DNA of 64,000 bases, from assembly GCF_008327685.1 (NCBI RefSeq), contig NZ_BDDE01000010.1, positions 62,001 through 126,000 on the forward strand. The letters run 5' to 3'. Under the pieces are notes generated by a model that worked only from the letters and a program-made list of their open reading frames with translations, made no database searches and was not told where the DNA came from. Shown here in pieces: positions 1 to 64,000 of the stretch. Source of the stretch: Actinomadura sp. K4S16 (GTDB taxonomy: Bacteria; Actinomycetota; Actinomycetes; Streptosporangiales; Streptosporangiaceae). A program made the position numbers and the translations under genes. The number at the start of each line of letters is the position of its first letter. Within the stretch, counting starts at the first letter, position 1.

Positions 1-93
1 GTTCGCGAACCCCGCCCGCCCTCCAACCCACCCCCCTCCGCACGGCGTCCGCTTCCGGACGCCCCGCGGAACAGATCTTGGGAGGCGTCAACG

Positions 94-3000
94 ATGAACG
101 CGTCCGACATGTCCCGGCCACCAGGTCGCCGGCGGCCGAGCCGCGCCCGCGCGCGCCTGCTCGGTGCGCTCTCCGCGCCCGGCCGCGCCCCCGCTTCCGG
201 ACCGCCGCCGGGCACCGCCCGCGGCCCCGCCGGCGCGAGGCGGCCGTACCAGGCCCTGCTCGCCGCCGGCGTCGCCGTGCTGGTCGCCGGAGTCCTCTGC
301 TTCGCGGCCCTGCGTCCCGGCGACGCCGCCGCCGACACCGTCGGCGCAGGCGGCTACACCACCACCCAGGTCGGCCCGCTGCCCTCGGGCTGCGGTTCGA
401 TCTCGACCGACCCGCGCCAGTGGGTCACGGCGAACGCCCCGTCCGGTGCCGTGCCCACCAACGACTGGTGGTCGTCCATCCTGTGGAAGCGCACGAACTG
501 CGCGTACGGCGAGCCGCTGGCCGCCAATCCGCTGACCTTCCGCGCGCAGGCCGGCGGCCTCGGGTTCTCCTACACCACGACGCCGTCGATCAGCGGCTCG
601 GCGACCGGTCCCGGCGAGTACCACTTCCCCTACCGCGAGGACTTCGTCGCCGGGGTGGCGCAGCTGAACGCCCCCGACGTCAAGGTCGACGGCTGGAGCG
701 ACTGGACGGTCAGCCCGTACCTCAGCGACGGGGCGCGCTCCCTGCGCGCCACGGTCGGCAAGGGCCTGCCGTTCGCGTACTTCCGCACGTCCGGAGGGAA
801 CGCGCAGCTCACCGCCTCCGGCGGGGCCGCCCCGACGGTCTGGTCCAACAGCGGATCCTGGATCGGCTACACGATCAACGGCCACGACTACGCGGCCTAC
901 GCCCCGTCCGGAGCGACCTGGACGGTCAGCGGCTCGACGATCAGCTCGTCGCTCGCCGGGAAGGACTACTTCTCCGTCGCCGTCCTGCCGACCACCGCGT
1001 CGGCCAGCGACGACGACCGCAAGAGCCTGGCCACGACCTACGGAAAGTCCGCATACGACCACGTCACCGGCACCAAGGCCTCCTACCGGTACGACGAGGC
1101 GAAGAGCACCGTGACGACGACCTACACCTACACCACCACCGCCATGGAAGGCGGCGGCACGGGCACGGTCGCGGCGCTGCTCCCCCACCAGTGGCGGTAC
1201 CTGGCGTCGGGCACCCCGCTGCCGCAGACGTACGTCTCGCCGCGCGGCGCCCTCAAGGTGCTCACCGGGATCGAGTCCTTCACCACCTCGATGGTCTTCC
1301 ACGGGGTGCTCCCGGAGGTGCCCGCGGTCGCGGACTCCGGCGGATCCGACGCGACCACGCTGCAGAACTACCTCGCCGCCGAGAAGTCCGACCCGACCAA
1401 GCAGGTCAGCGACGACACGTACTGGACCGGCAAGGGCCTGGGGCGCGCCGCCCGCCTCGCGGAGATCGCCGACCAGACCGGGAACACGGCGGTACGCGAC
1501 GCCGCCCTGTCGGCGATCAGGTCCAAGCTCACCGACTGGTTCACCGCCTCGCCGGGGAAGACGGCGCACCTCTTCTACTACGACCGGAACTGGGGCACCC
1601 TCATCGGCTACCCGGCCTCCTACGGGTCGGACCAGGAGCTCAACGACCACCACTTCCACTACGGCTACTACATCGCCGCCGCGGCCACCCTGGCCAAGTT
1701 CGACCCCCAGTGGGCGTCCGAGGACCGGTACGGCGGAATGGTCGACCTGCTGATCCGCGACGCGAACAACTACGACCGCACCGACACCCGGTTCCCCTAC
1801 CTGCGGGACTTCGACATCTACGGCGGCCACGACTGGGCGTCGGGGCACGGGTCGTTCGCGGCCGGCAACAACCAGGAGTCGTCGTCGGAGGGCATGAACT
1901 TCGACAACGCCCTGATCCAATGGGGCCAGGCCACCGGGAACAAGGCCGTCCGCGACGCGGGCATCTACATGTACACGACGCAGGCGGCGGCGATCCAGGA
2001 CTACTGGTTCGACACCAAGGACCAGGTCTTCCCCCGCGACTTCCCGCACAACGAGGTCGGCATGGTGTGGAGCGACGGCGCGGCGTACTCCACCTGGTTC
2101 TCCGCCGATCCCGCCAAGATCCAGGGCATCAACCTGCTGCCCGTCACCGGCGGCCACCTGTACCTCGGATACGACCCCGACTACGTGCTCACCGACTACA
2201 AGGACATGCTGACCAACAGCGGAGCCACTCAGCCTCTCTCCTGGACCGACATCTGGTACGAGTTCCTCGCGCTCGGCGACGGGGACAGGGCACTGGCCGA
2301 CTTCCGCGCGAACAGCGGCTTCACGTCCGAGGAGGGTGAGAGCAAGGCGCACACCTTCCACTGGATCCGCAACCTGGCCGCGCTGGGGCACGTCGACACG
2401 AGCGTCACCGCGGACAGCCCGCTGAGCAGCGTCTTCACCAAGAACGGCGAACGGACGTACGTCGCCTCCAACATCACTTCGACGGACCTCACCGTCCACT
2501 TCTCCGACGGCACGACCCTCGCCGTGCCCCCCGGCAAGACCGTCGCCTCCGGCGCGAACGAATGGAGCGGCGGCAGTGCGACCGGAGGCGGCGACGACGG
2601 CGGGACGCCCACGCCGACGATCACGCCGACGGTCACGCCCACGGGGACGCCCTGGAAGCCGACCCTGTACCCGCAGAGCGACGGGAGCGTGCTGCCGGCC
2701 CCCGGCACGACCGGCACCGCCACCCTCGCGTCCGCCGGCGGGCAGACCCACGACGGGACGCCGACCGACCCGGTGACCTTCACCGCCGAGGGGGTGACCC
2801 TCAAGTACAACGGCGGCGCCACCGCCCTGGATCTCGCGGTCGACGCCGGCACCGCGGTGGGGAACGGCCCCCAGGTGCGGATCTCCTACGACCGCACCGG
2901 TGACGGGACCTGGGACAGGGTGGAGACCTACCACTACTTCGCCACCGACCCGGTACCCGGCTACGAGCACTACACCCAGCGCACCGGCCTGGAGTCGGCG

Positions 3001-3123
3001 ACCGGGTCTCTAGGCGACCTGGACGGCGGCACCGTAAGGATCGAGGTCTGGAACGCCATCGGCACCAACCCGACCACCCTCGGCACCGGCGACAAGTCCG
3101 TCGTCACCCTCCCCTACAACTGA
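94..3123 (+). CDS. GH81 endo-beta-1,3-glucanase, membrane-anchored or secreted
   Basis: This 1009-residue protein is a family 81 glycoside hydrolase, which cleaves beta-1,3-glucan such as fungal cell wall or callose. A basic N-terminus of about 50 residues precedes a hydrophobic segment at about 52-75, which acts as an uncleaved anchor or long signal peptide. The catalytic body runs from about 85 to 820. It carries the family signature NDHHFHYGYY (Asp518, His522) and NNQESSSEG (Glu595, Glu599), the acidic positions conserved in GH81. A Gly/Asp/Thr-Pro linker at about 830-850 leads to a roughly 150-residue C-terminal beta-rich domain, possibly carbohydrate-binding; I could not assign its family. 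GGAGG at 81-85 supports the ATG at 94. It is convergent with the kinase pair. GH81 is confident; secretion mode is inferred. Confidence 0.93.
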   Translation: MNASDMSRPPGRRRPSRARARLLGALSAPGRAPASGPPPGTARGPAGARRPYQALLAAGVAVLVAGVLCFAALRPGDAAADTVGAGGYTTTQVGPLPSGCGSISTDPRQWVTANAPSGAVPTNDWWSSILWKRTNCAYGEPLAANPLTFRAQAGGLGFSYTTTPSISGSATGPGEYHFPYREDFVAGVAQLNAPDVKVDGWSDWTVSPYLSDGARSLRATVGKGLPFAYFRTSGGNAQLTASGGAAPTVWSNSGSWIGYTINGHDYAAYAPSGATWTVSGSTISSSLAGKDYFSVAVLPTTASASDDDRKSLATTYGKSAYDHVTGTKASYRYDEAKSTVTTTYTYTTTAMEGGGTGTVAALLPHQWRYLASGTPLPQTYVSPRGALKVLTGIESFTTSMVFHGVLPEVPAVADSGGSDATTLQNYLAAEKSDPTKQVSDDTYWTGKGLGRAARLAEIADQTGNTAVRDAALSAIRSKLTDWFTASPGKTAHLFYYDRNWGTLIGYPASYGSDQELNDHHFHYGYYIAAAATLAKFDPQWASEDRYGGMVDLLIRDANNYDRTDTRFPYLRDFDIYGGHDWASGHGSFAAGNNQESSSEGMNFDNALIQWGQATGNKAVRDAGIYMYTTQAAAIQDYWFDTKDQVFPRDFPHNEVGMVWSDGAAYSTWFSADPAKIQGINLLPVTGGHLYLGYDPDYVLTDYKDMLTNSGATQPLSWTDIWYEFLALGDGDRALADFRANSGFTSEEGESKAHTFHWIRNLAALGHVDTSVTADSPLSSVFTKNGERTYVASNITSTDLTVHFSDGTTLAVPPGKTVASGANEWSGGSATGGGDDGGTPTPTITPTVTPTGTPWKPTLYPQSDGSVLPAPGTTGTATLASAGGQTHDGTPTDPVTFTAEGVTLKYNGGATALDLAVDAGTAVGNGPQVRISYDRTGDGTWDRVETYHYFATDPVPGYEHYTQRTGLESATGSLGDLDGGTVRIEVWNAIGTNPTTLGTGDKSVVTLPYN

Positions 3124-3145
3124 CCGCACTCCCCTTTCGGCGGCG

Positions 3146-5302
3146 TCACGGCTCGGAGCGGATCGCCTGGACGACGGCACCGTCCACGACGCAGTACACC
3201 GTGCCGCCCATCGCGGTGTAGTACTGCGCCGTACCCACCGTGCGAAGGACGTCCTCGAAATCGAAGCGGCGACGTAGGCGGCCTGTCGGCAGATCAAGCA
3301 CCGACAGGCCGTCGACGGCGCCGTAGTACACCAGCGATCCCAGGATCAGCGGTCGTTCGCGTTGCCCCTGGCCGACTTCGCGCTCCCAGCGGGGCGTGCC
3401 TGTGGCGGCGTCCAGGGCGACGATCCGGCCGTCGTTGTCGGTGACCACCGCGAGCCCTCCGCCCACCGCGGGGACCAGGAAGTCGCGCGACCCCTCATTG
3501 CCGGCCGCGCCAGTGACGGAGCGCTTCCACCGCAGGCGCCCGGACGCCGGATCGATGGCGTAGAGGGTCCCGTCCTGGCCGCCGACGAACACGGTGCCGC
3601 CGGCGACTCCCGCCGGGGCTCCCTTCCCAAGCTCGGACGCCGCGGCGCCGCCGAGGGCGACGCTCCACCGCTTCCGGCCGGTCGCCGCGTCGAGGCCGAG
3701 GACGGAGCCGTCCTCGGTGATGACCACCACCACGCCGCCCTCCGCCATCGGCGTCGTGCTGGAGCCGGCGCCCGTCCGCACCTGCCAGCGAGCGTTGCCG
3801 GTGACGAGGTCGATCCCGTAGACGAAGCCCTTCCCCGTGCCGAAGCAGCACATGCCGCCCGAGAGCACCGCCTGGGTCTGGAGCAGGCCGTCCACGCGGT
3901 ACTGCCAGCGCGGCCGGCCGCTCGCGGCGTCGTACCCGTACAGCCCGTACTCCCCGGTGCCGCTGCTGCCGGTGAGGCAGACGACCCCGGACGCGGCGAC
4001 GAGGGCGGGCGCGAGTCCGAAGGTCTTCAGCGGCTGGGTCCAGAGGGTCTTGCCGGTCGCCTCGTCGAACCCGACCACGGCCTCCCGGCCCGTGGAGTCG
4101 TAGAGGAAGCCCCGGCCGCCGAGCAGGGCCGGTGACGACTCGCGGGCCGCTGTGAAGTCGGCCTGCCACCTCTGCTTCCCGGTCCGGGCGTCGAGCGCGA
4201 ACGTGCGGCCGGCCAGCCCGGCGGAGCCGAACGCGTACACGGTCCGGCCCGACGCGACGAGCCGCGTCCTGATGTACGTGCTGTCGGGCAGCTCGAACGT
4301 CCAGCGGACCGGGGAGTCGTCCCGTCGCAGGAGGAAGGCGCCGGTCCCGCCGGCGGCCAGGGCCGCCAGGACGCCGCCCGCGCCGAGGGCCAGGAAGACG
4401 CGACGGCCCGGGGCGCGGGGGGCGGCGGGCTCGCCCCGCCGGGCGACGTCGTGCGCGACGGGCGGCGGGAGCCATTGCGTGCCCTGCGCGGCGGCGGCCG
4501 GGTCGTCGGACAGCTGCGCCAGCAGCCAGTCGGCACCCGGCCTGCGGGCAGGATCCTTGTCCATGCATGCCGCGATCAGCGCGCGGAGACCGGGATCGGC
4601 GACGCCGTCCAGGTAGGGCGGCAGGTGCATGACGCGGTACACCAGCTCGTGGACGGCGCCCCGTCCGAACGGGCCGGCACCGGTGGCGGCGTAGGTCAGG
4701 ACGGCGCCGAACGAGAACACGTCCGACGGCGGCCCGACCGCCTCGCCGGCGGCCTGCTCGGGGGACATGTAGGCGGGGGTGCCGAGGGCCACGCCGGTCC
4801 GCGTCAGCGCGGTGGCCTCGCTCGGGCGGGCGATGCCGAAGTCGATGACGCGCGGGCCCTCGGGCGTGAGCATCACGTTGGACGGTTTGAGGTCGCGGTG
4901 CACGATCCCGGCGCGGTGGATCGACACCAGCGCCTCGGCGAGCCCGGCGCCGAGCGCGCGGACCGCGGGGGGCGGCAGCGGCCCGTGCGCCGCGACGGCG
5001 TCCTCCAGGGAGAGCCCGCGCAGGAACGTCGTGGCGAGCCACGGCGGCGAGGCGTCGGGGTCGGCGTCCACCACCGGGGCGGTGTGGACGCCGCTGACCG
5101 CGCGGGCCGCCGTGATCTCGCGCCGGAACCGGGCCCGGAAGTCGCCGTCCTCCGCCATGGCCGGATGAATGATCTTGATGGCGACCGTCCGGCCGGCGGG
5201 CGAGCGGCCGAGGAAGACCTGCCCCATGCCGCCCGCGCCCAGCCTGGCCACGACGCGGTAGGGCCCCACCTGCCGCGGGTCTCCCGGACGTGTCGCGGAC
5301 AT
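3146..5302 (-). CDS. Receptor Ser/Thr protein kinase with extracellular PQQ propeller (copy 1)
   Basis: The 718-residue protein has an N-terminal Hanks-type kinase domain (about 13-265). It shows a glycine loop, catalytic Lys43 (VAIKII), HRD at 135-137, DFG at 154-156 and an intact APE-like segment with the downstream C-lobe. A single membrane helix lies at about 302-325. The remainder (335-718) is a chain of W-x-x-x-repeat PQQ blades that should form an extracellular beta-propeller. The layout resembles AfsK/PknD-type sensor kinases, so it should sense an envelope ligand and phosphorylate cytoplasmic proteins. The ATG at 5302 was chosen because the glycine loop follows it directly; upstream in-frame sequence is not kinase-like. 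It lies 14 nt behind a paralogue on the same strand and probably shares its transcript. Confidence 0.93.
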   Translation of the reverse strand: MSATRPGDPRQVGPYRVVARLGAGGMGQVFLGRSPAGRTVAIKIIHPAMAEDGDFRARFRREITAARAVSGVHTAPVVDADPDASPPWLATTFLRGLSLEDAVAAHGPLPPPAVRALGAGLAEALVSIHRAGIVHRDLKPSNVMLTPEGPRVIDFGIARPSEATALTRTGVALGTPAYMSPEQAAGEAVGPPSDVFSFGAVLTYAATGAGPFGRGAVHELVYRVMHLPPYLDGVADPGLRALIAACMDKDPARRPGADWLLAQLSDDPAAAAQGTQWLPPPVAHDVARRGEPAAPRAPGRRVFLALGAGGVLAALAAGGTGAFLLRRDDSPVRWTFELPDSTYIRTRLVASGRTVYAFGSAGLAGRTFALDARTGKQRWQADFTAARESSPALLGGRGFLYDSTGREAVVGFDEATGKTLWTQPLKTFGLAPALVAASGVVCLTGSSGTGEYGLYGYDAASGRPRWQYRVDGLLQTQAVLSGGMCCFGTGKGFVYGIDLVTGNARWQVRTGAGSSTTPMAEGGVVVVITEDGSVLGLDAATGRKRWSVALGGAAASELGKGAPAGVAGGTVFVGGQDGTLYAIDPASGRLRWKRSVTGAAGNEGSRDFLVPAVGGGLAVVTDNDGRIVALDAATGTPRWEREVGQGQRERPLILGSLVYYGAVDGLSVLDLPTGRLRRRFDFEDVLRTVGTAQYYTAMGGTVYCVVDGAVVQAIRSEP

Positions 5303-5316
5303 CGGTTCTCCGTCTC

Positions 5317-7383
5317 TCAGCCGGTCGCGGTGCTTGATCCACCGCGCGCGTCGAGAGCGTACAGGTACCCGTCCTTGCAGCCGGCGTAGATGATCCCCTC
5401 TCCGACGGCCACACCGGACTCGATGCCCTCGTCGGTCTGGAACCGCCACACCTTGCGGCCGGTGGCGGCCTCGACCGCGTACACGCATCCGTCCGAATAG
5501 ACCCCGCTCGGGACGTACAGGACGCCGCCGGTCAGGACGGGGTTCTCGTGGATCTGCCCGTCCAGTTGGACCTGCCAGCGCATCGTCCCCGTGGCGGGAT
5601 CCAGAGCGGAGACCTTCCCGCCGTAGTCGCACACGTACACCAGGCGGTCGGTCACGACCGGGCGGGAGGTGGCGGTCTCGCCCATGTCGAACGTCCAGCG
5701 CCGCTTGCCGGTACGGGCGGCGACCGCGTGGACCTTCTCGCCCTGGAAGTCGGCGAAGCAGACCATGCCGTTCGCCGCCGCGGTGTCCTGGACGCCCTGG
5801 GGGGACGGGTACGTCCATCGGGGCCGGCCGGTGGACGCGTCGTAGGCGGTGAGGCTCTTACGGCCGGGAGCGTATACGGCCCCGTCGGCGACGGCGGGGG
5901 TCCGATCGGCCCCGCCGCGCCGCCATCGGACGGCGCCCCCGGACGCGTCGAGCGCTTGGAGGGCGTCGCCGCCGCAGTAAACCAGCCCCCCGGCGACTAG
6001 GGGGTCCGCTTGGGTGCCCCCGACCGTACGCTGCCATCTGAGCCTGCCCGTGCGGGCATCGACCGCGTGCAGGACGCCATCCTGGGAAAGCGCGTAGACG
6101 AGGCCCGACGCGACGGCGGGACCGGTGACGATCCGCCGTGCGGTCCGGTACTTCCACCGCGGTTTGCCGGACTTGGCGTCGAATGCCAGCAGGCCCCCTT
6201 TCTCGCTGCCCACGAAGACCTGTCCGCCTGCCACCGCCGGTGTGGAGACGAGGTATTCGTCGCCGGAGAAGCGCTTCCACAGCACCTTGCCGTCTCGCAT
6301 GGGAGCAGGCGCGGCCGGCACGGAGGACGCGGCGGACGGCACGGTCGGCGTCCGCGCGCCGGGCCCGTCCGAAGGCTCCTGGAGTGCCCGGACCAGCGCC
6401 ACGACTCCCCCGGTGCCCAGCACGACGCCGGCGGCCGCCCCGCCCAGGAGCAGGAACCGCCGCCGCCCCGGCTCCCCGCCCGTCGCGGGCACCGTGCGCG
6501 GGAGGTCGGGCACGTCCGTTCCGGCCTGGAGGACGCGAGCGGCGACGGTGTCCGGCAGCCAGCCGACGCCGTGCAGGTCGGTGCTCTGCGGCACGAGGGG
6601 TGCGAGCTGGTGGAGCAGCCGGTCCGGGGTCGGTCGCCTGTAGGGGTCGGCGTCCAGGCAGGCCTCGACCACGGCCCGCAGCGCCGGGTCGGTGACGGCG
6701 CCGAGCCGCGGCCGCTCGTGCACGGCGCGGTAGATCAGCACGTGGGGCGGTCCCTGCCCGTAGGGGCCGGCGCCCGTCGTGGCGAAGACCAGCACCGCGC
6801 CGAGGGAGAAGACGTCGGCGGCCGGCCCCGTCGGCGCTCCGCGGGCCTGCTCCGGCGCCATGAAGCCCGGGGACCCGACGGCGAAGCCCGCCTGGGTGAC
6901 GGCGGCGGCGTCCGCGGCGTGGGCGATGCCGAAGTCGATCACCTTGGGCCCGTCGATCCCCAGGATGACGTTGGACGGTTTGAGGTCGCGGTGCACGACG
7001 CCGGCGCGGTGGATCGACACCAGCGCCTCGGCGAGCCCGGCGCCCAGCACGACGGCGGCGGGGGCCGGCAGCGTTCCCGCCAGGTCCAGCGGGACGCCCG
7101 GCAGGTACGCGGTCGCCAGCCACGGCAGGGCGGCGTCGGGATCGGCGTCGACGACGGGCGCGGTGAAGGCGCCGCTCACGGCCCGGGCGGCATCGACCTC
7201 GCGCCGGAAACGCGCCCGGAAGTCGGGATCCTCGACCAGTTGCGGATGGACGAGCTTGACCGCCACCAGCGTCCCGCCGGGCGAACGCCCCAGGAACACC
7301 TGGCCCATGCCGCCGGTGCCGAGCCTGCCCAGCAGCCGGTGGCCGCCGACCCGCCGTGGATCACCGGACCGCAGCGGCTCCAT
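5317..7383 (-). CDS. Receptor Ser/Thr protein kinase with extracellular PQQ propeller (copy 2)
   Basis: A 688-residue paralogue of the neighbouring kinase with the same order of parts. The kinase domain spans about 13-265 with Lys43, HRD at 131-133 and DFG at 150-152. A proline/alanine-rich juxtamembrane stretch follows, then one membrane helix near 325-350 and a C-terminal PQQ-blade propeller. The first 80 residues are close to copy 1 (GDPRxVG, LGRSP, DFRARFRRE), whereas the propellers differ more, as expected if kinase input was conserved and ligand recognition diverged. The ATG at 7383 begins MEPLRSGDPRR, which aligns with MSATRPGDPRQ of copy 1. An upstream ATG at 7476 would add 31 non-kinase residues and is not preferred. 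This gene is first in the pair. Confidence 0.93.
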   Translation of the reverse strand: MEPLRSGDPRRVGGHRLLGRLGTGGMGQVFLGRSPGGTLVAVKLVHPQLVEDPDFRARFRREVDAARAVSGAFTAPVVDADPDAALPWLATAYLPGVPLDLAGTLPAPAAVVLGAGLAEALVSIHRAGVVHRDLKPSNVILGIDGPKVIDFGIAHAADAAAVTQAGFAVGSPGFMAPEQARGAPTGPAADVFSLGAVLVFATTGAGPYGQGPPHVLIYRAVHERPRLGAVTDPALRAVVEACLDADPYRRPTPDRLLHQLAPLVPQSTDLHGVGWLPDTVAARVLQAGTDVPDLPRTVPATGGEPGRRRFLLLGGAAAGVVLGTGGVVALVRALQEPSDGPGARTPTVPSAASSVPAAPAPMRDGKVLWKRFSGDEYLVSTPAVAGGQVFVGSEKGGLLAFDAKSGKPRWKYRTARRIVTGPAVASGLVYALSQDGVLHAVDARTGRLRWQRTVGGTQADPLVAGGLVYCGGDALQALDASGGAVRWRRGGADRTPAVADGAVYAPGRKSLTAYDASTGRPRWTYPSPQGVQDTAAANGMVCFADFQGEKVHAVAARTGKRRWTFDMGETATSRPVVTDRLVYVCDYGGKVSALDPATGTMRWQVQLDGQIHENPVLTGGVLYVPSGVYSDGCVYAVEAATGRKVWRFQTDEGIESGVAVGEGIIYAGCKDGYLYALDARGGSSTATG

Positions 7384-7569
7384 GCCCGCCCCACCCTCTC
7401 TCCCCGTCCCGCGCCCTCCGCGGACCGCATGATCGTCCGTGGAGTGAGATGCCGGTGCGCACCGCCCCGTTCGCACGGATCGGCGGTGAGACCGGTGGAT
7501 TCTCCCAGACGCGGCGGCGGTTCGCCGGGCCCTTGCGACCCCTGCTCGGACCGGGGAGAAGGGCGCCTG

Positions 7570-8886
7570 TCAGCCGGTGGTGTAGCAGGGGGCGTTCAGC
7601 TGGTAGCTCCGGGCTGTCGGGCCTGCCGCGAAGTCCGTCATCACCTTGATGCCGGTGAACTCGTGCTGGTCCGGCCTGCCGAGCACCGTCTGCCGGAAGG
7701 CCGAGGAGTTCGGGGAGCCGGAGGAGTTCCCGGCCTCGGCGGGCAGGATGCCCTCGTAGTCGACGAACCTGATGGAGCGCACGGCCTTCAGCAGCCCCTC
7801 GCGGCTCAGGTCCTTGTCCTCGATCGCCCGCTGAAGGGCGGCCTTCAGCGGGTAGGACAGGACCCATCCGGTGGTGTAGGCGTCGTCCGGTTCGACCCTG
7901 CCGACCGCCTGCCGCATCGCGGCGTGGCCGGGCGAATCGGTCGCGAACGGCTTCCACGGTGCGACCTGGATGTACCGCTCCTTCATCGCGTCGATCGCGG
8001 GGCTCTGCAGCAGGCCCTTCGACCACGTGGGGTTGTCGCCGATGAAATGCCCCGTGTAGCCGCCCCGGACGGTCTTGCCGATGATGGTCGCCGCGTCGAC
8101 GGGGCTCGTGGTGAGGACGACGAGGTCGGGCTTCTTCCCGAGGATGGCCCGCACGGCCTCCTCCTGTTCCGCGCTGCTCTTGCCGGGCTGCCCCTGGGCA
8201 GTCGGCACGTCGGTGAAGGAGAGCCCGCGCGCCGCGGCGGCGATCCTCGCCCCGGCGGCCGCGTCGTCGCCGTAGTCCCCGGCGTAGTGGACCGCCATGA
8301 CGCTCTTGGCCCTGAGGTGGTCGGCGCCGTAGTCGACGCCGTTCATCGCCTCGAAGCAGTACGAGGCTCCCGACTCCAGGATGTTGTCCTCGAACTCCCA
8401 CTTCGACGTCCAGGACACGGGCAGCGCGACCATCGCGTCCGCCCGCAGGGAGCCGAGGATCGCGTCCGTCACCGGCGATCCGAGCGTCTGCGCCAGCGCG
8501 AGCACCTTGCCCTTGATCTCGTTGTAGGCCCTGGCCTGCACCCGCGGGTCGTAGTGGTTGTCGCGGACGTAGGTGACCACGTCGATGTCGTAGCCGGCGA
8601 TGCCTCCCTGCCGGTTCACGCGGTCCCAGAAGGCGCGCTGCGCCCGGGTGACCGGGACCCCCAGCGCCTTGAAGGGCCCGTCGCTCAGATCCGACAGGGT
8701 GCCGAGGTAGATGCAGCCGTGCCCCTCGTTGACCGCGTGCGGGCAGGGCTCGCGGGTCACTCCCGGCGCGCTCGACGCGAGCAGGCCGTCCGAGTCGCCG
8801 CATCCGGCGGTCCCCAGCGTCGCCAGCAGCACGGCGCTCGCCAGCAGGGCCTTGACCCGCGGCAGGTCACAGCGCACGGAGACCAT
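7570..8886 (-). CDS. Branched-chain amino acid-type ABC substrate-binding lipoprotein
   Basis: This 438-residue protein has an N-terminal hydrophobic segment ending in a lipobox-like TAGC with Cys29, so it is probably a lipoprotein on the outer face of the membrane. The body has the type I periplasmic-binding fold of the LivJ family: an N-terminal lobe with a GxLSDLS-like strand, NRQGGIAGYDI, and a long hinge-linked second lobe. No permease or ATPase gene adjoins it. Instead it is the last gene of an operon with a DUF742 protein and a sensor kinase, starting 20 nt inside the DUF742 gene behind a strong GGAGGA at about 8892-8897. Ligand presentation to the kinase is the likely role, by inference. 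Confidence 0.88.
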   Translation of the reverse strand: MVSVRCDLPRVKALLASAVLLATLGTAGCGDSDGLLASSAPGVTREPCPHAVNEGHGCIYLGTLSDLSDGPFKALGVPVTRAQRAFWDRVNRQGGIAGYDIDVVTYVRDNHYDPRVQARAYNEIKGKVLALAQTLGSPVTDAILGSLRADAMVALPVSWTSKWEFEDNILESGASYCFEAMNGVDYGADHLRAKSVMAVHYAGDYGDDAAAGARIAAAARGLSFTDVPTAQGQPGKSSAEQEEAVRAILGKKPDLVVLTTSPVDAATIIGKTVRGGYTGHFIGDNPTWSKGLLQSPAIDAMKERYIQVAPWKPFATDSPGHAAMRQAVGRVEPDDAYTTGWVLSYPLKAALQRAIEDKDLSREGLLKAVRSIRFVDYEGILPAEAGNSSGSPNSSAFRQTVLGRPDQHEFTGIKVMTDFAAGPTARSYQLNAPCYTTG

Positions 8887-9247
8887 TGATCACTTCCTCC
8901 AGAAGACGCCGGTCGGCGGGCCCCGTCCGGGGCGCCGCCGGCCGCTGTACGGTCACCAGCCCGCGGTCCAGCAGGTCGCTCAGCAGCACGCGGACGACCC
9001 CGACCGGCAGCCGCAGGTCCGCCGCCAGGTCGACGACGGTCCGGGGCCGCAGGCAGCGTTCGAGGATCTGCTCGTCCTCCGGTCCGAGCGTCCGGGGGTC
9101 CGGCATCGGCACCTCGGCGGTGACGACCACCGCGATGAGGTCCAGCGCGGCGCCCCGCTGCCGTGTCCTGCCCCTCGCCACCGCGAAGGGGCGGACGACG
9201 GGCCCGGCCTGCTCGTCGACCCACAGTTCGTCCGGTTCCCCGGGCAT
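8867..9247 (-). CDS. DUF742 protein (CvnC-like conservon component)
   Basis: A 126-residue protein of the DUF742 family. These are small cytoplasmic proteins with a winged-helix-like C-terminal half that accompany conservon sensor kinases in actinomycetes. The characteristic C-terminal half is visible: GPEDEQILERCL, then the VVDLAADLRLPVGVVRVLLSDLLDRGLV stretch (quoted in parts), then LLEEVINGLRAL. Its ATG overlaps the stop of the upstream kinase by one base (TAATG), and its own 3' end overlaps the binding-protein start by 20 nt, so the three genes should be translated together. The roadblock/LC7 protein that normally sits between the kinase and this protein is absent, as is the GTPase that normally follows. 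Confidence 0.9.
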   Translation of the reverse strand: MPGEPDELWVDEQAGPVVRPFAVARGRTRQRGAALDLIAVVVTAEVPMPDPRTLGPEDEQILERCLRPRTVVDLAADLRLPVGVVRVLLSDLLDRGLVTVQRPAAPRTGPADRRLLEEVINGLRAL

Positions 9248-11577
9248 TACTCACCGCCGGAGCCGGGCGGCGGCTGGGTCCCGGGGACGGCCGGGCCGGC
9301 GTCGCCGCCGGCTTCCGCCCGGCCGCGCCGCCAGCCGCTCTGCATCTCCGCCAGCAGGTGCCCGGCGGCCTCCGGGGGCCGGTCGACCGGTGCGGCGCCG
9401 CCCGGTTCGGGCGGTGCCTCGCGGAGCTGCGGGGCGAGGCTCCGCTGGCGCTGCCGCCTGGGCAGTCCGTGCTCGCCCTCGGCCTCCTGCCCGGTCTCCG
9501 CGCCGCTCTCCTCGCGGCCTCCCTCCAGGGCGAGCGGGTCCGGGGCGGGCGCCCCCTCGACAGCCGGGACCGGGCCGGGAGCAGACCGGGTCCGATGCCC
9601 CTCCCCGGCCGTCTCCGCCATGCCGGACACGGCGACCAGCGACCTGTGCTCGCCGGAGCCGTCCTCGGCGCTCCCCTCCCCCATGGCGGGCAGTTCGACG
9701 ACGAGCTCGTGGGGGATGAGCACGATCGCGACGACGCCCCCGTAGGGCGAGGAGCGCAGGACCACCCTGATGCCGTGCCGGGCCGCGAGCCGCGCCACGA
9801 CGAACAGCCCCAGCCGGACCGAGTCGTCGAAGTCGAGCTCGGGATCGGTGGCGAGCAGCCCGTTCAGCCGCTCCAGTTCCTCAGCGGAGAGCCCGAGCCC
9901 GCGGTCCTCGACCTCGATCGCGAAACCATGCGCGGCCTCCCCGCCGGTCACCCGGATCCTGGTGGTGGGCGGGGAGAACACGGCGGCGTTCTCGATCAGT
10001 TCGGCCAGCAGGTGGATGGTGTCGGCGACGGCGCGGCCGGACAGGGCCGTGCGTCCCATCGGCACGACCTCGACCCGGGTGTAGTCCGCCACCTCCGACG
10101 CCGCCGCGCGCGCGACGTCCATCAGCCGGACCGGGTGGCGCCAGCTCCGCCCGGACGGCCGTCCGGACAGGATGACCAGGCCCTCCGCGTGCCGGCGCAT
10201 CCGGGTCGCCAGGTGGTCGAGCTCGAAGAGGGCCGCCAGGGCGTCCGGGTCCTCAGTGTCGCGCTCCATCCCTTCCAGGAGGCCGAGGAGGCGCTGCAGC
10301 AGGGACTGGTTCCGCCGCGCGAGGGTGAGGAAGACGTCGTTGATGCGCTTGTGCGCGGCCGCCTCGCTCTCCGACGCACGGACGACGGCCATGCGCGCCT
10401 CGGTGAACGCGGCGTCGATCCTGCCGATCTCGGTGACGGCGAACTCGGTCGCCGGCCCGGGGTCCTCCCCGGGCACGGGCTCCCCGCGGCGGGCCCGCTC
10501 GCTGATCGCCGGGATCCGGTCCCGGGTGAAGGCGGCGACCGCGTCGGCGATGCCGCGGCTCTCCCGGATCAGCCGGTGCCCCATCCGGACCGCGATGACG
10601 ATGGCGGCCACCACGGCGAGTAGCCCGACGCCGCCGGCGAGCGCGAGGCGGAGCAGCACCGAGTCCGCCTTGTCGGCCGCCCGCGCCGCGGTGGCCGTGC
10701 GGATCCGGGACGAGAGCTCGGCCAGCTGGATGTCCACCGCCTCCGTGGAGGTGTGCCAGGCTCCGACGTCCACCGGCGGACGCCCCTCGGTGGGGCCCAC
10801 CTGGATCAGCCGGCTCTCCAGCTGCTGGAACAGGCTGAACTCGGGCCCGGCGATGATCGCCTCGTACCGCCGGCGGTCGCCGTCGGCCAGGGCACCGGTC
10901 GAGTCGCCGTAGAGGAAGCGCCGGGTCCCGGCCAGTTCCACCAGCCACCGGTGCTCGTCCTCGCTCAGCCTTCCCGCCGTCAGCGCGCCGGTGATCAGCG
11001 CGTCCTCCCGCGACAGGCTCTCCCTCGCCCGCTCCAGGAGGTCGAGGACCCGCGTGTCGCGCAGGATGCGCTCGTCGGACGAGCGGGTCTCGTCGTAGAT
11101 CTCGGCCGCCTGGTCGATGAACCCGGTGTAGCGGGCCAGGGCCTGCGCGCGGTTGATCTGCCGCCGGTCGACCGAGTCGCGGACGCTCTCCAGGTCGCTC
11201 AGGGAGGCGGCCAGATCGACCATCCGCCGCCGGGTCTCGGGGGTGGCCGCGCCGCGGATGGACGGGTCCGCGGCCGACCTGCGGAACGCCGCCCGGGTCC
11301 GGTCCGTCTTCGCCCGCTGGGCGTCGAAGCCCGACCGGCCGATGGTGGAATCGTCCCCGAGGTAGGACAGCGACATGCGCCGCTCGTCCTGCAGCGTGTC
11401 GATCATCGCGTCAGTCGGCCGGACGACCTTCTCGGTGAAGGTCCGCGACCGCGCCTGCCGCAGGGCGTCCCCGAGCGTGGTGGCCGCCGCGAAGGCCCAC
11501 AGGGCGACCAGCGCGATGATCGGGGGGACGAGGAGGGTGACGATTCTCGTCCGGACCGAACGTGCTCGCCGCGCCAT
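9247..11577 (-). CDS. Nitrate/sulfonate-sensing (NIT) histidine kinase, CvnA-like
   Basis: The 776-residue sensor has a first membrane helix at about 10-30, an extracytoplasmic all-helical NIT-type sensor of roughly 270 residues, a second helix near 305-325, a HAMP-like linker and a C-terminal GHKL ATPase. The dimerisation region reads LARRNQSLLQRLLGLLEGMERD, then LDHLATRMRRHAEGL, typical of conservon kinases, which lack a classical H-box. The N-box is LLAELIENAAVFSPP and the G-box EDRGLGL. A low-complexity tail follows the ATPase. The ATG at 11577 has GGGAGG five bases upstream; an ATG at 11673 would add a non-membrane leader and is rejected. It heads the kinase-DUF742-lipoprotein operon. 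Confidence 0.92.
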   Translation of the reverse strand: MARRARSVRTRIVTLLVPPIIALVALWAFAAATTLGDALRQARSRTFTEKVVRPTDAMIDTLQDERRMSLSYLGDDSTIGRSGFDAQRAKTDRTRAAFRRSAADPSIRGAATPETRRRMVDLAASLSDLESVRDSVDRRQINRAQALARYTGFIDQAAEIYDETRSSDERILRDTRVLDLLERARESLSREDALITGALTAGRLSEDEHRWLVELAGTRRFLYGDSTGALADGDRRRYEAIIAGPEFSLFQQLESRLIQVGPTEGRPPVDVGAWHTSTEAVDIQLAELSSRIRTATAARAADKADSVLLRLALAGGVGLLAVVAAIVIAVRMGHRLIRESRGIADAVAAFTRDRIPAISERARRGEPVPGEDPGPATEFAVTEIGRIDAAFTEARMAVVRASESEAAAHKRINDVFLTLARRNQSLLQRLLGLLEGMERDTEDPDALAALFELDHLATRMRRHAEGLVILSGRPSGRSWRHPVRLMDVARAAASEVADYTRVEVVPMGRTALSGRAVADTIHLLAELIENAAVFSPPTTRIRVTGGEAAHGFAIEVEDRGLGLSAEELERLNGLLATDPELDFDDSVRLGLFVVARLAARHGIRVVLRSSPYGGVVAIVLIPHELVVELPAMGEGSAEDGSGEHRSLVAVSGMAETAGEGHRTRSAPGPVPAVEGAPAPDPLALEGGREESGAETGQEAEGEHGLPRRQRQRSLAPQLREAPPEPGGAAPVDRPPEAAGHLLAEMQSGWRRGRAEAGGDAGPAVPGTQPPPGSGGE

Positions 11578-11939
11578 CACGCCTCCCGTCGCCGGCAGCG
11601 TCCGCGTCCCGCCGATCCGCGCTTGATCACTGTGACGCAGCTCACTTTTGCGCTGCCGAACGTAGCCCACCATGGCGAACCACTCGCCCTTTTTGCGCCA
11701 TTGGCTTGGATTGTTACATTCGTGTTATTTGGCGATATGCCAGGTCAATGGCGCGATCCGGCCAGCGGTCCACCGGAGGCAAGGGGCCGCCGGACGCCTG
11801 GAGGTCCAATCCCGAGCCGGCCTCTCCGGCCATCGGGGGACCAGGACCGCGCCCGCGATCGGTTTCCCCGGATTGACCCGTGATTCCAGTCTCGAAATGC
11901 ACCCGATCCAAGGTCTATCGGGTTCCTAGCGTGGTGGTC
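11578..11939. promoter_or_regulatory. Divergent intergenic region between the NIT kinase and the MFS gene
   Basis: This 362-bp gap separates two divergent genes and holds no convincing gene. The stretch at about 11688-11745 is markedly AT-richer than its surroundings, as expected for a promoter serving the minus-strand kinase operon. At the right end a -10-like TAGCGT (11927-11932) lies 7 nt before the MFS ATG, suggesting a leaderless transcript. TTGACC occurs at 11873-11878, but it is too far from TAGCGT to be its -35. Confidence 0.5.
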
Positions 11940-13421
11940 ATGACGCATGAGAACGACCTCCGAACGGCAGCCGGCCGGAACGGACCGGCGCGCTTCCGGC
12001 GACCGGCCGCGGCACTGGCACTGCTGGCGTTCGCCCAGCTGATCGTTTCCCTGGACTACAACATCGTGTACGTGGCGCTGCCGGAGATCGGCTCTGAGCT
12101 GGCCTTCTCGGCGCAGACCCTGCAATGGGCGGTCAGCGCCTACGCGGTGGCCTTCGGCGGGTTCCTGCTGCTGGGCGGCCGCGCGGTCGACCTGTTCGGT
12201 CCGCGCCGCGTCTTCGTGGCCGGGCTGGCGCTGTACGCGGCGGCGTCGCTGGCGGGCGGGCTGGCCGGCTCCCCGGTGCCGCTGGTGGCGGCGCGAGCGG
12301 TGCAGGGCATGGGCGGGGCGCTGCTGTTCCCCGCCACGCTGACGCTGGTGTCCACGGGGTTCGCCGAGGGACGCGAACGCAACCGCGCCTTCGCGGTGTG
12401 GGGCACCGCCGGCGGCAGCGGCATGATCCTGGGCTCGCTGCTCGGGGGCGTGCTCACCCAGGCGTTCGGCTGGGCCGCCGTGTTCTACGTCAACGTGCCG
12501 CTGGCCGCCGCGGCGGCGCTGCTGGCGCTGCCGCTGGTCCCGCGCGGCACCGCCCGGCGGGCCGGCCGCGGGTTCGACGTGGCCGGCGCGCTGACCGCCA
12601 CGGCCGGGACGACCCTGGTGGTGTTCGCCCTCGTCCAGGGGCCCGAGTCCGGCTGGGACGCGCCGTCCGTGGTGGGTGCGGCGGGGCTCGGCGCGGCGCT
12701 GCTGGGGGCGTTCGCCGCGATCGAGGCCCGCAGCACCGACCCGCTGCTGCCGCTGCGGCTGCTACGCGGCCGCGACCTGTCCACCGGGGCACTGGTCACG
12801 TTCCTGTACATGGGCACGTTCGGCACCCTGCTGTACTTCCTGAGCGTCCACTTCCAAGCCGTGCGCGGATACGACGCGCTGCACACCGGGCTGGCCTTCC
12901 TGGTCCCGATGGCCGCCATCGTCGCCGGATCCCAGATCGCCGGGCGTCTGGCGACGGCCCGCGGCCCGCGCACCGCGATGCTGGCGAGCCTGGCCGTGGG
13001 CGGCACCGGCACCCTCATCCTGGGCGCGAGCCTCGGCACCGGCAGTTCCTACCTGAGCCTGCTGCCCGGCCTGATCGTGCTGGGCGTCGGGCAGGGCGCG
13101 GGCTACACCCTGATGTTCGGCGCGGCCACCGCCGCCACCCCGAGCCACCAGCAGGGCATCGCCTCCGCGGTGGCCTCCACGACCCAGCAGGTCGGCGGTG
13201 CCGTCGGCCTCGCCGTCCTGGTCGCCATCGCCAACTCCCCCACCGAAGGCGTCACCGGACCCGCCCTGCGCGCGGCCACCGCCGACGGACTGCGGACCGC
13301 GGTGTTCGCCGCGGCCATCGGGATCGCCCTCACCATCGTGGCCGCTCTCAGGTTCACCCGCCGCCCCGAACCGTCCCCGACACCAACGACCGGCGAAGCG
13401 ATCGAGCAAGCCGTCGCCTGA
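11940..13421 (+). CDS. MFS drug exporter, DHA2-like (14 TM)
   Basis: A 493-residue polytopic membrane protein of the major facilitator superfamily with the architecture of proton-driven multidrug exporters. Motif A-like GGRAVDLFGPRR follows helix 2, an FPATLTLV stretch sits in helix 4, and a motif C-like GxGMILGSLLGG segment sits in helix 5. The total is about 14 predicted helices. It is a clear paralogue of the exporter at 41750-43174: both begin ALLAFAQLI-x-S-x-DYNIV. The ATG at 11940 has no Shine-Dalgarno sequence; TAGCGT ends 7 nt upstream, fitting leaderless translation. No regulator directly adjoins it. The substrate is unknown. Confidence 0.9.
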   Translation: MTHENDLRTAAGRNGPARFRRPAAALALLAFAQLIVSLDYNIVYVALPEIGSELAFSAQTLQWAVSAYAVAFGGFLLLGGRAVDLFGPRRVFVAGLALYAAASLAGGLAGSPVPLVAARAVQGMGGALLFPATLTLVSTGFAEGRERNRAFAVWGTAGGSGMILGSLLGGVLTQAFGWAAVFYVNVPLAAAAALLALPLVPRGTARRAGRGFDVAGALTATAGTTLVVFALVQGPESGWDAPSVVGAAGLGAALLGAFAAIEARSTDPLLPLRLLRGRDLSTGALVTFLYMGTFGTLLYFLSVHFQAVRGYDALHTGLAFLVPMAAIVAGSQIAGRLATARGPRTAMLASLAVGGTGTLILGASLGTGSSYLSLLPGLIVLGVGQGAGYTLMFGAATAATPSHQQGIASAVASTTQQVGGAVGLAVLVAIANSPTEGVTGPALRAATADGLRTAVFAAAIGIALTIVAALRFTRRPEPSPTPTTGEAIEQAVA

Positions 13422-13552
13422 TCCCGTAGGTCGGACGGGGATGCGCATGGCGGCGCTCCACGGAAGCCGTCTCCGTACTGAGCACGGATGCGCCTCGTGC
13501 CGGACCCCTGTCAGATGGAAGGCATGGACACCCGAGAGTTCGAGGTGAGGCG

Positions 13553-13945
13553 ATGAGCGGTTCCGTCCGGCATCTGGTGGCCCGTGCACGGGACGAGGTG
13601 CGCAACATGTCGGTGCCAAAGGTCGCCGACGCGCTGGAGGGCGGCGGGGTGACGCTGGTCGATCTCCGCGAGCCCGACGAGGTCCGCCGCGAGGGCGCCA
13701 TTCCGGGGGCGGTGGCGGCGCCCCGCGGAATGCTGGAGTTCTGGGCGGATCCTGCCAGCCCGTATCACCGCGAGGAGTTCGTCCCCTCCGCGCGGACGAT
13801 CCTCTACTGCGCCTCCGGCGGCAGGTCGGCGCTGGCCGCGCAGACGCTGCAGGCACTCGGCTACACCGACGTCGCACACCTCGACGGCGGGCTGGCCGCG
13901 TGGAAGGAGCAGGGGCGGCCGGTCACCTTCGCGGCGGAACGGTGA
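13553..13945 (+). CDS. Rhodanese-like sulfurtransferase domain protein
   Basis: A 130-residue single-domain rhodanese. The visible landmarks are VTLVDLREPDEV, the GAIPGAVAAPRG turn, and the active-site loop YCASGGRSA with the catalytic cysteine, followed by LDGGLAAWKEQG. Such proteins form a cysteine persulfide and transfer sulfane sulfur, often in redox or thiol handling. GAGGTGAGG precedes the ATG at a good distance. A 10-codon reading frame (13524-13556) overlaps the start as ATGA. The stop overlaps the following gene by one base (TGATG), so the pair should be co-translated. Confidence 0.9.
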   Translation: MSGSVRHLVARARDEVRNMSVPKVADALEGGGVTLVDLREPDEVRREGAIPGAVAAPRGMLEFWADPASPYHREEFVPSARTILYCASGGRSALAAQTLQALGYTDVAHLDGGLAAWKEQGRPVTFAAER

Positions 13946-14553
13946 TGAAGGAGATCGGCTTCCTCGCCGCCCCTCCCCCGACCGACGAGGCGCGGCACAT
14001 GTTCGACGAGGACGTCGCCGACACCGGCCACGTCATGAACACCTCCAGGCTGTGGGCCTACCGGCCCGACCTCGTCGCCGGGCTCTTCGAGCTGCTCCGG
14101 GAGGCCGGCACGGCGGCCGGGCTGAGCTTCCGGGAACGGGGCGTCCTCGTCGCGGCGTGCGCGTCGGCCGCCGGCGACTCGTACTGCTCGCTGGCCTGGG
14201 GCTCCCGGCTGGCGGAGGCGAGCGATGCGGGCACGGCCGCCGCCGTGCTCCGCGGCACCGACAATGGGCTGACCGCCCGGGAGCGGGCCATGGCCGGCTG
14301 GGTGCGGAAGGTCGCCGGCAGCCCCCACGCCACCGCGGGGGAAGACGTCCAGGAGTTGCGCGACGCCGGTTGGGACGATCCCGAGATCTTCGCGATCACG
14401 GTGTTCGCGGCCTTGCGCATCGCGTTCTCGACCGTCAACGGCGCGCTCGGCGCACGCCCTGATGCCGCCTTCCGCGCCACCGCTCCCCCGGCCGTCCTCG
14501 ACGCCGTGACCTACGGCCGTCCGATCGAGGACGAGCCCTCGAAGCTCACCTGA
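13945..14553 (+). CDS. Carboxymuconolactone decarboxylase/AhpD-fold protein lacking CxxC
   Basis: This 202-residue all-helical protein matches the carboxymuconolactone decarboxylase/peroxidase-related family: an N-terminal NTSRLWAYRPDLVAGLFEL helix, an LSFRERGVLVAAC helix, then the active-site turn, then LTARERAMAGWVRKVA. Peroxidase members have CxxC followed by His. Here the site reads DSYCSLAWG, so the first Cys is Asp, only the distal Cys remains, and the His position is Trp. Standard AhpD-type disulfide peroxidase chemistry is therefore unlikely. The ATG at 13945 overlaps the rhodanese stop. An earlier ATG at 13900 would lie inside the rhodanese gene and is not needed. Confidence 0.8.
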   Translation: MKEIGFLAAPPPTDEARHMFDEDVADTGHVMNTSRLWAYRPDLVAGLFELLREAGTAAGLSFRERGVLVAACASAAGDSYCSLAWGSRLAEASDAGTAAAVLRGTDNGLTARERAMAGWVRKVAGSPHATAGEDVQELRDAGWDDPEIFAITVFAALRIAFSTVNGALGARPDAAFRATAPPAVLDAVTYGRPIEDEPSKLT

Positions 14554-14576
14554 CGACTCCGATGAAAGTGGCCGTG

Positions 14577-14993
14577 ATGGCGAACCCTCCGACTCCGTAC
14601 CCGACCTCTGGTCAGCCGTATCAGCACCAGCCGCCGGTTCCGCCGCGCGCACGCAAGGGAAGGGCCGCAAAGCGCATCGCCGGGATGGTGCTCCTCCTCG
14701 CGATCATCGGTGCTCTCGTGCTCGTCCGGATTGCCACCAAGAACGCACCTGACGCGGCCAAGGCCGGGGACTGCGTCGCCCGGGACGGCGACAGCGTCAA
14801 GGTCGTGAGGTGCACCGACTCCAACGCCGCGTTCAAGGTGGTGGGCAAGGTCGAGAACAAGACGCAGGTTCAGTTCTCCGTCGGCTCGAGCACCATCTGC
14901 CGTCCCTTCCCGGGTGCCACGAGCGCCTTCTGGAAGGGCGAGGTCGGCGGCAAAGGCTATGTCCTGTGCCTCGGCCGCCTCACGGGGCCGTGA
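14577..14993 (+). CDS. LppU/SCO3897-family membrane-anchored protein
   Basis: A 138-residue protein with a proline-rich cytoplasmic N-terminus, a basic RARKGRAAKR stretch, one membrane helix (IAGMVLLLAIIGALVLVRI) and a small extracellular domain. The domain has the LppU/SCO3897 pattern: AGDCVARDGDSVKVVRCTD, FKVVGKVEN, a TICRPFPG cysteine and a terminal GYVLCL. The spacing of the four cysteines suggests two disulfides outside the membrane. Function is unknown in the family. GAAAG about 7 nt upstream favours the ATG at 14577; an ATG at 14562 would add five residues. It lies 23 nt after the preceding gene and may be co-transcribed. Confidence 0.8.
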   Translation: MANPPTPYPTSGQPYQHQPPVPPRARKGRAAKRIAGMVLLLAIIGALVLVRIATKNAPDAAKAGDCVARDGDSVKVVRCTDSNAAFKVVGKVENKTQVQFSVGSSTICRPFPGATSAFWKGEVGGKGYVLCLGRLTGP

Positions 14994-15064
14994 CCGGACG
15001 ATTTCTCGACCACTCGGGCACACGGTCGCGAAAGACAAGAACTACATGAGCGCGGCGGATTCCC

Positions 15065-17557
15065 TCACAGTGAGTGCAGGGCGGTGAGCGGGGTGCTTCG
15101 GCCGGTGGCAAGGGCCGTGGCGAACCCGGTGGGTCCTAGGTATTCGCGGAGGGCGGTCCGGAGCGGAGGCTCCGGGGTCTCGGTGGGCGTCGGGGCGAGA
15201 TTCTCGGCGGCGCCCAGCAGGATCGCGGCGCGGTCGGGGCGTCCGGTCGCGTGGTCGGAGTCGGCGAGCAGGAGCAGGCTCGTCACGAGCACGTTCCGGT
15301 CGCCCAGGCCCACGGCGATCTCGAGGGCCTCGGCGAAGTGCCGCCGGGCCCGCCCGTGGTCGCCTGCCGAGGCCGCGGCGCCGCCGAGGCCGTGGAGGCA
15401 CCGCGCCGCGCAGCGCAGGTCGCCGATCTGCCGGAACTCGGTGAGCAGCCGGGTGAACCGGGGTTCGGCGGCTGTGTGGTCCTCGCGCGCCTGGTCGAGC
15501 CGTGCGAGGGCGATCTCGGCGTGCAGGCGCTCGTGCTCGTTGCCGCCGGCCCCGGCCAGCCGGCCGGCCTCGGCCAGCCAGGTCGCGGCCTCGTCGAGAC
15601 GGACGCGGTCCTCGATCGCGAGGTTGGCCATATGGAAGAGGCAATTGGAGCGTTTGACCGGGTTGTGGAGTCGGTCGAAGAGGTCGGCCGCCTCCGCCAG
15701 CCGGGTCAGGGCGGCCGGGGTGTCCGGCACGGCCAGGCCTAGGCGGAACAGCGCCAGAGCACGGTGCCAGTCGTCGTCCAGCCGCTCGAAGAGGGCGACG
15801 GCCCGTTCGAGGACCTCGAACTCGCTGCCCTGCGCCACCGCCGCCGCCCTCGACGTCCAGCCGAGGGCGAGGAGGGCCAGCGCCCGGTCGTGCTCCGAGG
15901 CGTTCTCGGCGCGCTCATACGCCTGCTCGGCGTAGGCCCGCGCCCGTTCGGTGTCCTGGTAGTCGAGCAGGAAGGCGCAGGTGATCGCGGCTCGGACGCC
16001 CAGGGAGCCCTGCGGGAGCGGGCGCTCGAGCAGCGTGTCGAGCCATTCGAAGAGCTCGCCGCGGGCGCCGAGCACCTCCCATCCGGTGCAGATGCCCGCG
16101 AGGAACTCCCACGCGAGGGTCGGCTCCGGCTGCTGGAGGGCCCACCGCATCCCGGCCCGCAGGTCCGCCCAGTGGCGCCCGAACCAGCGGAGCGCGGCGG
16201 CCTGGTCGCGCCCGCAGAGGCCGGTCAGCGCGGCCACGCCCTGCCCCAGGTGGTGGCGGGCGTGCTGCTCGCGTGCCGGTTCGGCGGCCCCGCTCGCCTC
16301 CAGTCGCCGGTGCGCGAACTGGCGGACGCTGTCCAGTAGCCAGTACTCGGTCGCCTGGTCCTGCCGGCGCCGCGAGATCAACGAGCGGTCCAGGAGGCGC
16401 GGGAAGACCTGGACGAGGACGGCCGGGCTCAGCGGCGGGTAGCCGAGGACCCGGGTCGCGGTGTCGTAGTCGAACGCCGCCGGGAACACCGAGCAGCGTT
16501 CGAACAGCAGCCGCTCCTCCCCGCTCAGGAGCTCGTAGCTCCAGTTCAGCGCCTCCTCCAGGGTGCGGTGCCGGGCCGGCGCTCCGCGCGCCCCGTCGGT
16601 CAGCACCGCGAACCGGTCGTCCAGCCGGGTCCGCAGCTCCGCCGCGGAGAACACGCGGGTCCGGGCGGCCGCGAGTTCGATCGCCAGCGGCAGGCCGTCC
16701 AGCCGGCGGCAGATCACCGCCACGTGCCGGGCGTTGTCCGAGGTGACCGCGAAGCTGGGCGAGACCGCGGCGGCGCGGTCGGCGAACAGCCGCGCGGACG
16801 CCGCGCTCAGCACGGCCGCCGGATCGTCCCCCTCCCCGGGGACCGGCAGCGGCGGGATCTCGTACACGACCTCCCCCGCCACCCGCAGCGGCCCGTGGCT
16901 GGTGGCCAGCACATGAAGGCCGCGGGTGGTGGCCAGCAGGTCCGCGAGGAGCGCCGCCGCACCGTCGGCCACATGCTCGCAGTTGTCGACGAGGAGCCAG
17001 TGCCGCCCTTTCGCGAGCGCGGCGCGAATCCGGGCGCGCGGGCGGCCCGGGTCCCCGGCGACGAGGCCGAGGGCGTCGGCGAACTCCCGTTCCCCGTTCT
17101 GCCCGCGCGGGACGCGGGCGAGGTCGACCAGGACGGCGGGCGGCAGGGCGGTCACCAGGTCCGCCAGTCGCAGCGCCAGCCGGGTCTTGCCGGTCCCGGC
17201 GGGCCCCGTCAGCGTCACCAGCCGGTTGGCGCCGACGAGCCGGCGCAGGTCGTCGATCTCCTTGTCCCGCCCGACGAACGAGGAGATCGGCTTGGGCCGG
17301 GGCGCGGCGTCCCGGAGCGCCTTCAGCCGCTCCGCCGCCTCGACCAGGACCTGCCGGTTCGGGGAGGCCTGCCGGTCCGCGCCGCCGAGCTTGCGGAGGA
17401 GGGCCGACACGTGGCTCTCCACGGTCCGTTCCGACACGTGCAGGGCGTCGGCGATCTCCCAGTTGTGCAGGCGGTCCCCGACGAGCCAGAAGATCTCCAG
17501 CTCACGGGGCGTCACCCCCGCCGCCCGCAGCTCGTCCGGAAACACGTCCGATCCCAC
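15065..17557 (-). CDS. LuxR-HTH / STAND ATPase transcriptional regulator with TPR tail
   Basis: The 830-residue protein has its LuxR-type helix-turn-helix at the N-terminus (about 14-60, VTPRELEIFWLVGD and VSERTVESHVSALLRKLG). An NB-ARC-like ATPase follows, with Walker A GPAGTGKT at 118-125 and Walker B LLVDNCEH at about 188-195. The C-terminal 400 residues are TPR-like helical repeats. It should be an ATP-switch regulator in which ligand or partner binding to the repeats licenses DNA binding. The start is GTG at 17557, without a strong Shine-Dalgarno. It lies 41 nt downstream of the acyl-CoA ligase gene on the same strand, so it may be co-transcribed with the ligase and amidohydrolase and control them. 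Confidence 0.88.
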   Translation of the reverse strand: MGSDVFPDELRAAGVTPRELEIFWLVGDRLHNWEIADALHVSERTVESHVSALLRKLGGADRQASPNRQVLVEAAERLKALRDAAPRPKPISSFVGRDKEIDDLRRLVGANRLVTLTGPAGTGKTRLALRLADLVTALPPAVLVDLARVPRGQNGEREFADALGLVAGDPGRPRARIRAALAKGRHWLLVDNCEHVADGAAALLADLLATTRGLHVLATSHGPLRVAGEVVYEIPPLPVPGEGDDPAAVLSAASARLFADRAAAVSPSFAVTSDNARHVAVICRRLDGLPLAIELAAARTRVFSAAELRTRLDDRFAVLTDGARGAPARHRTLEEALNWSYELLSGEERLLFERCSVFPAAFDYDTATRVLGYPPLSPAVLVQVFPRLLDRSLISRRRQDQATEYWLLDSVRQFAHRRLEASGAAEPAREQHARHHLGQGVAALTGLCGRDQAAALRWFGRHWADLRAGMRWALQQPEPTLAWEFLAGICTGWEVLGARGELFEWLDTLLERPLPQGSLGVRAAITCAFLLDYQDTERARAYAEQAYERAENASEHDRALALLALGWTSRAAAVAQGSEFEVLERAVALFERLDDDWHRALALFRLGLAVPDTPAALTRLAEAADLFDRLHNPVKRSNCLFHMANLAIEDRVRLDEAATWLAEAGRLAGAGGNEHERLHAEIALARLDQAREDHTAAEPRFTRLLTEFRQIGDLRCAARCLHGLGGAAASAGDHGRARRHFAEALEIAVGLGDRNVLVTSLLLLADSDHATGRPDRAAILLGAAENLAPTPTETPEPPLRTALREYLGPTGFATALATGRSTPLTALHSL

Positions 17558-17598
17558 CCTTGGAGTATCCCGTTCTCAGCGGGCGGATCCCCACAGGT

Positions 17599-19116
17599 TC
17601 ACGAGGTCGGTGGACGGGAAGCGGTCGCGTACCGGGCTCGCAGGGTGGACTTCCTCACCTTGCCGGAGCCTGTGCGCGGCAGCTGCTCGACCAGGTGCAC
17701 GTGGGACGGCACCTTGAAGGAGGCCAGGCGCTCGCGCAGGAAGGCGCGGAACTCGTCGGGCACGAGCGACGCCCCCGGGCGGACGACGACGAAGGCGGCC
17801 CCGGCCTCGCCCCACTTCTCGTCCGGGACGCCGACCACCGCGCACTCCGCGACGGCCGGATGGCCGGCGGCGACCGCTTCGACCTGGGCGGGGTAGACGT
17901 TCTCACCGCCGGAGATGTACATGTCCTTGAGCCGGTCCACGATCGTGAGGTGGCCGTCCTCGTCGCGGAAGGCCACGTCGCCGGAGCGGAACCAGCCGTC
18001 GGCGGTGAACGCGGCCGCGGTCGCCCCGGGGTCGTCCCAATAGCCGGGGGTGACGCTCGGCCCGCTGATCAGAACTTCGCCCGGTTCGCCGGGACCGGCC
18101 TCGGACAGGTCCGGGCGGACGACCTTGACGTCGGCGAAGAAGCACGGGGTGCCCGCGGAACCGGCCTTCTCGATGCTGCCTTCGGCGCCGAGGAAGGTGG
18201 CACCCGGTGCCGTCTCGGTCAGGCCGTAGCCTTGGCAGAACACGATGCCGCGCTCCTGATACGCGCGGATCAGCGACGTGGGGATCGGCGCGCCGCCCGA
18301 CATGACGTGGCGCAGCGAGGACAGGTCGGCCGCGGCCCAACGCGGCGACTGGGCCAGCCCCGCGAACATCGCCGCGACGCCGAAGACCCATGTGACGCCG
18401 TGCTGCTCGATCGCGTCGAAGCAGCCGTCGACGTCCCAGCCCTCCATCAGCAGCGACGTGCCGCCCTTCATGAAGGTCGGCAGCAGCAGCTGGTTCAGGG
18501 CCGCCACATGGAAGAGGGGCGCGGCCACGAGCGCGACCTCGTCCTCGCGGATGTCCACGTCGACGAACATGTTGAAGGTGTTGAACGCCAGGTTGCCGTG
18601 GGTGAGGACGGCTCCCTTCGGCCGGCCGGTCGTGCCCGAGGTGTAGAGGATGAGCGCCGGGTCGTCGAGCCCGAGCGGGACGTCGATGGGCTCGGTCGCT
18701 CCGCCGGCGAGGAGGCCCTCGTACTCCGAGGCCAGCGGCACCCTGGCTCCCGTGTACGACTCCAGTCCGCCGAGCGCCGCGTCGCACTCGGGCGCGTGGA
18801 TCAGCATCTCGGTCCCGGACTGCCCCAGCATGTAGTCGAGTTCGGGGGCGGCGAGCCGGAAGTTCAGCGGCACGAAGACCGCGCCCAGCAGGTGGGCCGC
18901 GAACATCGACTCGACGAACGCGGGATGGTTGTGGCCGAGGTAGGCGACGCGGGCGCCTTTCTCGACGCCCCTTTCCGCGAGGGCGTGCGCCAGCCGGGTC
19001 GACCGTTCGGCGACCTCGCCGAAGGTGATCTCCCGGTCCCGGTAGCGCAGCGCGACCCGCTCCGGTGCGCGCCGCGCCCTGCGCATGGGCCACGAGCCCG
19101 TTCCCAGGTTCAGCAT
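17599..19116 (-). CDS. Acyl-CoA synthetase (FadD-like AMP-forming ligase)
   Basis: A 505-residue adenylate-forming enzyme that activates a carboxylic acid to an acyl-AMP and then an acyl-CoA. The P-loop motif LYTSGTTGRPKG lies at about 158-168, the A5-like GYGLTET near 292, the A7 motif with DGWFRSGDVA, the hinge region DRLKDMYISGGENVYP, and the C-terminal lysine in RTGSGKVRK. It is full length for the family. The gene lies between an amidohydrolase and an ATPase regulator on one strand. This suggests that the ring-cleavage or amidohydrolase product, or a fatty or aromatic acid, is its substrate; the exact acid cannot be told. Confidence 0.92.
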   Translation of the reverse strand: MLNLGTGSWPMRRARRAPERVALRYRDREITFGEVAERSTRLAHALAERGVEKGARVAYLGHNHPAFVESMFAAHLLGAVFVPLNFRLAAPELDYMLGQSGTEMLIHAPECDAALGGLESYTGARVPLASEYEGLLAGGATEPIDVPLGLDDPALILYTSGTTGRPKGAVLTHGNLAFNTFNMFVDVDIREDEVALVAAPLFHVAALNQLLLPTFMKGGTSLLMEGWDVDGCFDAIEQHGVTWVFGVAAMFAGLAQSPRWAAADLSSLRHVMSGGAPIPTSLIRAYQERGIVFCQGYGLTETAPGATFLGAEGSIEKAGSAGTPCFFADVKVVRPDLSEAGPGEPGEVLISGPSVTPGYWDDPGATAAAFTADGWFRSGDVAFRDEDGHLTIVDRLKDMYISGGENVYPAQVEAVAAGHPAVAECAVVGVPDEKWGEAGAAFVVVRPGASLVPDEFRAFLRERLASFKVPSHVHLVEQLPRTGSGKVRKSTLRARYATASRPPTS

Positions 19117-19210
19117 CTCGTCCCCCTATCCGGACCTCGGCCACGGACGGGAGCCATGGCCGAGTCACCGCCACGCGTCCTTGTCCCGTCCAACCCGGTG
19201 GCGGTGGTCA

Positions 19211-20125
19211 TCAGTGCTCCTCGCCGGCGCTGAGGCCGAGCAGGCGGGCGGCGTTCTCCTTGAGGATCTTGGGTCGTACCTCCGGCTTGATCTCGAGCGC
19301 GCCGAAGTCGGAGAGCCAGCGGTCCGGGGTGATGACGGGGTAGTCGGAGCCGAACAGCACCTTGTCCTTGAGAAGGGTGTTGGCATAGCGGACGAGTTGC
19401 GGCGGGAAGTACTTCGGCGACCAGCCCGACAGGTCGATGTACACGTAGGGCTTGTGCGTGGCGACCGCCAGGGCCTCGTCCTGCCAGGGGAACGAGGGGT
19501 GCGCGAGGATGATCCGCAGGTCGGGGAAGTCCACCGCGACGTCGTCGACCAGCATCGGATTCGAGTACTTGAGCCGGATGCCGCCGCCGCCCGGCACTCC
19601 CGCGCCGATGCCGGTCTGACCGGTGTGGAACAGCGCCGGGACGCCCAGTTCCTCGATCGCCTCGTACAGCGGGTAGGCGAGCGGGTCGTCGGGGGCGAAG
19701 CCCTGGATGCTCGGGTGGAACTTAAACCCGCGCACACCGTGCTCCTCGACCAGGCGGCGGGCCTCGCGCACGCCGGCCCTTCCCTTGTGCGGGTCGACGC
19801 TCGCGAACGGGATGAGGACGTCGGGATGCTCGGCACAGCTCTCGGCGACCTCCTCGTTGGAGATGCGCGGCCACCCGGTGGCGTGCTCGGCGTCCACGGT
19901 GAACACCACCGCGGCCAGCCTCCGCTCCCGGTAATGGGCGGCCATCTCCTCGATCGTCGGCTGCCGGTGCCCGTGCGCCTTGAAGTACTTCTCCGAGGCC
20001 CCGAGCAGTTCCGGGCTCAGCGACGCGTGCCCGTCCCTGGACACCTCGGCGTGGGTGTGGACGTCGATCGCGATCAGCTCGTCGACGTCGATGGCGAGGC
20101 CCGCCACGTCAGGGCCCTTCGCCAC
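19211..20125 (-). CDS. Amidohydrolase-2 family (ACMSD-like) metal-dependent hydrolase/decarboxylase
   Basis: This 304-residue TIM-barrel protein has the metal-binding marks of the amidohydrolase_2 family: HTH at 23-25 (AIDVHTHAEV), KFHPS on the fourth strand, HTGQ, AHPSFPWQDE, and GSDYP near the end, whose Asp is the catalytic metal ligand. The family includes ACMSD-type nonhydrolytic decarboxylases and lactone hydrolases of aromatic catabolism. The start is GTG at 20125, 97 bp from a divergent MarR gene. Its position upstream of an acyl-CoA ligase suggests a joint catabolic pathway. Decarboxylase and hydrolase activity cannot be separated from sequence alone. Confidence 0.88.
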   Translation of the reverse strand: MAKGPDVAGLAIDVDELIAIDVHTHAEVSRDGHASLSPELLGASEKYFKAHGHRQPTIEEMAAHYRERRLAAVVFTVDAEHATGWPRISNEEVAESCAEHPDVLIPFASVDPHKGRAGVREARRLVEEHGVRGFKFHPSIQGFAPDDPLAYPLYEAIEELGVPALFHTGQTGIGAGVPGGGGIRLKYSNPMLVDDVAVDFPDLRIILAHPSFPWQDEALAVATHKPYVYIDLSGWSPKYFPPQLVRYANTLLKDKVLFGSDYPVITPDRWLSDFGALEIKPEVRPKILKENAARLLGLSAGEEH

Positions 20126-20222
20126 AGGCCACTCCGAGCCCGCTCACGCACGCGGCTCCGCCGTCCGGCCGCACGCCGTCACCCCTCCCCTACCGGCAGG
20201 ATTCCTGTCACTTCGCAGTGTC

Positions 20223-20630
20223 ATGTCGCTGCTCTACATGGTCAACCCGCTGGAACCGGCCATGCGCTCCGGCCTGAACGAGATCGTCCGACCGGCGGGC
20301 ATCACGGCGCTGCGGTACACGGCCCTCACCGTCCTGGAACGGCACGACGGGCTGTCCACCGCCCAGCTCGCCCGCGACTCGTTCGTCACGGCCCAGTCGA
20401 CGGCCGACATGGTGCGCACCCTGGAGGCCCGCGGCTTCATCGAACGCGAGCGCAATCCCACCAACCGCCGGGAGTTGACCATCCACCTCACCGGCTCCGG
20501 CCGCGCGCTGCTGGCCGCCCTCGCCGAGCCGGTCCGCCGACTGGAGGAGCGCATGATCGACGACCTGTCGCCAAGACAGGAGGAGCAGTTCCGCCGAGCA
20601 CTGTCCCGAGCCTGGCGCGCCCTCTCCTGA
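20223..20630 (+). CDS. MarR-family transcriptional regulator
   Basis: The 135-residue protein shows the MarR winged helix: LRYTALTVLERHDGLSTAQLAR, the recognition helix SFVTAQSTADMVRTLEARGFI, and the wing RERNPTNRRELTIHLTGSG. The flanking helices that make the dimer interface are present, the N-terminal one somewhat short. The ATG at 20223 was taken because the sequence upstream in the same frame is antisense to the amidohydrolase and not MarR-like. It is divergent from the amidohydrolase gene and is its most likely repressor, with the operator in 20126-20222 (inference). Confidence 0.87.
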   Translation: MSLLYMVNPLEPAMRSGLNEIVRPAGITALRYTALTVLERHDGLSTAQLARDSFVTAQSTADMVRTLEARGFIERERNPTNRRELTIHLTGSGRALLAALAEPVRRLEERMIDDLSPRQEEQFRRALSRAWRALS

Positions 20631-20684
20631 ACGCAGCGTACGAGTCGCCGCCTCATCGGCGGCAAAGCATGGAGGATTGGGCCC

Positions 20685-21158
20685 ATGGAACCTGTCGCCG
20701 AGTGCCTCGCATGCGATCTTCTTTCCGGGGTCCGTCCTCTTCCGGGAGGCCGTCTGGCGGAGTGGTCGGGTTGGGTCGTCGAGCACTCGGTGGGCCCGCT
20801 CGGACTGGGAACGCTGGTGGTCAAGCCGGTGCGGCACGTCGTCCATGTCGCCGAGTTGAACGATGTCGAGAGTGCGGCCCTGGGGCCGTTGCTCCAGCGG
20901 GTGGCCGCAGCGGTGACGAAGGCCGTCCAGCCGGAGCAGGTCTATGTGTGCCTCTGGTCCCATGCAAATGCCGTGCCGGGTCACCTGCATTTCGTGGTCC
21001 AGCCTGCGGTGAAGGCCGACATGGCCCGGTTCGACGCGTTCGGGCCCGCACTGCAGATGGCGATGTTCCGCGAAGGGGCGGTGCCGGACGAGACCGAGGT
21101 GGAAGCGGTGTGCAGGCGGCTTCGAGCCGTCTTGTCCTGCTCGCTGGACGAAGCGTGA
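20685..21158 (+). CDS. HIT-like protein with incomplete histidine triad
   Basis: A 157-residue protein with HIT features: an N-terminal CLACDLL motif, the LGLGTLVVKPVRHVVHVAEL strand-loop, and PGHLHFVVQP where the triad sits. In active HIT hydrolases this reads H-x-H-x-H-x-x-P. Here the first two histidines are kept and the third is Val. The nucleophilic histidine (second of the triad) is present, but a phosphate-binding histidine is missing, so nucleotide hydrolase activity is doubtful. The ATG at 20685 has a GGAGG-like element (ATGGAGGATT) upstream. Function unknown. Confidence 0.78.
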   Translation: MEPVAECLACDLLSGVRPLPGGRLAEWSGWVVEHSVGPLGLGTLVVKPVRHVVHVAELNDVESAALGPLLQRVAAAVTKAVQPEQVYVCLWSHANAVPGHLHFVVQPAVKADMARFDAFGPALQMAMFREGAVPDETEVEAVCRRLRAVLSCSLDEA

Positions 21159-21489
21159 GACAGCGCCCCAGTCGAGCGCACGCAGCAGCACAGCGGTCCG
21201 CGCGCCGCCCGAACCGCCCCCGGCGCCTGCTCCCCCTCCCCTGCCGTACCGGGCCTGCAACCGGCACGTCGGTTCCAGCGAGGGAATGTGGACTTTCGTT
21301 TCGTCCGGCACCTCATCGTCGTAAGGAATCGCGCTATATTCCCTATCGGAGACCATGAGGTCTCGTTATGTCCCGTCCGTTGCAGGGGGCTGCACCGGAC
21401 GCGATCGACCGTCCCGGGTGACGCGGCCGCCTTGCGGAAGGCGGGCCGGGCTCGCTTCGGCAATAACTTGATCTTGAGCGGAGGCGCAC
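21159..21489. promoter_or_regulatory. Leader/promoter region of the DUF574 methyltransferase gene
   Basis: This 331-bp gap has a strong -10-like TATATT at 21335-21340 in a locally AT-rich patch. A perfect 6-bp inverted repeat with a 4-nt loop, GAGACC-ATGA-GGTCTC (21349-21364), lies where transcription would begin. That would leave an untranslated leader of roughly 140 nt before the GTG at 21490. A 38-codon reading frame starting with the ATG inside the repeat (21355) ends at about 21471; I cannot tell whether it is translated. The left half of the gap shows nothing. Confidence 0.45.
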
Positions 21490-22296
21490 GTGGCCGAGGG
21501 TGGTTCGACACCGGAGATCGATCTCACTCGGCCGAGCGTCGCTCGCATGTACGACTACTACCTCAACGGGAAAGACAACTACCAGGTCGACCGGGAGGCC
21601 GCGGAACGGGTCGCGCGGGCCATGCCGGAGATCGGCGAGCTCGCCAAGGAGAACCGCTCCTTCCTGCGGCGCTCCGTGCGGTACATGGCGCGCCGGGGAA
21701 TCCGGCAGTTCCTGGACATCGGCTCCGGGCTGCCGACCGTCGGCAACACCCACGAGATAGCCCACGAGATCATCCCGGACGCCCGCGTCGTGTACGTCGA
21801 CAGCGATCCGGTGGTCCTGGTGCACGGGCGCGCGCTCCTCGCGACCAACGAGTTCACCACGGTCGCCCAGGCCGACATGCGCCGGCCCGCCGACGTCCTC
21901 GACCACGCGAGGAGCACGGGCCTGATCGACTTCACTGCCCCGGTCGGCGTGCTGATGATCGCCATGACCCACTTCCTCACCCTGGAGGAGCGGGAGGGCG
22001 TCATGGCCCCCCTGCGCGAGGCCCTGGCGCCGGGCAGCCACCTGGCCGCGACGCATGTGACGACGGAAGGGCACGCCCCGGCGGCCGTCGACCAGATCGA
22101 GAACGCCTACGCGGCCACCCCCACCCCCATCTACTTCCGCAACAGGTCAGACATCGCGCTTTTCTTCGACGGCTTCGAACTCGTCGATCCGGGCCTGGTC
22201 ACCATCGACACCTGGAACCCCGAAGACGACGAAACAGACAAACCAGCCAAGCAGGTCGGCAAATGGCTCTACGGCGGCATCGGCCGCCTAAGCTGA
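21490..22296 (+). CDS. DUF574-type SAM-dependent methyltransferase
   Basis: A 268-residue protein of the actinobacterial S-adenosyl-methyltransferase family formerly called DUF574. The signature opening PSVARMYDYYLNGKDNY is present, followed by the SAM-binding strand FLDIGSGLPT, a VVYVDSDPVV strand 2 with its acidic ribose ligand, and a LIDFTAPVGVLMIAMTHFL core strand. The C-terminal half carries the family's YFRNRSDIALFFDGFELVDPGLV block. Such genes are abundant in streptomycetes and actinomadurae; the substrates are unknown. The GTG start follows GGAGG-like GCGGAGG at a proper distance. It converges with the ligase gene 20 bp away. Confidence 0.92.
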   Translation: MAEGGSTPEIDLTRPSVARMYDYYLNGKDNYQVDREAAERVARAMPEIGELAKENRSFLRRSVRYMARRGIRQFLDIGSGLPTVGNTHEIAHEIIPDARVVYVDSDPVVLVHGRALLATNEFTTVAQADMRRPADVLDHARSTGLIDFTAPVGVLMIAMTHFLTLEEREGVMAPLREALAPGSHLAATHVTTEGHAPAAVDQIENAYAATPTPIYFRNRSDIALFFDGFELVDPGLVTIDTWNPEDDETDKPAKQVGKWLYGGIGRLS

Positions 22297-22316
22297 ATTC
22301 CGCGGCGGTGGTGGGG

Positions 22317-24308
22317 TCAGATGACGCCGGATTCGGTCAGCCAGCGCCATAGTTCGTCCTGGTGGACGACCTTGACTCCCAGTTTCTCGGCCTTGCCGGT
22401 CTTTGAGGCGCCGACGTTGTCTCCGGCCAGCAGGTAGTCGGTGTTGGCCGAGACCGACGAGGCGGTCGTGGCCGCGGCCTGCTCGACCAGGCGCGTGACG
22501 TCCGGCCGGCTGATCTTCGCGCCCGAGCGCGGGTCGGTGAACGCGCCGGTGATGACGACCGACCTGCCCTTGAGCGGCGAGTCGCCGGCGGCGGCCGCGT
22601 CGACCGGCCGGTCCTCGTCCAGGACGTCGAGGTCGACGCCGCGCTCGCGCAGCGCGGCGATCTCCTCCAGGACGTCCGGGCGGGCGAAGAAGGCCACGAC
22701 GCTCTCGGCGACCTTCGGTCCGATGTCGCGGATCGCCACCAGGTCCTCGGCCGTCGCCGCCGCGACGTCCTCGATGCGCTCGTAGCCGGCCAGGCACAGG
22801 CGCTTGGCCGTGCCCTCGGAGGCCATCGGGATCGCCAGCCCGATCAGCGCGCGCCGCAGCCCCATCCCCTTGGACGACGCGATCGAGTCGACCATGTTCC
22901 CGGCGCTGACCTCGCCCATCCGCTCGTAGTCGAGCAGCTGCTCGGCCGTCAGGTCGTAGAAGTCGCTGCGGCGCTTGAGCACGCCGTCCTCGGCGAGCTT
23001 CTCGATCCAGACGTCGCCGACGCCCTCCATGTCGGCCGCCGGGCGCGAGGCCCAGTGCATCAGCCGGCGCGTCGCCTGCGCCGGGCACTGCAGGTTCACG
23101 CACCAGCGCTCCTCGCCGGTGCCGCGGACCTCCAGTTCGGAGCCGCACGACGGGCAGTGCGTCGGCGGGACGATCTCGACCTCGCTCCCGTCGCGCCGCT
23201 CCGGCAGCGAGCGGCCCGCGAACGGGATGACGTCGCCGCGCCGCACGACCGCCACCGTGTCGCCGATCCGCAGGTCGCGCTCGCGGATCAGCCGGGGGTT
23301 GTGCAGGGTGATGTTCTCCACCGTCACACCGCCGACGAACACGGGCGCCACCTTGGCGCGCGGCGGCACGCGGCCGATCTTGCCGACCGGCCACTCGACC
23401 GACAGCAGCGTCGTCAGCTTCTCCTCCGGCGGGTACTTGAACGCGATCGCTCCGCGCGGCTCGGCGCTGTTGAAGCCGGCCGCGTCGAACGCCGCCGGCT
23501 CGTGCAGCCGCACGACCGCGCCGTCGATGTCGTAGTCCAGGCCGTCACGGCGGCCGCCGATCTCGTGGATCGCGTCCATCACCTGCTCGGCACTGCCGCC
23601 CAGGTACTGGGCGACCGGCTCGAAGCCCGCAGGGACCTCGATCGCGACGCCTCCGCGGTCGGCGCCGAACGCGAAGAACCGCAGCAGCCGCTTGGCCTTC
23701 GCCGCGGCCTCCGGGTCCTTCAGGACCAGCGTCCCGGCGGCGCCCGACCGGGGGTTGGTCAGCGTCCGCTCCGGGTGCGCCTCGTTGTAGGCCGCCCACA
23801 CCGACCGCAGCATCACCGCCTCGCCGCGGACCTCCACGCGCCCGGGCTCCTCGATCTCGGTCGGCAGGCCGGGGATCACGTGGCGCACCTTCTCGGTCAC
23901 CAGCTCGCCGACCGTGCCGGTGCCGCGCGTCGCGACGTGGTCGAGCCTCCCGTCGGTGTAGACGACGCTGAGCGAGAGGCCGTCGAGCTTCTCCGACACG
24001 CGGAAGACCTGGCCGCCGAACCGTTCGCAGAACGCGCGGATCTGCTCCTCGCTCGTCGCCTTCGCCAGCGAGAGCATCGGGCGCGCATGGCGCACGGTCG
24101 GCCCCGTCAGCTCCGCCGGCGCGTTGACCTTGCCGAGGGGGCTGTCGGCGGGCTCGAGTTCCGGGTGCTCGGCGACGAGCGCCGCCAGCTCGTCCTTCAG
24201 CGCGTCGTAGTCGGCGTCCGGCAGCGGGCTGTCGCCGGCGCCGTAGTACAGGTCGTTCAGCCGCTTGACCTGGGCGGTCAGCTCGGCGATGCGCTCTCCA
24301 ACGTCCAC
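22317..24308 (-). CDS. ligA: NAD-dependent DNA ligase, divergent LigA
   Basis: The 663-residue enzyme has the full LigA order. Domain Ia has NDLYYGAGDSPLPDADYDAL, the nucleotidyl-transferase domain has adenylation Lys107 in KLDG (107-110), then come the OB fold (FVGGVTVENITLHN), a four-Cys zinc finger (CPSC ... CVNLQC), helix-hairpin-helix repeats and a C-terminal BRCT domain. It should seal nicks using NAD+. Several motifs differ from the housekeeping form: SEKLDGLSLSV instead of the usual ELKIDGLA, RGTGTVGE instead of RGDGxxGED, and NPRSGAAG instead of NPRNAAAG. It could be a second, accessory ligase. GTG start. No other repair gene adjoins it. Confidence 0.9.
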   Translation of the reverse strand: MDVGERIAELTAQVKRLNDLYYGAGDSPLPDADYDALKDELAALVAEHPELEPADSPLGKVNAPAELTGPTVRHARPMLSLAKATSEEQIRAFCERFGGQVFRVSEKLDGLSLSVVYTDGRLDHVATRGTGTVGELVTEKVRHVIPGLPTEIEEPGRVEVRGEAVMLRSVWAAYNEAHPERTLTNPRSGAAGTLVLKDPEAAAKAKRLLRFFAFGADRGGVAIEVPAGFEPVAQYLGGSAEQVMDAIHEIGGRRDGLDYDIDGAVVRLHEPAAFDAAGFNSAEPRGAIAFKYPPEEKLTTLLSVEWPVGKIGRVPPRAKVAPVFVGGVTVENITLHNPRLIRERDLRIGDTVAVVRRGDVIPFAGRSLPERRDGSEVEIVPPTHCPSCGSELEVRGTGEERWCVNLQCPAQATRRLMHWASRPAADMEGVGDVWIEKLAEDGVLKRRSDFYDLTAEQLLDYERMGEVSAGNMVDSIASSKGMGLRRALIGLAIPMASEGTAKRLCLAGYERIEDVAAATAEDLVAIRDIGPKVAESVVAFFARPDVLEEIAALRERGVDLDVLDEDRPVDAAAAGDSPLKGRSVVITGAFTDPRSGAKISRPDVTRLVEQAAATTASSVSANTDYLLAGDNVGASKTGKAEKLGVKVVHQDELWRWLTESGVI

Positions 24309-24387
24309 GCCTCGATTAAACGCGATGGCACCGACAGTCCGCTCCGCCCGAGCCCCGGCCCGGGGCGGGAGGCCTGCCGTGCGTGCT

Positions 24388-25542
24388 TCAACCGCGCAGT
24401 CGTGCGTTGAGCCGTGCGGCCTGCCGGGTGAGGTGTTCGTGTTCGGGAAGGTTGGGCGCTGATCGCGCGGCCTCGGCGTAGAGCCGTGCCGCGGTGACCA
24501 GATCGCCGTCCCGCTCGTGCAGGTAGGCCGCGGCGGCGGTGTGGCGGGGCAGGGCGGGGTCGAGCTCCGCCAACGCGGCCAGTCCGGCCCGCGGGCCGTC
24601 GGCCTCCCCGACCGCGACGGCCCGGTTGAGGCGGACCACCGGGTTGCCGGTGAGGCGCACCAGTTCGTCGTACCACTCGACGATCTGCACCCAGTCGGTC
24701 TCCTCGGCCGTCAGAGCGTCGGCGTGGAGCGCGGCGATCGCGGCCTGGGCCTGGAACTCGCCCAGGCGGTCGCGGCTGAGGGCCGCCTGGAGTATGCGGA
24801 CGCCCTCGCTGATCATGCGGGTGTCCCACCGGCCGCGGTCCTGCTCGGCGAGGGGCACGAGCCTGCCGTCGGGGCCGGTGCGGGCCGGGCGCCGCGCGTG
24901 GTGGAGCAGCATGAGCGCGAGCAGGCCCGCGGCCTCCTCGTGGCCGGTCATGGCCGCCAGCTGCCGGGCGAGCCGGATCGCCTCGGCCGCGAGGTCGACG
25001 TCGCCGGAGTAGCCCTCGTTGAAGATCAGGTAGAGCACGCGCAGCACGGTGGCGACGTCGCCCGGCCGGTTGAACCGGGCGTTCGAGACGGTCCGCTTGG
25101 CCCGGCTGATGCGCTGGGCCATGGTCGCCTCCGGGACGAGGTAGGCCTGCGCGATCTGACGCGTGGTCAGGCCTCCGACGGCGCGCAGCGTGAGCGCGAC
25201 GGCCGAGGCCGGTGTCAGGGACGGGTGCGCGCACAGGAAGTACAGCCGCAGTGTGTCGTCCACCGCCTCGCCCGGGCCGGGCGCGGGCTCCGCGTCGACG
25301 CTCAGCTCCCGGTGCCGCCGGGCGGCGTCGGCGCGGGCGGCGTCGAGGAACTTGCGCCAGGCCACGGTGACCAGCCAGCCCTTGGGGTCCTGCGGCGGGT
25401 CCCGCGGCCATACGCGCACGGCCTCGACCAGGGCGTCCTGAACGGCGTCCTCGGCCGCCGCGAAGTCGGCTCCGCGGCGGACGAGGACGCCGATCACGGT
25501 GGGGGTGAGGGTCCGCAGCCGGGCCTCGTCCACCTGTGTCAC
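24388..25542 (-). CDS. ECF42-type RNA polymerase sigma factor with C-terminal TPR-like extension
   Basis: A 384-residue extracytoplasmic-function sigma factor. Region 2 has AEDAVQDALVEAVRVWP and WLVTVAWRKFLDAAR, region 4 has LTTRQIAQAYLVPEATMAQRISRAK, and the long C-terminal half (about 190-384) is the DUF6596/TPR-like extension of group ECF42. That group is typically linked to DGPF-motif proteins and has no anti-sigma factor, as here. The extension probably carries the regulation. The GTG start at 25542 overlaps the stop of the DGPF gene by four bases (GTGA). Promoter targets may include the DGPF operon itself (family knowledge). Confidence 0.92.
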   Translation of the reverse strand: MTQVDEARLRTLTPTVIGVLVRRGADFAAAEDAVQDALVEAVRVWPRDPPQDPKGWLVTVAWRKFLDAARADAARRHRELSVDAEPAPGPGEAVDDTLRLYFLCAHPSLTPASAVALTLRAVGGLTTRQIAQAYLVPEATMAQRISRAKRTVSNARFNRPGDVATVLRVLYLIFNEGYSGDVDLAAEAIRLARQLAAMTGHEEAAGLLALMLLHHARRPARTGPDGRLVPLAEQDRGRWDTRMISEGVRILQAALSRDRLGEFQAQAAIAALHADALTAEETDWVQIVEWYDELVRLTGNPVVRLNRAVAVGEADGPRAGLAALAELDPALPRHTAAAAYLHERDGDLVTAARLYAEAARSAPNLPEHEHLTRQAARLNARLRG

Positions 25543-25946
25543 TCCGTGATGGTCGGGGGTGCGGCGAAGAACGGGCGCACCTCGAGCCACTCGTGGATCG
25601 GCCTCCCGCCCGCACCCGGGGCCGCGGACAGCTCGCCGGCCAGTTCGATCGCCCGCTCCCGGGTCTCGACGTCGATCACGTACCAGCCGGCGATCAGGTC
25701 CTTGGTCTCCGCGAACGGGCCGTCGGTGACCGGCGGCCGGCCCTCGCCGTCGTACCGGACGAACATGCCGTCCGGGGAGAGCGCCTGCATGTCGACGAAC
25801 TCGCCGGTGGCCTCCAGCCGGGCGCCGAAGTCCTCCATGTACTGCACGTGGGCCGAGATCTCCTCCGGCGTCCACTGCTCCATCGGCACGTCGTTGACCG
25901 GTGCCGGCGCGCCCCGGTAGTGCTTGAGCAGCAGGTACTTGGCCAT
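25539..25946 (-). CDS. DGPF/YciI-like protein, partner of the ECF42 sigma factor
   Basis: The 135-residue protein has the YciI-related ferredoxin-like fold and the motif DGPFAETKDLIAGWYVIDV that names the DGPF group. It opens MAKYLLLKHYRG, as in other members. Biochemical function is not established; family members are thought to be small cytoplasmic enzymes or sensors co-expressed with ECF42 factors. AAGGAGGA lies 5-6 nt before the ATG, one of the strongest ribosome-binding sites in the window. It is the first gene of the two-gene unit. Confidence 0.9.
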   Translation of the reverse strand: MAKYLLLKHYRGAPAPVNDVPMEQWTPEEISAHVQYMEDFGARLEATGEFVDMQALSPDGMFVRYDGEGRPPVTDGPFAETKDLIAGWYVIDVETRERAIELAGELSAAPGAGGRPIHEWLEVRPFFAAPPTITE

Positions 25947-26124
25947 CAGGTCCTCCTTGGTGCGGTACGGCCGCGGTGGCCGTGTTCGCTGCGGGGACGG
26001 AGCCGGGCACGGATTCTCGACATCCCCGCGAGATTATTCTTCCCCCACTCTCCGCCGCTCGGGTGCCATCTCGCCAGTGCCGTCCGCCCAGGGGCTCCGC
26101 GCCGGCCGCGTTTAGGCTGGAGGC

Positions 26125-26877
26125 GTGCAGGTTCATCGCGGGCCTTCCCATCCGGCCCTCGTACCGTTCGTTGCGGGCCTCGGCTATTGCGAGTCGGACG
26201 GCCCGGCCGTCCGCGAGCGGTCCATCCCCACCGGCTGCGCCCAGCTGTTCGTCAACCTGCACGCCGACGCGTTCGCCGGCGGCGCCGGTGGGGCCGCCTT
26301 CCTGGGCGCGACGTCCCGGCCCTCGGTGATCGACACGGCGGACCAGCGGGCCCTCGCCTGGGTGGTGTTCAAGCCCGGTGGCGCGTTCCCCTTCTTCCCG
26401 GCGGAGCCCGGGCTTGTCGTCTTGAGCGACATCTGGGGCCGCTCCGGGGCGCTCGTGCGGGAACGCCTCCTGGAGGCGGGCGGCCCCGCCGAGATCCTGG
26501 ACTCGCTGGAGTCGATCCTCCTCGAGGCAGGCGGCCTGGACCGCGATCCCGCCCTGGAGGCCGCGGTCGCGGCGCTCGACCGGGGCGTCCCCGTCGGGGA
26601 GGTGACGGACCGGCTCGGCTGCACGCGCAAGCGGCTCATCGGCCTCTTCCACGACCGCGTCGGCCTGACGCCCAAGCGCTTCGCCCGCGTCCGGCGGTTC
26701 CAGCGCACGCTCCGGCGGATCCCCTACGACCGGCCGGTCGACTGGGCCGAACTGGCGTCCGCCTGCGGGTACGCCGACCAGTCGCATCTGATCCGCGACT
26801 TCCACGACTTCGCCGGGCTGCGGCCGACCGAGTACCGGCCCCGCTCCCCCGGCCAGCCGAACCACGTACCGCTCTGA
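26125..26877 (+). CDS. AraC-family transcriptional regulator
   Basis: A 250-residue regulator with an N-terminal DUF6597-like sensing half (PSHPALVPFVAGLGYCES, PTGCAQLFVNLHAD, FKPGGAFPFFP) and a C-terminal AraC double helix-turn-helix (LIGLFHDRVGLTPKRFARVRRFQ and ASACGYADQSHLIRDFHDFAG). The GTG start at 26125 has -10-like TAGGCT six bases upstream, which suggests a leaderless mRNA, although GGAGG overlaps the same spot. It is divergent from the DGPF-sigma pair and 49 nt upstream of the VOC gene, which it may control. Confidence 0.9.
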   Translation: MQVHRGPSHPALVPFVAGLGYCESDGPAVRERSIPTGCAQLFVNLHADAFAGGAGGAAFLGATSRPSVIDTADQRALAWVVFKPGGAFPFFPAEPGLVVLSDIWGRSGALVRERLLEAGGPAEILDSLESILLEAGGLDRDPALEAAVAALDRGVPVGEVTDRLGCTRKRLIGLFHDRVGLTPKRFARVRRFQRTLRRIPYDRPVDWAELASACGYADQSHLIRDFHDFAGLRPTEYRPRSPGQPNHVPL

Positions 26878-26926
26878 GGGAAATTCGTCCAATACGGGGC
26901 TCGCGGGCGGCCCCCACGATGGAGCC

Positions 26927-27307
26927 ATGAACCTCTTTCCGAAACTCGTCGTCGACGACGCGGTCCGTGCCGTCGAGTTCTTCACCACCGCGCTCGGCGT
27001 CAAGGAGACCGAGCGCTCCGAGACGCCCGACGGCAAGATCGTCAACGTGCGGCTGGCCCTCGGGGACGTCCAGTTCACGCTGAAGGACGAGGACTCCGTC
27101 GACGCCGGACCGACCGCGCTCGGCCTCGACCGCTCACCCGTGATCATCAACCTCGAGGTGCCCGATCCCGACGAGGTCGCCGCCCGCATGGAGGCGGGCG
27201 GCGCCACCGTGATCTACCCCGTCGAGGACCACCCGTACGGCCGAATGGGCCGCCTGCGCGACCCGTTCGGCCATGTCTGGATCGTCCGCCGGACCCCCTC
27301 CGGATGA
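26927..27307 (+). CDS. VOC (glyoxalase/PhnB-like) family protein
   Basis: This 126-residue protein contains two paired beta-alpha-beta-beta-beta units of the vicinal oxygen chelate fold: FPKLVVDDAVRAVEFFTTALGV, then VRLALGDVQFTLKDE, then VIINLEVPDPDEVAARMEAGG, and finally YGRMGRLRDPFGHVWIV. The C-terminal GRMGRLRDPFGHVW strand is typical of PhnB-like members. The usual metal ligands are only partly present, so a binding role such as drug or substrate sequestration is possible. It sits 49 nt after the AraC gene and is probably its regulated partner. Confidence 0.87.
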   Translation: MNLFPKLVVDDAVRAVEFFTTALGVKETERSETPDGKIVNVRLALGDVQFTLKDEDSVDAGPTALGLDRSPVIINLEVPDPDEVAARMEAGGATVIYPVEDHPYGRMGRLRDPFGHVWIVRRTPSG

Positions 27308-27403
27308 ACCCGCCGCGGTGAGGGCGGTCCCGTCTTCGAGGCCGCCCTCGCTTCGTCGGGTCGTCGATGGCCGCGAGACCCGGCATACGCCAAGATTGGC
27401 GGC

Positions 27404-27946
27404 ATGGGATCGGTGGCCGCGAACGGCACGGACGAGTACCAACCCGACCAGTACCGGCGCCGCTCCGCCAGGGTGCTGCTTGTGGACGACGCCGAGCGCA
27501 TCCTGCTGTTCCGTTTCCCTCGCGTCCACCGCAAGCCCGAGGCGGGCCACTGCTGGATCACTCCTGGCGGTGGCGTCGACGACGGTGAGACGCTCGCCGA
27601 GGCCGCCGCCCGCGAACTCTCCGAGGAGACCGGCCTGGTGGCCGCGCCCGGCGACCTGGGCCCCGCGGTCGCCTTCTCGTCCGGATACGCCGACTTCCCC
27701 GGATGGGTGAGCGGGGTCTTCCGTGACGACTACTTCCTGTACCGGACGGCCGCCACCGACATCGACACCGCGGGGTTCACCGACGTGGAACGCCGCCACA
27801 TCAGCGAGCACCGCTGGTGGCCGGTCGGCGAACTGGAGATGGCACCGGAACCCGTCTACCCGCTGCGGCTCGCGGCGCTCCTCACCGACCTGCTCGCCGG
27901 ACGAGGCGGCGGGACTCCCGTCCGTCTTCCCTGGCATCACCCCTGA
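27404..27946 (+). CDS. NUDIX hydrolase
   Basis: A 180-residue protein with a complete Nudix box at residues 56-78: GGGVDDGETLAEAAARELSE followed by ETGL, with all of the GX5EX7REUXEEXGU positions. The box is preceded by RRRSARVLLVDDAERILLFRF, the usual first strand pair. It should hydrolyse a nucleoside diphosphate linked to another group, using Mg2+ on the conserved glutamates. An N-terminal extension of about 20 residues is not conserved. No strong Shine-Dalgarno is seen before the ATG at 27404; CAAGAT lies 7 nt upstream, a weak match to a leaderless arrangement. Confidence 0.9.
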   Translation: MGSVAANGTDEYQPDQYRRRSARVLLVDDAERILLFRFPRVHRKPEAGHCWITPGGGVDDGETLAEAAARELSEETGLVAAPGDLGPAVAFSSGYADFPGWVSGVFRDDYFLYRTAATDIDTAGFTDVERRHISEHRWWPVGELEMAPEPVYPLRLAALLTDLLAGRGGGTPVRLPWHHP

Positions 27947-28054
27947 CGCAGAATTCTTCGGCGCCGTGTCGATCCGCCGGGACGCCGTTCGACCTGTGGA
28001 TGACGGTCCTCGTCCATGGCCCCGGCCGTGGACGCGAGCAGAAGGAGCATCCCG

Positions 28055-28606
28055 ATGGGATCCATCAAGTCCAGCCTCTTCATCTCCCTCGACGGTGTCA
28101 TCGAATCGCCGGAGACCTGGCACCTGCCTTACTTCGACGACCAGATGGGCGCCGTCGTCGGCGAGTTGATGAGCGGAGCCGAGGCGACCCTCCTCGGCCG
28201 GCACACCTACGAGGGGTTCGCCTCCTACTGGCCCACCGCCGACCCGGCGGACCCGATGACCAAGGCCATGAACAGCGCGCGCAAGTACGTCGTGTCCACG
28301 ACGCTGACCGAGGCGGCCTGGGAGAACTCCACGCTGATCAACGGTGACGTCGCCGCTGAGCTGACCACGCTCAAGGCCGACACCCACCTCGGCACGACGG
28401 GCAGCGCCGCGCTGGTGCGCTGGATGCTCGGGCAGGGCCTGGTCGACGAACTGCACCTGCTCGTGCACCCGATCGTCGTCGGACACGGCGCCAAGCTCTT
28501 CACCGACGGCGAGACCGTCCCGCTGAAGCTGGTCTCCTCGACCACCTTCGAGAACACCGGCGTGGTGCACCTCGTCTACACCAACGCCGACGCCCCCGAG
28601 GCCTGA
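28055..28606 (+). CDS. Dihydrofolate reductase/RibD C-terminal domain family protein
   Basis: The 183-residue protein has the DHFR-like RibD_C fold: SLFISLDGVIESPETW at the N-terminus, ATLLGRHTYEGFASYWP with the conserved GRxTYE, SARKYVVSTTL, then GTTGSAALVRWMLGQGLVDELHLLVHPIVVGHGAKLF. Such proteins are NADPH-dependent reductases of mostly unknown substrates. AGAAGGAG at about 28040-28047 selects the ATG at 28055; the in-frame ATG at 28016 lacks one. It ends before a long inverted repeat shared with the convergent hydrolase. Confidence 0.9.
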   Translation: MGSIKSSLFISLDGVIESPETWHLPYFDDQMGAVVGELMSGAEATLLGRHTYEGFASYWPTADPADPMTKAMNSARKYVVSTTLTEAAWENSTLINGDVAAELTTLKADTHLGTTGSAALVRWMLGQGLVDELHLLVHPIVVGHGAKLFTDGETVPLKLVSSTTFENTGVVHLVYTNADAPEA

Positions 28607-28637
28607 GCCCCGCGAGACGGCTCGACGTCGCAGACCG

Positions 28638-28691
28638 GCAACGGCCGTCCGGTCCCGGGTCCGACGGGACCCGGAACCGGACGGCCGTTGC
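28638..28691. terminator. Long hairpin between convergent genes, likely bidirectional terminator
   Basis: Perfect 16-bp arms GCAACGGCCGTCCGGT (28638-28653) and ACCGGACGGCCGTTGC (28676-28691) enclose a second perfect 8-bp stem (28655-28662 with 28667-28674), interrupted by one C/A mismatch. The whole element folds as one 25-position stem with a 4-nt loop. It lies between the RibD-like gene ending at 28606 and the minus-strand hydrolase ending at 28714, so it can serve both. There is no U-run. Confidence 0.75.
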
Positions 28692-28713
28692 TCATGGTCG
28701 GCCGAGGCGGCTT

Positions 28714-29565
28714 CTACTGGACCGCCCTCGCGGCCCGCTCGATCCCCTGCGTGACGGTCCTGGGGGCCGAGAGCAGACCGAGATGCCCGGCGTCGTACTC
28801 GGTCACGGTGGAGCCGGCCCGCTGGGCCATGGCCCGTTCGGCACCGGGCGGGATGATCAGGTCCTGGGTGCCGATGAGGTACCAGGACGGGATCTGCTTC
28901 CAGGCGGGGGCCCCGGACGGCTCGTTCAGCGCGCCGAGCGTGGCCGGCCGCTGGGTGGCCGCCACGAGCGCCTTGTCCTGCGCGCTCAGGCCGGTCGCGA
29001 ACGAGGTGAAGACGGTCGACTTCTTGAGGTAGAGGTCGGTCGTCGCGGTGGGCGGAAGAGTGGCGGGCACGAAGTCGAACACCGTGGTGGGGTCGACCGA
29101 GAGTGCGGAGTCCGGCCCCGCGAGCGCCGTCCCGCTCTCGCCCTCGTCCGGCGCGAAGGCGTTGACGTAGACCAGCGCCTTGACGTTCGGGTTCCCCGTG
29201 GCCGCGTTGGTGATCACCGCACCTCCGTAGGAGTGCCCGACCAGGACGATCGGGCCCCGCAGCGACTCCAGGAAGGTCCTCAGGTACGCGGCGTCGCCGG
29301 ACAGCGATCGCAGCGGGTTGGCCGGCGCGACGACCGTGTACCCGTCGCCCTGGAGCCTGGGGATGACCTTGCTCCAGTTCGAGGCGTCGGCCCAGGCTCC
29401 GTGCACGAGCACGATCGTCGGCTTCGCCGAGCGGCGTTCCTGGGAGAAGGCGCTCGACGCCGGGCTGAGGCTCGCCAGAACGAGCGCGACCGCGGCAAGA
29501 ACGATCATCGTGGTGTAGGGGCGCCTTCTGATACTGAAAGCCGAGTGGGTGGGCGGACTGGTCAT
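28714..29565 (-). CDS. Secreted alpha/beta hydrolase
   Basis: A 283-residue protein with a signal/anchor segment (TMIVLAAVALVLASLSPASSAF, about 19-40 in parts) followed by an alpha/beta hydrolase domain. The oxyanion region is VLVHGAWADASNW, the nucleophile elbow GHSYGG with Ser112, the acid Asp235 in IGTQDL, and the base His261 in DAGHLGLL. It resembles the esterase/acetyltransferase-like hydrolases that cleave small esters outside the cell; the substrate is unknown. The ATG at 29565 has GGAGAG upstream. It lies downstream of the arc operon but has its own promoter region beyond the operon terminator. Confidence 0.88.
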   Translation of the reverse strand: MTSPPTHSAFSIRRRPYTTMIVLAAVALVLASLSPASSAFSQERRSAKPTIVLVHGAWADASNWSKVIPRLQGDGYTVVAPANPLRSLSGDAAYLRTFLESLRGPIVLVGHSYGGAVITNAATGNPNVKALVYVNAFAPDEGESGTALAGPDSALSVDPTTVFDFVPATLPPTATTDLYLKKSTVFTSFATGLSAQDKALVAATQRPATLGALNEPSGAPAWKQIPSWYLIGTQDLIIPPGAERAMAQRAGSTVTEYDAGHLGLLSAPRTVTQGIERAARAVQ

Positions 29566-29870
29566 GGTTCTCTCCATTCTGCTTCGGACGGCCTCCAGGA
29601 CCGAAATGGCGCGGGCGAAGAAGAAGATTTCTCTCCGCGCCATGACGGAATCCCGCGCCGGAGGCGAGCACCTGGTGGGCGATCCATACATATGACCGGA
29701 CACCCCTCTGTTCTGTGACACTTCTCGCGTGAATCCATTTGACGGCAAGAAACGCGCAAAAAGGAGCCCGCACACGGCCGCGGTGAGGGCCGAGGGGCTC
29801 CTTGAGGGATCGATCGTGGTCCCGTGGCGGCGGCCCGGTGCGGTCACGGGTCGCCGCCACGGCGCGGGGA
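29566..29870. promoter_or_regulatory. Region between arc operon terminator and hydrolase promoter
   Basis: This 305-bp gap is transcribed into from the right by the minus-strand arc operon and contains its terminator (29758-29803). The part at about 29680-29760 is AT-richer than the surroundings and should carry the minus-strand promoter of the secreted hydrolase. I cannot fix a -35/-10 pair with confidence. No gene is seen. Confidence 0.4.
29758..29803 (-). terminator. Rho-independent terminator of the arc operon
   Basis: Read on the minus strand, AAGGAGCCC (29803-29795) pairs perfectly with GGGCTCCTT (29769-29761) around a 25-nt GC-rich loop. The stem runs into a TTTTT tract (29762-29758) and then GCGCG. 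The hairpin begins 68 nt after the last stop codon of the operon at 29871. It is the clearest intrinsic terminator in the window. Confidence 0.8.
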
Positions 29871-31232
29871 TCAGTGGAGGGCGTCCAGCGCCTCCTCCAC
29901 GGCCCGGTGGAAGGTCGGATAGGTGTAGATCATGTGCTTGAGGCGGTCGGTGGGGACCTCGTTGTGGACGGCGACGTTCAGCCCGTACAGCACCTCGCCG
30001 CCCGTGGGGCCGGCGGAGGTGGCGCCGACCAGGACACCGCGGTCGGCGTCCTCGACGAGCTTGACGAACCCCCCGTTGCCGGGTCCGTGGATCATGCCGC
30101 GCGCGGACGAGGCGATCGGCACCGAGCCGGTGCGCACCCGCAGGCCCCGGTCGCGCGCCTGCCGCTCCGTCAGTCCCACGGCCCCGATCTCGGGGTCGGT
30201 GAAGGTGACGCGGGGCAGCGCCCGGTAGTCCGCGTCGGGTCCGGGGGTTCCCAGGATGTCGCGGACGGCGATCTGCGCCTGGTACATCGAGACGTGGGTG
30301 AAGGCGCCGTGTCCGGTGATGTCGCCGACCGCCCACAGCCCCTCCCCGGCCCGCAGCTGCCCGTCGGTGCGCACCGCCCGCGCGGCGGGATCGATCCCCA
30401 CGGTGTCGACCGCCAGCGCGGCCAGGTCCGTGACCCGGCCCGTCGCGACCAGGAGGCGTTCGGCTCGGATCGGCTCCAGACCGCCTTCGAGGAGGGCCTC
30501 GAAGGTCGTGCCGTCGTACTCGATCTGAACGGCCCGGGTGCGGGTGCGAACGATGACACCGTCGGCCCGCAGCGCCTTCGCCGCCAGGTCTCCCGATTCC
30601 GGCTCCTCCTGCGCGAGCAGCCGCTCCTGGCCTTCCAGGACGGTGACCGTGCAGCCGAAGCGCGCGAACACCTGGGCGAGCTCGACGCCGATCGCGCCGC
30701 CGCCGAGCACGAGCATCGAGGCGGGCACCTCCTCGGCCGCGATGGCGTCCCGGTTCGTCCAGTACGGCGTCGTCTCCAAGCCCGGGATCGGGGGGATGCG
30801 GGGATGGGAGCCGGTGGCGAGGACGACGCCGCGCGCGGCCTCGAAGGTGCGGTCCCCCGTGGTCACCCGGCGCGCGCCCGCGAGCCGGCCCCTTTCCCGG
30901 ACCAGTCGCACGCCCTTGTCCGCCAGGCGGTCGGCGGCCGGCTGGTCGTTCCAGCCACCGGTGGCCTCCGACCGGACGCGGCCGGCGACCTTGCCCCAGT
31001 CGGGGACCACCTTGGCCTCGCCGGCGAGGCGGGCGACGCGGCCGGCCTCCGCGAGGACGTTCCCGGCGCGGATCATCGTCTTGCTGGGGACGCATCCCCA
31101 GTACGGGCATTCGCCTCCGACGAGTTCCGCCTCCATCCCCAGCACGTCCAGGCCGGCTTCGGCCAGCGCGCCCGCGGCGTACTCGCCGCCCGGGCCCAGC
31201 CCCACCACCACCACATCGGCCTTCTCGCTCAT
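29871..31232 (-). CDS. Class I pyridine nucleotide-disulfide oxidoreductase (lipoamide dehydrogenase-like)
   Basis: The 453-residue flavoprotein has an N-terminal FAD fold (VVVVGLGPGGEYAAG), the redox-active pair in GGECPYWGCVPSK (Cys42, Cys47), a second nucleotide fold (MLVLGGGAIGVELAQ) for NAD(P)H, the FAD motif GLWAVGDITGHGAF and a dimerisation domain. The usual C-terminal HxxxxE of lipoamide dehydrogenase is replaced by a TYPTFHRAVEEALD end, as in mercuric-reductase-like and other orphan members. It should shuttle electrons from NAD(P)H to a disulfide or quinone. Its start overlaps the carbamate kinase stop by four bases (ATGA), so it is the fifth gene of the arginine deiminase operon. 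Confidence 0.88.
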   Translation of the reverse strand: MSEKADVVVVGLGPGGEYAAGALAEAGLDVLGMEAELVGGECPYWGCVPSKTMIRAGNVLAEAGRVARLAGEAKVVPDWGKVAGRVRSEATGGWNDQPAADRLADKGVRLVRERGRLAGARRVTTGDRTFEAARGVVLATGSHPRIPPIPGLETTPYWTNRDAIAAEEVPASMLVLGGGAIGVELAQVFARFGCTVTVLEGQERLLAQEEPESGDLAAKALRADGVIVRTRTRAVQIEYDGTTFEALLEGGLEPIRAERLLVATGRVTDLAALAVDTVGIDPAARAVRTDGQLRAGEGLWAVGDITGHGAFTHVSMYQAQIAVRDILGTPGPDADYRALPRVTFTDPEIGAVGLTERQARDRGLRVRTGSVPIASSARGMIHGPGNGGFVKLVEDADRGVLVGATSAGPTGGEVLYGLNVAVHNEVPTDRLKHMIYTYPTFHRAVEEALDALH

Positions 31233-32212
31233 GCTGTTCTCCCCTCCCTTGTCCGGCTTTGCCGCCGGCCGTCAACGCCCGGTCCCGGGGACGCCGTGGT
31301 CCTCGGACTCGTGTGACGGTTCTCGATTCGTGTGCCTGCGGCTCCGGACAGGAGCGCGGGCGCGTCGGCGAGCGCGCCGACCACGGCGACGGCGCCGGGG
31401 CGGTGCTCGGCGAAGCGGCTGGCCGCCTCCGCCTTCGGGCCCATCGAGCCGGCCGGCAGCGGCAGGCTCCGCAGCAGGCCGGGCGTGATGTGGCCGATGG
31501 GCCGGGCGTGCGGGGTGCCGTGGTCACGCATGATCGCGGGAACGTCGGTGAGGAGCAGCAGCGCGTCGGCCCCCAGCCTCGTCGCGAGCAGCGCCGCGGC
31601 CAGGTCCTTGTCCACCACGGCCTCGATGCCGCGGTGGTCTCCCCCGGTGGGGACGCCGCCTCCGCCGACGGCGACGACCAGGCAGCCCGCGTCGGTGAGC
31701 CGGGCGATGGTCGGCAGTTCGACGATGTCGCGCGGCTCGGGGGAGGGGACGACGCGGCGCCAGGCGGCGCCGTCCTTGCGCATGGCCCACCCGTGCTCGG
31801 CGCGCATCCGCTCGGCCTCCGAGTCGCCGTAGGAGCGGCCGATGAACTTGGTCGGGGCGCCGAACGCGGGGTCGCGGGGGTCGACCGCGGTCTCGGTGAG
31901 GAGGGCGGCGATCTCACGGCCGGGCAGGGCGCGGCGCAGCTCGCGGACCAGCCAGTAGCCGATCATGCCCTGCGTCTCGGCGCCGAGCACGTCGAGCGGA
32001 TAGGGGGCCGACAGCGCGGGGTCGGCGGCGCTCTCCACGGCCAGCAGCCCGACCTGCGGGCCGTTGCCGTGGGTGATGATCAGCTCGTTGCCGGCCGCCA
32101 GCGCGGCCAGCCCCTCGACGGCCTCGCGGACGTGCGCGACCTGCACGGCCGCTTCCGGCGGATCGCCGCGGCGCAGCAGCGCGTTGCCGCCGAGCGCGGC
32201 GACGATCCTCAC
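31229..32212 (-). CDS. arcC: Carbamate kinase
   Basis: A 327-residue carbamate kinase, which transfers phosphate from carbamoyl phosphate to ADP to make ATP in the last step of the arginine deiminase pathway. Visible landmarks are VAALGGNALLRRG, ITHGNGPQVGLL, AETQGMIGYWL, VVAVGGGGVPT, AVVDKDLAAALLA and LLLLTDVPA, then FAEHRPGAVAVVGAL and GTRI. About 25 disordered residues follow the normal C-terminal GTRI end. The GTG start overlaps the ornithine carbamoyltransferase stop (GTGA), and its own stop overlaps the flavoprotein start (ATGA). Confidence 0.95.
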   Translation of the reverse strand: MRIVAALGGNALLRRGDPPEAAVQVAHVREAVEGLAALAAGNELIITHGNGPQVGLLAVESAADPALSAPYPLDVLGAETQGMIGYWLVRELRRALPGREIAALLTETAVDPRDPAFGAPTKFIGRSYGDSEAERMRAEHGWAMRKDGAAWRRVVPSPEPRDIVELPTIARLTDAGCLVVAVGGGGVPTGGDHRGIEAVVDKDLAAALLATRLGADALLLLTDVPAIMRDHGTPHARPIGHITPGLLRSLPLPAGSMGPKAEAASRFAEHRPGAVAVVGALADAPALLSGAAGTRIENRHTSPRTTASPGPGVDGRRQSRTREGRTA

Positions 32213-33144
32213 CGCCGTCCCTCCAGCCGCTCGGTGAGCAGCGCGCTCAGCACCGCCTGCGTGGCGGGGAGCCGGTTGGCGGCCTGCCGGAAGACCAGCG
32301 ACCGTTCGCCGTCGATGACCTCGGCCGTGACCTCCTGGCCGCGATGGGCGGGCAGGCAGTGCATGAAGACGGCGTCGTCGCGGGCGTGGCCCATGAGCCG
32401 CTCGTCCACCCGGTACGGCGCGAGCGCCCTGACGCGGCCTTCCCGCTGGTCGTCGGGATCCCCCATGGACACCCAGACGTCGGTGTAGACGACGCTCGCG
32501 TTCTTGACCGCTTCGATGGGCTCGTTGGTGAGCGTGACGGCTCCGCCGCTTCGGTCGGCCTGGGCGGCGGCGAACGCGACGGCCTCGTCCGGCGGCGCGT
32601 AGCCCGGGGGCGTCGCGAGGGTGACGTCCATGCCGGCGATGGCCGCGGCCTCCATGAGGCTGCGGGCGACGTTGCCGCCGTCGCCGACGTAGGCGATGCG
32701 GTGGCCGCGCAGGTGTCCGAAGTGCTCCTGGACGGTGAGCAGGTCTGCGACGGCCTGAAGGGGGTGGTGGCCGTCGGTCAGGGCGTTGACCACGGGGACG
32801 GGCGCCGCCGCGGCCAGGTCGGCGACGTCGGTGTCGGAGAAGGTGCGGATCACGATGGCGGCGGCGTAGGAGCCCATGACGCGGGCGGTGTCGGGGATGG
32901 TCTCGCCGCGCCGGAGCTGGAGTTCGTCGGGGCCGACGCTGACGGGGGTGCCGCCGAGGCGGGTCACCGCGGCGGCGGTCGAGAGCCGGGTCCGGGTGGA
33001 GGGCTTGGCGAAGTACATCGGCACGATGCGGTGGGCGAGCAGGTCGGGCGCCGACTCGGGCGCCGTCTGGAAACCGGCCGCCAGCCGCAGCAGGAGGGTC
33101 AGGTCGTCGCCGGTCAGGTCGGCGGCGCGCAGCAGGTCTTTCAC
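32209..33144 (-). CDS. arcB: Ornithine carbamoyltransferase (catabolic)
   Basis: The 311-residue enzyme carries the carbamoyl-phosphate motif STRTR at 49-53, the HPLQAVADL motif, the DVWVSMG motif, and HCLPAHRG with the cysteine that contacts ornithine. In this operon it should run in the catabolic direction, splitting citrulline to ornithine and carbamoyl phosphate. The start is GTG at 33144, overlapping the arginine deiminase stop by four bases (GTGA); upstream in-frame sequence belongs to the antisense shadow of arcA. The length is normal for the family. It might also serve biosynthesis; context favours catabolism. Confidence 0.95.
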
Positions 33145-34388
33145 GGTGTCACCTCGCCGGTGGGGATCGCTTCGTCGCGCTGGAGGGGGCAGCTCATGCA
33201 GCGGGGGCCGCCGCGGCCGCGGCCGAGTTCGCCGCCGGGGATGGTGACGACCTCGATGCCGTGGTGGCGGAGCATGGTGTTGGTGGTGACGTTGCGCTCG
33301 TAGGCGACGACGACGCCGGGCTCGACGGCCAGGACGTTGTCGCCGTCGTCCCACTGCTCGCGTTCGGCGGCGCGGACGTCCTGCTCGGCGGTCAGGACGC
33401 GGACGCGCGGCAGGTCGAGGGCTCGGGCGATCGCGGGGAACAGCGCCTCGTTCTCCTGGACCAGGACCTCGTCGCCGTGGTGGCCGGGGGTGAGGGTGTA
33501 GGACCGCAGCGGCGGCAGCCCGCGGTACACGGTGAAGGCGTCCCGGTCGACCATGGTCATCACGGTGTCCAGGTGCATGAACGCCCGCCGTTTGGGGAGT
33601 TGCGCGGCGATGACGCTGCGGGCCGCGCCCGCGGTGAACAGCCGCTGGGCGAGCAGCTCGATGGCCTGCGGCGTCGTCCGCTCGCTCATCCCGACCAGGA
33701 CCAGGTCCCGGCTGAGGACGTGGATGTCGCCGCCCTCGATCGAGGGCAGCGCGAAGTCCGCGCCGGGGTACCAGACCGGGGGCTCCCGGTCGGTGAACAA
33801 GGGATGGTGCCGGTAAACGGTGCTGAGGTGGAGGGTTTCGCGGCGCCGCGCCGGTTTGGCCATGGGGTGCAGGGTGACGCCGCCGTGGATCCAGGCGGAG
33901 GGGTCGCGGGTGAACAGGTGGTTGGGCAGGGGCGGCAGCACGAAGTCGCCGTCGTCCAGGGACGCCAGCAGCAGGCTGTGCGCGGCCAGGCCCATCTCGG
34001 CCTTGGTGAGTCCGCCGATGAGGTGGCGGGCGAGGGCGGCGGGGTCGAGGTCCTCCAGCGCGGCGCGGACGGGCCCGGCGAGGGTCGGGCCGAGGGCGGT
34101 CTCGGACGCGGTGTGGTCGAGGACCTGGGCCCGGGCCTGGTCCAGCTTGAGGGTCTCGGCGAGCAGGTCGGCGAGGTAGTGGACCTGGACGCCGCGCTCG
34201 CGCAGCGTGTCGGCGAACACGTCGTGCTCCTGCCGGGCGCGCTTGGCCCACAGCACCTCGTCGAAGAGCAGGTCGTCCTTGTTGGCCGGGGTGAGGCGCA
34301 GCAGTTCCAGGTCGGGGCGGTGCAGCAGCACCTGCCGCAGCCGCCCCACCTCAGAGGTGACGGTGAACACAGGAGTCGGTCCCTTCAT
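33141..34388 (-). CDS. arcA: Arginine deiminase
   Basis: A 415-residue arginine deiminase, which converts arginine to citrulline and ammonia. Catalytic landmarks are [12 protein letters not shown] (Asp), [10 protein letters not shown] (Glu/Asp), [13 protein letters not shown] (His) and the C-terminal [14 protein letters not shown], whose Cys397 is the nucleophile by alignment to the family's HCMTCP motif. All are intact, so the enzyme should be active. Its start overlaps the antiporter stop by four bases (ATGA). This order (antiporter, arcA, arcB, arcC) matches classic fermentative arginine operons, which are unusual in strictly aerobic actinomycetes. Confidence 0.96.
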
Positions 34389-35809
34389 GCGACCTGGACG
34401 GGCGGTTCGGGCTTGTCGGGGAGGCCGGGCGGCGGGCCGTACTCCTCCGCCTCCTCCACCGCCTCTTCGACCTCGGCCTCCACGACCTGGTCGTGGGAGC
34501 GGTGGTCGCGGTACTTCAGCCAGGCGTAGACGGGCATCCCGGCGAGGATCAGCAGCGTGCCCTTGTAGACGACCTCGTATCCGGACCCGGCGACCGCCCA
34601 GACCGAGTAGCCGAACGCCAGCAGCGCGATGACCGCGTCCCGCGCCAACCGCCCGCCGGAGAACGCCACGCGGTCGGTGGCCAGCAGCACCAGCTCGGCG
34701 ACCGCCGCGTAGGCGTACGGGATCACGGTGGTCAGGGTGGCCAGCAGGATGATGAAGGTGAACTGGTCGACCAGGCTCGCGTTGTAGTTCATCAGCATCA
34801 GCCCGGTCACCAGGACGCTGGAGACCACCAGGCCGACGATCGGGACGCCGCCGCGCCCGGTGCGCGCGAACACCCGGGGGAACAGCCCGTCACGCGCCGC
34901 CGCGAACGGGATCTGGCCCTGCAGCAGGATCCATCCGTTCAGGGCGCCGAACGCGCTGATCGCGGCGCCCCCGGCCACCAGGTCGGCGGCCCATCCCCCG
35001 AACGCGGCGTCGGCGGCGTCGGCGAAAGGCGCGGTGGAGTTCGCCAGCGCGGCGGCGGGGACGAGGCCGAGGACGGCGACGGTGCCGAGGATGTAGACCA
35101 GGGCGGTGAGGGCGGTCCCGGCGACGGTCGCGCGCGGGATGGTCTTCTGCGGGTCCTGCACGTCCTCGGCCGGCACCGTCGCCGACTCCAGGCCGATGAA
35201 CGACCACAGGGTGAGCGCCGCCGCGGCCGTCACCGCACCGAACGCGCCCTGCCCGCTGGCGTTGAACTCCCCGAAGTTCCCCGACTTGATGAAGAACAAC
35301 CCGCCGACGGCGATCAGCAGCAGCGGGACGAGTTTGATGACGGTGGTGACGAGCTGCACGGCCCCGCCATGGCGGACCCCGTAGGCGTTGACGGCCGTCA
35401 GCCCCCAGACCGCCGCGAGGCCGGTCGCCGCCGCCAGGACCTTGTCATCGGCCAGCGAAGGCCAGAAGTGGGCCATGTAGCCGACGAACGCCACCGCGAT
35501 CGCCGCGTTCCCCGCCCACACCGCGATCCAGTAGCCCCACGCGGTCTGGAACCCGACGAAGTCGCCGAACGCGCGGCGCGCGTAAGCGTAAGGACCACCC
35601 GTGCGCGGGTAGGCCCGGGCCAGGCGCGCGAACACCAGCGCCAGCAGGATCGCCCCCGCCGCCGTGAACCCCCACGCGACCAGGCTGATCGGCCCGAACT
35701 CGGCCAGCGAGCTGGGCAGCAGGAACACACCGGACCCGATCATGTTGCCCACCACCAGGGCCGTGGCCATCCACGGTCCCAGCCTCCGGCGGGCCGGCTG
35801 AACACTCAT
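34385..35809 (-). CDS. APC-family amino acid antiporter (arginine/ornithine or arginine/agmatine type)
   Basis: The 474-residue membrane protein belongs to the amino acid-polyamine-organocation superfamily. The opening [20 protein letters not shown] carries the unwound GSGVF motif of helix 1 that contacts the substrate amino group. About 12 helices are predicted and an acidic/proline C-terminal tail ([19 protein letters not shown]) is cytoplasmic. Its sequence looks closer to AdiC/PotE-type antiporters than to ArcD of the Ion-T superfamily, yet the operon position argues for arginine import against ornithine. It is the first gene of the five-gene arc operon, with the promoter region in 35810-36171. 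Confidence 0.88.
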
Positions 35810-36171
35810 GACTGCCTCCTCCGGCGCGGCAGGGCGCCGCGGCTCCGATCGCTCAACGGCCCGCGCGCACGCATTTCGATGAATGCGACGGCGGCCCGCT
35901 CGGGGAAGCCCGTCTGGTCTTGTCCTTCACGATGCATGCTCATTCGCGCCTTCAAAGTGATGGGGTCGATAGCACCCCTTCACCATCTCCTGGCAGCCGA
36001 ACTGGGGCATGACACGAATGCATGAGATCGGCGGACGACAGTTAGCGACCTCGTCCGCCTACTTGAAGGAATTGTTCTGCCGGCGGTTTTTCGCGGGCAT
36101 GCGAAAGGGCCGAGCCGCCCGGGCGGCCGGGCTCACCCTCGGACGGCGGCGGCGCCCGCCGTCCTCGCCGC
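35810..36171. promoter_or_regulatory. Arc operon promoter region
   Basis: This 362-bp gap precedes the minus-strand arc operon and follows the decayed kinase. It contains an 18-bp palindrome CGCATT-TCGATG-AATGCG (35870-35887), about 60 bp upstream of the antiporter ATG. A less GC-rich stretch at about 35925-35990 probably carries the promoter; on the minus strand TTGAAG occurs there, without a convincing -10. The palindrome is a candidate operator. I could not match it to an ArgR box with confidence. Hairpins near 36100-36164 belong to the kinase 3' side. Confidence 0.45.
36141..36164 (-). terminator. Hairpin downstream of the decayed kinase
   Basis: GGACGGCGG (36141-36149) and CCGCCGTCC (36156-36164) form a perfect 9-bp stem with a 6-nt loop just beyond the kinase stop at 36172. 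A second GC-rich inverted repeat, centred near 36120, follows on the minus strand. There is no U-run. Confidence 0.5.
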
Positions 36172-37357
36172 CTACTTGGGGATCCTGGGAGCCAGTCGTC
36201 CGGCGAAACTCGTGACCTGCTCGCAGATGTCCGAGCCGGAGGCGTCCGGCTTGTAGGCGTTCACTCCGACGTTGGCGAAGGAGGCGGGCCACTGGATCAG
36301 GCAGTTCGTGGAGCTGCGCGCCATCTGGGCGGACGGCGGCAGGCCCGGCCCCGACGCGGGAGAGCGGGTCGCTCCGCTCTGCATCGTGATCTCAAGGGAG
36401 GCGTACGTGAGCATGAGGTGCCCGGAGCCCCAGCCGGGCGGAGACCACCGGCACATCCGCAGCCAGGGCTTGCCCGTCCCCGGTTCACCGGTCCCCTGCG
36501 GCTCGCCCGCCCACAGTTTGAACGTGCGCTTGGTCTCGCCGTCTGGCGTCGCGCAGGGGTCGGGGATGCCGTTGGCGTCGGTCGGGACCGGTTCGGGCGA
36601 GGTCGTCACAGCGGCCGACGCCGGGCGGTCGTCGGCGGGCGAACCGACTCCGGACACCGCCACCAGGACCGCGGCCGCCGTCCCCGCCACGGCCGCGGCA
36701 CCGCACGCGGCGACGAGTACGGCCTGGCGGCGGTTGAGAGCGCGGGACGCGGCCGCGCCGAGTTGCGCCGTCGGCGCGTTCCGGGGCGAGGTACTCGGAC
36801 GACCCGATGATGAGGCCGGTCGCGGTGAGCGCGGTGTCGGCCTGGTGGACCGCGATGCCGAAGTCGGTGAGCAGGACGCCGCCGTTGTCGGCCAGCATCA
36901 CGTTGGCCGGCTTGACGTCCCGGTGCAGGATCCCGGCGGCGTGGGCCGCGCCGAGCGCGTTGAGCAGGGACGTCGCCACCCTGGCGGCCTCCTCGACCTG
37001 CAGCGGCCCCTCCTCGCGGAGGCGCTGCTCCAGGGACCGGCCGGTCACCAGCCGCATCACGATCCAGGGCACGCCGCCGTCCACGACGACGTCGTGCACG
37101 GTCACGATGTTGGGGTGGTCGCGCAGCCGGGCAGCGTTGCGCGCCTCCCGCTCCGCACGCGCCAGGCGCTCTCCCTGCTCCGCGTCCGTCCCCGGAGGGA
37201 GCCGCATCCCCTTGACGGCGACGGGCACGCCCAGCGTCTCGTCGTTCGCCTTCCAGACCTGCCCGAACCCGCCCGAACCGAGCGATTCGGCCAGCCGGTA
37301 CCGGCCTCCCAGCAGCCGCCCGGCCCGAGCACGCTCCGCGATCTCCTCATCGGTCAC
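36172..37357 (-). pseudogene. Decayed receptor Ser/Thr kinase with DUF3558-like sensor, internal deletion and frameshift
   Basis: The first part (GTG at 37357) encodes a Hanks kinase N-lobe and active site: SLGSGGFGQVWKA, VAVKGM, ILHRDVKPANVML, LLTDFGIAVHQ, GSSEYLAPERA. After APERADGA the frame turns into non-kinase sequence and runs on to a stop at 36485. In a different frame, open from about 36780 to 36172, the sequence reads NAPTAQLGAAASRALNRRQ, then a membrane helix (AVLVAACGAAAVAGTAAAVL), then a roughly 140-residue extracellular DUF3558-like domain with conserved DPC and CRWSPP. The whole kinase C-lobe (helices F-I) and juxtamembrane region are missing. It is therefore a receptor kinase broken by an internal deletion that also shifted the frame. 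Confidence 0.85.
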
Positions 37358-37427
37358 GGTGACATCATGCCGTCAAACAGACATGGATGTCTTCCTAATG
37401 CGACGGAATGCTCACGCAGGGGTGAGG

Positions 37428-38684
37428 TCAGAGCGCCGTGCCACCGGGCGGGCCTTCGCCGAAGCGCGAGAGCAACCGATCGGCGCGAATGGCGAGTTCC
37501 ATCTCGAACCGCCATGCGGGGTCGTGGAGTCGCCGCCCGAACAGTTCCTCCAACCGACGCATCCGGTAGCGGACGGTCTGGGGATGCAGGCGGAGGCGGA
37601 CGGCGGCCTGTGCGTGCGATCCCGTGGTCAGCCACGCGAGGAGGGTCTCGGTGAGCCGTTCGCGCGGGTCGCGTTCGAGTTCGTCCATCGCGGCCAAGCG
37701 GCGTCCCACCAGTTGCCGCGCCAGGTGCTCGTCGCTGAGCAGGAGCAACGCGGGCAGATGGTCGTCGCAGCGGACGTGGTCGAGGTCGGAGAAGGTCCCG
37801 TTGCGAAGGAGCGCGAGGGCGCGTTCGGCGGTACGGAGCGACTGCGCCGCCTCCTGCACGGGAACCTGGGTGCCGACGGCGAACCGCATGCCGCGCAGTC
37901 CGCGGCGGAGCCTTTCGATGCGGCCCGGCCGGTCCGGTCCGGGCAGGATCAGCAGTGGTTCGGGGCGGTGCAGGTCGCTGAGCACGTCGGGATCGAGCGG
38001 CGGGGAGAGCTGCCGCTCGGCTTCCCAGGGTCGGTCGAGGACGACGCAGGCGACCGATGCTGGGATGGTCCACTGCGCGGTGCGTGCCGCCTGGACGAGG
38101 ACCTCGGGGGCGACGGCGCCGTTCCCGGCCAGGATGACCCGCAGGAGGCGCCGACGTTCGCCGCGCATGATGTCGGCGTCGGGGTGCGACAGGTCGGTGT
38201 AGGCGGCGAGTGCATGGGCGGACAGTTCTTCGGCGGTGGCGAGAACCGATTCGGTCAGGCCGTACAGCTGGTCGGCGGTCGCGCCGACCGTCCGGGCGAC
38301 GTCGGCCAGGCGGCGCCAGGCGAAGCGCGCGCCCGCATGGTAGGCACTTTGCAGCAGGTCCGGGCCGATGCCGTGCAAGTAGGCGCTGCGTCCCAGCGCA
38401 CGATGCGTCCTCGCCTGCTCTTCAGGCGGCCCCGTCAGGTCCGAGAGGCCCCTGACGAACGTGCGTAGTTCCTGGTCGATGACGGGCATGGCCTCATGCC
38501 CGGAGGCGTGCCCGAAGGCCCGGGCGATCACGGGCAACGCTCGCCAGACGTCCTCCGTGACTCTTTCCGGCAGGTCGGGCAGGTGCACCCGGAGGTACTG
38601 AGCGAACTCCCGGCCGCCGAGGGCGCACTCCATAGCCGAGGAGGACGGTGCCGGTGTCGAAGCCGCGCTGAAGAACCGGCTCAT
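37428..38684 (-). CDS. PucR-family transcriptional regulator
   Basis: A 418-residue regulator with an N-terminal helical sensing half, a GGDEF-like middle domain (SVACVVLDRPWEAERQ to FAVGTQVPVQEAAQSLRTAERAL) and a C-terminal HTH_30 domain (HAQAAVRLRLHPQTVRYRMR, RLEELFGRRL). PucR-type proteins control purine, amino acid or other catabolic genes. The ATG at 38684 was chosen because AGCAGG precedes it and it lies 16 nt after the TetR stop; an ATG at 38735 would overlap the TetR gene. It is co-directional with the TetR gene and probably co-transcribed. Confidence 0.85.
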   Translation of the reverse strand: MSRFFSAASTPAPSSSAMECALGGREFAQYLRVHLPDLPERVTEDVWRALPVIARAFGHASGHEAMPVIDQELRTFVRGLSDLTGPPEEQARTHRALGRSAYLHGIGPDLLQSAYHAGARFAWRRLADVARTVGATADQLYGLTESVLATAEELSAHALAAYTDLSHPDADIMRGERRRLLRVILAGNGAVAPEVLVQAARTAQWTIPASVACVVLDRPWEAERQLSPPLDPDVLSDLHRPEPLLILPGPDRPGRIERLRRGLRGMRFAVGTQVPVQEAAQSLRTAERALALLRNGTFSDLDHVRCDDHLPALLLLSDEHLARQLVGRRLAAMDELERDPRERLTETLLAWLTTGSHAQAAVRLRLHPQTVRYRMRRLEELFGRRLHDPAWRFEMELAIRADRLLSRFGEGPPGGTAL

Positions 38685-38700
38685 CTGTGCCTGCTCGCGT

Positions 38701-39333
38701 TCACCCGCCCGGCCGCTCGTCCTCGCGGGCGGCACAGGGTCCTGCGATCACATCGATGGCGGCGGCCACCATCCGTACGAGCCGGTCGGTGAACCGCGCG
38801 GGGTCGAGGGGATCGTCGCCGTCCGCGATCCAGTCGTTGATCAGGGCGGCCCAGCCGCCGGTGAGGAAGGCGGCGAGGTCCTCCGCCTCCTGGGGGCCGA
38901 GGCGCCCGCCGCCCAGCAATTGCACGATGTGCCGGTTGTACGGGATGAAGAACCCGGTCAGCGCCTTGTTGAGGCCGAACCCGGAGGACCCGGTCAGGAC
39001 CGCACGGTAGAACGGCCGATGGTCGGCGAAATGCCCGGCCACCGCCAGCACCGGGACCCGTACGTCCGAGATGTCGGCAAGCTCGCCGAGACCGGGCAGC
39101 AGCTCCCGCCGGGCGAGGTCGAGCGCGGCTTCCAGCAGGAGGCTGTCGCGGTTGCCGAACTGCTGGTACACCACCTGCCGGCTCACGTCCGCCGCCTCGG
39201 CGATGTCGGACAGCGGCACCGCCGCCGTCCCCCTCTCGGACACCAGGGCGATCGCCGCCCGGATGAGCGCGGAGCGCGAACGGCGGACCCGGCGGTCCAG
39301 GACGGGCACGGCCGCCGATGAGTCTGCCTGCAT
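38701..39333 (-). CDS. TetR-family transcriptional regulator
   Basis: The 210-residue protein has the TetR N-terminal DNA-binding domain: SRSALIRAAIALVSERGTAA, then PLSDIAEAADVSRQVVYQQF and GNRDSLLLEAAL. An all-helical ligand domain of about 140 residues follows. On the minus strand a -10-like CATTAT lies 7 nt before the ATG, and two TGTCAA-containing direct repeats (on the plus strand ACTGTCAA and AGTGTCAA, about 39352-39377) lie upstream and could be operators. It is divergent from the broken carboxylesterase, which is a plausible former target. Confidence 0.88.
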   Translation of the reverse strand: MQADSSAAVPVLDRRVRRSRSALIRAAIALVSERGTAAVPLSDIAEAADVSRQVVYQQFGNRDSLLLEAALDLARRELLPGLGELADISDVRVPVLAVAGHFADHRPFYRAVLTGSSGFGLNKALTGFFIPYNRHIVQLLGGGRLGPQEAEDLAAFLTGGWAALINDWIADGDDPLDPARFTDRLVRMVAAAIDVIAGPCAAREDERPGG

Positions 39334-39589
39334 GCGCCCAATAATGGACGACTGTCAATAAACGAGCAAGTGTCAACGACCCGGACCGGCGCACCATGCC
39401 CTCCTCCGGTGCGCGGACGCCGTGACCGTCCCGCTCCGGCCACGGCCCCGACCAGGCGAGGGCTGTGCTGCGACGGGGGCGTTGTCACGCTTGTGACAGT
39501 GCGGGCGCCTTCGATTCTTGGATTCGGGCGTGGTCACCGGTCAGGGACGGTGCCTAAGGTCGGCGGACCCGTCGATCAGGAGTGTGGTG

Positions 39590-41203
39590 ATGGAACTCCC
39601 CCGCCGCCGGCGCCCGAGAATCCTCCCTGCGATCGTGTCCCTTCTGCTGCTCGGGACGTTGGCGGCCATGAACCCGGTGGCCGCGTCCGCCTTGGACCGG
39701 GGCAAGGGGGAACTGGTCCACATCGCGGACGGCACGGTGCGCGGCAAGGCCGATGCCGCCGGCCGGACCTTCTTCGGCATCCCGTACGCGGCGCCGCCCA
39801 CGGGCGCCCGGCGGTTCAGGCCGCCGCAGCCGCCCGGAGCGTGGCCGGGCGTCCGGGACGCCACCCGCGAGCCCCCGCTGTGCCCGCAACCGGTACCGCT
39901 GGGCAGGACGAGCGAGGACTGCCTCTACCTCAACGTCTATACACCGCCCGCCGCCGAATCGCGCCATCTGCCGGTGCTGGTGTAGATCCACGGCGGCGCC
40001 TACATCCTCGGCTCCGGCGCGGGCTACGACCCGGCCCCGCTCGTCGCCGCGGGCCGGGCCGTCGTCGTGTCGATGAACTACCGGCTCGGGCCGCTCGGCT
40101 TCATGGCGCTGCCCGGCCTGGCCCGCGAGTCCGGGACCACCGGGAACCACGGGCTCCTCGACCAGCAGGCGGCGCTGCGGTGGGTGCGCGCCAACATCGG
40201 CGCCTTCGGCGGCGACCCCCGCAACGTCACCGTCTTCGGCGAGTCGGCGGGCGGCCACAGCGTCTGCATGCAACTGATCTCCCCTGCGGCGAGAGGGCTG
40301 TTCGACAAGGCGATCTCCCAAAGCGGCGGATGCGTCGGCACGCCCCTCGGCCCGGTGGCCCGGGAGAAGGCCTACGGCACCGGCCGGAGATTCGCCGATT
40401 CCCTCGGTTGCAACGACCGGCGGACGGTGGTGGCGTGCCTGCGCGGCAAGCCCGCGGACCGGTTCGTCGGCGACTTCGCCGGCATGTTCGGGCGGAACCT
40501 GGACTGGACACCGGTCATCGACGGCCGCGTCATCAGGGAACCCGCCGCTCCGGCGATCAGGGCCGGCCGCTACCAGAAGGTGCCGCTGATCATCGGAAGC
40601 AACGGGAACGAGGGCCGGCTCTTCACCGCCTTCGGCTACCACCTGCAGAAACTCCGGCGTGCGCAGGCCGGGGACCTCGATGAGGCGATCAGGCTCAGCG
40701 CACCCGGGGCCGCCGACGCGATGCGCGCCGCCTACCCGCCCGCCTCCGCGGACAACGCGGACCTCGCCCTGTCCGACTTCACCACCGACGGTCTGTTCGC
40801 GTGCCCGGCGCTGTTCACCGCCCAGGGGGCCGCGGCCAACGCCGGGCAGCGGGTCTACCGGTACGAGTTCGCCGACCCCCGCCCGCCCCTGTCGGGCCTC
40901 GACCCGCTGATGCCGCTGGGCGACTACCACGCTTCGGAACTGTTCTACCTGTTCAGGACCGTGCAGAACCTCCCGCCGCTGCCCGGCCTGAACCCGGACC
41001 AGCAGCGGCTGTCGCGGCAGATGCTGAGCTACTGGACGGCGTTCGCCAGGACCGGCGACCCCAACACCTCCGGCACCCCCGTCTGGCCCGCCCTCACGTC
41101 CGGGACGTCACCGACACAGCGCCTTACCTCCCAGGGAACGGGACCGTTCGGCACGTTCGCCCGCGACCACCACTGCGACCTCTGGGCAGCACTCCCCGAC
41201 TGA
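39590..41203 (+). pseudogene. Type-B carboxylesterase interrupted by an in-frame amber codon
   Basis: The reading frame is continuous from 39590 to 41203 (537 codons) except for TAG at 39983-39985. Before it lie a signal peptide ([24 protein letters not shown]) and the carboxylesterase start ([31 protein letters not shown]). The stop falls where the family has Trp in V-x-V-W-I-H-G-G; immediately after it the frame continues IHGGAYILGSGAGYDP. The downstream part has GESAGGHS (nucleophile Ser), SNGNEGRLF (Glu) and DYHASELFYLF (His). One TGG-to-TAG change therefore separates the oxyanion hole from the N-terminus. AGGAG at about 39576-39580 selects the ATG at 39590. Without readthrough no active esterase is made. 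Confidence 0.88.
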
Positions 41204-41253
41204 ACCGGCGGCCTTCTGCGAACCGGGCGGCGGCGAGCCGCTGATCGCAGCGG

Positions 41254-41637
41254 TCACCGGTCCGAGGGCGGCGGGTGGCCGTCGTCGTCGCCTTCGACCG
41301 GAATCCACCGGCTCGCCCACCGGTTGAGCGCCGCCACGGCGTCCTGCAGGTCCCGGCCCATCTCCGTCAAGCCGTACTCCACGCGGACGGGCGTCTCGTC
41401 GTGCACGGTCCGCTTCACGATCCCGGCCGACTCCAGCTCCTTCAGCCGCGTCGCCAGCATGCGGTCGGTGAGGTCGGGGATGCGCTGCCGGATCTCGCTG
41501 AACCGGGTGGCGCCCAGAAGGAGCTCACGAAGGATGACCCCGTTCCAGCGCCGGCCGATCAGCTCGACTCCGCGGTGGTAGCCGGCACAGAAGCCCGGCC
41601 GCAGGTCGTAGTCCTCTTCCAGCTTCTTGGCGGCCAT
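41254..41637 (-). CDS. HxlR-family transcriptional regulator
   Basis: A 127-residue winged-helix regulator with the HxlR signature GVELIGRRWNGVILRELLLGATRFSEI, then DLTDRMLATRLKELESAGIVKR and YGLTEMGRDL. A single N-terminal cysteine (Cys17 in RPGFCAGYH) is at the place of the redox- or aldehyde-sensing Cys of this family. It is divergent from an MFS exporter gene and separated from it by 112 bp, so it probably controls the exporter and itself. It converges with the broken carboxylesterase, 50 bp away. Confidence 0.92.
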   Translation of the reverse strand: MAAKKLEEDYDLRPGFCAGYHRGVELIGRRWNGVILRELLLGATRFSEIRQRIPDLTDRMLATRLKELESAGIVKRTVHDETPVRVEYGLTEMGRDLQDAVAALNRWASRWIPVEGDDDGHPPPSDR

Positions 41638-41749
41638 GGCGTCATGCTACCCGGCCCGCAAGTAACTATACTTCTGTAAGCCACTTACGCTAGCTTAGTT
41701 GTACGGGCCGCTCCGGCCCGTACAACCCCCTGCTTCGAAGGAGGCTTGC
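41638..41749. promoter_or_regulatory. HxlR/MFS divergent control region with two inverted repeats
   Basis: The region is unusually AT-rich at 41661-41700. It holds GTAAG-CCA-CTTAC (about 41676-41688), a likely HxlR operator in the promoter zone, and a second element at 41698-41726. The latter consists of perfect 12-bp arms GTTGTACGGGCC and GGCCCGTACAAC around a 5-nt loop, ending about 11 nt before the AAGGAGG that serves the GTG at 41750. The second element could be an operator or an mRNA hairpin. Confidence 0.65.
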
Positions 41750-43174
41750 GTGTCGTCTCAGACCACCGCGGAACAGCGACGTTCGCCAGAGCGGCGGCAA
41801 CACCGTCCGGGGCTCGGGCTGGCCTTGCTGGCCTTCGCGCAACTGATCATTTCGATCGACTACAACATCGTGTTCGTCGCGCTCCCCCAGATCGGCGACG
41901 CGTTGGGGTTCACCTCCCAGAGCCTGCAATGGGTGGTCAGCGCCTATGCGGTCCTGTTCGGCGGCTGCCTGCTGTTCGGCGGGCGGGCCAGCGACATCCT
42001 GGGGCGGCGCCGCATGTTCGTCGCCGGGCTCGGCGTCTACGCGGTGACCTCGGCCGTCGCCGGGCTGGCGACGACCGCGGAGACCTTGGTCATCGCCCGC
42101 GGCGCCCAGGGGCTCGGCGGAGCACTGCTGTTCCCGGCCACCCTGTCGCTCGTCAACACGATGTTCGCCGAGGGGCGCGAACGCAACCGCGCCCTCGCCG
42201 TGTGGTCCGGCTCCGGCGCCGGAGGCCTCGTTCTCGGTTCGCTGCTCGGCGGCCTGCTGACCGAGGCGTTCGGTTGGGAGTCGGTGTTCTTCGTCAACGT
42301 CCCCCTGGCGGCCGCCGCGATCGCGCTGGCCTTCCTCCTCATCCCGTCCGACGCGCCGCGGCGGGGCGGACGGCGTTTCGACCTGCCGGGGGCGGTCACC
42401 GCGACCGGCGGCGCGACCCTCCTCGTCTTCGTACTCGTCCAGGCACCGGAGGCCGGCTGGACGTCGGGTCCGCTGCTCGCCGCCGCCGGCTCGCTGGCCC
42501 TGCTGGCATCGTTCGTGCTCATCGAGACGCGCACCCGCGACCCGCTCATGCCGCTCCGGCTGCTGCGCAACCGCGGCATGGCGGCCGGAGTGACGATCAC
42601 CTTCCTGTTCACCTCGACGTTCGGCTCGATGCTGTACTTCCTGACCATCTACTTCCAGGAAGCCCGCGGATACGGCGCCTTGGAGACCGGGACCGCGTTC
42701 CTGCTGCCGATGGGCATCGTGCTCTGCGGCAACGCCCTGGCCGGAAAGCTCCTCACCCGCCTGGGAATGCGCACAACGCTGATCGTCGGCATGGCCACCG
42801 TCGCGTTCGGCACGGTGCTGCTCGGTCTCGCCATCGCGCCCGACACCGGCTACATCACCCTGATCCCCGGACTCGCCGTCTTCGCGGTCGGCGGCGGCGT
42901 CACCTTCACCTCGATGTTCGCCGCCGCCACCTCCGGCGTGCCCGGCGAGCAGCAGGGCATCGCATCCGGCATCGCGTCCACCGGCCAGCAGGTCGGCTCC
43001 GCCGTCGGCCTCGCCGTCCTGGTCGCCATCGCCAACGCCTCGCACGCGGCCGACCAGGCCGTTGAGGCCGCGGTGGCGGCGGGCGTGCGCAACGCCGCCT
43101 TCGCGGCGGCCGCGGGGATGGCGGCGATGCTCCTCGTCGCGCTCACCCTCAAGCCGGCACCGCGCACCGGCTGA
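41750..43174 (+). CDS. MFS drug exporter, DHA2-like (14 TM), HxlR-linked
   Basis: This 474-residue exporter is a paralogue of the protein at 11940-13421, with the same opening (ALLAFAQLIISIDYNIVFVALPQIG in parts), motif A GGRASDILGRRRMF, an FPATLSLVN helix, and a GLVLGSLLGGLL motif-C-like helix. About 14 helices are predicted. The GTG at 41750 follows AAGGAGG (41738-41744) at the right distance; an upstream ATG at 41699 lies inside the hairpin arm and is not used. Substrate unknown; linkage to an HxlR gene suggests induction by an electrophile or redox-cycling compound. Confidence 0.92.
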   Translation: MSSQTTAEQRRSPERRQHRPGLGLALLAFAQLIISIDYNIVFVALPQIGDALGFTSQSLQWVVSAYAVLFGGCLLFGGRASDILGRRRMFVAGLGVYAVTSAVAGLATTAETLVIARGAQGLGGALLFPATLSLVNTMFAEGRERNRALAVWSGSGAGGLVLGSLLGGLLTEAFGWESVFFVNVPLAAAAIALAFLLIPSDAPRRGGRRFDLPGAVTATGGATLLVFVLVQAPEAGWTSGPLLAAAGSLALLASFVLIETRTRDPLMPLRLLRNRGMAAGVTITFLFTSTFGSMLYFLTIYFQEARGYGALETGTAFLLPMGIVLCGNALAGKLLTRLGMRTTLIVGMATVAFGTVLLGLAIAPDTGYITLIPGLAVFAVGGGVTFTSMFAAATSGVPGEQQGIASGIASTGQQVGSAVGLAVLVAIANASHAADQAVEAAVAAGVRNAAFAAAAGMAAMLLVALTLKPAPRTG

Positions 43175-43209
43175 CACCTCCGACCTGGGTCGGCGAATCC
43201 GCCCGACGT

Positions 43210-43237
43210 CACACTCCCGGCGCCTGCCGGGAGTGTG
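43210..43237 (+). terminator. Strong hairpin terminator after the MFS gene
   Basis: CACACTCCCGGC (43210-43221) and GCCGGGAGTGTG (43226-43237) form a perfect 12-bp stem with a GCCT loop between two convergent genes. A second perfect 10-bp inverted repeat, GACACCTCCG (43173-43182) with CGGAGGTGTC (43251-43260), encloses it; its left arm includes the last two bases of the MFS stop codon. Confidence 0.75.
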
Positions 43238-43301
43238 GCTCGTCGATCTGCGGAGGTGTCGCTCATGGTCAGGCTCCCCGCTCCGAAAGGGCGGGCATGC
43301 C

Positions 43302-43613
43302 TTACGCCGGGCCTGGCACGTGCTGGAGCACGGTGGTGATCTGCCAGTCGACGCTGGAGTGGTCGATGGTGTCGTGCACGGGCGAACCCGACATCTCACC
43401 AGTGATGCCGGCCGCGCCCGAGCGGGCGTGCTCGGGGCTGTCGTAGGCCACGATGTCGATGATGCGGCCGTCCGCGGTCTCGACAATGCGGCGCCAAAGG
43501 AACCCGGGCCGGCGCTTCAGGTACTCGTTGATGTCATCGTTCGCCTTGACGAAGTCGGCGGACGTGAGACCGTCGGCCGGCCGCAGTGTGGTCACTTCCA
43601 ACGTCTCGGTCAT
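43302..43613 (-). CDS. Small ferredoxin-fold protein, antibiotic-biosynthesis-monooxygenase-like
   Basis: The 103-residue protein begins TETLEVTTLRPADGLTSADF and continues with KANDDINEYLKRRPGFLWRR, IVETADGRIIDIVAYDS, and an HARSGAAGITGEM helix. That alternation of beta and alpha with an RPGF-x-WRR strand is typical of ABM/Dabb-like dimeric alpha-beta barrels, but no catalytic residues identify a reaction. AGGAG lies a few bases before the ATG at 43613; longer in-frame extension to 43739 is not protein-like. It is divergent from a hydrolase operon and shares a 13-bp upstream element with the SDR gene. Confidence 0.72.
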   Translation of the reverse strand: MTETLEVTTLRPADGLTSADFVKANDDINEYLKRRPGFLWRRIVETADGRIIDIVAYDSPEHARSGAAGITGEMSGSPVHDTIDHSSVDWQITTVLQHVPGPA

Positions 43614-43919
43614 TTCTGCTCCTGGTCGCTGTTCGTGGCGGTGGCCTCGGAGTGTCGGCGCCGGACGATTGCGCTTCCGAGCGGCCTCGGTCATCGTGTG
43701 CCGCACGAACGCGCTCCAACATCGGTCAAATGACCGCATGTGCCGTCAGGACGGCAGGGGCGCCCAGTTCCGGGTGCGCGTCGTGCGCAGCGCCGAGCCC
43801 TGATCGGCGAAGACGGCTGCGAGCAACGGCCGGTCCCGGTTAGGTCATCCAACTGATGTTGGGCGTCCCCGCCGCACGAAGACTGGTCGCAGCAACCGCA
43901 CCAGCCAGGAGGGCACGTC
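43614..43919. promoter_or_regulatory. Divergent control region of the ABM-like gene and hydrolase operon
   Basis: This 306-bp gap holds three marks. A perfect palindrome CGGTCA-AA-TGACCG lies at 43723-43736. The minus-strand element TTTGACCGATGTT at 43718-43730 overlaps it and recurs exactly upstream of the SDR gene. CCAAC-TGAT-GTTGG (about 43849-43862), about 60 bp before the hydrolase ATG, has the same GATGTTGG core. These are candidate binding sites for the LuxR regulator encoded downstream. No gene is seen. Confidence 0.55.
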
Positions 43920-44753
43920 ATGACCAAGCTGAGCGTCGGCCGGGAGAACGGCCACGACATCGAGATCCACTTCGAGGACCACGGCAGCGGCCGGCCCGTC
44001 GTCCTCATCCACGGGTTCCCCCTCGACGGCCGGTCCTGGGACAAGCAGGAGCGCGTCCTGCTCGAGGCCGGGCACCGGGTCGTCTCCTACGACCGCCGGG
44101 GGTTCGGCGAGTCCAGCCGCACCACGGTCGGGTTCGACTACGACACCTTCGCCGACGACCTGCACGCGCTGCTCGAACACCTAGACCTGCGCGACGTCGT
44201 CCTGGTCGGGTTCTCCATGGGGACCGGCGAGGTCGTCCGGTACCTCGGCCGCCACGGCTCCGACCGGATCGGCAAGGTCGCGCTGCTGGCGACCGTCCCG
44301 CCGTACCTGCTCAAGGCCGACGACAACCCCGAGGGCGTGGACCGCGAGGTGTTCGAGGGCATCAAGGCCGCGATCGTCGCCGACCGCCCCGGCTACTTCA
44401 AGGACTTCCTCGACGACTTCTTCAACGTCGACATCCTCGGCGGGACCCGGATCAGCGAGCCCGCCTGGCAGGCCGCCTTCGCCATGGCACTGCAGGCCGG
44501 GCCGTACGCCGTGCACGCGTGCGTGGACACCTGGCTCACCGACTTCCGCGCCGACCTCGCGGCGATCGACGTGCCGGCCCTGGTGGTCCACGGCGACTCC
44601 GACCGCATCCTGCCCTACGAGGCCACGGCCGCGCGCCTGCCGGCGCTCATCCCCGGACTGACGTTCGTCACCGTCAAGGACGGCCCGCACAACATCGCCT
44701 GGACCCACCCGGAGGTCGTCAACCCCGCCCTCCTCGACTTCATCAAGGCCTGA
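43920..44753 (+). CDS. Alpha/beta hydrolase, haloperoxidase-like
   Basis: A 277-residue cytoplasmic hydrolase of the non-heme chloroperoxidase/esterase group. PVVLIHGFPLDGRSW forms the oxyanion region, GFSMGTGE carries nucleophile Ser99, VVHGDSDRILPYE the acid, and GPHNIAWTHPE the base histidine. Such enzymes cleave esters, lactones or C-C bonds and show cofactor-free haloperoxidase activity in vitro. AGGAGGG precedes the ATG. The next gene begins 36 nt downstream, so the two form an operon. Confidence 0.92.
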   Translation: MTKLSVGRENGHDIEIHFEDHGSGRPVVLIHGFPLDGRSWDKQERVLLEAGHRVVSYDRRGFGESSRTTVGFDYDTFADDLHALLEHLDLRDVVLVGFSMGTGEVVRYLGRHGSDRIGKVALLATVPPYLLKADDNPEGVDREVFEGIKAAIVADRPGYFKDFLDDFFNVDILGGTRISEPAWQAAFAMALQAGPYAVHACVDTWLTDFRADLAAIDVPALVVHGDSDRILPYEATAARLPALIPGLTFVTVKDGPHNIAWTHPEVVNPALLDFIKA

Positions 44754-44789
44754 CGGCCGCGGAGCCGCGACACCGAGGAGATCCGAACC

Positions 44790-45797
44790 ATGAGCACATC
44801 GTCCCCGCCCGTCATGCGGGCCCAGATCCTGGCCGCCTTCGGCGAGCCGCTCCAGCTCGCCGAACTGCCGGTGCCCTCGCCGGGCCCCGGCGAGGTGCTG
44901 GTCCGGATCGCGGCGGCCGGCCTCAACCCCCTGGACACCAAGATCGCCGCGGGCGAGGCCGCGCACGCCCGGGTGCGCCCGCCGGCGGTCCTCGGGCTCG
45001 ACGCCTCCGGCGTCGTCGCCGCCACCGGGCCGGGGGTGAGCGGCTTCGGCGTCGGCGACGAGGTCTACGGGATGATCGGCGGCGTCGGCGGGGTGCAGGG
45101 GAGCCTGGCCGAGTACGCCGCGGTGGACGCCTCGCTGCTGGCGCGCAAGCCGGCCCGGTGGACGATGGAGGAGGCCGCCGCGGCGCCGCTGGCGGTCATC
45201 ACCGCCTGGGAGGGGCTGGTCGACCGGGCCCGGGTGGGCGGCGGGGACACGGTCCTCGTCCACGGCGGCGCCGGCGGAGTGGGGCATCTGGCGGTCCAGC
45301 TCGCCGCGGCGAGGGGCGCGCGGGTGTGGGCGACCGGGCACGCCTTTCAGGCCGCGACCCTGCGCCGGCTCGGGGCGGTCCCGATCGACTTCGAAAGCTC
45401 CCCGGTCGAGGAGTACGTGCGCGAGCACACGGGCGGCCTGGGCTTCGACATCGTCTTCGACACGCTGGGAGGCCCGAATCTGGACCGCTCGTTCACAGCG
45501 GTCAAGCGCTACACAGGTCATGTCGTCAGCAGCCTCGGCTGGGGCACCCACAGTCTGGCGCCGCTCTCCTTCCGCGGTGCGAGCTACTCCGGGGTGTTCA
45601 CCCTCCTCCCCCTTCTGGAGGGTGAGGGCAGGGCCGCCCACGGACGGATACTCGCGTCGGCCGCCGCGCTCGCCTCCGAGGGCGCGCTGCATCCGATCCT
45701 CCACGGAGACGGATACGGGTTGCAGGACGCGGACATCGCGCTGAAGGAGGTCGCCCAGGGCGTCCCTGCCGGCAAGGTCGTCGTCCGCCTCACCTAG
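44790..45797 (+). CDS. NADPH:quinone oxidoreductase-like MDR protein
   Basis: A 335-residue zinc-free medium-chain dehydrogenase/reductase. The N-terminal GroES-like part has AAGLNPLDTKIAAG and PAVLGLDASGVV, and the nucleotide fold has VLVHGGAGGVGHLAVQLAAARG, giving NADPH binding. No structural or catalytic zinc cysteines are present. The likely reaction is reduction of a quinone or enone. GAGGAG before the ATG is strong. It follows the hydrolase by 36 nt and precedes the LuxR regulator. Confidence 0.92.
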   Translation: MSTSSPPVMRAQILAAFGEPLQLAELPVPSPGPGEVLVRIAAAGLNPLDTKIAAGEAAHARVRPPAVLGLDASGVVAATGPGVSGFGVGDEVYGMIGGVGGVQGSLAEYAAVDASLLARKPARWTMEEAAAAPLAVITAWEGLVDRARVGGGDTVLVHGGAGGVGHLAVQLAAARGARVWATGHAFQAATLRRLGAVPIDFESSPVEEYVREHTGGLGFDIVFDTLGGPNLDRSFTAVKRYTGHVVSSLGWGTHSLAPLSFRGASYSGVFTLLPLLEGEGRAAHGRILASAAALASEGALHPILHGDGYGLQDADIALKEVAQGVPAGKVVVRLT

Positions 45798-45954
45798 CCG
45801 GAGAGCCGCCGCCGCGGGTCCGGGCCGTCGCCCGTGACGCGCGGCCGGCGGCGTGCCGACGAGCAGGAGACCGTTCCGAGGAGCATGCCGCCCGGCACTT
45901 CGAATACGCTGGTGGCGGTCAGGTTCCCGGTCTCTCGGCCCGCGCTCGAGCCGC

Positions 45955-48765
45955 ATGCCGGGGCTGCGGCCCGACTACGCGGGGGTGCTCGTGGCCGACC
46001 ACGAATCCGGCGGTGGCGCGGCCGAGCGCCTCATCGTGGGGCGGGCGCCGGAGACGGCGGCGCTCACCTCGTTCCTGCGCACCGCCGTCCGCGAGGGCGG
46101 CGCACAGCTCCTCACCGGCGACCCGGGCATGGGCAAGACCGAACTGCTCAACGCCGCCGCGCGGCAGGCCGAGTCGATGGGCGCCCGCGTCCTTCGGGCG
46201 TCCGGCTCCGAGTACGAGACCGGGCTGAGCTTCGCCGGGCTCCACCAGCTCATGCTGCCCGTCGTGGAGACCCTGCCGGAGCTGCCCGGGCACCACCGCG
46301 CCGCGCTGGCGACCGCGCTGGGACTCGATCGCGGAGATCCTCCCAGCCGCCTGGCGCTGACCAGCGCGCTGCTGGACTGGCTGCGCCGCCTGTCCTCGAC
46401 GGCGCCGCTGGTGCTGGTGGTCGACGATCTGCAGTGGGTCGACCGTCCGAGCGTCGTGGTCCTCAACCTGGTGGCCCGCCGGATCGGCGGTCTCCGGGTC
46501 GGCCTGCTGCTGTCACAGCGCACGGGTCACGAGAGCTTCTTCGACCGCGCGTCGGTCCCGGAACTGGCCCTGCCGCCCCTGGGCGACGACGACGCCCTCA
46601 GCCTGCTGCGCCGCCGCCATCCGAACCTGCACTCGTCGGTCCGGCACCGCATCCTCGCCGACGCCGGGGGCAACCCGCTGGCCCTCATCGAACTGCCCCG
46701 CTCGCTGACCGCGGCGCAGGAGAGCGGAGCCGACTTCCTGCCGCCCACCCTGCCGCTCAGCGTCCGGCTGACGTGGCTTTTCGAGCGCCGGGTCTCGGCG
46801 CTGCCCGCGCCCACCCGGCGGCTGCTGCTGCTCGCCGCGCTCGGCGACGGGGACGGCACGGGCCTGACGGAGGTCGTCGCCGGGTCCTCGGCCGACCTGG
46901 CCCCCGCCGAGGTGAGCGGGCTGGCCTCGGTGGACCGGCGGGCCAACCGGCTGCTCTTCGCGCATCCGCTCATCAGGTCCGCGGTCGTCGATCTGGCCAC
47001 CGCGCCCGAGCGCAGGGCCGCCCACCAGCGGCTCGCCCGGCTGGCGGCGGGCCAGGACGTGCGGGCGCTGCACCTGGCCGAAGCGGCCCTCGGCCCCGAC
47101 GACAGGGTCGCCCACCTGCTCGTCGAGGTCGCGGACGCCGCGCTCGAACGCGGTGACACGGTGCAGGCGGTGTCGCTGCTGCTGCGCGCCGCCGACCTGA
47201 CCCTCGACCCGTCCGAGAAGGCCCGCAGCCTGGCCCAGGCCGCCTACATCGGGGCCAACTTCGCCGGCACGCTCGCGGGCGCCCGCGCGCTCCTGGAGCG
47301 GGCCCGGACGGCCGATCCGGGGGTGACGAGCACGTTGCAGGCGTCGAACGCCGCCGCGGCCCATCTGCTCAACAGCGAAGGCGACATCGACACCGCGCAC
47401 AAGATGCTCGTCAGCGCGCTGGACCACGCGGACCCCGTCCCGGAGCACGCCTCCGAGCTGGAAGAGGCGCTGCGCACCCTCATGATGATCTGCACCTTCG
47501 GCGGCCGCCCGGAGCTGTGGAAGCCGTTCGACGAGGCGGTCGCCCGGCTGGCGCCGCTGCTCACCGCACCGTTCAGGCTCGCGGCGGCGACGTTCGGCGA
47601 TCCCGTGCGGTCCGCGCCGGAGCAGTTGCGCGAACTGGACGCACTGGTCGCGGGCCTGGACGAGGAGACCAACGCGATCCTGGTCGTCACGGTCGCCCTC
47701 GCGGGCCAGTACGTCGACCGGGTCCCCCGCGCCGCGCTGGAACGCGCGGCGACCGAGGGCACGAGCGGAGGCGCCGTCGCGCTCGCCGTCCAAGCCCTGA
47801 TCATGCTGGCGGTCGGCGCCTTCCTCGAAGGGCGCTGGGAGGAGGCGGGCGCCCTGGCCGACGAGGGCATCGCCCTCTGCCAGGAGCACGGCTACGAGAT
47901 CCTGGTCTGGGGAGCGCAGAACCCGCGGATGCTGCTGGCCGCCGCCCGGGGCGACTTCGAGTACATCGCCCGTGCGCGCGCTCGGATGCACCAGTGGGCG
48001 ATCCCGCGCAACGCCATGGCCGTGCGCACCTTCACGTCCAACATCGAGGGCTTGGCCGCACTCACCCAGGGACGCCACCAGGACGCGTACGAGCACTACA
48101 CCTCGATCTGCCCGCTGGGCACGTTCCCGCCGCACGAGCAGGTCACGGTCTGGACGGTCATGGACGCCGTCGAGGCCGCCGTGCGCAGCGGCCACGGCGA
48201 CGAGGCCCGCGCGCACGTCCGCGCCGCCGCGAAGGCCGACCTGGCCGGCATCTCGCCCCGGCTCCGCTTCCTGTGCGAAGCCTCCGCCGCGCTGGTGGCG
48301 GACGACGACTCCTATCCCGACCTGTTCGAGCCGCTCGTCTGCGACCCCGGGTCGGCGCGATGGCCGTTCCCGCTGGCCCGCCTCGAACTCGCCTACGGCG
48401 AGCGCCTCCGCAAGGACCGCGCGATGCGAGCCGCCCGTCCTCACCTGGAACGCGCGGGAAGGCTGTTCTCCGATCTCGGCGCGACACCGTGGGCCGAGCG
48501 AGCCGAGGCCGCGCTGCACGCCACCGGCCAGAAGCGGCGCCCGTCCGCCGCAGGACCGGGAGCGGCGCTCACACCCCAGGAACGGCAGATCGCCGAGCTG
48601 GCGGCGACCGGCATGACCAACCGGCAGATCGGCGAACTGCTGTCGCTGTCCCCCCGGACCGTCGGCGCCCACCTCTACCGGGTCTTCCCCAAACTAGGCA
48701 TCGCCTCCCGCGCCGCCCTCCGCGACGCGCTGACCGACATGAGCAACGGGCAAGCCTCCCCGTAG
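45955..48765 (+). CDS. Large LuxR-family STAND ATPase regulator (LAL type)
   Basis: The 936-residue regulator has an N-terminal AAA/STAND ATPase with Walker A GDPGMGKT at 55-62 and Walker B LVLVVDDLQWVD near 148-160. A long helical-repeat middle follows, and a C-terminal LuxR helix-turn-helix ends it (LTPQERQIAELAATGMTNRQ, then IGELLSLSPRTVGAHLYRVF). LAL proteins are usually ATP-dependent activators of neighbouring catabolic or biosynthetic genes. The ATG at 45955 is the first good start after a -10-like TACGCT (45905-45910); 34 further in-frame residues to 45853 are possible but basic and atypical. It sits between the hydrolase-MDR pair and the SDR. Confidence 0.9.
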   Translation: MPGLRPDYAGVLVADHESGGGAAERLIVGRAPETAALTSFLRTAVREGGAQLLTGDPGMGKTELLNAAARQAESMGARVLRASGSEYETGLSFAGLHQLMLPVVETLPELPGHHRAALATALGLDRGDPPSRLALTSALLDWLRRLSSTAPLVLVVDDLQWVDRPSVVVLNLVARRIGGLRVGLLLSQRTGHESFFDRASVPELALPPLGDDDALSLLRRRHPNLHSSVRHRILADAGGNPLALIELPRSLTAAQESGADFLPPTLPLSVRLTWLFERRVSALPAPTRRLLLLAALGDGDGTGLTEVVAGSSADLAPAEVSGLASVDRRANRLLFAHPLIRSAVVDLATAPERRAAHQRLARLAAGQDVRALHLAEAALGPDDRVAHLLVEVADAALERGDTVQAVSLLLRAADLTLDPSEKARSLAQAAYIGANFAGTLAGARALLERARTADPGVTSTLQASNAAAAHLLNSEGDIDTAHKMLVSALDHADPVPEHASELEEALRTLMMICTFGGRPELWKPFDEAVARLAPLLTAPFRLAAATFGDPVRSAPEQLRELDALVAGLDEETNAILVVTVALAGQYVDRVPRAALERAATEGTSGGAVALAVQALIMLAVGAFLEGRWEEAGALADEGIALCQEHGYEILVWGAQNPRMLLAAARGDFEYIARARARMHQWAIPRNAMAVRTFTSNIEGLAALTQGRHQDAYEHYTSICPLGTFPPHEQVTVWTVMDAVEAAVRSGHGDEARAHVRAAAKADLAGISPRLRFLCEASAALVADDDSYPDLFEPLVCDPGSARWPFPLARLELAYGERLRKDRAMRAARPHLERAGRLFSDLGATPWAERAEAALHATGQKRRPSAAGPGAALTPQERQIAELAATGMTNRQIGELLSLSPRTVGAHLYRVFPKLGIASRAALRDALTDMSNGQASP

Positions 48766-48804
48766 CGCTGGACGGCACGGCGCCGCCCGGCCTTCATCGA
48801 GTCG

Positions 48805-48817
48805 TTTGACCGATGTT
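48805..48817 (+). promoter_or_regulatory. 13-bp element upstream of the SDR gene, repeated upstream of the ABM-like gene
   Basis: TTTGACCGATGTT at 48805-48817 lies 60 bp before the SDR start and is identical to the minus-strand element at 43718-43730. The match includes a TTGACC that could be a -35, but no matching -10 is present in either place, so an operator is the better reading. Confidence 0.5.
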
Positions 48818-48877
48818 CGCCACCGCTCCACCGCCGAGGCTGGTCTTCCCTGACCAGTCACACCGCGAGGAGCCCCG

Positions 48878-49615
48878 ATGGACACCGCTTCCGAAGGCAA
48901 GATCGTTCTCATCACCGGCGCGAGCAGCGGCATCGGCGCGGCGACCGCCCGCCGGCTTGCGGCGGACGGCCACCACGTCGTGCTCGGCGCGCGGCGCCTC
49001 GACCGCCTCAAGACGCTCGCCGACGAGATCCGCACCGCCGGCGGCCGGTGCGACCACCGGGAGCTCGACGTGACGAGCCTCGACAGCGTCCGCGCCTTCG
49101 TCGAGGCCGCCCACGACCGGCACGGCCGCGTCGATGTGCTCGTCAACAACGCCGGCGTGATGGCACTGTCGAGGCTGGAGGCCCGGCGCATCGACGAGTG
49201 GAACCAGATGATCGACGTGAACCTGCGGGGCACCCTGCACGGGATCGCCGCCGTCCTCCCCCTCATGCGCGCCCGGGGCACCGGTCACATCGTCAACGTC
49301 GCCTCGACGTCCGCCCACCGGGTCGACCCCACGGCCGCGGTCTACTGCGCCACCAAGTACGCGGTGTGGGCGCTCTCGGAGGGGCTGCGGCAGGAAAGCC
49401 GGGACATCCGCGTGACCGTCGTGAGCCCCGGATTCACCCAGTCGGAACTCACCGACCGCGGCGGTGCCCCGGAGGCGCAGGCCGCCGCCCGGGCCGCCGC
49501 CGAACAACTCGCCATCCCGGCCTCCGCCATCGCCGACTCCATCGCGTACGCGATCGCCCAGCCGGCCGACGTCGACGTCAACGAACTCATCATCCGCCCC
49601 ACCGCCCAAACCTGA
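48878..49615 (+). CDS. Short-chain dehydrogenase/reductase
   Basis: A 245-residue classical SDR. The cofactor loop is ITGASSGIG (12-20), the NNAG motif is near 90-93, and the catalytic residues are Ser143, Tyr156 and Lys160 (YCATK). An Arg pair after the second strand (GARRLDR) favours NADPH. It probably reduces a carbonyl or oxidises an alcohol in the same small pathway as the neighbouring hydrolase and MDR. GAGGAG upstream of the ATG is adequate. It ends the co-directional run that starts at 43920. Confidence 0.92.
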   Translation: MDTASEGKIVLITGASSGIGAATARRLAADGHHVVLGARRLDRLKTLADEIRTAGGRCDHRELDVTSLDSVRAFVEAAHDRHGRVDVLVNNAGVMALSRLEARRIDEWNQMIDVNLRGTLHGIAAVLPLMRARGTGHIVNVASTSAHRVDPTAAVYCATKYAVWALSEGLRQESRDIRVTVVSPGFTQSELTDRGGAPEAQAAARAAAEQLAIPASAIADSIAYAIAQPADVDVNELIIRPTAQT

Positions 49616-49728
49616 CCCGCACCGGGAACAACACGCCCTGCACCCCACCGGCTCGCCTGGAGACCGCCGGGGTGGGCGTCACCGGTTTGTAAGGAGCATC
49701 AGGCGGTTGCGTCGTTAGCGTGGCCTGC

Positions 49729-50277
49729 ATGAAGAAGTTGATCGTGGTCGGGATCGTGTTGCTCCTGGCCGGGTGCGGGGGCGGCGGGGCTACGGGCGCC
49801 GCGGAGCCGGGCGGTTCGGCGGCCGGGAGCCCGTCCGCGGCGGCGTCCGGCGCGGCGGGCGAGCGCGCTCCCGCGCCGTTGCGCTTCCAGGGCGAGACGC
49901 TGGACGGCAAGCCGTTCGACGGCGCGAGCCTGGCGGGCAGGCCGGCGGTGTTCTGGTTCTGGGCGCCCTGGTGCCCGAACTGCCTCGCCGAGGGCCCGGA
50001 CGTCGCCGAGGCCGCCGCGAAGTACGGGGACAAGGTCTCCTTCGTCGGCATCGGCGGCCTGGAGAAGGACGCGGGCAAGCTGAAGGGGTTCGTCTCGCGC
50101 ACGGGCACCCGGGACCTCGTCCAGCTGGACGACCGCACCGGCAAGCTGTACTCCCACTTCGGGGTGACCACGCAGTCGTCGTACGTGTTCATGGCACCCG
50201 ACGGGACGAAGAGCAAGGCCTCCGGCCCGCTCGACGGCGCCGCGCTGCGCCGGCACGTCGACGCGCTCCTCGGCTGA
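49729..50277 (+). CDS. Thioredoxin-fold lipoprotein (TlpA/ResA-like)
   Basis: The 182-residue protein has a lipoprotein signal (KKLIVVGIVLLLAGC, Cys16), a Gly/Ala/Ser spacer and a redoxin domain with WAPWCPNC (Cys82, Cys85). A cis-proline-like TQSSYVFMAPDG follows later. It should be an extracytoplasmic thiol oxidoreductase kept reduced by the adjacent CcdA. The ATG at 49729 has -10-like TAGCGT seven bases upstream, suggesting leaderless translation; an upstream GTG/ATG pair would break the lipobox distance. The next gene starts 3 nt after its stop. Confidence 0.92.
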   Translation: MKKLIVVGIVLLLAGCGGGGATGAAEPGGSAAGSPSAAASGAAGERAPAPLRFQGETLDGKPFDGASLAGRPAVFWFWAPWCPNCLAEGPDVAEAAAKYGDKVSFVGIGGLEKDAGKLKGFVSRTGTRDLVQLDDRTGKLYSHFGVTTQSSYVFMAPDGTKSKASGPLDGAALRRHVDALLG

Positions 50278-50280
50278 TCC

Positions 50281-51150
50281 GTGCAGAGGGAGATCTCGCT
50301 CGCGCTGGCCGCCGGGTCGGTGGCGGCGTTCAACCCGTGCGGCTTCGCGCTGCTGCCGTCCTACCTGACGCTGCTGGTCGCGGCGCCCGGCGCGGGCGGC
50401 GTCCGGCGGGCGCTTCGGCTGTCGGTCGCGATGACCGCGGGGTTCGTCACCGTGTTCGGCGCGTTCGGGCTGCTGATATCGGTGGCCGCGACCTCGATCC
50501 AGCAGTACCTGCCCTGGTTCACCATCGTCGTGGGCGTGGCCCTGGTCGCGCTGGGCGCATGGCTCGCGGCCGGGCGGGAGCTCCTGCTCCGGCTGCCGCG
50601 GCTCCGCGTGGGCGGGCTGTCGGGGTCCCTCGCGGGGCTCTACGGGTACGGCGTCTCCTACGCCGTCGCCTCGCTGTCGTGCACCATCGCACCGTTCCTG
50701 GCCGTCACCGGGCTGGTGTCCGGCGGGACCGGGGCGGTCGCGGGGCTGGCGGCGTTCGCCGCCTACGGCGTCGGCATGGGACTGGTCGTGGGCCTGCTGT
50801 CGATGCTGGTGGCGCTGGCGCGCGACGCCGCCGTGGCGCGCACCCGCCGGATCCTGCCGCACGTCTCGCGCGCAAGCGGTGTCCTTCTGGTGGTGGCGGG
50901 ACTCTACGTCGCCTACTACGGCTGGTACGAGGCGCGGGTCCTCGCGGGCGCCCCGGCCCGCTCCTCCGTCGTCGGCGCCGCCGCCGAGATCCAGGGCGCG
51001 CTGTCGGACTGGGTGGACCGGCTCGGGATCTGGTGGATCGCCGCGGCCTTCGCCGCCCTCACGGCCGGGACCGCGGCGGCGCGCATGCTGCGGCGCCACC
51101 GGACGGCCGGGCCGGCCGCGGAGACGGAGCCGGCGGGCCGTCCGGGCTGA
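50281..51150 (+). CDS. CcdA-like transmembrane electron carrier
   Basis: A 289-residue membrane protein with about six to seven helices. Two conserved cysteines lie in helices: Cys20 in FNPCGFALLPSY and Cys134 in SLSCTIAPFL, as in CcdA/DsbD-beta proteins that move electrons from cytoplasmic thioredoxin across the membrane. A soluble C-terminal tail is added. The GTG start is 3 nt after the lipoprotein thioredoxin gene, which is its expected partner; together they form a two-gene reductive path. The stop lies 1 nt from that of the convergent SARP gene. Confidence 0.9.
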   Translation: MQREISLALAAGSVAAFNPCGFALLPSYLTLLVAAPGAGGVRRALRLSVAMTAGFVTVFGAFGLLISVAATSIQQYLPWFTIVVGVALVALGAWLAAGRELLLRLPRLRVGGLSGSLAGLYGYGVSYAVASLSCTIAPFLAVTGLVSGGTGAVAGLAAFAAYGVGMGLVVGLLSMLVALARDAAVARTRRILPHVSRASGVLLVVAGLYVAYYGWYEARVLAGAPARSSVVGAAAEIQGALSDWVDRLGIWWIAAAFAALTAGTAAARMLRRHRTAGPAAETEPAGRPG

Positions 51151-51151
51151 G

Positions 51152-54100
51152 TCACGGGGTCCGGGGGCCCGGCGCGGCGGCGGCGCGCGCGAGGTGCTCC
51201 GCGGCCGCGTCCGGGCGGCCGAGCCGCTCGGCGAGCTTCGCCAGGACGGCGTGGTTGGAGCCGGCGCAGGCCAGGGCCGAGCCGACGACCTGGAGCCGGT
51301 CCCGGTACGGGTGCAGCAGCCGGTACATGGCCGCCGGGTCGGGGGTCCCGAGGACGGCGGCGATCTCCCCGAGCTGGCCGTGCTCGAAGTCCGAGGCCCA
51401 GGTCCGCTCGCGGGGCACCCGGTCGAGGCCCCAGCGGCGGAGCAGCCGCTCGGCGCGCTCCCGCTCGCCCGCGTCCAGCAGCGCCAGGACGGCGGTGGGG
51501 CGCAGCGCCGTGTTCTCCGCGTGCGGCGCCGCGGCGAGGAGTTCGTCCAGCCGGCCGGGGACCCGCCCCCTCGTCCGGTCCAGGACGGTGAGCTGCATGA
51601 GGCGGGCCCACTGCGCGCCCCACACGCTGGTGCGGCGGTGCTGCCGGTACGCCTGCTCGATCAGTTCGAGGGCCGTGTCTCCGTCGCCGCGGAAGATCGC
51701 GTACCCGGCCTCCTGGTAGGTGTGCTGGAGCTCCAGCTCGGGGATGCCGAGGCTCTGCACCACGCGCCCGGACCATTCCAGGCCGTCCTCGTACTCGGCG
51801 ATCCGGCCGAACTTCAGGTGCACCGAGAGCAGGTGCATGCGCGCGATCACCTCGGTGTCGGCCGGCAGCCCGGCGCCCGCGAGCGCGAGCGACTCCTCCA
51901 GCGCCGCGATCCTGGCGGGCTCGCGCTCCGGGACCCAGGAGGCGATGACGTAATTGTTCAGCGTCCGGCCGCGCAGCACCGGGTCGCCGATCCGCCGGGC
52001 GATCTCCACCGCCTCCTCGGCCAGCCGCTCCCCCTCCGGGCGCTCGGGGCCGTAGTACAGCTCGACGGCCAGGGTGCCCAGCAGCTCCGCCCGCCGGCGC
52101 GGGTCGCGCGTCTCGGCGATCAGTTCCCGCAGCAGCGCCACGAAGCCGGGGTCGACGGTGCCGTAGGCGCGCCAGTTCCACAGCGTCACCCCGCCCAGGA
52201 TCGACACGGCGTCGGCGAGCCGCTCCCGGTCCCCGGCCCGCCTGGCGATCTCCACCGCCTCGTCCAGCACCGCGTCGGCGCCGCGCACGTCGCCCGAGAG
52301 GCGCAGCTCCTCGACGAGGGTGATCAGGGTCCGGTAGCGGCGGTCCTCCCCGCGCCCGCCCGGCGGCAGCACCGCCAGGGCCCGCTCGCGGTGCCGGGCC
52401 GCCTGGTCGAAGGCGAGCCGCCTGCGGGCCTCGTCGGCGGCGCGGGAGCAGGTGCGGAAGGCGGGCTCGGACGCGGTGCCGCCCGCGGCGTGGAAGCGGT
52501 GCCGCGCCAGGTCGTCCAGGCGGCCGTCTCCTCCGTGGACGGCCTCGATGGCGTCGGCGAGGAGCGCGTGCAGCTGCGTCCGCTCGCCGGGGGCCAGCCG
52601 CGCCGCCAGCGCGTCCCGGGAGATGTCATGGACGAACCGCCACTTCCACGTCTCCTCGTCGTGCCGGAGCAGCCCGCTCTCCAACGCCGGTTCCAGCGCG
52701 GTCACCACCTGCGCCGGTTCCATCCGGACGGCGTGGGCGAGGATCCCGACGTCGATCTCGGCGCCCGCGAGCGCCGCCAGCCGCACCAGGACGCGGGTGC
52801 GCTCGGGCAGCCGCTCGAACCGGCGTTCCACGACGTCCCGGACGGTGGCGGGCACCTGCGACCGGGAGCGCCCGTCCGCGTCGTCGTGGAACCGGAGCAG
52901 CTCGGCGAGGAAGAACGGGTTCCCGCCGGTGCGCTCCCGCACCGCCGCCGCGTCCGGCAGCCCCTCGCCGTGCCCGCCGAGCAGGGTCTCGATCTCGGTG
53001 ACGGAGAGCCCGGACAGCGGGAGCCGGTGGACGGCGCGCTCGCGTCCCAGCAGGGCGAGCGTGTCCTCCAGCGCCGCCGGGTCGAGCGCGTCGGTGGACC
53101 TGCACGTCGCCACGACGCCGCACGGCAGGCCCCGCAGGCGCCCGATGAGCAGCCGCAGCGCCTGCAGCGATCCCGCGTCGGCCCATTGCAGGTCGTCCAG
53201 GACGAGCAGCAGCGGACCGGTGCGGGCGGCTTCGACGACGGCGCGGGCGATGGCCTCCAGCAGGCGGAAGCGCTCGATCGCGAGGTCCTGGGTCCGGGTG
53301 GCCGCGCGGCCTCCCGCGAGGCCGGCCGGACGGTCCTCCGCCCCGGCCGCGAAGGCGGGCCGTTCCACGCCCAGTTCCTGGAGCACCTGTTCCCAGAGCC
53401 AGAAGGGCGGGGCTCCGAGGTCCTCGACCGCCCGCGCCCACACCACGTTCATGTGCCGCTCGCGGGCGAGCCGCGCGGCGGCCTCGGCGAGCGTGGTCTT
53501 GCCGATCCCCGCCTCGCCTTCGAGCAGCACCATCGTCCCGGTGCCCCGGAGGGCCGCCTCGATCCCGGCCCGCAGCTCGGCGAGCTCGCGTTCGCGTCCG
53601 ACGAGCCCCGGCACGGCACCCGCGGCCTGCGGCGCCGCCGGCTCGACGTCGGCGCCGGCCGTCTGCTCGGTGCTTCCGAACGGCACGGGCTGCGGGACGG
53701 CCGGTGGGGTCCGCGCCTCCAGTACGGAGGCGGCCTCCAGGACGGAGGCGGCCCTCTGGACGGGGGCCGCGGTGGCGACCTCGCCGAGTGAGGGGTCGCG
53801 GCGCAGGATCGCGCTCTGCAGGTCGGCCAGTTCGGGCCCCGGGACCAGCCCGAGTTCCTCGTCCAGCAGCCGGCGGCAGTCCTGGTACGCCTTGAGCGCG
53901 TCGGCCTGCCTGCCGTCGCGGTAGGCGGCGAGCATGAGCCGCGCCCAGTACCGCTCCCGGAGCGGCTCCTCACGGACGAGCGCCTCGGCGGCCGCGGCGG
54001 CCATGTCCGGGCGGCCGCATCCGAGCAGCGCGGCGGCCCTGCAGTCGAGCGCGCGGAGCCGCAGCTCCGCCATGGCCTCGGCATGCCCGGCCAGGTCGGG

Positions 54101-54592
54101 GTCCTCCGCGACGTCGGCGAAGGGACGGCCGCGCCACAGCGCCAGCGCGCGGTCGACGGCCTCCAGGGCGGCGGGGTGGGCGGCCCGCTCCACCAGCCGC
54201 TCGCCGTCCGCGACCAGGGCGGCGAACAGTTCGGTGTCGACCTCGCCGTCCGCCGCGCTCAGCAGATAGCCGGGTGGACGGGTCACGATCGCGCCCGTGC
54301 CCGCGCGGGCCTTGCGGGACGGGTCGAGCAGCCGCCGCGCCTGGGAGACGTAGACCTGGAGCGTCCCCACCGCGGAGGCCGGGGGCTCACCCGACCACAG
54401 CCGGTCGATCAGCCGGTCGACCGACACGACCCGGTTGGCGTCCGCGATCAGCAGCGTCAGCAGCGCGCGCAGCTTGCCCGATCCCACGACGACGGGCGCG
54501 CCCGCCGCGTCGGTCACCTCCAGCGGCCCCAGGACCCGGAACCGCGGCGGCCCGGTGGCAGCGCCGGCCCCCCGCTCGAAATCGCCTTCCAC
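51152..54592 (-). CDS. SARP-type STAND regulator (AfsR-like) with BTAD and AAA ATPase
   Basis: The 1146-residue protein has an OmpR-like DNA-binding domain at about 17-112 (FRVLGPLEVTDAAGAPV, LRALLTLLIADANRVVSVDR), a bacterial transcriptional activator domain (BTAD) at 118-265, a Pro/Ala linker and an AAA/STAND ATPase. Walker A is GEAGIGKTT at 359-367 and Walker B LLLVLDDLQWAD near 455-466. A long TPR-like tail follows. Such regulators activate secondary-metabolite or local genes. The linker contains a short tandem repeat (53717-53752). GTG start at 54592. It is divergent from a flavoprotein oxidase gene, which it probably controls. Confidence 0.92.
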   Translation of the reverse strand: MEGDFERGAGAATGPPRFRVLGPLEVTDAAGAPVVVGSGKLRALLTLLIADANRVVSVDRLIDRLWSGEPPASAVGTLQVYVSQARRLLDPSRKARAGTGAIVTRPPGYLLSAADGEVDTELFAALVADGERLVERAAHPAALEAVDRALALWRGRPFADVAEDPDLAGHAEAMAELRLRALDCRAAALLGCGRPDMAAAAAEALVREEPLRERYWARLMLAAYRDGRQADALKAYQDCRRLLDEELGLVPGPELADLQSAILRRDPSLGEVATAAPVQRAASVLEAASVLEARTPPAVPQPVPFGSTEQTAGADVEPAAPQAAGAVPGLVGRERELAELRAGIEAALRGTGTMVLLEGEAGIGKTTLAEAAARLARERHMNVVWARAVEDLGAPPFWLWEQVLQELGVERPAFAAGAEDRPAGLAGGRAATRTQDLAIERFRLLEAIARAVVEAARTGPLLLVLDDLQWADAGSLQALRLLIGRLRGLPCGVVATCRSTDALDPAALEDTLALLGRERAVHRLPLSGLSVTEIETLLGGHGEGLPDAAAVRERTGGNPFFLAELLRFHDDADGRSRSQVPATVRDVVERRFERLPERTRVLVRLAALAGAEIDVGILAHAVRMEPAQVVTALEPALESGLLRHDEETWKWRFVHDISRDALAARLAPGERTQLHALLADAIEAVHGGDGRLDDLARHRFHAAGGTASEPAFRTCSRAADEARRRLAFDQAARHRERALAVLPPGGRGEDRRYRTLITLVEELRLSGDVRGADAVLDEAVEIARRAGDRERLADAVSILGGVTLWNWRAYGTVDPGFVALLRELIAETRDPRRRAELLGTLAVELYYGPERPEGERLAEEAVEIARRIGDPVLRGRTLNNYVIASWVPEREPARIAALEESLALAGAGLPADTEVIARMHLLSVHLKFGRIAEYEDGLEWSGRVVQSLGIPELELQHTYQEAGYAIFRGDGDTALELIEQAYRQHRRTSVWGAQWARLMQLTVLDRTRGRVPGRLDELLAAAPHAENTALRPTAVLALLDAGERERAERLLRRWGLDRVPRERTWASDFEHGQLGEIAAVLGTPDPAAMYRLLHPYRDRLQVVGSALACAGSNHAVLAKLAERLGRPDAAAEHLARAAAAPGPRTP
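53717..53752 (-). repeat. 18-bp tandem repeat in the SARP linker
   Basis: CTCCAGTACGGAGGCGGC (53717-53734) is followed directly by a copy with one T-to-G change (53735-53752). It encodes a repeated AASVLE in the linker between BTAD and ATPase, so it is a coding expansion. Confidence 0.75.
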
Positions 54593-54791
54593 CCGCCCCC
54601 GCCGTGGTGCCCCGTGTCCCCTCCGCCGGCCGCCCGGCCGCCGCTTAAGGACGGCTTGTGTCCGGCCTTAACGGCACCGAACAGGCCAAATGTAACCCAC
54701 GCAAAAGGGTGCCCCAAGTGCCGCCTGCGAGAACAGATGCGCCACCCGCCGCTCGGCACCGCCGAGAAGATCCCGAACAGGAGAGATCACC

Positions 54792-56189
54792 GTGACCACC
54801 ATGTCCCTCCCGGACCTCGACGGCCTTCGCGAGCAGGTCTTCGGCCCGGTCCTCACCCCCGGCCACCCCGGCCTCGACCGGGAGGTCGCGCCGTTCAACC
54901 TGACGGTCCGGCACCGCCCCGCCGTCGTCGTCGGCGCGACGGGCGCGGCCGACGTGGCGGCGGCGGTCGGGTTCGCCCGGCGGTACGGGCTGCCCGTCGC
55001 CGTCCACGCCACCGGGCACGGCTCGGTCGCCCCCGTGGAGGGGGCGCTCGTCGTCAACACCAGCCGCATGCGGGCCGTCGCCGTCGACTCGGCCGCCGGG
55101 ACCGCCCGGGTCGAGGCGGGCGCCACCTGGGGCGAGGTGATCGAGGCCGCCGCGCCGTTCGGGCTCGCCCCGCTCTGCGGCTCGGCGCCCGCCGTCGGCG
55201 CCGTCGGCTACACGCTCGGCGGCGGCCTGGGACCGATCGCGCGGACCTACGGCTTCGCCGCCGACCACGTCCGGTCCCTGGAGGTCGTGACCTCCAACGG
55301 CCGGAAGCGGATCGCGGACGCCGACACCGAGCCGGAGCTTTTCTGGGCCCTTCGCGGGGGCAAGGGCGACTTCGGGATCGTGACCGCCATGACGATCGAC
55401 CTCTTCCCCGTCGCAAACCTGTACGGCGGCGGGATCTTCTACGCCGGCGAGGACGCGTCGTGGGTCCTGCACGCCTACCGCGAGTGGTCCCGCGACCTGC
55501 CCGAGTCGACCACCACGTCCGTCGCGCTGCTCCGGCTGCCGCCGGTGGACGAGCTGCCGCCGCCGCTGCGCGGCCGGTTCGTCGTCCACCTGCGCGTCGC
55601 CCACGTCGGCGACCAGGCCGAGGGCGAGCGGCTGCTCGCGCCGATGCGGTCGGTCGCCCCGGCGATCATCGACACGGTCGGCGTGATGCCGTACACGGCC
55701 ATCGGCTCGATCCACAACGACCCGACCGACCCGATGCCCGTGTGGGAGCGGGGCGCGCTGTTCCGCGAGCTGACCGTGGAGGCGGTCCAGGCGCTGCTGG
55801 AGACGGCCGGACCGGGCGCCGAGTTCCCGCCGCACATGGTCGAGGTGCGCCACCTCGGCGGCGCGGTGGCCCGCGCGCCGCGGGTCCCCAACGCGGTCGG
55901 CGGGCGCGGGGCGGCGTACTCGCTGCTCGTGCTCGCCCCGCCGCCCCCGCAGGAAATGGAGGCCCTGGTGCGGCCGCTCGGCGAACGCGTCCTCGACGCC
56001 GTCCGCCCGTGGACGACCGGCGGCGCGCTCCTCAACTTCCAGGGCGCGGCGACGGCCCCCGAGCAGGTCGCGACCGTCTGGGCGGCCGACGTCCACCGGC
56101 GCCTCATGAAGCTGAAGGCCGTCTACGACCCGACCGGGATGTTCCGATTCGGCCACTCCCTCGGCGTCCCGGATTCCGCCCTCGGCTAA
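54792..56189 (+). CDS. FAD-binding oxidoreductase (berberine bridge enzyme-like)
   Basis: The 465-residue protein has the PCMH FAD domain (RPAVVVGATGAADVAAAVGFAR) with the GH of ATGHGS: His76 aligns with the 8-alpha-histidyl attachment site. SAPAVGAVGYTLGGGLG follows. The second, cysteinyl FAD attachment seen in bicovalent members has no Cys at the expected place. The C-terminal BBE motif appears as LLNFQG and YDPTGMFRFGHSLG. It should oxidise an alcohol, amine or sugar with O2. The start is GTG at 54792 after CAGGAGAG. It is divergent from the SARP regulator and followed by a strong hairpin. Confidence 0.92.
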   Translation: MTTMSLPDLDGLREQVFGPVLTPGHPGLDREVAPFNLTVRHRPAVVVGATGAADVAAAVGFARRYGLPVAVHATGHGSVAPVEGALVVNTSRMRAVAVDSAAGTARVEAGATWGEVIEAAAPFGLAPLCGSAPAVGAVGYTLGGGLGPIARTYGFAADHVRSLEVVTSNGRKRIADADTEPELFWALRGGKGDFGIVTAMTIDLFPVANLYGGGIFYAGEDASWVLHAYREWSRDLPESTTTSVALLRLPPVDELPPPLRGRFVVHLRVAHVGDQAEGERLLAPMRSVAPAIIDTVGVMPYTAIGSIHNDPTDPMPVWERGALFRELTVEAVQALLETAGPGAEFPPHMVEVRHLGGAVARAPRVPNAVGGRGAAYSLLVLAPPPPQEMEALVRPLGERVLDAVRPWTTGGALLNFQGAATAPEQVATVWAADVHRRLMKLKAVYDPTGMFRFGHSLGVPDSALG

Positions 56190-56200
56190 CGAGCGGCGAT

Positions 56201-56234
56201 CGTCCTGGAGGAGCCGCCCGGCTCCTCCAGGACG
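56201..56234 (+). terminator. Hairpin terminator after the FAD oxidoreductase
   Basis: CGTCCTGGAGGAGCCG (56201-56216) and CGGCTCCTCCAGGACG (56219-56234) are perfect 16-bp arms with only two bases between them, starting 12 nt after the stop codon. No U-run follows. Confidence 0.75.
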
Positions 56235-56328
56235 CAATGCCCGCCCGTACAGATCGCCTCTCGGCGCGAGCGGAGCGCGTCGTCGAGCGCCGTTCGGGCT
56301 CCCGGGGGTTGCTGTACGGTTGAGCGCC

Positions 56329-57555
56329 ATGATCGCCGGACGCGCCGCAAGGGTCGCGGTCGCCGGGGTTCTTCTGGCGGCTCTGTGCTCGTGCGCCGGC
56401 TCGTCCGGCCGCCGGCCGCCAGGTGGCGCGGCCTCCCCGGGATCCGCTGCGCCGTCCGGGCCGGCTCCGGTCTCGGCCGCGTGGGCGCGTGTCCCGGGCC
56501 GCGGACTCGCTGGGGACTCGGGCCTGATCGAAGTTTCCGCGACCGGCCCCCGGGACGCGTGGGCTCTCGGCTACCAGGACGCCCGCGAGAACGACTCGGG
56601 TGCGACCGTTCTCCTGCGCTGGGACGGTCAGCGCTGGCGTGAGGCTCCGCTACCGCGAGCCGCCAGTGGCGGCAAGGGGCCTTTCGCGACGGGGCTCAGC
56701 GCCGCGCGTCCGGATGACGTGTGGATGACCGGGGCGGCGTACGCGGGGCCGAGCCCGGCATTCGCCTCCCACTGGGACGGGCTGCGCTGGAGCGACCACC
56801 GTCCGTTCGGCGACCGGGACGGCTATCACCTGGCGGATGTGACCGCGACGGGCGGCAGGGCGTGGTTCGCCGGGTCGGGCCGGGACGGCGGGGTCGTCGC
56901 CGAGTGGGACGGGCAGGCCTTTCGGCACGTCCGGACGGGGATCGGCGGCGGGCTCGGGCAACTCAACGCGGTCAGCGTCAAGGACGGACAACTCTGGGCC
57001 GTGGGATCCGCAGGCGACGAGAACGCTCCGCAGGGGCCGCTGGTCTACCACGAGGCACTCGACGGCAGGGCTCCGGTGCGGCAGGAGGTGCTCGGCATTC
57101 CGCAGGGCGAACTGACCGGAATATGGCAGGCCTCACCGTCCGATGTGTGGGCGGTGGGATTCAGTCACTGCTATGGGGACGACTGCGAGCGTCCTTTGGT
57201 AATGCACTGGGACGGCTCGGCATGGTCCCGGGTTCAGGTGCCGCTCAGAATCGGCGAACTCCACGGAGTCGCGGCCGTCGGCAAGGACCGGAACGACGTG
57301 TGGGTCAGCGGAGTCGACCTCGACCACAGGAACCAGATGCTTTTCCTGCACCACGACGGGAAAGCATGGACTCGCGAATACGGCCCGCAGTTGATGACCG
57401 ACGCCTCCGCGGAGGACGACCTCAATCGCGTCAACCGGTCCGACCTCGCCCCCGTGCCCGGGACGAGCACTCTGTGGGCGGTCGGTTCGGTAGGTGCCGG
57501 AACCGACGACGGCGATCCGGAGGAGTCCTTCGTCCTCCGCCGCGAAGGCCCCTGA
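56329..57555 (+). CDS. Exported lipoprotein-like beta-propeller protein
   Basis: A 408-residue protein with an N-terminal signal (VAVAGVLLAALCSCAG) whose cysteines at about 20-22 may be a lipobox. A Pro/Ser/Ala spacer follows. The rest is built of repeats of the type DVWAVG / DVWMTG / W-DG-x-x-W-x-x-x-x, at least five times (ISATGPRDAWALG, ARPDDVWMTG, SPSDVWAVGF, DRNDVWVSG, STLWAVGS). A beta-propeller is likely. Function unknown. The ATG at 56329 has TACGGT (56315-56320) eight bases upstream; a start at 56320 would lie within it. It converges with the next gene, 10 bp away. Confidence 0.75.
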   Translation: MIAGRAARVAVAGVLLAALCSCAGSSGRRPPGGAASPGSAAPSGPAPVSAAWARVPGRGLAGDSGLIEVSATGPRDAWALGYQDARENDSGATVLLRWDGQRWREAPLPRAASGGKGPFATGLSAARPDDVWMTGAAYAGPSPAFASHWDGLRWSDHRPFGDRDGYHLADVTATGGRAWFAGSGRDGGVVAEWDGQAFRHVRTGIGGGLGQLNAVSVKDGQLWAVGSAGDENAPQGPLVYHEALDGRAPVRQEVLGIPQGELTGIWQASPSDVWAVGFSHCYGDDCERPLVMHWDGSAWSRVQVPLRIGELHGVAAVGKDRNDVWVSGVDLDHRNQMLFLHHDGKAWTREYGPQLMTDASAEDDLNRVNRSDLAPVPGTSTLWAVGSVGAGTDDGDPEESFVLRREGP

Positions 57556-57565
57556 CCTCCCGTGT

Positions 57566-57970
57566 TCAGGCGCCTATGCCGCCCGTGCAGGCGGCGGCGA
57601 CGTAGCCCTTGCGGCCCTTGTAGTTGACCACCAGCCACTGGTTGTCCTTGGGCTCCCCGGCCGAGCACCGGTAGGTGCCCCCCTCGACCTGCGGGCAATT
57701 GGCCCCGTGCTTCCAGCCGATAAGCTTTTTGCCATGATACTGGACGATAACGCCGGCACTGGTTCTGGGCGCCTTGCGGACGCGGAACGTGTAGCCGCGC
57801 CTCTTGTCCGAGTGGACGTAGCACTTGACCTCTTGGGCGTCGTTACCGGCGACCGGGATCGAATGCGCCGTTGCGGCTTCCGGAGACGCGTGGACTTCCG
57901 CGTCGGCTGCATTGGCCGCCCCCGCGAGAGTCAGAGCCGCGACCCCCGTTACTAGCAATGCTCGCCTCAT
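57566..57970 (-). CDS. Small secreted SH3-like protein
   Basis: The 134-residue protein has a clear signal peptide (RRALLVTGVAALTLAGAANA, with AxA cleavage near 21). An exported domain with four to five cysteines follows, and its pattern (FRVRKAPRTSAGVIVQYHGKK, then WLVVNYKGRKGYVAAAC) resembles bacterial SH3 domains that bind peptidoglycan or act as protein modules. On the minus strand TACATT lies six bases before the ATG at 57970, a leaderless arrangement. It is divergent from the response regulator gene. Confidence 0.75.
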   Translation of the reverse strand: MRRALLVTGVAALTLAGAANAADAEVHASPEAATAHSIPVAGNDAQEVKCYVHSDKRRGYTFRVRKAPRTSAGVIVQYHGKKLIGWKHGANCPQVEGGTYRCSAGEPKDNQWLVVNYKGRKGYVAAACTGGIGA

Positions 57971-58170
57971 GGGGCCAATGTAGAACCGGGTCCGGCCGCG
58001 GGTCAATCATGTCGCGATCTTCAAAGAGAAAGTCGCGGTCAAATTGCTCGCAATTCGCCCGAAAGATGCGATTACGCATATCCGCGGCGCTCGGCCGGGC
58101 CGCGCTCGGGACCGGGAGCGGCCGGCGCTCACAGGGTTCTCTCATCGAAACGTGCTTTGATGGGCGCGTC

Positions 58171-58872
58171 ATGCCTGGTCAGAAGATTCTCGTCGTCGAC
58201 GACGAACCGAACATCGCGGACGTCCTGGCGACCGCGCTGGCCTTCCACGGGTTCGAGGTGACCACCGCGTCCACGGGCGCCGGGGCCATCGAACGGGCGG
58301 AGGCCGAGCACCCCCACCTCATCGTGCTGGACCTGATGCTGCCCGACATCGACGGCCTGGAGGTGTGCCGGACGCTGCGCGGCCGGGGCCACCGGTTCGG
58401 GATCGTCTTCCTGACCGCGCGCGACGGCCGGGCCGACAAGGTGTCAGGGCTGACCTACGGCGGCGACGACTACGTGACGAAGCCGTTCGCGCTGGACGAG
58501 CTGCTCGCGCGCGTGCGGGCCGTGCTGCGGCGGGTCGCCCCCGAGGACTCGCCTCCCGGGGCCGTCCTGAAAGTGGCCGACGTGGAGCTGGACGAGGACC
58601 TGTGCGAGGTGCGCCGCGGCGGCGCCCAGGTCCGCCTGTCCCCGACCGAGTTCAAGCTGCTGCGCTACCTCATGGGCAACCCGGGGCGGGTGCTGTCGCG
58701 CGCCCAGATCCTCGACGCGGTCTGGGACTACGACTTCGGCGGCACCTCCAACGTCGTCGACACCTACGTCGGCTACCTCCGCAAGAAGCTCGATCCGCTG
58801 GGCCCGCCGCTGATCCACACGCAGCGTGGGTTCGGGTACGTCCTGCGCGAGGGCGGGGCGGGCGGCAGGTGA
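58171..58872 (+). CDS. OmpR/PhoB-family response regulator
   Basis: A 233-residue regulator. The receiver domain (1-120) has the acidic pair VVDDEP, phosphoacceptor Asp54 in VLDLMLPDID, a Thr in FLTARD and Lys in VTKPF. The C-terminal winged helix (about 132-228) includes LSPTEFKLLRYLMGNPGRVL and VDTYVGYLRKKLD, and a GFGYVLR end. The ATG at 58171 is the only start that keeps the receiver intact without a long extension. Its stop overlaps the sensor kinase start by four bases (GTGA). Confidence 0.96.
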   Translation: MPGQKILVVDDEPNIADVLATALAFHGFEVTTASTGAGAIERAEAEHPHLIVLDLMLPDIDGLEVCRTLRGRGHRFGIVFLTARDGRADKVSGLTYGGDDYVTKPFALDELLARVRAVLRRVAPEDSPPGAVLKVADVELDEDLCEVRRGGAQVRLSPTEFKLLRYLMGNPGRVLSRAQILDAVWDYDFGGTSNVVDTYVGYLRKKLDPLGPPLIHTQRGFGYVLREGGAGGR

Positions 58873-60266
58873 CGCTGCGGACGCGGCTGCTGATCGGGAT
58901 CGTCGTGCTCACCGCCGGCGCGCTGGTGGTCGCGGGGGCCACCAGCACGCTGGCGCTGCGCTCGTACCTGGTCGGCAGGGTCGACGGCCAGTTGCGCGCG
59001 GCCGCGATCGTGGCCCGGCAGAACGCGGTGGTCCGGTACGGGTCCCGCGACGAACTGCGCACGGCGGTGGCGCCCACCGAGTACGTCGTGGAGATCCGCC
59101 GCGAGAACGGCACGATCAGCGGGATCGGGGGGCCGCCCGAGCTGGCCCCCGGGGTGCTGAGCGAACGGGCGCCTCCGGCCCCGGCCGCCGGCACCTCCGC
59201 CCCGGCCGACGTCGACGCCGGGCGCGCGGGCCGGTTCCGCGTGGTGTCCTTCACGACGCCGAACGGCCGCGCCACGGCGGTCATCGGCCTGCCGCTGCGG
59301 CCGGTCGGGGAGACCGTGCGGCGGCTGCTGCTGATCGAGGCGCTGGCCGGGCTGGCGGTGCTGGCGCTGCTGGCCGGCGCGGCCCGGCTGGTCATCCGTC
59401 GCGGGCTGCGGCCACTGGAGACGATCACCGAGACCGCGGGCGCGATCGCCGACGGCGACCTGGATCGCCGGGTGCCGGTCTCCTCGCCGCGCACCGAGGC
59501 CGGGCGGCTGTCGATCGCGGTGAACGGCATGCTGGCGCGCATCCAGACCGCGATCGAGGCCCGCGCCCGCTCGGAGGAGCGGCTGCGGGAGTTCGTCGCC
59601 GACGCCTCCCACGAGCTGCGCACCCCGCTGACCTCGGTGCGCGGCTACCTGCAGATGCTGCGGCACGGCGTGGTGACGCTGGCCGACCGGCCGGACGCGG
59701 TGCGGCGCGCCGACGACGAGGCCGCCCGGATGTCCAAGATCGTCGACGATCTGCTGTACCTGGCCCGGCTGGACCAGGAGCCGATCCCGCGCCCCGGGCC
59801 GGTGGACCTCGCGGCGGTCGCCGCCGACTCCGTCTCCGACGCCCTCGCCGTCGAGCCCGACCGGCCGATCACGCTGCGCGCGCCGGAGTCCTGCGAGATC
59901 ACCGGCGACGAGGACGCGCTGCGGCAGGTGCTGGCCAACCTGCTCGGCAACGCCCGCGCCCACACTCCGCCGGGGACGCCCGTGACGGTGCGGGTGCTGG
60001 CGGAGGCCGGGACGGCGGTGGTCGAGGTGTCCGACGAGGGGCCGGGCATGCCGCCGGAGGCGGTGGCGCGGGCGTTCGACCGCTTCTACCGGGGCGCGGG
60101 AGCCCGCGGCGGGGCGTCCGGCAGCGGTCTCGGGCTGCCGATCGTCGCCGCCATCGCCCGGTCGCACGGCGGGTCGGCCGGGATCGAGAGCACCCGCGGA
60201 AAGGGCACCACGGTCCGGGTCCGGCTGCCCTCCCACGGACCTCTGAACGATCTCTCATCGTCCTGA
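58869..60266 (+). CDS. Two-component sensor histidine kinase
   Basis: The 465-residue kinase has helix 1 at about 5-28, a roughly 120-residue extracytoplasmic sensor, helix 2 near 153-173, a HAMP domain (RPLETITETAGAIADGDLDR), the H-box FVADASHELRTPLTSV with His248, and a HATPase domain with LANLLGNARAHTPPG (N), DEGPGMP (G1), FDRFYRG (F) and GSGLGLPIV (G2). It should phosphorylate the adjacent response regulator. GTG start, GTGA overlap. The next gene is 36 nt downstream on the same strand. Confidence 0.95.
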   Translation: MTLRTRLLIGIVVLTAGALVVAGATSTLALRSYLVGRVDGQLRAAAIVARQNAVVRYGSRDELRTAVAPTEYVVEIRRENGTISGIGGPPELAPGVLSERAPPAPAAGTSAPADVDAGRAGRFRVVSFTTPNGRATAVIGLPLRPVGETVRRLLLIEALAGLAVLALLAGAARLVIRRGLRPLETITETAGAIADGDLDRRVPVSSPRTEAGRLSIAVNGMLARIQTAIEARARSEERLREFVADASHELRTPLTSVRGYLQMLRHGVVTLADRPDAVRRADDEAARMSKIVDDLLYLARLDQEPIPRPGPVDLAAVAADSVSDALAVEPDRPITLRAPESCEITGDEDALRQVLANLLGNARAHTPPGTPVTVRVLAEAGTAVVEVSDEGPGMPPEAVARAFDRFYRGAGARGGASGSGLGLPIVAAIARSHGGSAGIESTRGKGTTVRVRLPSHGPLNDLSSS

Positions 60267-60302
60267 CGACGGGCTCTGAGATCCGGCTGGTCGGGTGGGG
60301 CC

Positions 60303-61055
60303 ATGATTCCCAGACCCTCTCGCCGGACGGCCGTCGTGGCGGCCGTCGCCGTCCTGCCGCTGGCCCTGGCGTGCACCGCCGACCGGCTCGCCGCCGACCG
60401 GGCCGCGGACCGGCTGGCCGGCCGGGCCGGCTGCTACCTGCACACCTCCGACCGGCCGCAGGTCGTGCTCGGCGGCTTCCCGTTCCTGCCGCAGGGGCTC
60501 TCCGGCCATCTCGACGACGTCCGGATATCCGCGCGGAACGTCCGGCGCGGCGAGCTGACCGTCAGCAGCCTGGACGCCCGCCTGCGCGGAGTGCGCCAGG
60601 CGTCGGGCGGCAAGGCCGCCGTCGAGCGGGTCACCGCCGACGCGGTCGTCTCCTTCTCGTCGCTGAACTCCATGCTGGCCGGCAAGGGCGGGGACGGCGA
60701 CGCGCCCCGCGTCCAGGGGCTCGGCTACGACAACGGCATGCTGGCGGTCGAGACGCGGGTCGCGCGGGCGGGCATGGAGCTGCCGGTCACCGTGCTCGCA
60801 GAGCCGAGCCTGAGCGGCCGCAGCCTGGACTTCCAGCCCCGCTACGTCAAGGTGCTCGGCCGCCTGGTGCCCGCCGAGCAGCTCATGAAGCGCCTGCCCA
60901 AGCAGCCCGACCTGGGCCGGGAGCTGCCGGAGCTGCCGGCCGGGCTGCGCTACTCCTCGGCCGAGGTGACCGGTGACGGGGTGCGGATCGGCATGACCGC
61001 CGACGACGTCAGCCTCACCGCCGGCGGGAAGGGCAAGGAGGGCCGCGCGTGCTGA
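60303..61055 (+). CDS. DUF2993 (LmeA-like) exported lipid-binding protein
   Basis: A 250-residue protein with an N-terminal signal (VVAAVAVLPLALACTA, Cys24 possibly lipidated) and the DUF2993 body: VVLGGFPFLPQGLSGHLDDV, ISARNVRRGELTVSSLDARLRG, and LDFQPRYVKVLGRLVP. The mycobacterial member LmeA binds phospholipid and is needed for lipomannan synthesis and envelope integrity. The gene follows the sensor kinase by 36 nt and ends 7 nt inside the start of an MMPL gene, whose AAGGAGGG lies within this coding sequence. That points to a joint job in moving envelope lipid. Confidence 0.88.
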   Translation: MIPRPSRRTAVVAAVAVLPLALACTADRLAADRAADRLAGRAGCYLHTSDRPQVVLGGFPFLPQGLSGHLDDVRISARNVRRGELTVSSLDARLRGVRQASGGKAAVERVTADAVVSFSSLNSMLAGKGGDGDAPRVQGLGYDNGMLAVETRVARAGMELPVTVLAEPSLSGRSLDFQPRYVKVLGRLVPAEQLMKRLPKQPDLGRELPELPAGLRYSSAEVTGDGVRIGMTADDVSLTAGGKGKEGRAC

Positions 61056-63256
61056 GGCTCGTGGCCGCGATGTGCGCCCGCCGCCCCTGGACGGTGATCG
61101 CCGTCTGGCTCGTCCTGATCGGGGCCGTCGCGGCGGCCGCGCTGGTCTTCGGGCGGCCCACCGAGAACTCCCTGTCCCTTCCCGGCAGCGACGCCCAGCG
61201 GGCGGCCGACGTCCAGGCGGAGGCCTTCCCGGGCGAGGCGGACGACGCGTCCGGGACGCTGGTGCTGCACGCCGCCGCCGGAACGCTGGAGGACCCCGCC
61301 CGCCGCGACGCGATGGCGCGGGCCGCCGAGCGGATCGAGGCCGTCCCGCACGTGCGGAGGGCGACCCCGGCCTCGCGGCAGGCCGGCACCGTCTCCGCCG
61401 ACGGCCGCACCGGCTACCTGACCATCGCGCTCGACGTGCGGGCCCGCGACGTGGACCGCGCCCTGGTCCGCCGGATCGAGGACGCCGCCGCCCCGCTGGA
61501 CGCGGCCGGCGTCGAGACGGTGCCCGGCGGGCGGCTGGCGGAGGCCGCCGAACGGTCGGGCGGCGCCGCCCGGGAGGCCGGCGGCCTGGTGGTGGCGGTC
61601 GTGGTGCTGCTGGCGGCGCTGGGCGGCGCCGTCGCGGCCGGGCTGCCGATCGCGATGGCCCTGGCCGGGCTGGTCTGCGGGGTCGGGGCCGTCGGGCTGC
61701 TCGGGCACGCCACGGCGATACCGCCGGTCGCGGCCACCCTCGCCACGATGATCGGGCTGGGGGTCGGCATCGACTACTCCCTGTTCGTGCTCAGCCGCTA
61801 CCGGACACTGCTCGCGCGGGGATCGGCGGTCCCGGAGGCGGTGCGCGCGGCCGTCACCTCCTCCGGCGCGTCGGTGGTCTTCGCCGGGGCCACCGTGGTG
61901 ATCGCGCTCAGCGGGCTGCTGCTCGGCGGCGTGCCGGTGCTGCGCACCCTGGCGTGGACGTCGGCGCTCGTCGTGGCCGTCGCCGTGGCCGTCGCGGTGA
62001 CGCTGCTGCCGGCGGTGCTGCGGGTGCTGGGCGGGCGGATCGACGCGCTGCGGGTGCGCCGCGGGCGGGGCGGCTCGCACGCGCCGTCGGCGGTGTGGGA
62101 GCGGCTCGGCGGACGGGTGACCGCGCGCCCCTGGCGGGTGCTGATCGGCGCGGCGGCCCTGCTGGCCGTCCTGACCGCGCCGGTCACCGCCATGACGCTG
62201 GGCCAGGTCGACGCGGGCTCCGACCCGGCCGGCAGCGCGCCGCGGCGCTCCTACGAGCTGATGGCGGAGGGCTTCGGGCCGGGCTCCAACGGACCGCTCA
62301 CCGTGGTCGCGGTGCCCGCCACCAAGGCCGCCGGCCCGGACGACGCCAGGATCACCGGGCTCGCCGACTCGATCCGCCGCACCGCGGGGGTCGCCGCGGT
62401 CTCCGCGCCGAGGCTCGGCGCGGACGGGACGGCGGCGGTCCTTCGCATCACCCCGGACACGGCGCCCGCCGACCCGGCGACGGCCGATCTCGTCCGGAGG
62501 ATCAGGGCGCTGCCCGCCGCGGGCGCCGAGGTCCATGTGGGCGGGCCGGTCGCCGCGCACGCCGACCTCGCCGACCGGGCCGGCTCCCGGATGCCGCTGA
62601 TCATCGGGGTGGTGCTGGCGCTGTGCGCGGCGGTGCTGCTGGCGGCCTTCCGCGCCCCGGTCGTGGCGGTCAAGGCCGCCGTGATGAACCTGATCTCGAT
62701 CGGCGCCGCCTACGGAGCGCTGACCGCCGTCTTCACCTGGGGCTGGGGGGTGGAGCTGCTCGGCCTGGACGGGCCGGTGCCCATCGAGGGCTACGTCCCG
62801 ATGATGCTGTTCGCGGTGCTCTTCGGCCTGTCGATGGACTACGAGGTGTTCCTGCTGACGGCCGTCCGGGAGGAGTGGCTGCGGCACGGGGACGACCGCC
62901 GCGCGGTCTCCGGCGGGCTGGCCGCCACCGGCCGGATCATCAGCGCGGCGGCGCTCATCATGGTCGGCGTGTTCGCCGGGTTCCTGCCGCACCACGACCC
63001 GGTGATCAAGATGTTCGGGCTGGGCATGGCCGTCGCGGTGGCCGTGGACGCCACAGTGGTGCGCGGGCTCCTGGTGCCCTCGGCCATGGTCCTGCTGGGC
63101 CGCGCCAACTGGTGGCTGCCCGGGTGGCTGGACCGGGTGCTCCCGCAGTCCGGCATCGGCTCCCATGCCCCGCCCCCGCCCGTGGCGGACGCCCCGCCGC
63201 CGGCGGCGGGGCGGCGCGAGTCAGGCGACCGTCCCCGGACCGCCGGCCTGCCCTGA
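61049..63256 (+). CDS. MMPL-family RND transporter
   Basis: The 735-residue transporter has the two-fold MMPL design. Helix 1 (WTVIAVWLVLIGAVAAAALV) is followed by a porter domain of about 135 residues, then five helices including ATMIGLGVGIDYSLFVLSR with the GxGxDYxxF proton-path Asp. A second helix, porter domain and helix set follow, with FGLSMDYEVFLLT. MMPL proteins export lipids, siderophores or hydrophobic toxins. The GTG start overlaps the DUF2993 gene by seven bases. A disordered proline-rich tail of about 35 residues ends the protein. Confidence 0.93.
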   Translation: MLRLVAAMCARRPWTVIAVWLVLIGAVAAAALVFGRPTENSLSLPGSDAQRAADVQAEAFPGEADDASGTLVLHAAAGTLEDPARRDAMARAAERIEAVPHVRRATPASRQAGTVSADGRTGYLTIALDVRARDVDRALVRRIEDAAAPLDAAGVETVPGGRLAEAAERSGGAAREAGGLVVAVVVLLAALGGAVAAGLPIAMALAGLVCGVGAVGLLGHATAIPPVAATLATMIGLGVGIDYSLFVLSRYRTLLARGSAVPEAVRAAVTSSGASVVFAGATVVIALSGLLLGGVPVLRTLAWTSALVVAVAVAVAVTLLPAVLRVLGGRIDALRVRRGRGGSHAPSAVWERLGGRVTARPWRVLIGAAALLAVLTAPVTAMTLGQVDAGSDPAGSAPRRSYELMAEGFGPGSNGPLTVVAVPATKAAGPDDARITGLADSIRRTAGVAAVSAPRLGADGTAAVLRITPDTAPADPATADLVRRIRALPAAGAEVHVGGPVAAHADLADRAGSRMPLIIGVVLALCAAVLLAAFRAPVVAVKAAVMNLISIGAAYGALTAVFTWGWGVELLGLDGPVPIEGYVPMMLFAVLFGLSMDYEVFLLTAVREEWLRHGDDRRAVSGGLAATGRIISAAALIMVGVFAGFLPHHDPVIKMFGLGMAVAVAVDATVVRGLLVPSAMVLLGRANWWLPGWLDRVLPQSGIGSHAPPPPVADAPPPAAGRRESGDRPRTAGLP

Positions 63257-63269
63257 GCGGTCCGGCCCG

Positions 63270-64000
63270 TCACCGCCTCTCCCCCGCCTCTCCGGGCAGG
63301 CCGGGGAGGCGGTGGCGCAGCAGCTTGCCGGTGGCGTTGCGGGGCAGTCCGGCGACGAGAAGCACGTCCCGGGGCACCTTGTGGCGGGCCAGGTTGGCCT
63401 TGACGTGGGCGCGCACGTCCGCGCCGGTCAGCCCGGCGCCGTCGCGGGGCACCACGTAGGCGCGCAGCCGCTGCCCGAACTCGGCGTCGGGGACGCCGAC
63501 GACGGCGGCCTCCACGATGCCGGGGTGCGCGGCGAGCAGGTCCTCGACCTCACCGGGGTAGACGTTCTCCCCGCCCGAGACGATCATGTCGTCGGCGCGG
63601 CCGTCCACGAACAGCCGCCCGGCGGCGTCGAAGTGGCCGACGTCCCCGGTGTCGAGCAGCCCGTCGCGCGTCTCCCGGCTCCGGCCGTCGGTGTATCCGG
63701 CGAAGCCGAGGCCGCTGCCCACGAAGATCCGGCCGCGCTCCCCCGGGCGGGCGACCGGCCCCCGCTCGCCGTACAGCCGGACCCGGCATCCGTGCGGCGG
63801 GCGGCCGACGGTCCCCGGGGCGGCCCGCCAGTCGGCCGGGGTCGCCACGGTGGCGACGGCGACCTCGGTCGAGCCGTACAGGTTGTAGAGGACCTCGCCG
63901 AACGCCGCCATCGCCCGGTCGCCCAAATCCGGCGGCAGCGCCGAGCCGGCCACGAACACGATCCGCAGCGCGGACAGGTCGTGCCTGGACCGCGGATCCG
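63270..64000 (-). CDS. Acyl-CoA/AMP-forming ligase, C-terminal part, cut by window end
   Basis: The minus-strand frame stays open to the window end, so only the last 243 residues are seen. They include LYNLYGSTEV (A5), GLGFAGYTDG, DGLLDTGDVGHFD (A7), VDGRADDMIVSGGENVYP (A8 hinge), EVEDLLAAHPGIVEAAVVGV and the catalytic lysine in RNATGKLLR. This is the C-terminal half of an adenylate-forming acyl-CoA ligase of the FadD type. It converges with the MMPL gene, 13 bp away. The N-terminal half and start lie beyond 64000. Confidence 0.92.
   Translation of the reverse strand, partial: DPRSRHDLSALRIVFVAGSALPPDLGDRAMAAFGEVLYNLYGSTEVAVATVATPADWRAAPGTVGRPPHGCRVRLYGERGPVARPGERGRIFVGSGLGFAGYTDGRSRETRDGLLDTGDVGHFDAAGRLFVDGRADDMIVSGGENVYPGEVEDLLAAHPGIVEAAVVGVPDAEFGQRLRAYVVPRDGAGLTGADVRAHVKANLARHKVPRDVLLVAGLPRNATGKLLRHRLPGLPGEAGERR

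Follow-up and report, generated by a model that had tools for sequence, protein, structure and literature searches.

The closest described system is the conservon, in which cvnA-B-C-D encode a kinase, a roadblock protein, a DUF742 protein and a GTPase, and whose NIT-type members include conservons 1–6 of Streptomyces coelicolor. LPxR is a conserved motif of conservon kinases, and conservons without a GTPase gene have already been noted (PMC4316618). The field has yet to establish how conservon kinases receive their signal and which role their DUF742 protein plays; MfpC, a CvnC homologue, is a reported GEF of the conservon GTPase (PMC13343842, PMC13015309). Conservons with a fifth gene are also known (CvnE, a P450; CvnF, a GAF protein; MfpA). 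Surveys name CvnE and CvnF as accessory genes, found with kinases lacking NIT domains, and the accessory protein CvnF8 raises the ATPase and autophosphorylation activities of CvnA8 (PMC13343842). In other systems, the lipoprotein LpqB modulates MtrB (PMC13189361), and the lipoprotein GlnH signals via GlnX (PMC9769921).

A three-gene operon was analyzed in a 64,000-nucleotide stretch of Actinomadura sp. K4S16 DNA (the window). Like the NIT-type conservons, this triplet has a NIT–HATPase kinase with an LPxR tail and a DUF742 protein, and shares their gene order and the 20-nt overlap after cvnC; conservons have roadblock and GTPase genes, whereas the triplet has a solute-binding lipoprotein gene after cvnC instead. 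It resembles the five-gene conservons in carrying an extra gene behind the core, but CvnE and CvnF accompany kinases without NIT domains, while the triplet accessory is a lipoprotein next to a NIT-domain kinase. We know of no export signal in CvnE, CvnF or MfpA. The modulation of a membrane signaling protein by a lipoprotein, as proposed here, is common to MtrAB–LpqB and GlnH–GlnX–PknG, which belong to other protein families and work through a response regulator (MtrAB) or a Ser/Thr kinase (GlnX–PknG). No report of a conservon with a lipoprotein or substrate-binding protein was found in the literature, mainly openly accessible papers. The earlier note on this DNA proposed an undescribed signaling unit; the lipoprotein accessory appears to be new in this sense, but by descent the unit is a reduced conservon.

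Layout of the operon

The kinase, DUF742 and lipoprotein genes form a minus-strand operon; all three were confirmed as real, and the Pfam matches of their products (NIT and HATPase_c, DUF742, Peripla_BP_6) were all above the cut-off (Table 1). The TAA of the kinase gene and the ATG of the DUF742 gene have base 9247 in common (TAATG). Pfam and the coordinates thus bear out the gene set, the TAATG junction and the 20-nt overlap described in the earlier note, which had also placed a GGAGGA inside that overlap; the motif does lie within the DUF742 gene, 8 nt ahead of the lipoprotein ATG, but just outside the overlap.

Table 1. Features of the triplet operon and its upstream region, in window coordinates
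Feature	Position	Strand	Remarks
Direct repeat ATAAC-N6-GTAAC	11713..11728	(-)	GlnR/AfsQ1-like spacing
TACGTT, putative -10-like hexamer	11659..11664	(-)	found by eye, just upstream of the CRP-type site
CRP/GlxR-type palindrome GTGAGCTGCGTCAC	11632..11645	(-)	upstream of kinase; GTGA-N6-TCA[CT]
cvnA-like membrane kinase	9247..11577	(-)	776 aa; NIT PF08376 E 2.6e-40, HATPase_c E 1.9e-10
cvnC-like DUF742 protein	8867..9247	(-)	126 aa; PF05331 E 2.1e-34, 118 bits, cut-off 27
GGAGGA, likely lipoprotein ribosome-binding site	8895..8900	(-)	inside DUF742 gene
DUF742/lipoprotein overlap, 20 nt	8867..8886	(-)	same register as conservon cvnC/cvnD overlap
Peripla_BP_6 (LivJ-type) lipoprotein	7570..8886	(-)	438 aa; PF13458 E 1.4e-30; signal peptide and lipobox-like GTAGC

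The window's operon was found, as had been claimed, to end with the lipoprotein gene and to hold no roadblock, GTPase, Liv permease or ATPase gene. PF03259 had no match at the locus, where the kinase and DUF742 genes meet at the TAATG, and the place of the GTPase gene (cvnD) behind the DUF742 gene is taken by the overlapping lipoprotein gene. A classical two-component system has a cognate response regulator in its operon, whereas the gene calls between 5317 and 13421 include no response regulator. Linked permease or ATPase genes were absent from every triplet operon examined.

The kinase consists of a NIT sensor (residues 58–293), a DHp region with the H-box LDHLATRMRR (His455) and a HATPase_c domain (521–623), and its C-terminus carries the LPxR motif (LPRRQRQRSLAPQLR; tail LPRRQRQRSL), which is retained together with the HATPase residues. 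The start at 11577 (GGAGGCGTGATG, 776 aa) was favored over the ORF start at 11673 (808 aa), as it is the one used by relatives, and the CRP-type site falls between the two positions. In six triplet kinases, the H-box His is replaced by Ala or Ser. The conserved His183 of CvnA8 is its reported autophosphorylation site, and we infer that it corresponds to this H-box His. AlphaFold models built from 8–9 sequences were too poor for use (mean pLDDT of 51.7 for the kinase and 48.9 for the lipoprotein).

Recurrence and descent

The search for kinase–DUF742–binding-protein triplets that the earlier note had suggested revealed a recurrent arrangement, present in 23 of 65 Actinomadura genomes (in one of which the contig stops before reaching the kinase) and in two genomes of another genus (L080 and L082), where the lipoprotein start follows after a short gap. 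The group carrying it consists of soil actinobacteria. A DUF742 gene of the triplet lineage occurs in 25 of the 65 genomes, with the lipoprotein gene next to it in 23, and all eight named Actinomadura relatives carry the triplet, although some of them belong to species also represented in the 65-genome set. Given this recurrence and the dN/dS of 0.19–0.44 for all three genes against close relatives, the association exceeds chance. Since the flanking genes vary between lineages, the unit comprises the kinase, DUF742 and lipoprotein genes; COX1, SDR, AurF and TetR genes were rejected as members, being neighbors in part of the genus and absent around the window's copy. The parts are separable, as one Actinomadura genome (L122) retains the kinase and DUF742 genes without the lipoprotein and another (L120) the DUF742 gene alone. 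These two loci, and a third, L094, whose lipoprotein start is broken and whose kinase is split, would fit a decaying conservon, in which the missing roadblock and GTPase genes mark degeneration and what is left of the operon is being lost as well. Decay is, however, highly improbable in view of the 23 genomes that keep the arrangement, the dN/dS values, and the maintained start-codon overlap and promoter motifs.

The conservon features found in the triplet are a HATPase kinase with LPxR, a DUF742 gene behind the kinase, and common descent. In the tree of cvnA and cvnC, all lipoprotein-linked loci form one group (support 92/94), whose neighbor is a standard four-gene conservon from the window's genome. 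Two longer gene orders occur among relatives: kinase–roadblock–DUF742–GTPase–lipoprotein in L088–L090, three genomes belonging to one genus, and kinase–DUF742–GTPase–lipoprotein in L074, a genome of a different genus. Because of these gene orders and the grouping of kinase and DUF742, the lipoprotein gene appears to have been originally the fifth, accessory gene of a conservon, and the most parsimonious reading is that the triplet arose from such a five-gene conservon that later lost its roadblock and GTPase genes. Thus, the triplet is a conservon by descent, while by gene content two defining features (CvnB and CvnD) are absent. The earlier note had considered a recent loss, visible as relatives that still have both genes at the corresponding locus; such relatives exist (L088–L090 with the roadblock and GTPase genes, L074 with the GTPase), but the loss happened long ago and affects the whole lineage. 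A single origin of the Actinomadura and L080/L082 triplets was not rejected (AU p 0.245) and was recovered in 7% of the bootstrap trees.

The junction behind cvnC is consistent with this descent. In ordinary conservons, cvnC and the GTPase gene overlap by 20 nt. The overlap was exactly 20 nt at 20 of 26 cvnC–GTPase junctions and at 22 of 27 cvnC–lipoprotein junctions (two species counted twice), compared with none of 674 other same-strand neighbor pairs. In Actinomadura, the lipoprotein gene begins exactly where the GTPase gene begins in relatives; in L122, which has no gene after DUF742, that start codon is now ACG. The lipoprotein N-terminus (M[VD]SVR...) is dictated by the end of cvnC, and therefore only the GTPase start site need be inherited. 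From its geometry, the overlap is predicted to couple the translation of the lipoprotein to that of the DUF742 protein.

The lipoprotein as a candidate receptor

Homologous Peripla_BP_6 lipoproteins (53–59% identity) belong to LivFGHM importers with an AMP-binding gene, which have permease and ATPase genes, whereas the triplet has neither. These homologues follow LivF–LivG–(about 610 aa)–LivH–LivM, mostly in other genera; one Actinomadura locus (L093) has a homologue directly behind LivH–LivM, and its 610-aa protein is an AMP-binding (acyl-CoA-ligase-like) enzyme (E 8.9e-72). All 18 recognized homologues in the fetched phylum-wide loci come after LivM. These arrangements would suit a transport receptor for a permease encoded elsewhere, with the operon position reflecting regulatory coupling and not sensing. 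However, the LivFGHM-linked lipoproteins form their own clade, with the conservon-linked and most stand-alone ones outside it (fork support 81%). The other homologues in the window's genome are 27% and 32% identical; the former (L029) belongs to its own LivFGHM set, and no close permease-linked copy of the triplet lipoprotein was found in this genome. The predicted translational tie to DUF742 also argues against a transport receptor, and we regard this explanation as improbable. The linked Liv permease genes that the earlier note had listed as a refutation exist for homologues in other operons, but these lie in a separate clade. A comparison of residues gave 106 near-invariant positions common to Liv-linked and triplet lipoproteins and 69 conserved in the Liv set only, a set composed mostly of close relatives, so that nothing is inferred about relaxed permease contacts.

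Our best guess for the ligand is a carboxylic or fatty-acid-like small molecule, because the operon of the permease-linked homologues includes the acyl-CoA-ligase-like gene. The lipoprotein also matched PDB 4n03 (E 6.5e-43), a deposit which we take to concern a fatty-acid-binding protein; no paper on 4n03 was found in the literature search.

The reading that we place first, with about even confidence, is a reduced conservon with a secreted receptor, in which a transporter-free binding lipoprotein modulates the NIT kinase and the output passes through DUF742, probably with a trans-acting GTPase. Tethered on the outside of the membrane and lacking its own transporter, the lipoprotein would bind a small ligand, contact the NIT domain and change the ATPase or autophosphorylation activity of the kinase. 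With lower confidence, the signal would then pass to DUF742, which would most probably cooperate in a GEF-like manner with a GTPase that a different conservon of the genome encodes. A role of the lipoprotein as the input subunit, the receptor that the earlier note had proposed, is plausible because complete conservons of a related genus already have it as their fifth gene, CvnF8 stimulates a CvnA kinase, and LpqB and GlnH modulate signaling proteins. Accessory proteins have been reported with sensor-less kinases (PMC13343842), while the triplet kinase has a sensor, which counts against the receptor explanation, as does the separability of the parts in L122 and L120.

Output, regulation and meaning

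The earlier note had proposed an output without a GTPase switch. In the window's DUF742 protein, the signature RPYxxTxGR reads RPFAVARGR; the signature Thr is changed to Ala in 20 of 26 readable DUF742–lipoprotein loci (two species sampled twice) and kept in all 18 readable canonical DUF742 proteins. Nearly all other conserved positions of the triplet DUF742 proteins, including the core, are retained. Together with the loss of the H-box His, the Thr change hints at altered signaling. In the window's assembly, 11 DUF742 genes, 10 roadblock domains and about ten conservon GTPases are present, and eight of the checked loci are complete conservons. A DUF742 gene without a roadblock gene occurs in this genome only at the triplet locus and on contig C19 (L025), which retains its GTPase. 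Elsewhere, two kinase–DUF742 pairs (L127 and L129) sit immediately upstream of two complete conservons, another setting where GTPase sharing would be natural.

Since the genome encodes about ten conservon GTPases, one working in trans seems more likely than no GTPase at all, although the Ala at the signature Thr and the six kinases without the H-box His count against it. The alternative is a GTPase-free unit, in which the kinase and DUF742 signal alone and DUF742 is the direct output, for example as a winged-helix DNA-binding protein. The absence of GTPase and roadblock genes from the operon in the 23 Actinomadura genomes and in L080 and L082 would agree with this, as would the different junctions of the two genera's triplets with their rarely recovered single origin, the altered Thr in most triplets, and weak HTH matches of DUF742 (ArsR E 0.0022, below the cut-off). 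Nevertheless, that single origin was not rejected, the DUF742 homologue is a reported GEF, the other conserved DUF742 columns and the LPxR tail of the kinase are retained, and paralogous GTPases are numerous. We consider a GTPase-free unit unlikely but worth weighing. Its fuller form, a GTPase-free conservon branch in which the binding lipoprotein drives the NIT kinase, the output is DUF742 only and the GTPase start site has been taken over, is doubtful. The GEF homology, the intact DUF742 core and the paralogous GTPases thus speak against the output originally proposed, and an output with a GTPase in trans is retained in the preferred reading.

The palindrome GTGA-N6-TCA[CT] is of the CRP type. 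It was present in 20 of 30 lipoprotein-linked conservon promoters and none of 24 canonical ones (background 0.013 per 360 nt), and the direct repeat [GA][TC]AAC-N6-[GA][TC]AAC in 16 of 30 and none of 24 (background 0.009 per 360 nt); the 30 entries include one species twice and one split kinase, and related genomes make these counts non-independent, while the difference from canonical loci is marked. By eye, a TAnnnT hexamer lies about 10–15 nt ahead of the palindrome in most loci inspected. The CRP-type site is also found upstream of four stand-alone lipoprotein genes (L061, L064, L073 and L084). The direct repeat fits GlnR boxes described in the literature, for example GTnAC-n6-GTnAC (PMC10704036). 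From these motifs, the operon is probably expressed according to carbon and nitrogen status, through regulators of the CRP and GlnR types.

In the triplet family, a NIT-type kinase comes with a candidate ligand-binding subunit, and the common CRP-type and GlnR-type motifs point to a nutrient role. The loci also form a graded set of natural deletions (A-B-C-D-lipoprotein, A-C-D-lipoprotein, A-C-lipoprotein and A-C), in which the need of DUF742 for a GTPase in cis can be examined.

Motifs in the cvnA promoters

The CRP-type palindrome was found in 20 of the 30 promoters of conservons linked to a Peripla_BP_6 lipoprotein gene and the GlnR-type direct repeat in 16 of them, compared with 0 of 24 canonical conservon promoters (kinase, roadblock, DUF742, and GTPase) for either motif. 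In the lipoprotein-linked promoters, a TAnnnT hexamer was usually located immediately upstream of the palindrome, whose placement is thus repressor-like. Stand-alone homologues of the lipoprotein gene (loci L061, L064, L073, and L084) each carry a CRP-type palindrome 5' of their own start.

Features adjoining the kinase–DUF742–lipoprotein triplet
Feature	Window position	Strand	Remark
CRP-type palindrome and GlnR-type direct repeat	11632-11728	-	Also upstream of cvnA at related loci
Two adjoining Ser/Thr-kinase genes	3146-7383	-	Downstream of triplet

The Ser/Thr-kinase pair has similar starts, and its C-terminal parts are repetitive, with PQQ-like repeats discerned by eye.

Reduced conservons and kinase variants

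At loci L127 and L129, two complete conservons are each immediately preceded by a kinase–DUF742 pair devoid of roadblock and GTPase genes, and in L129 a roadblock fragment persists between the kinase and DUF742 of the upstream pair. Such pairs could use the GTPase of the adjoining conservons. The conservon L025 of the window's genome (contig C19) comprises a kinase, DUF742, and GTPase, and lacks the roadblock gene. Among the triplets, L094 has a split kinase and an interrupted signal-peptide frame in the lipoprotein, and is possibly degenerate or a sequencing error. The H-box histidine is replaced by alanine or serine in six triplet kinases (L096, L097, L098, L100, L101, and L102), all of which retain the ATPase residues.

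Lipoprotein homologues in Liv operons

The gene order LivF-LivG-(about 610 aa)-LivH-LivM-lipoprotein was observed at L060, L063, L065-L072, L075-L079, L086, L087, L093, L099, and L112-L114. The protein of about 610 aa is an AMP-binding enzyme in the one copy examined (L093), and therefore, these operons may encode systems that link the uptake of organic acids, fatty acids or others, to activation.
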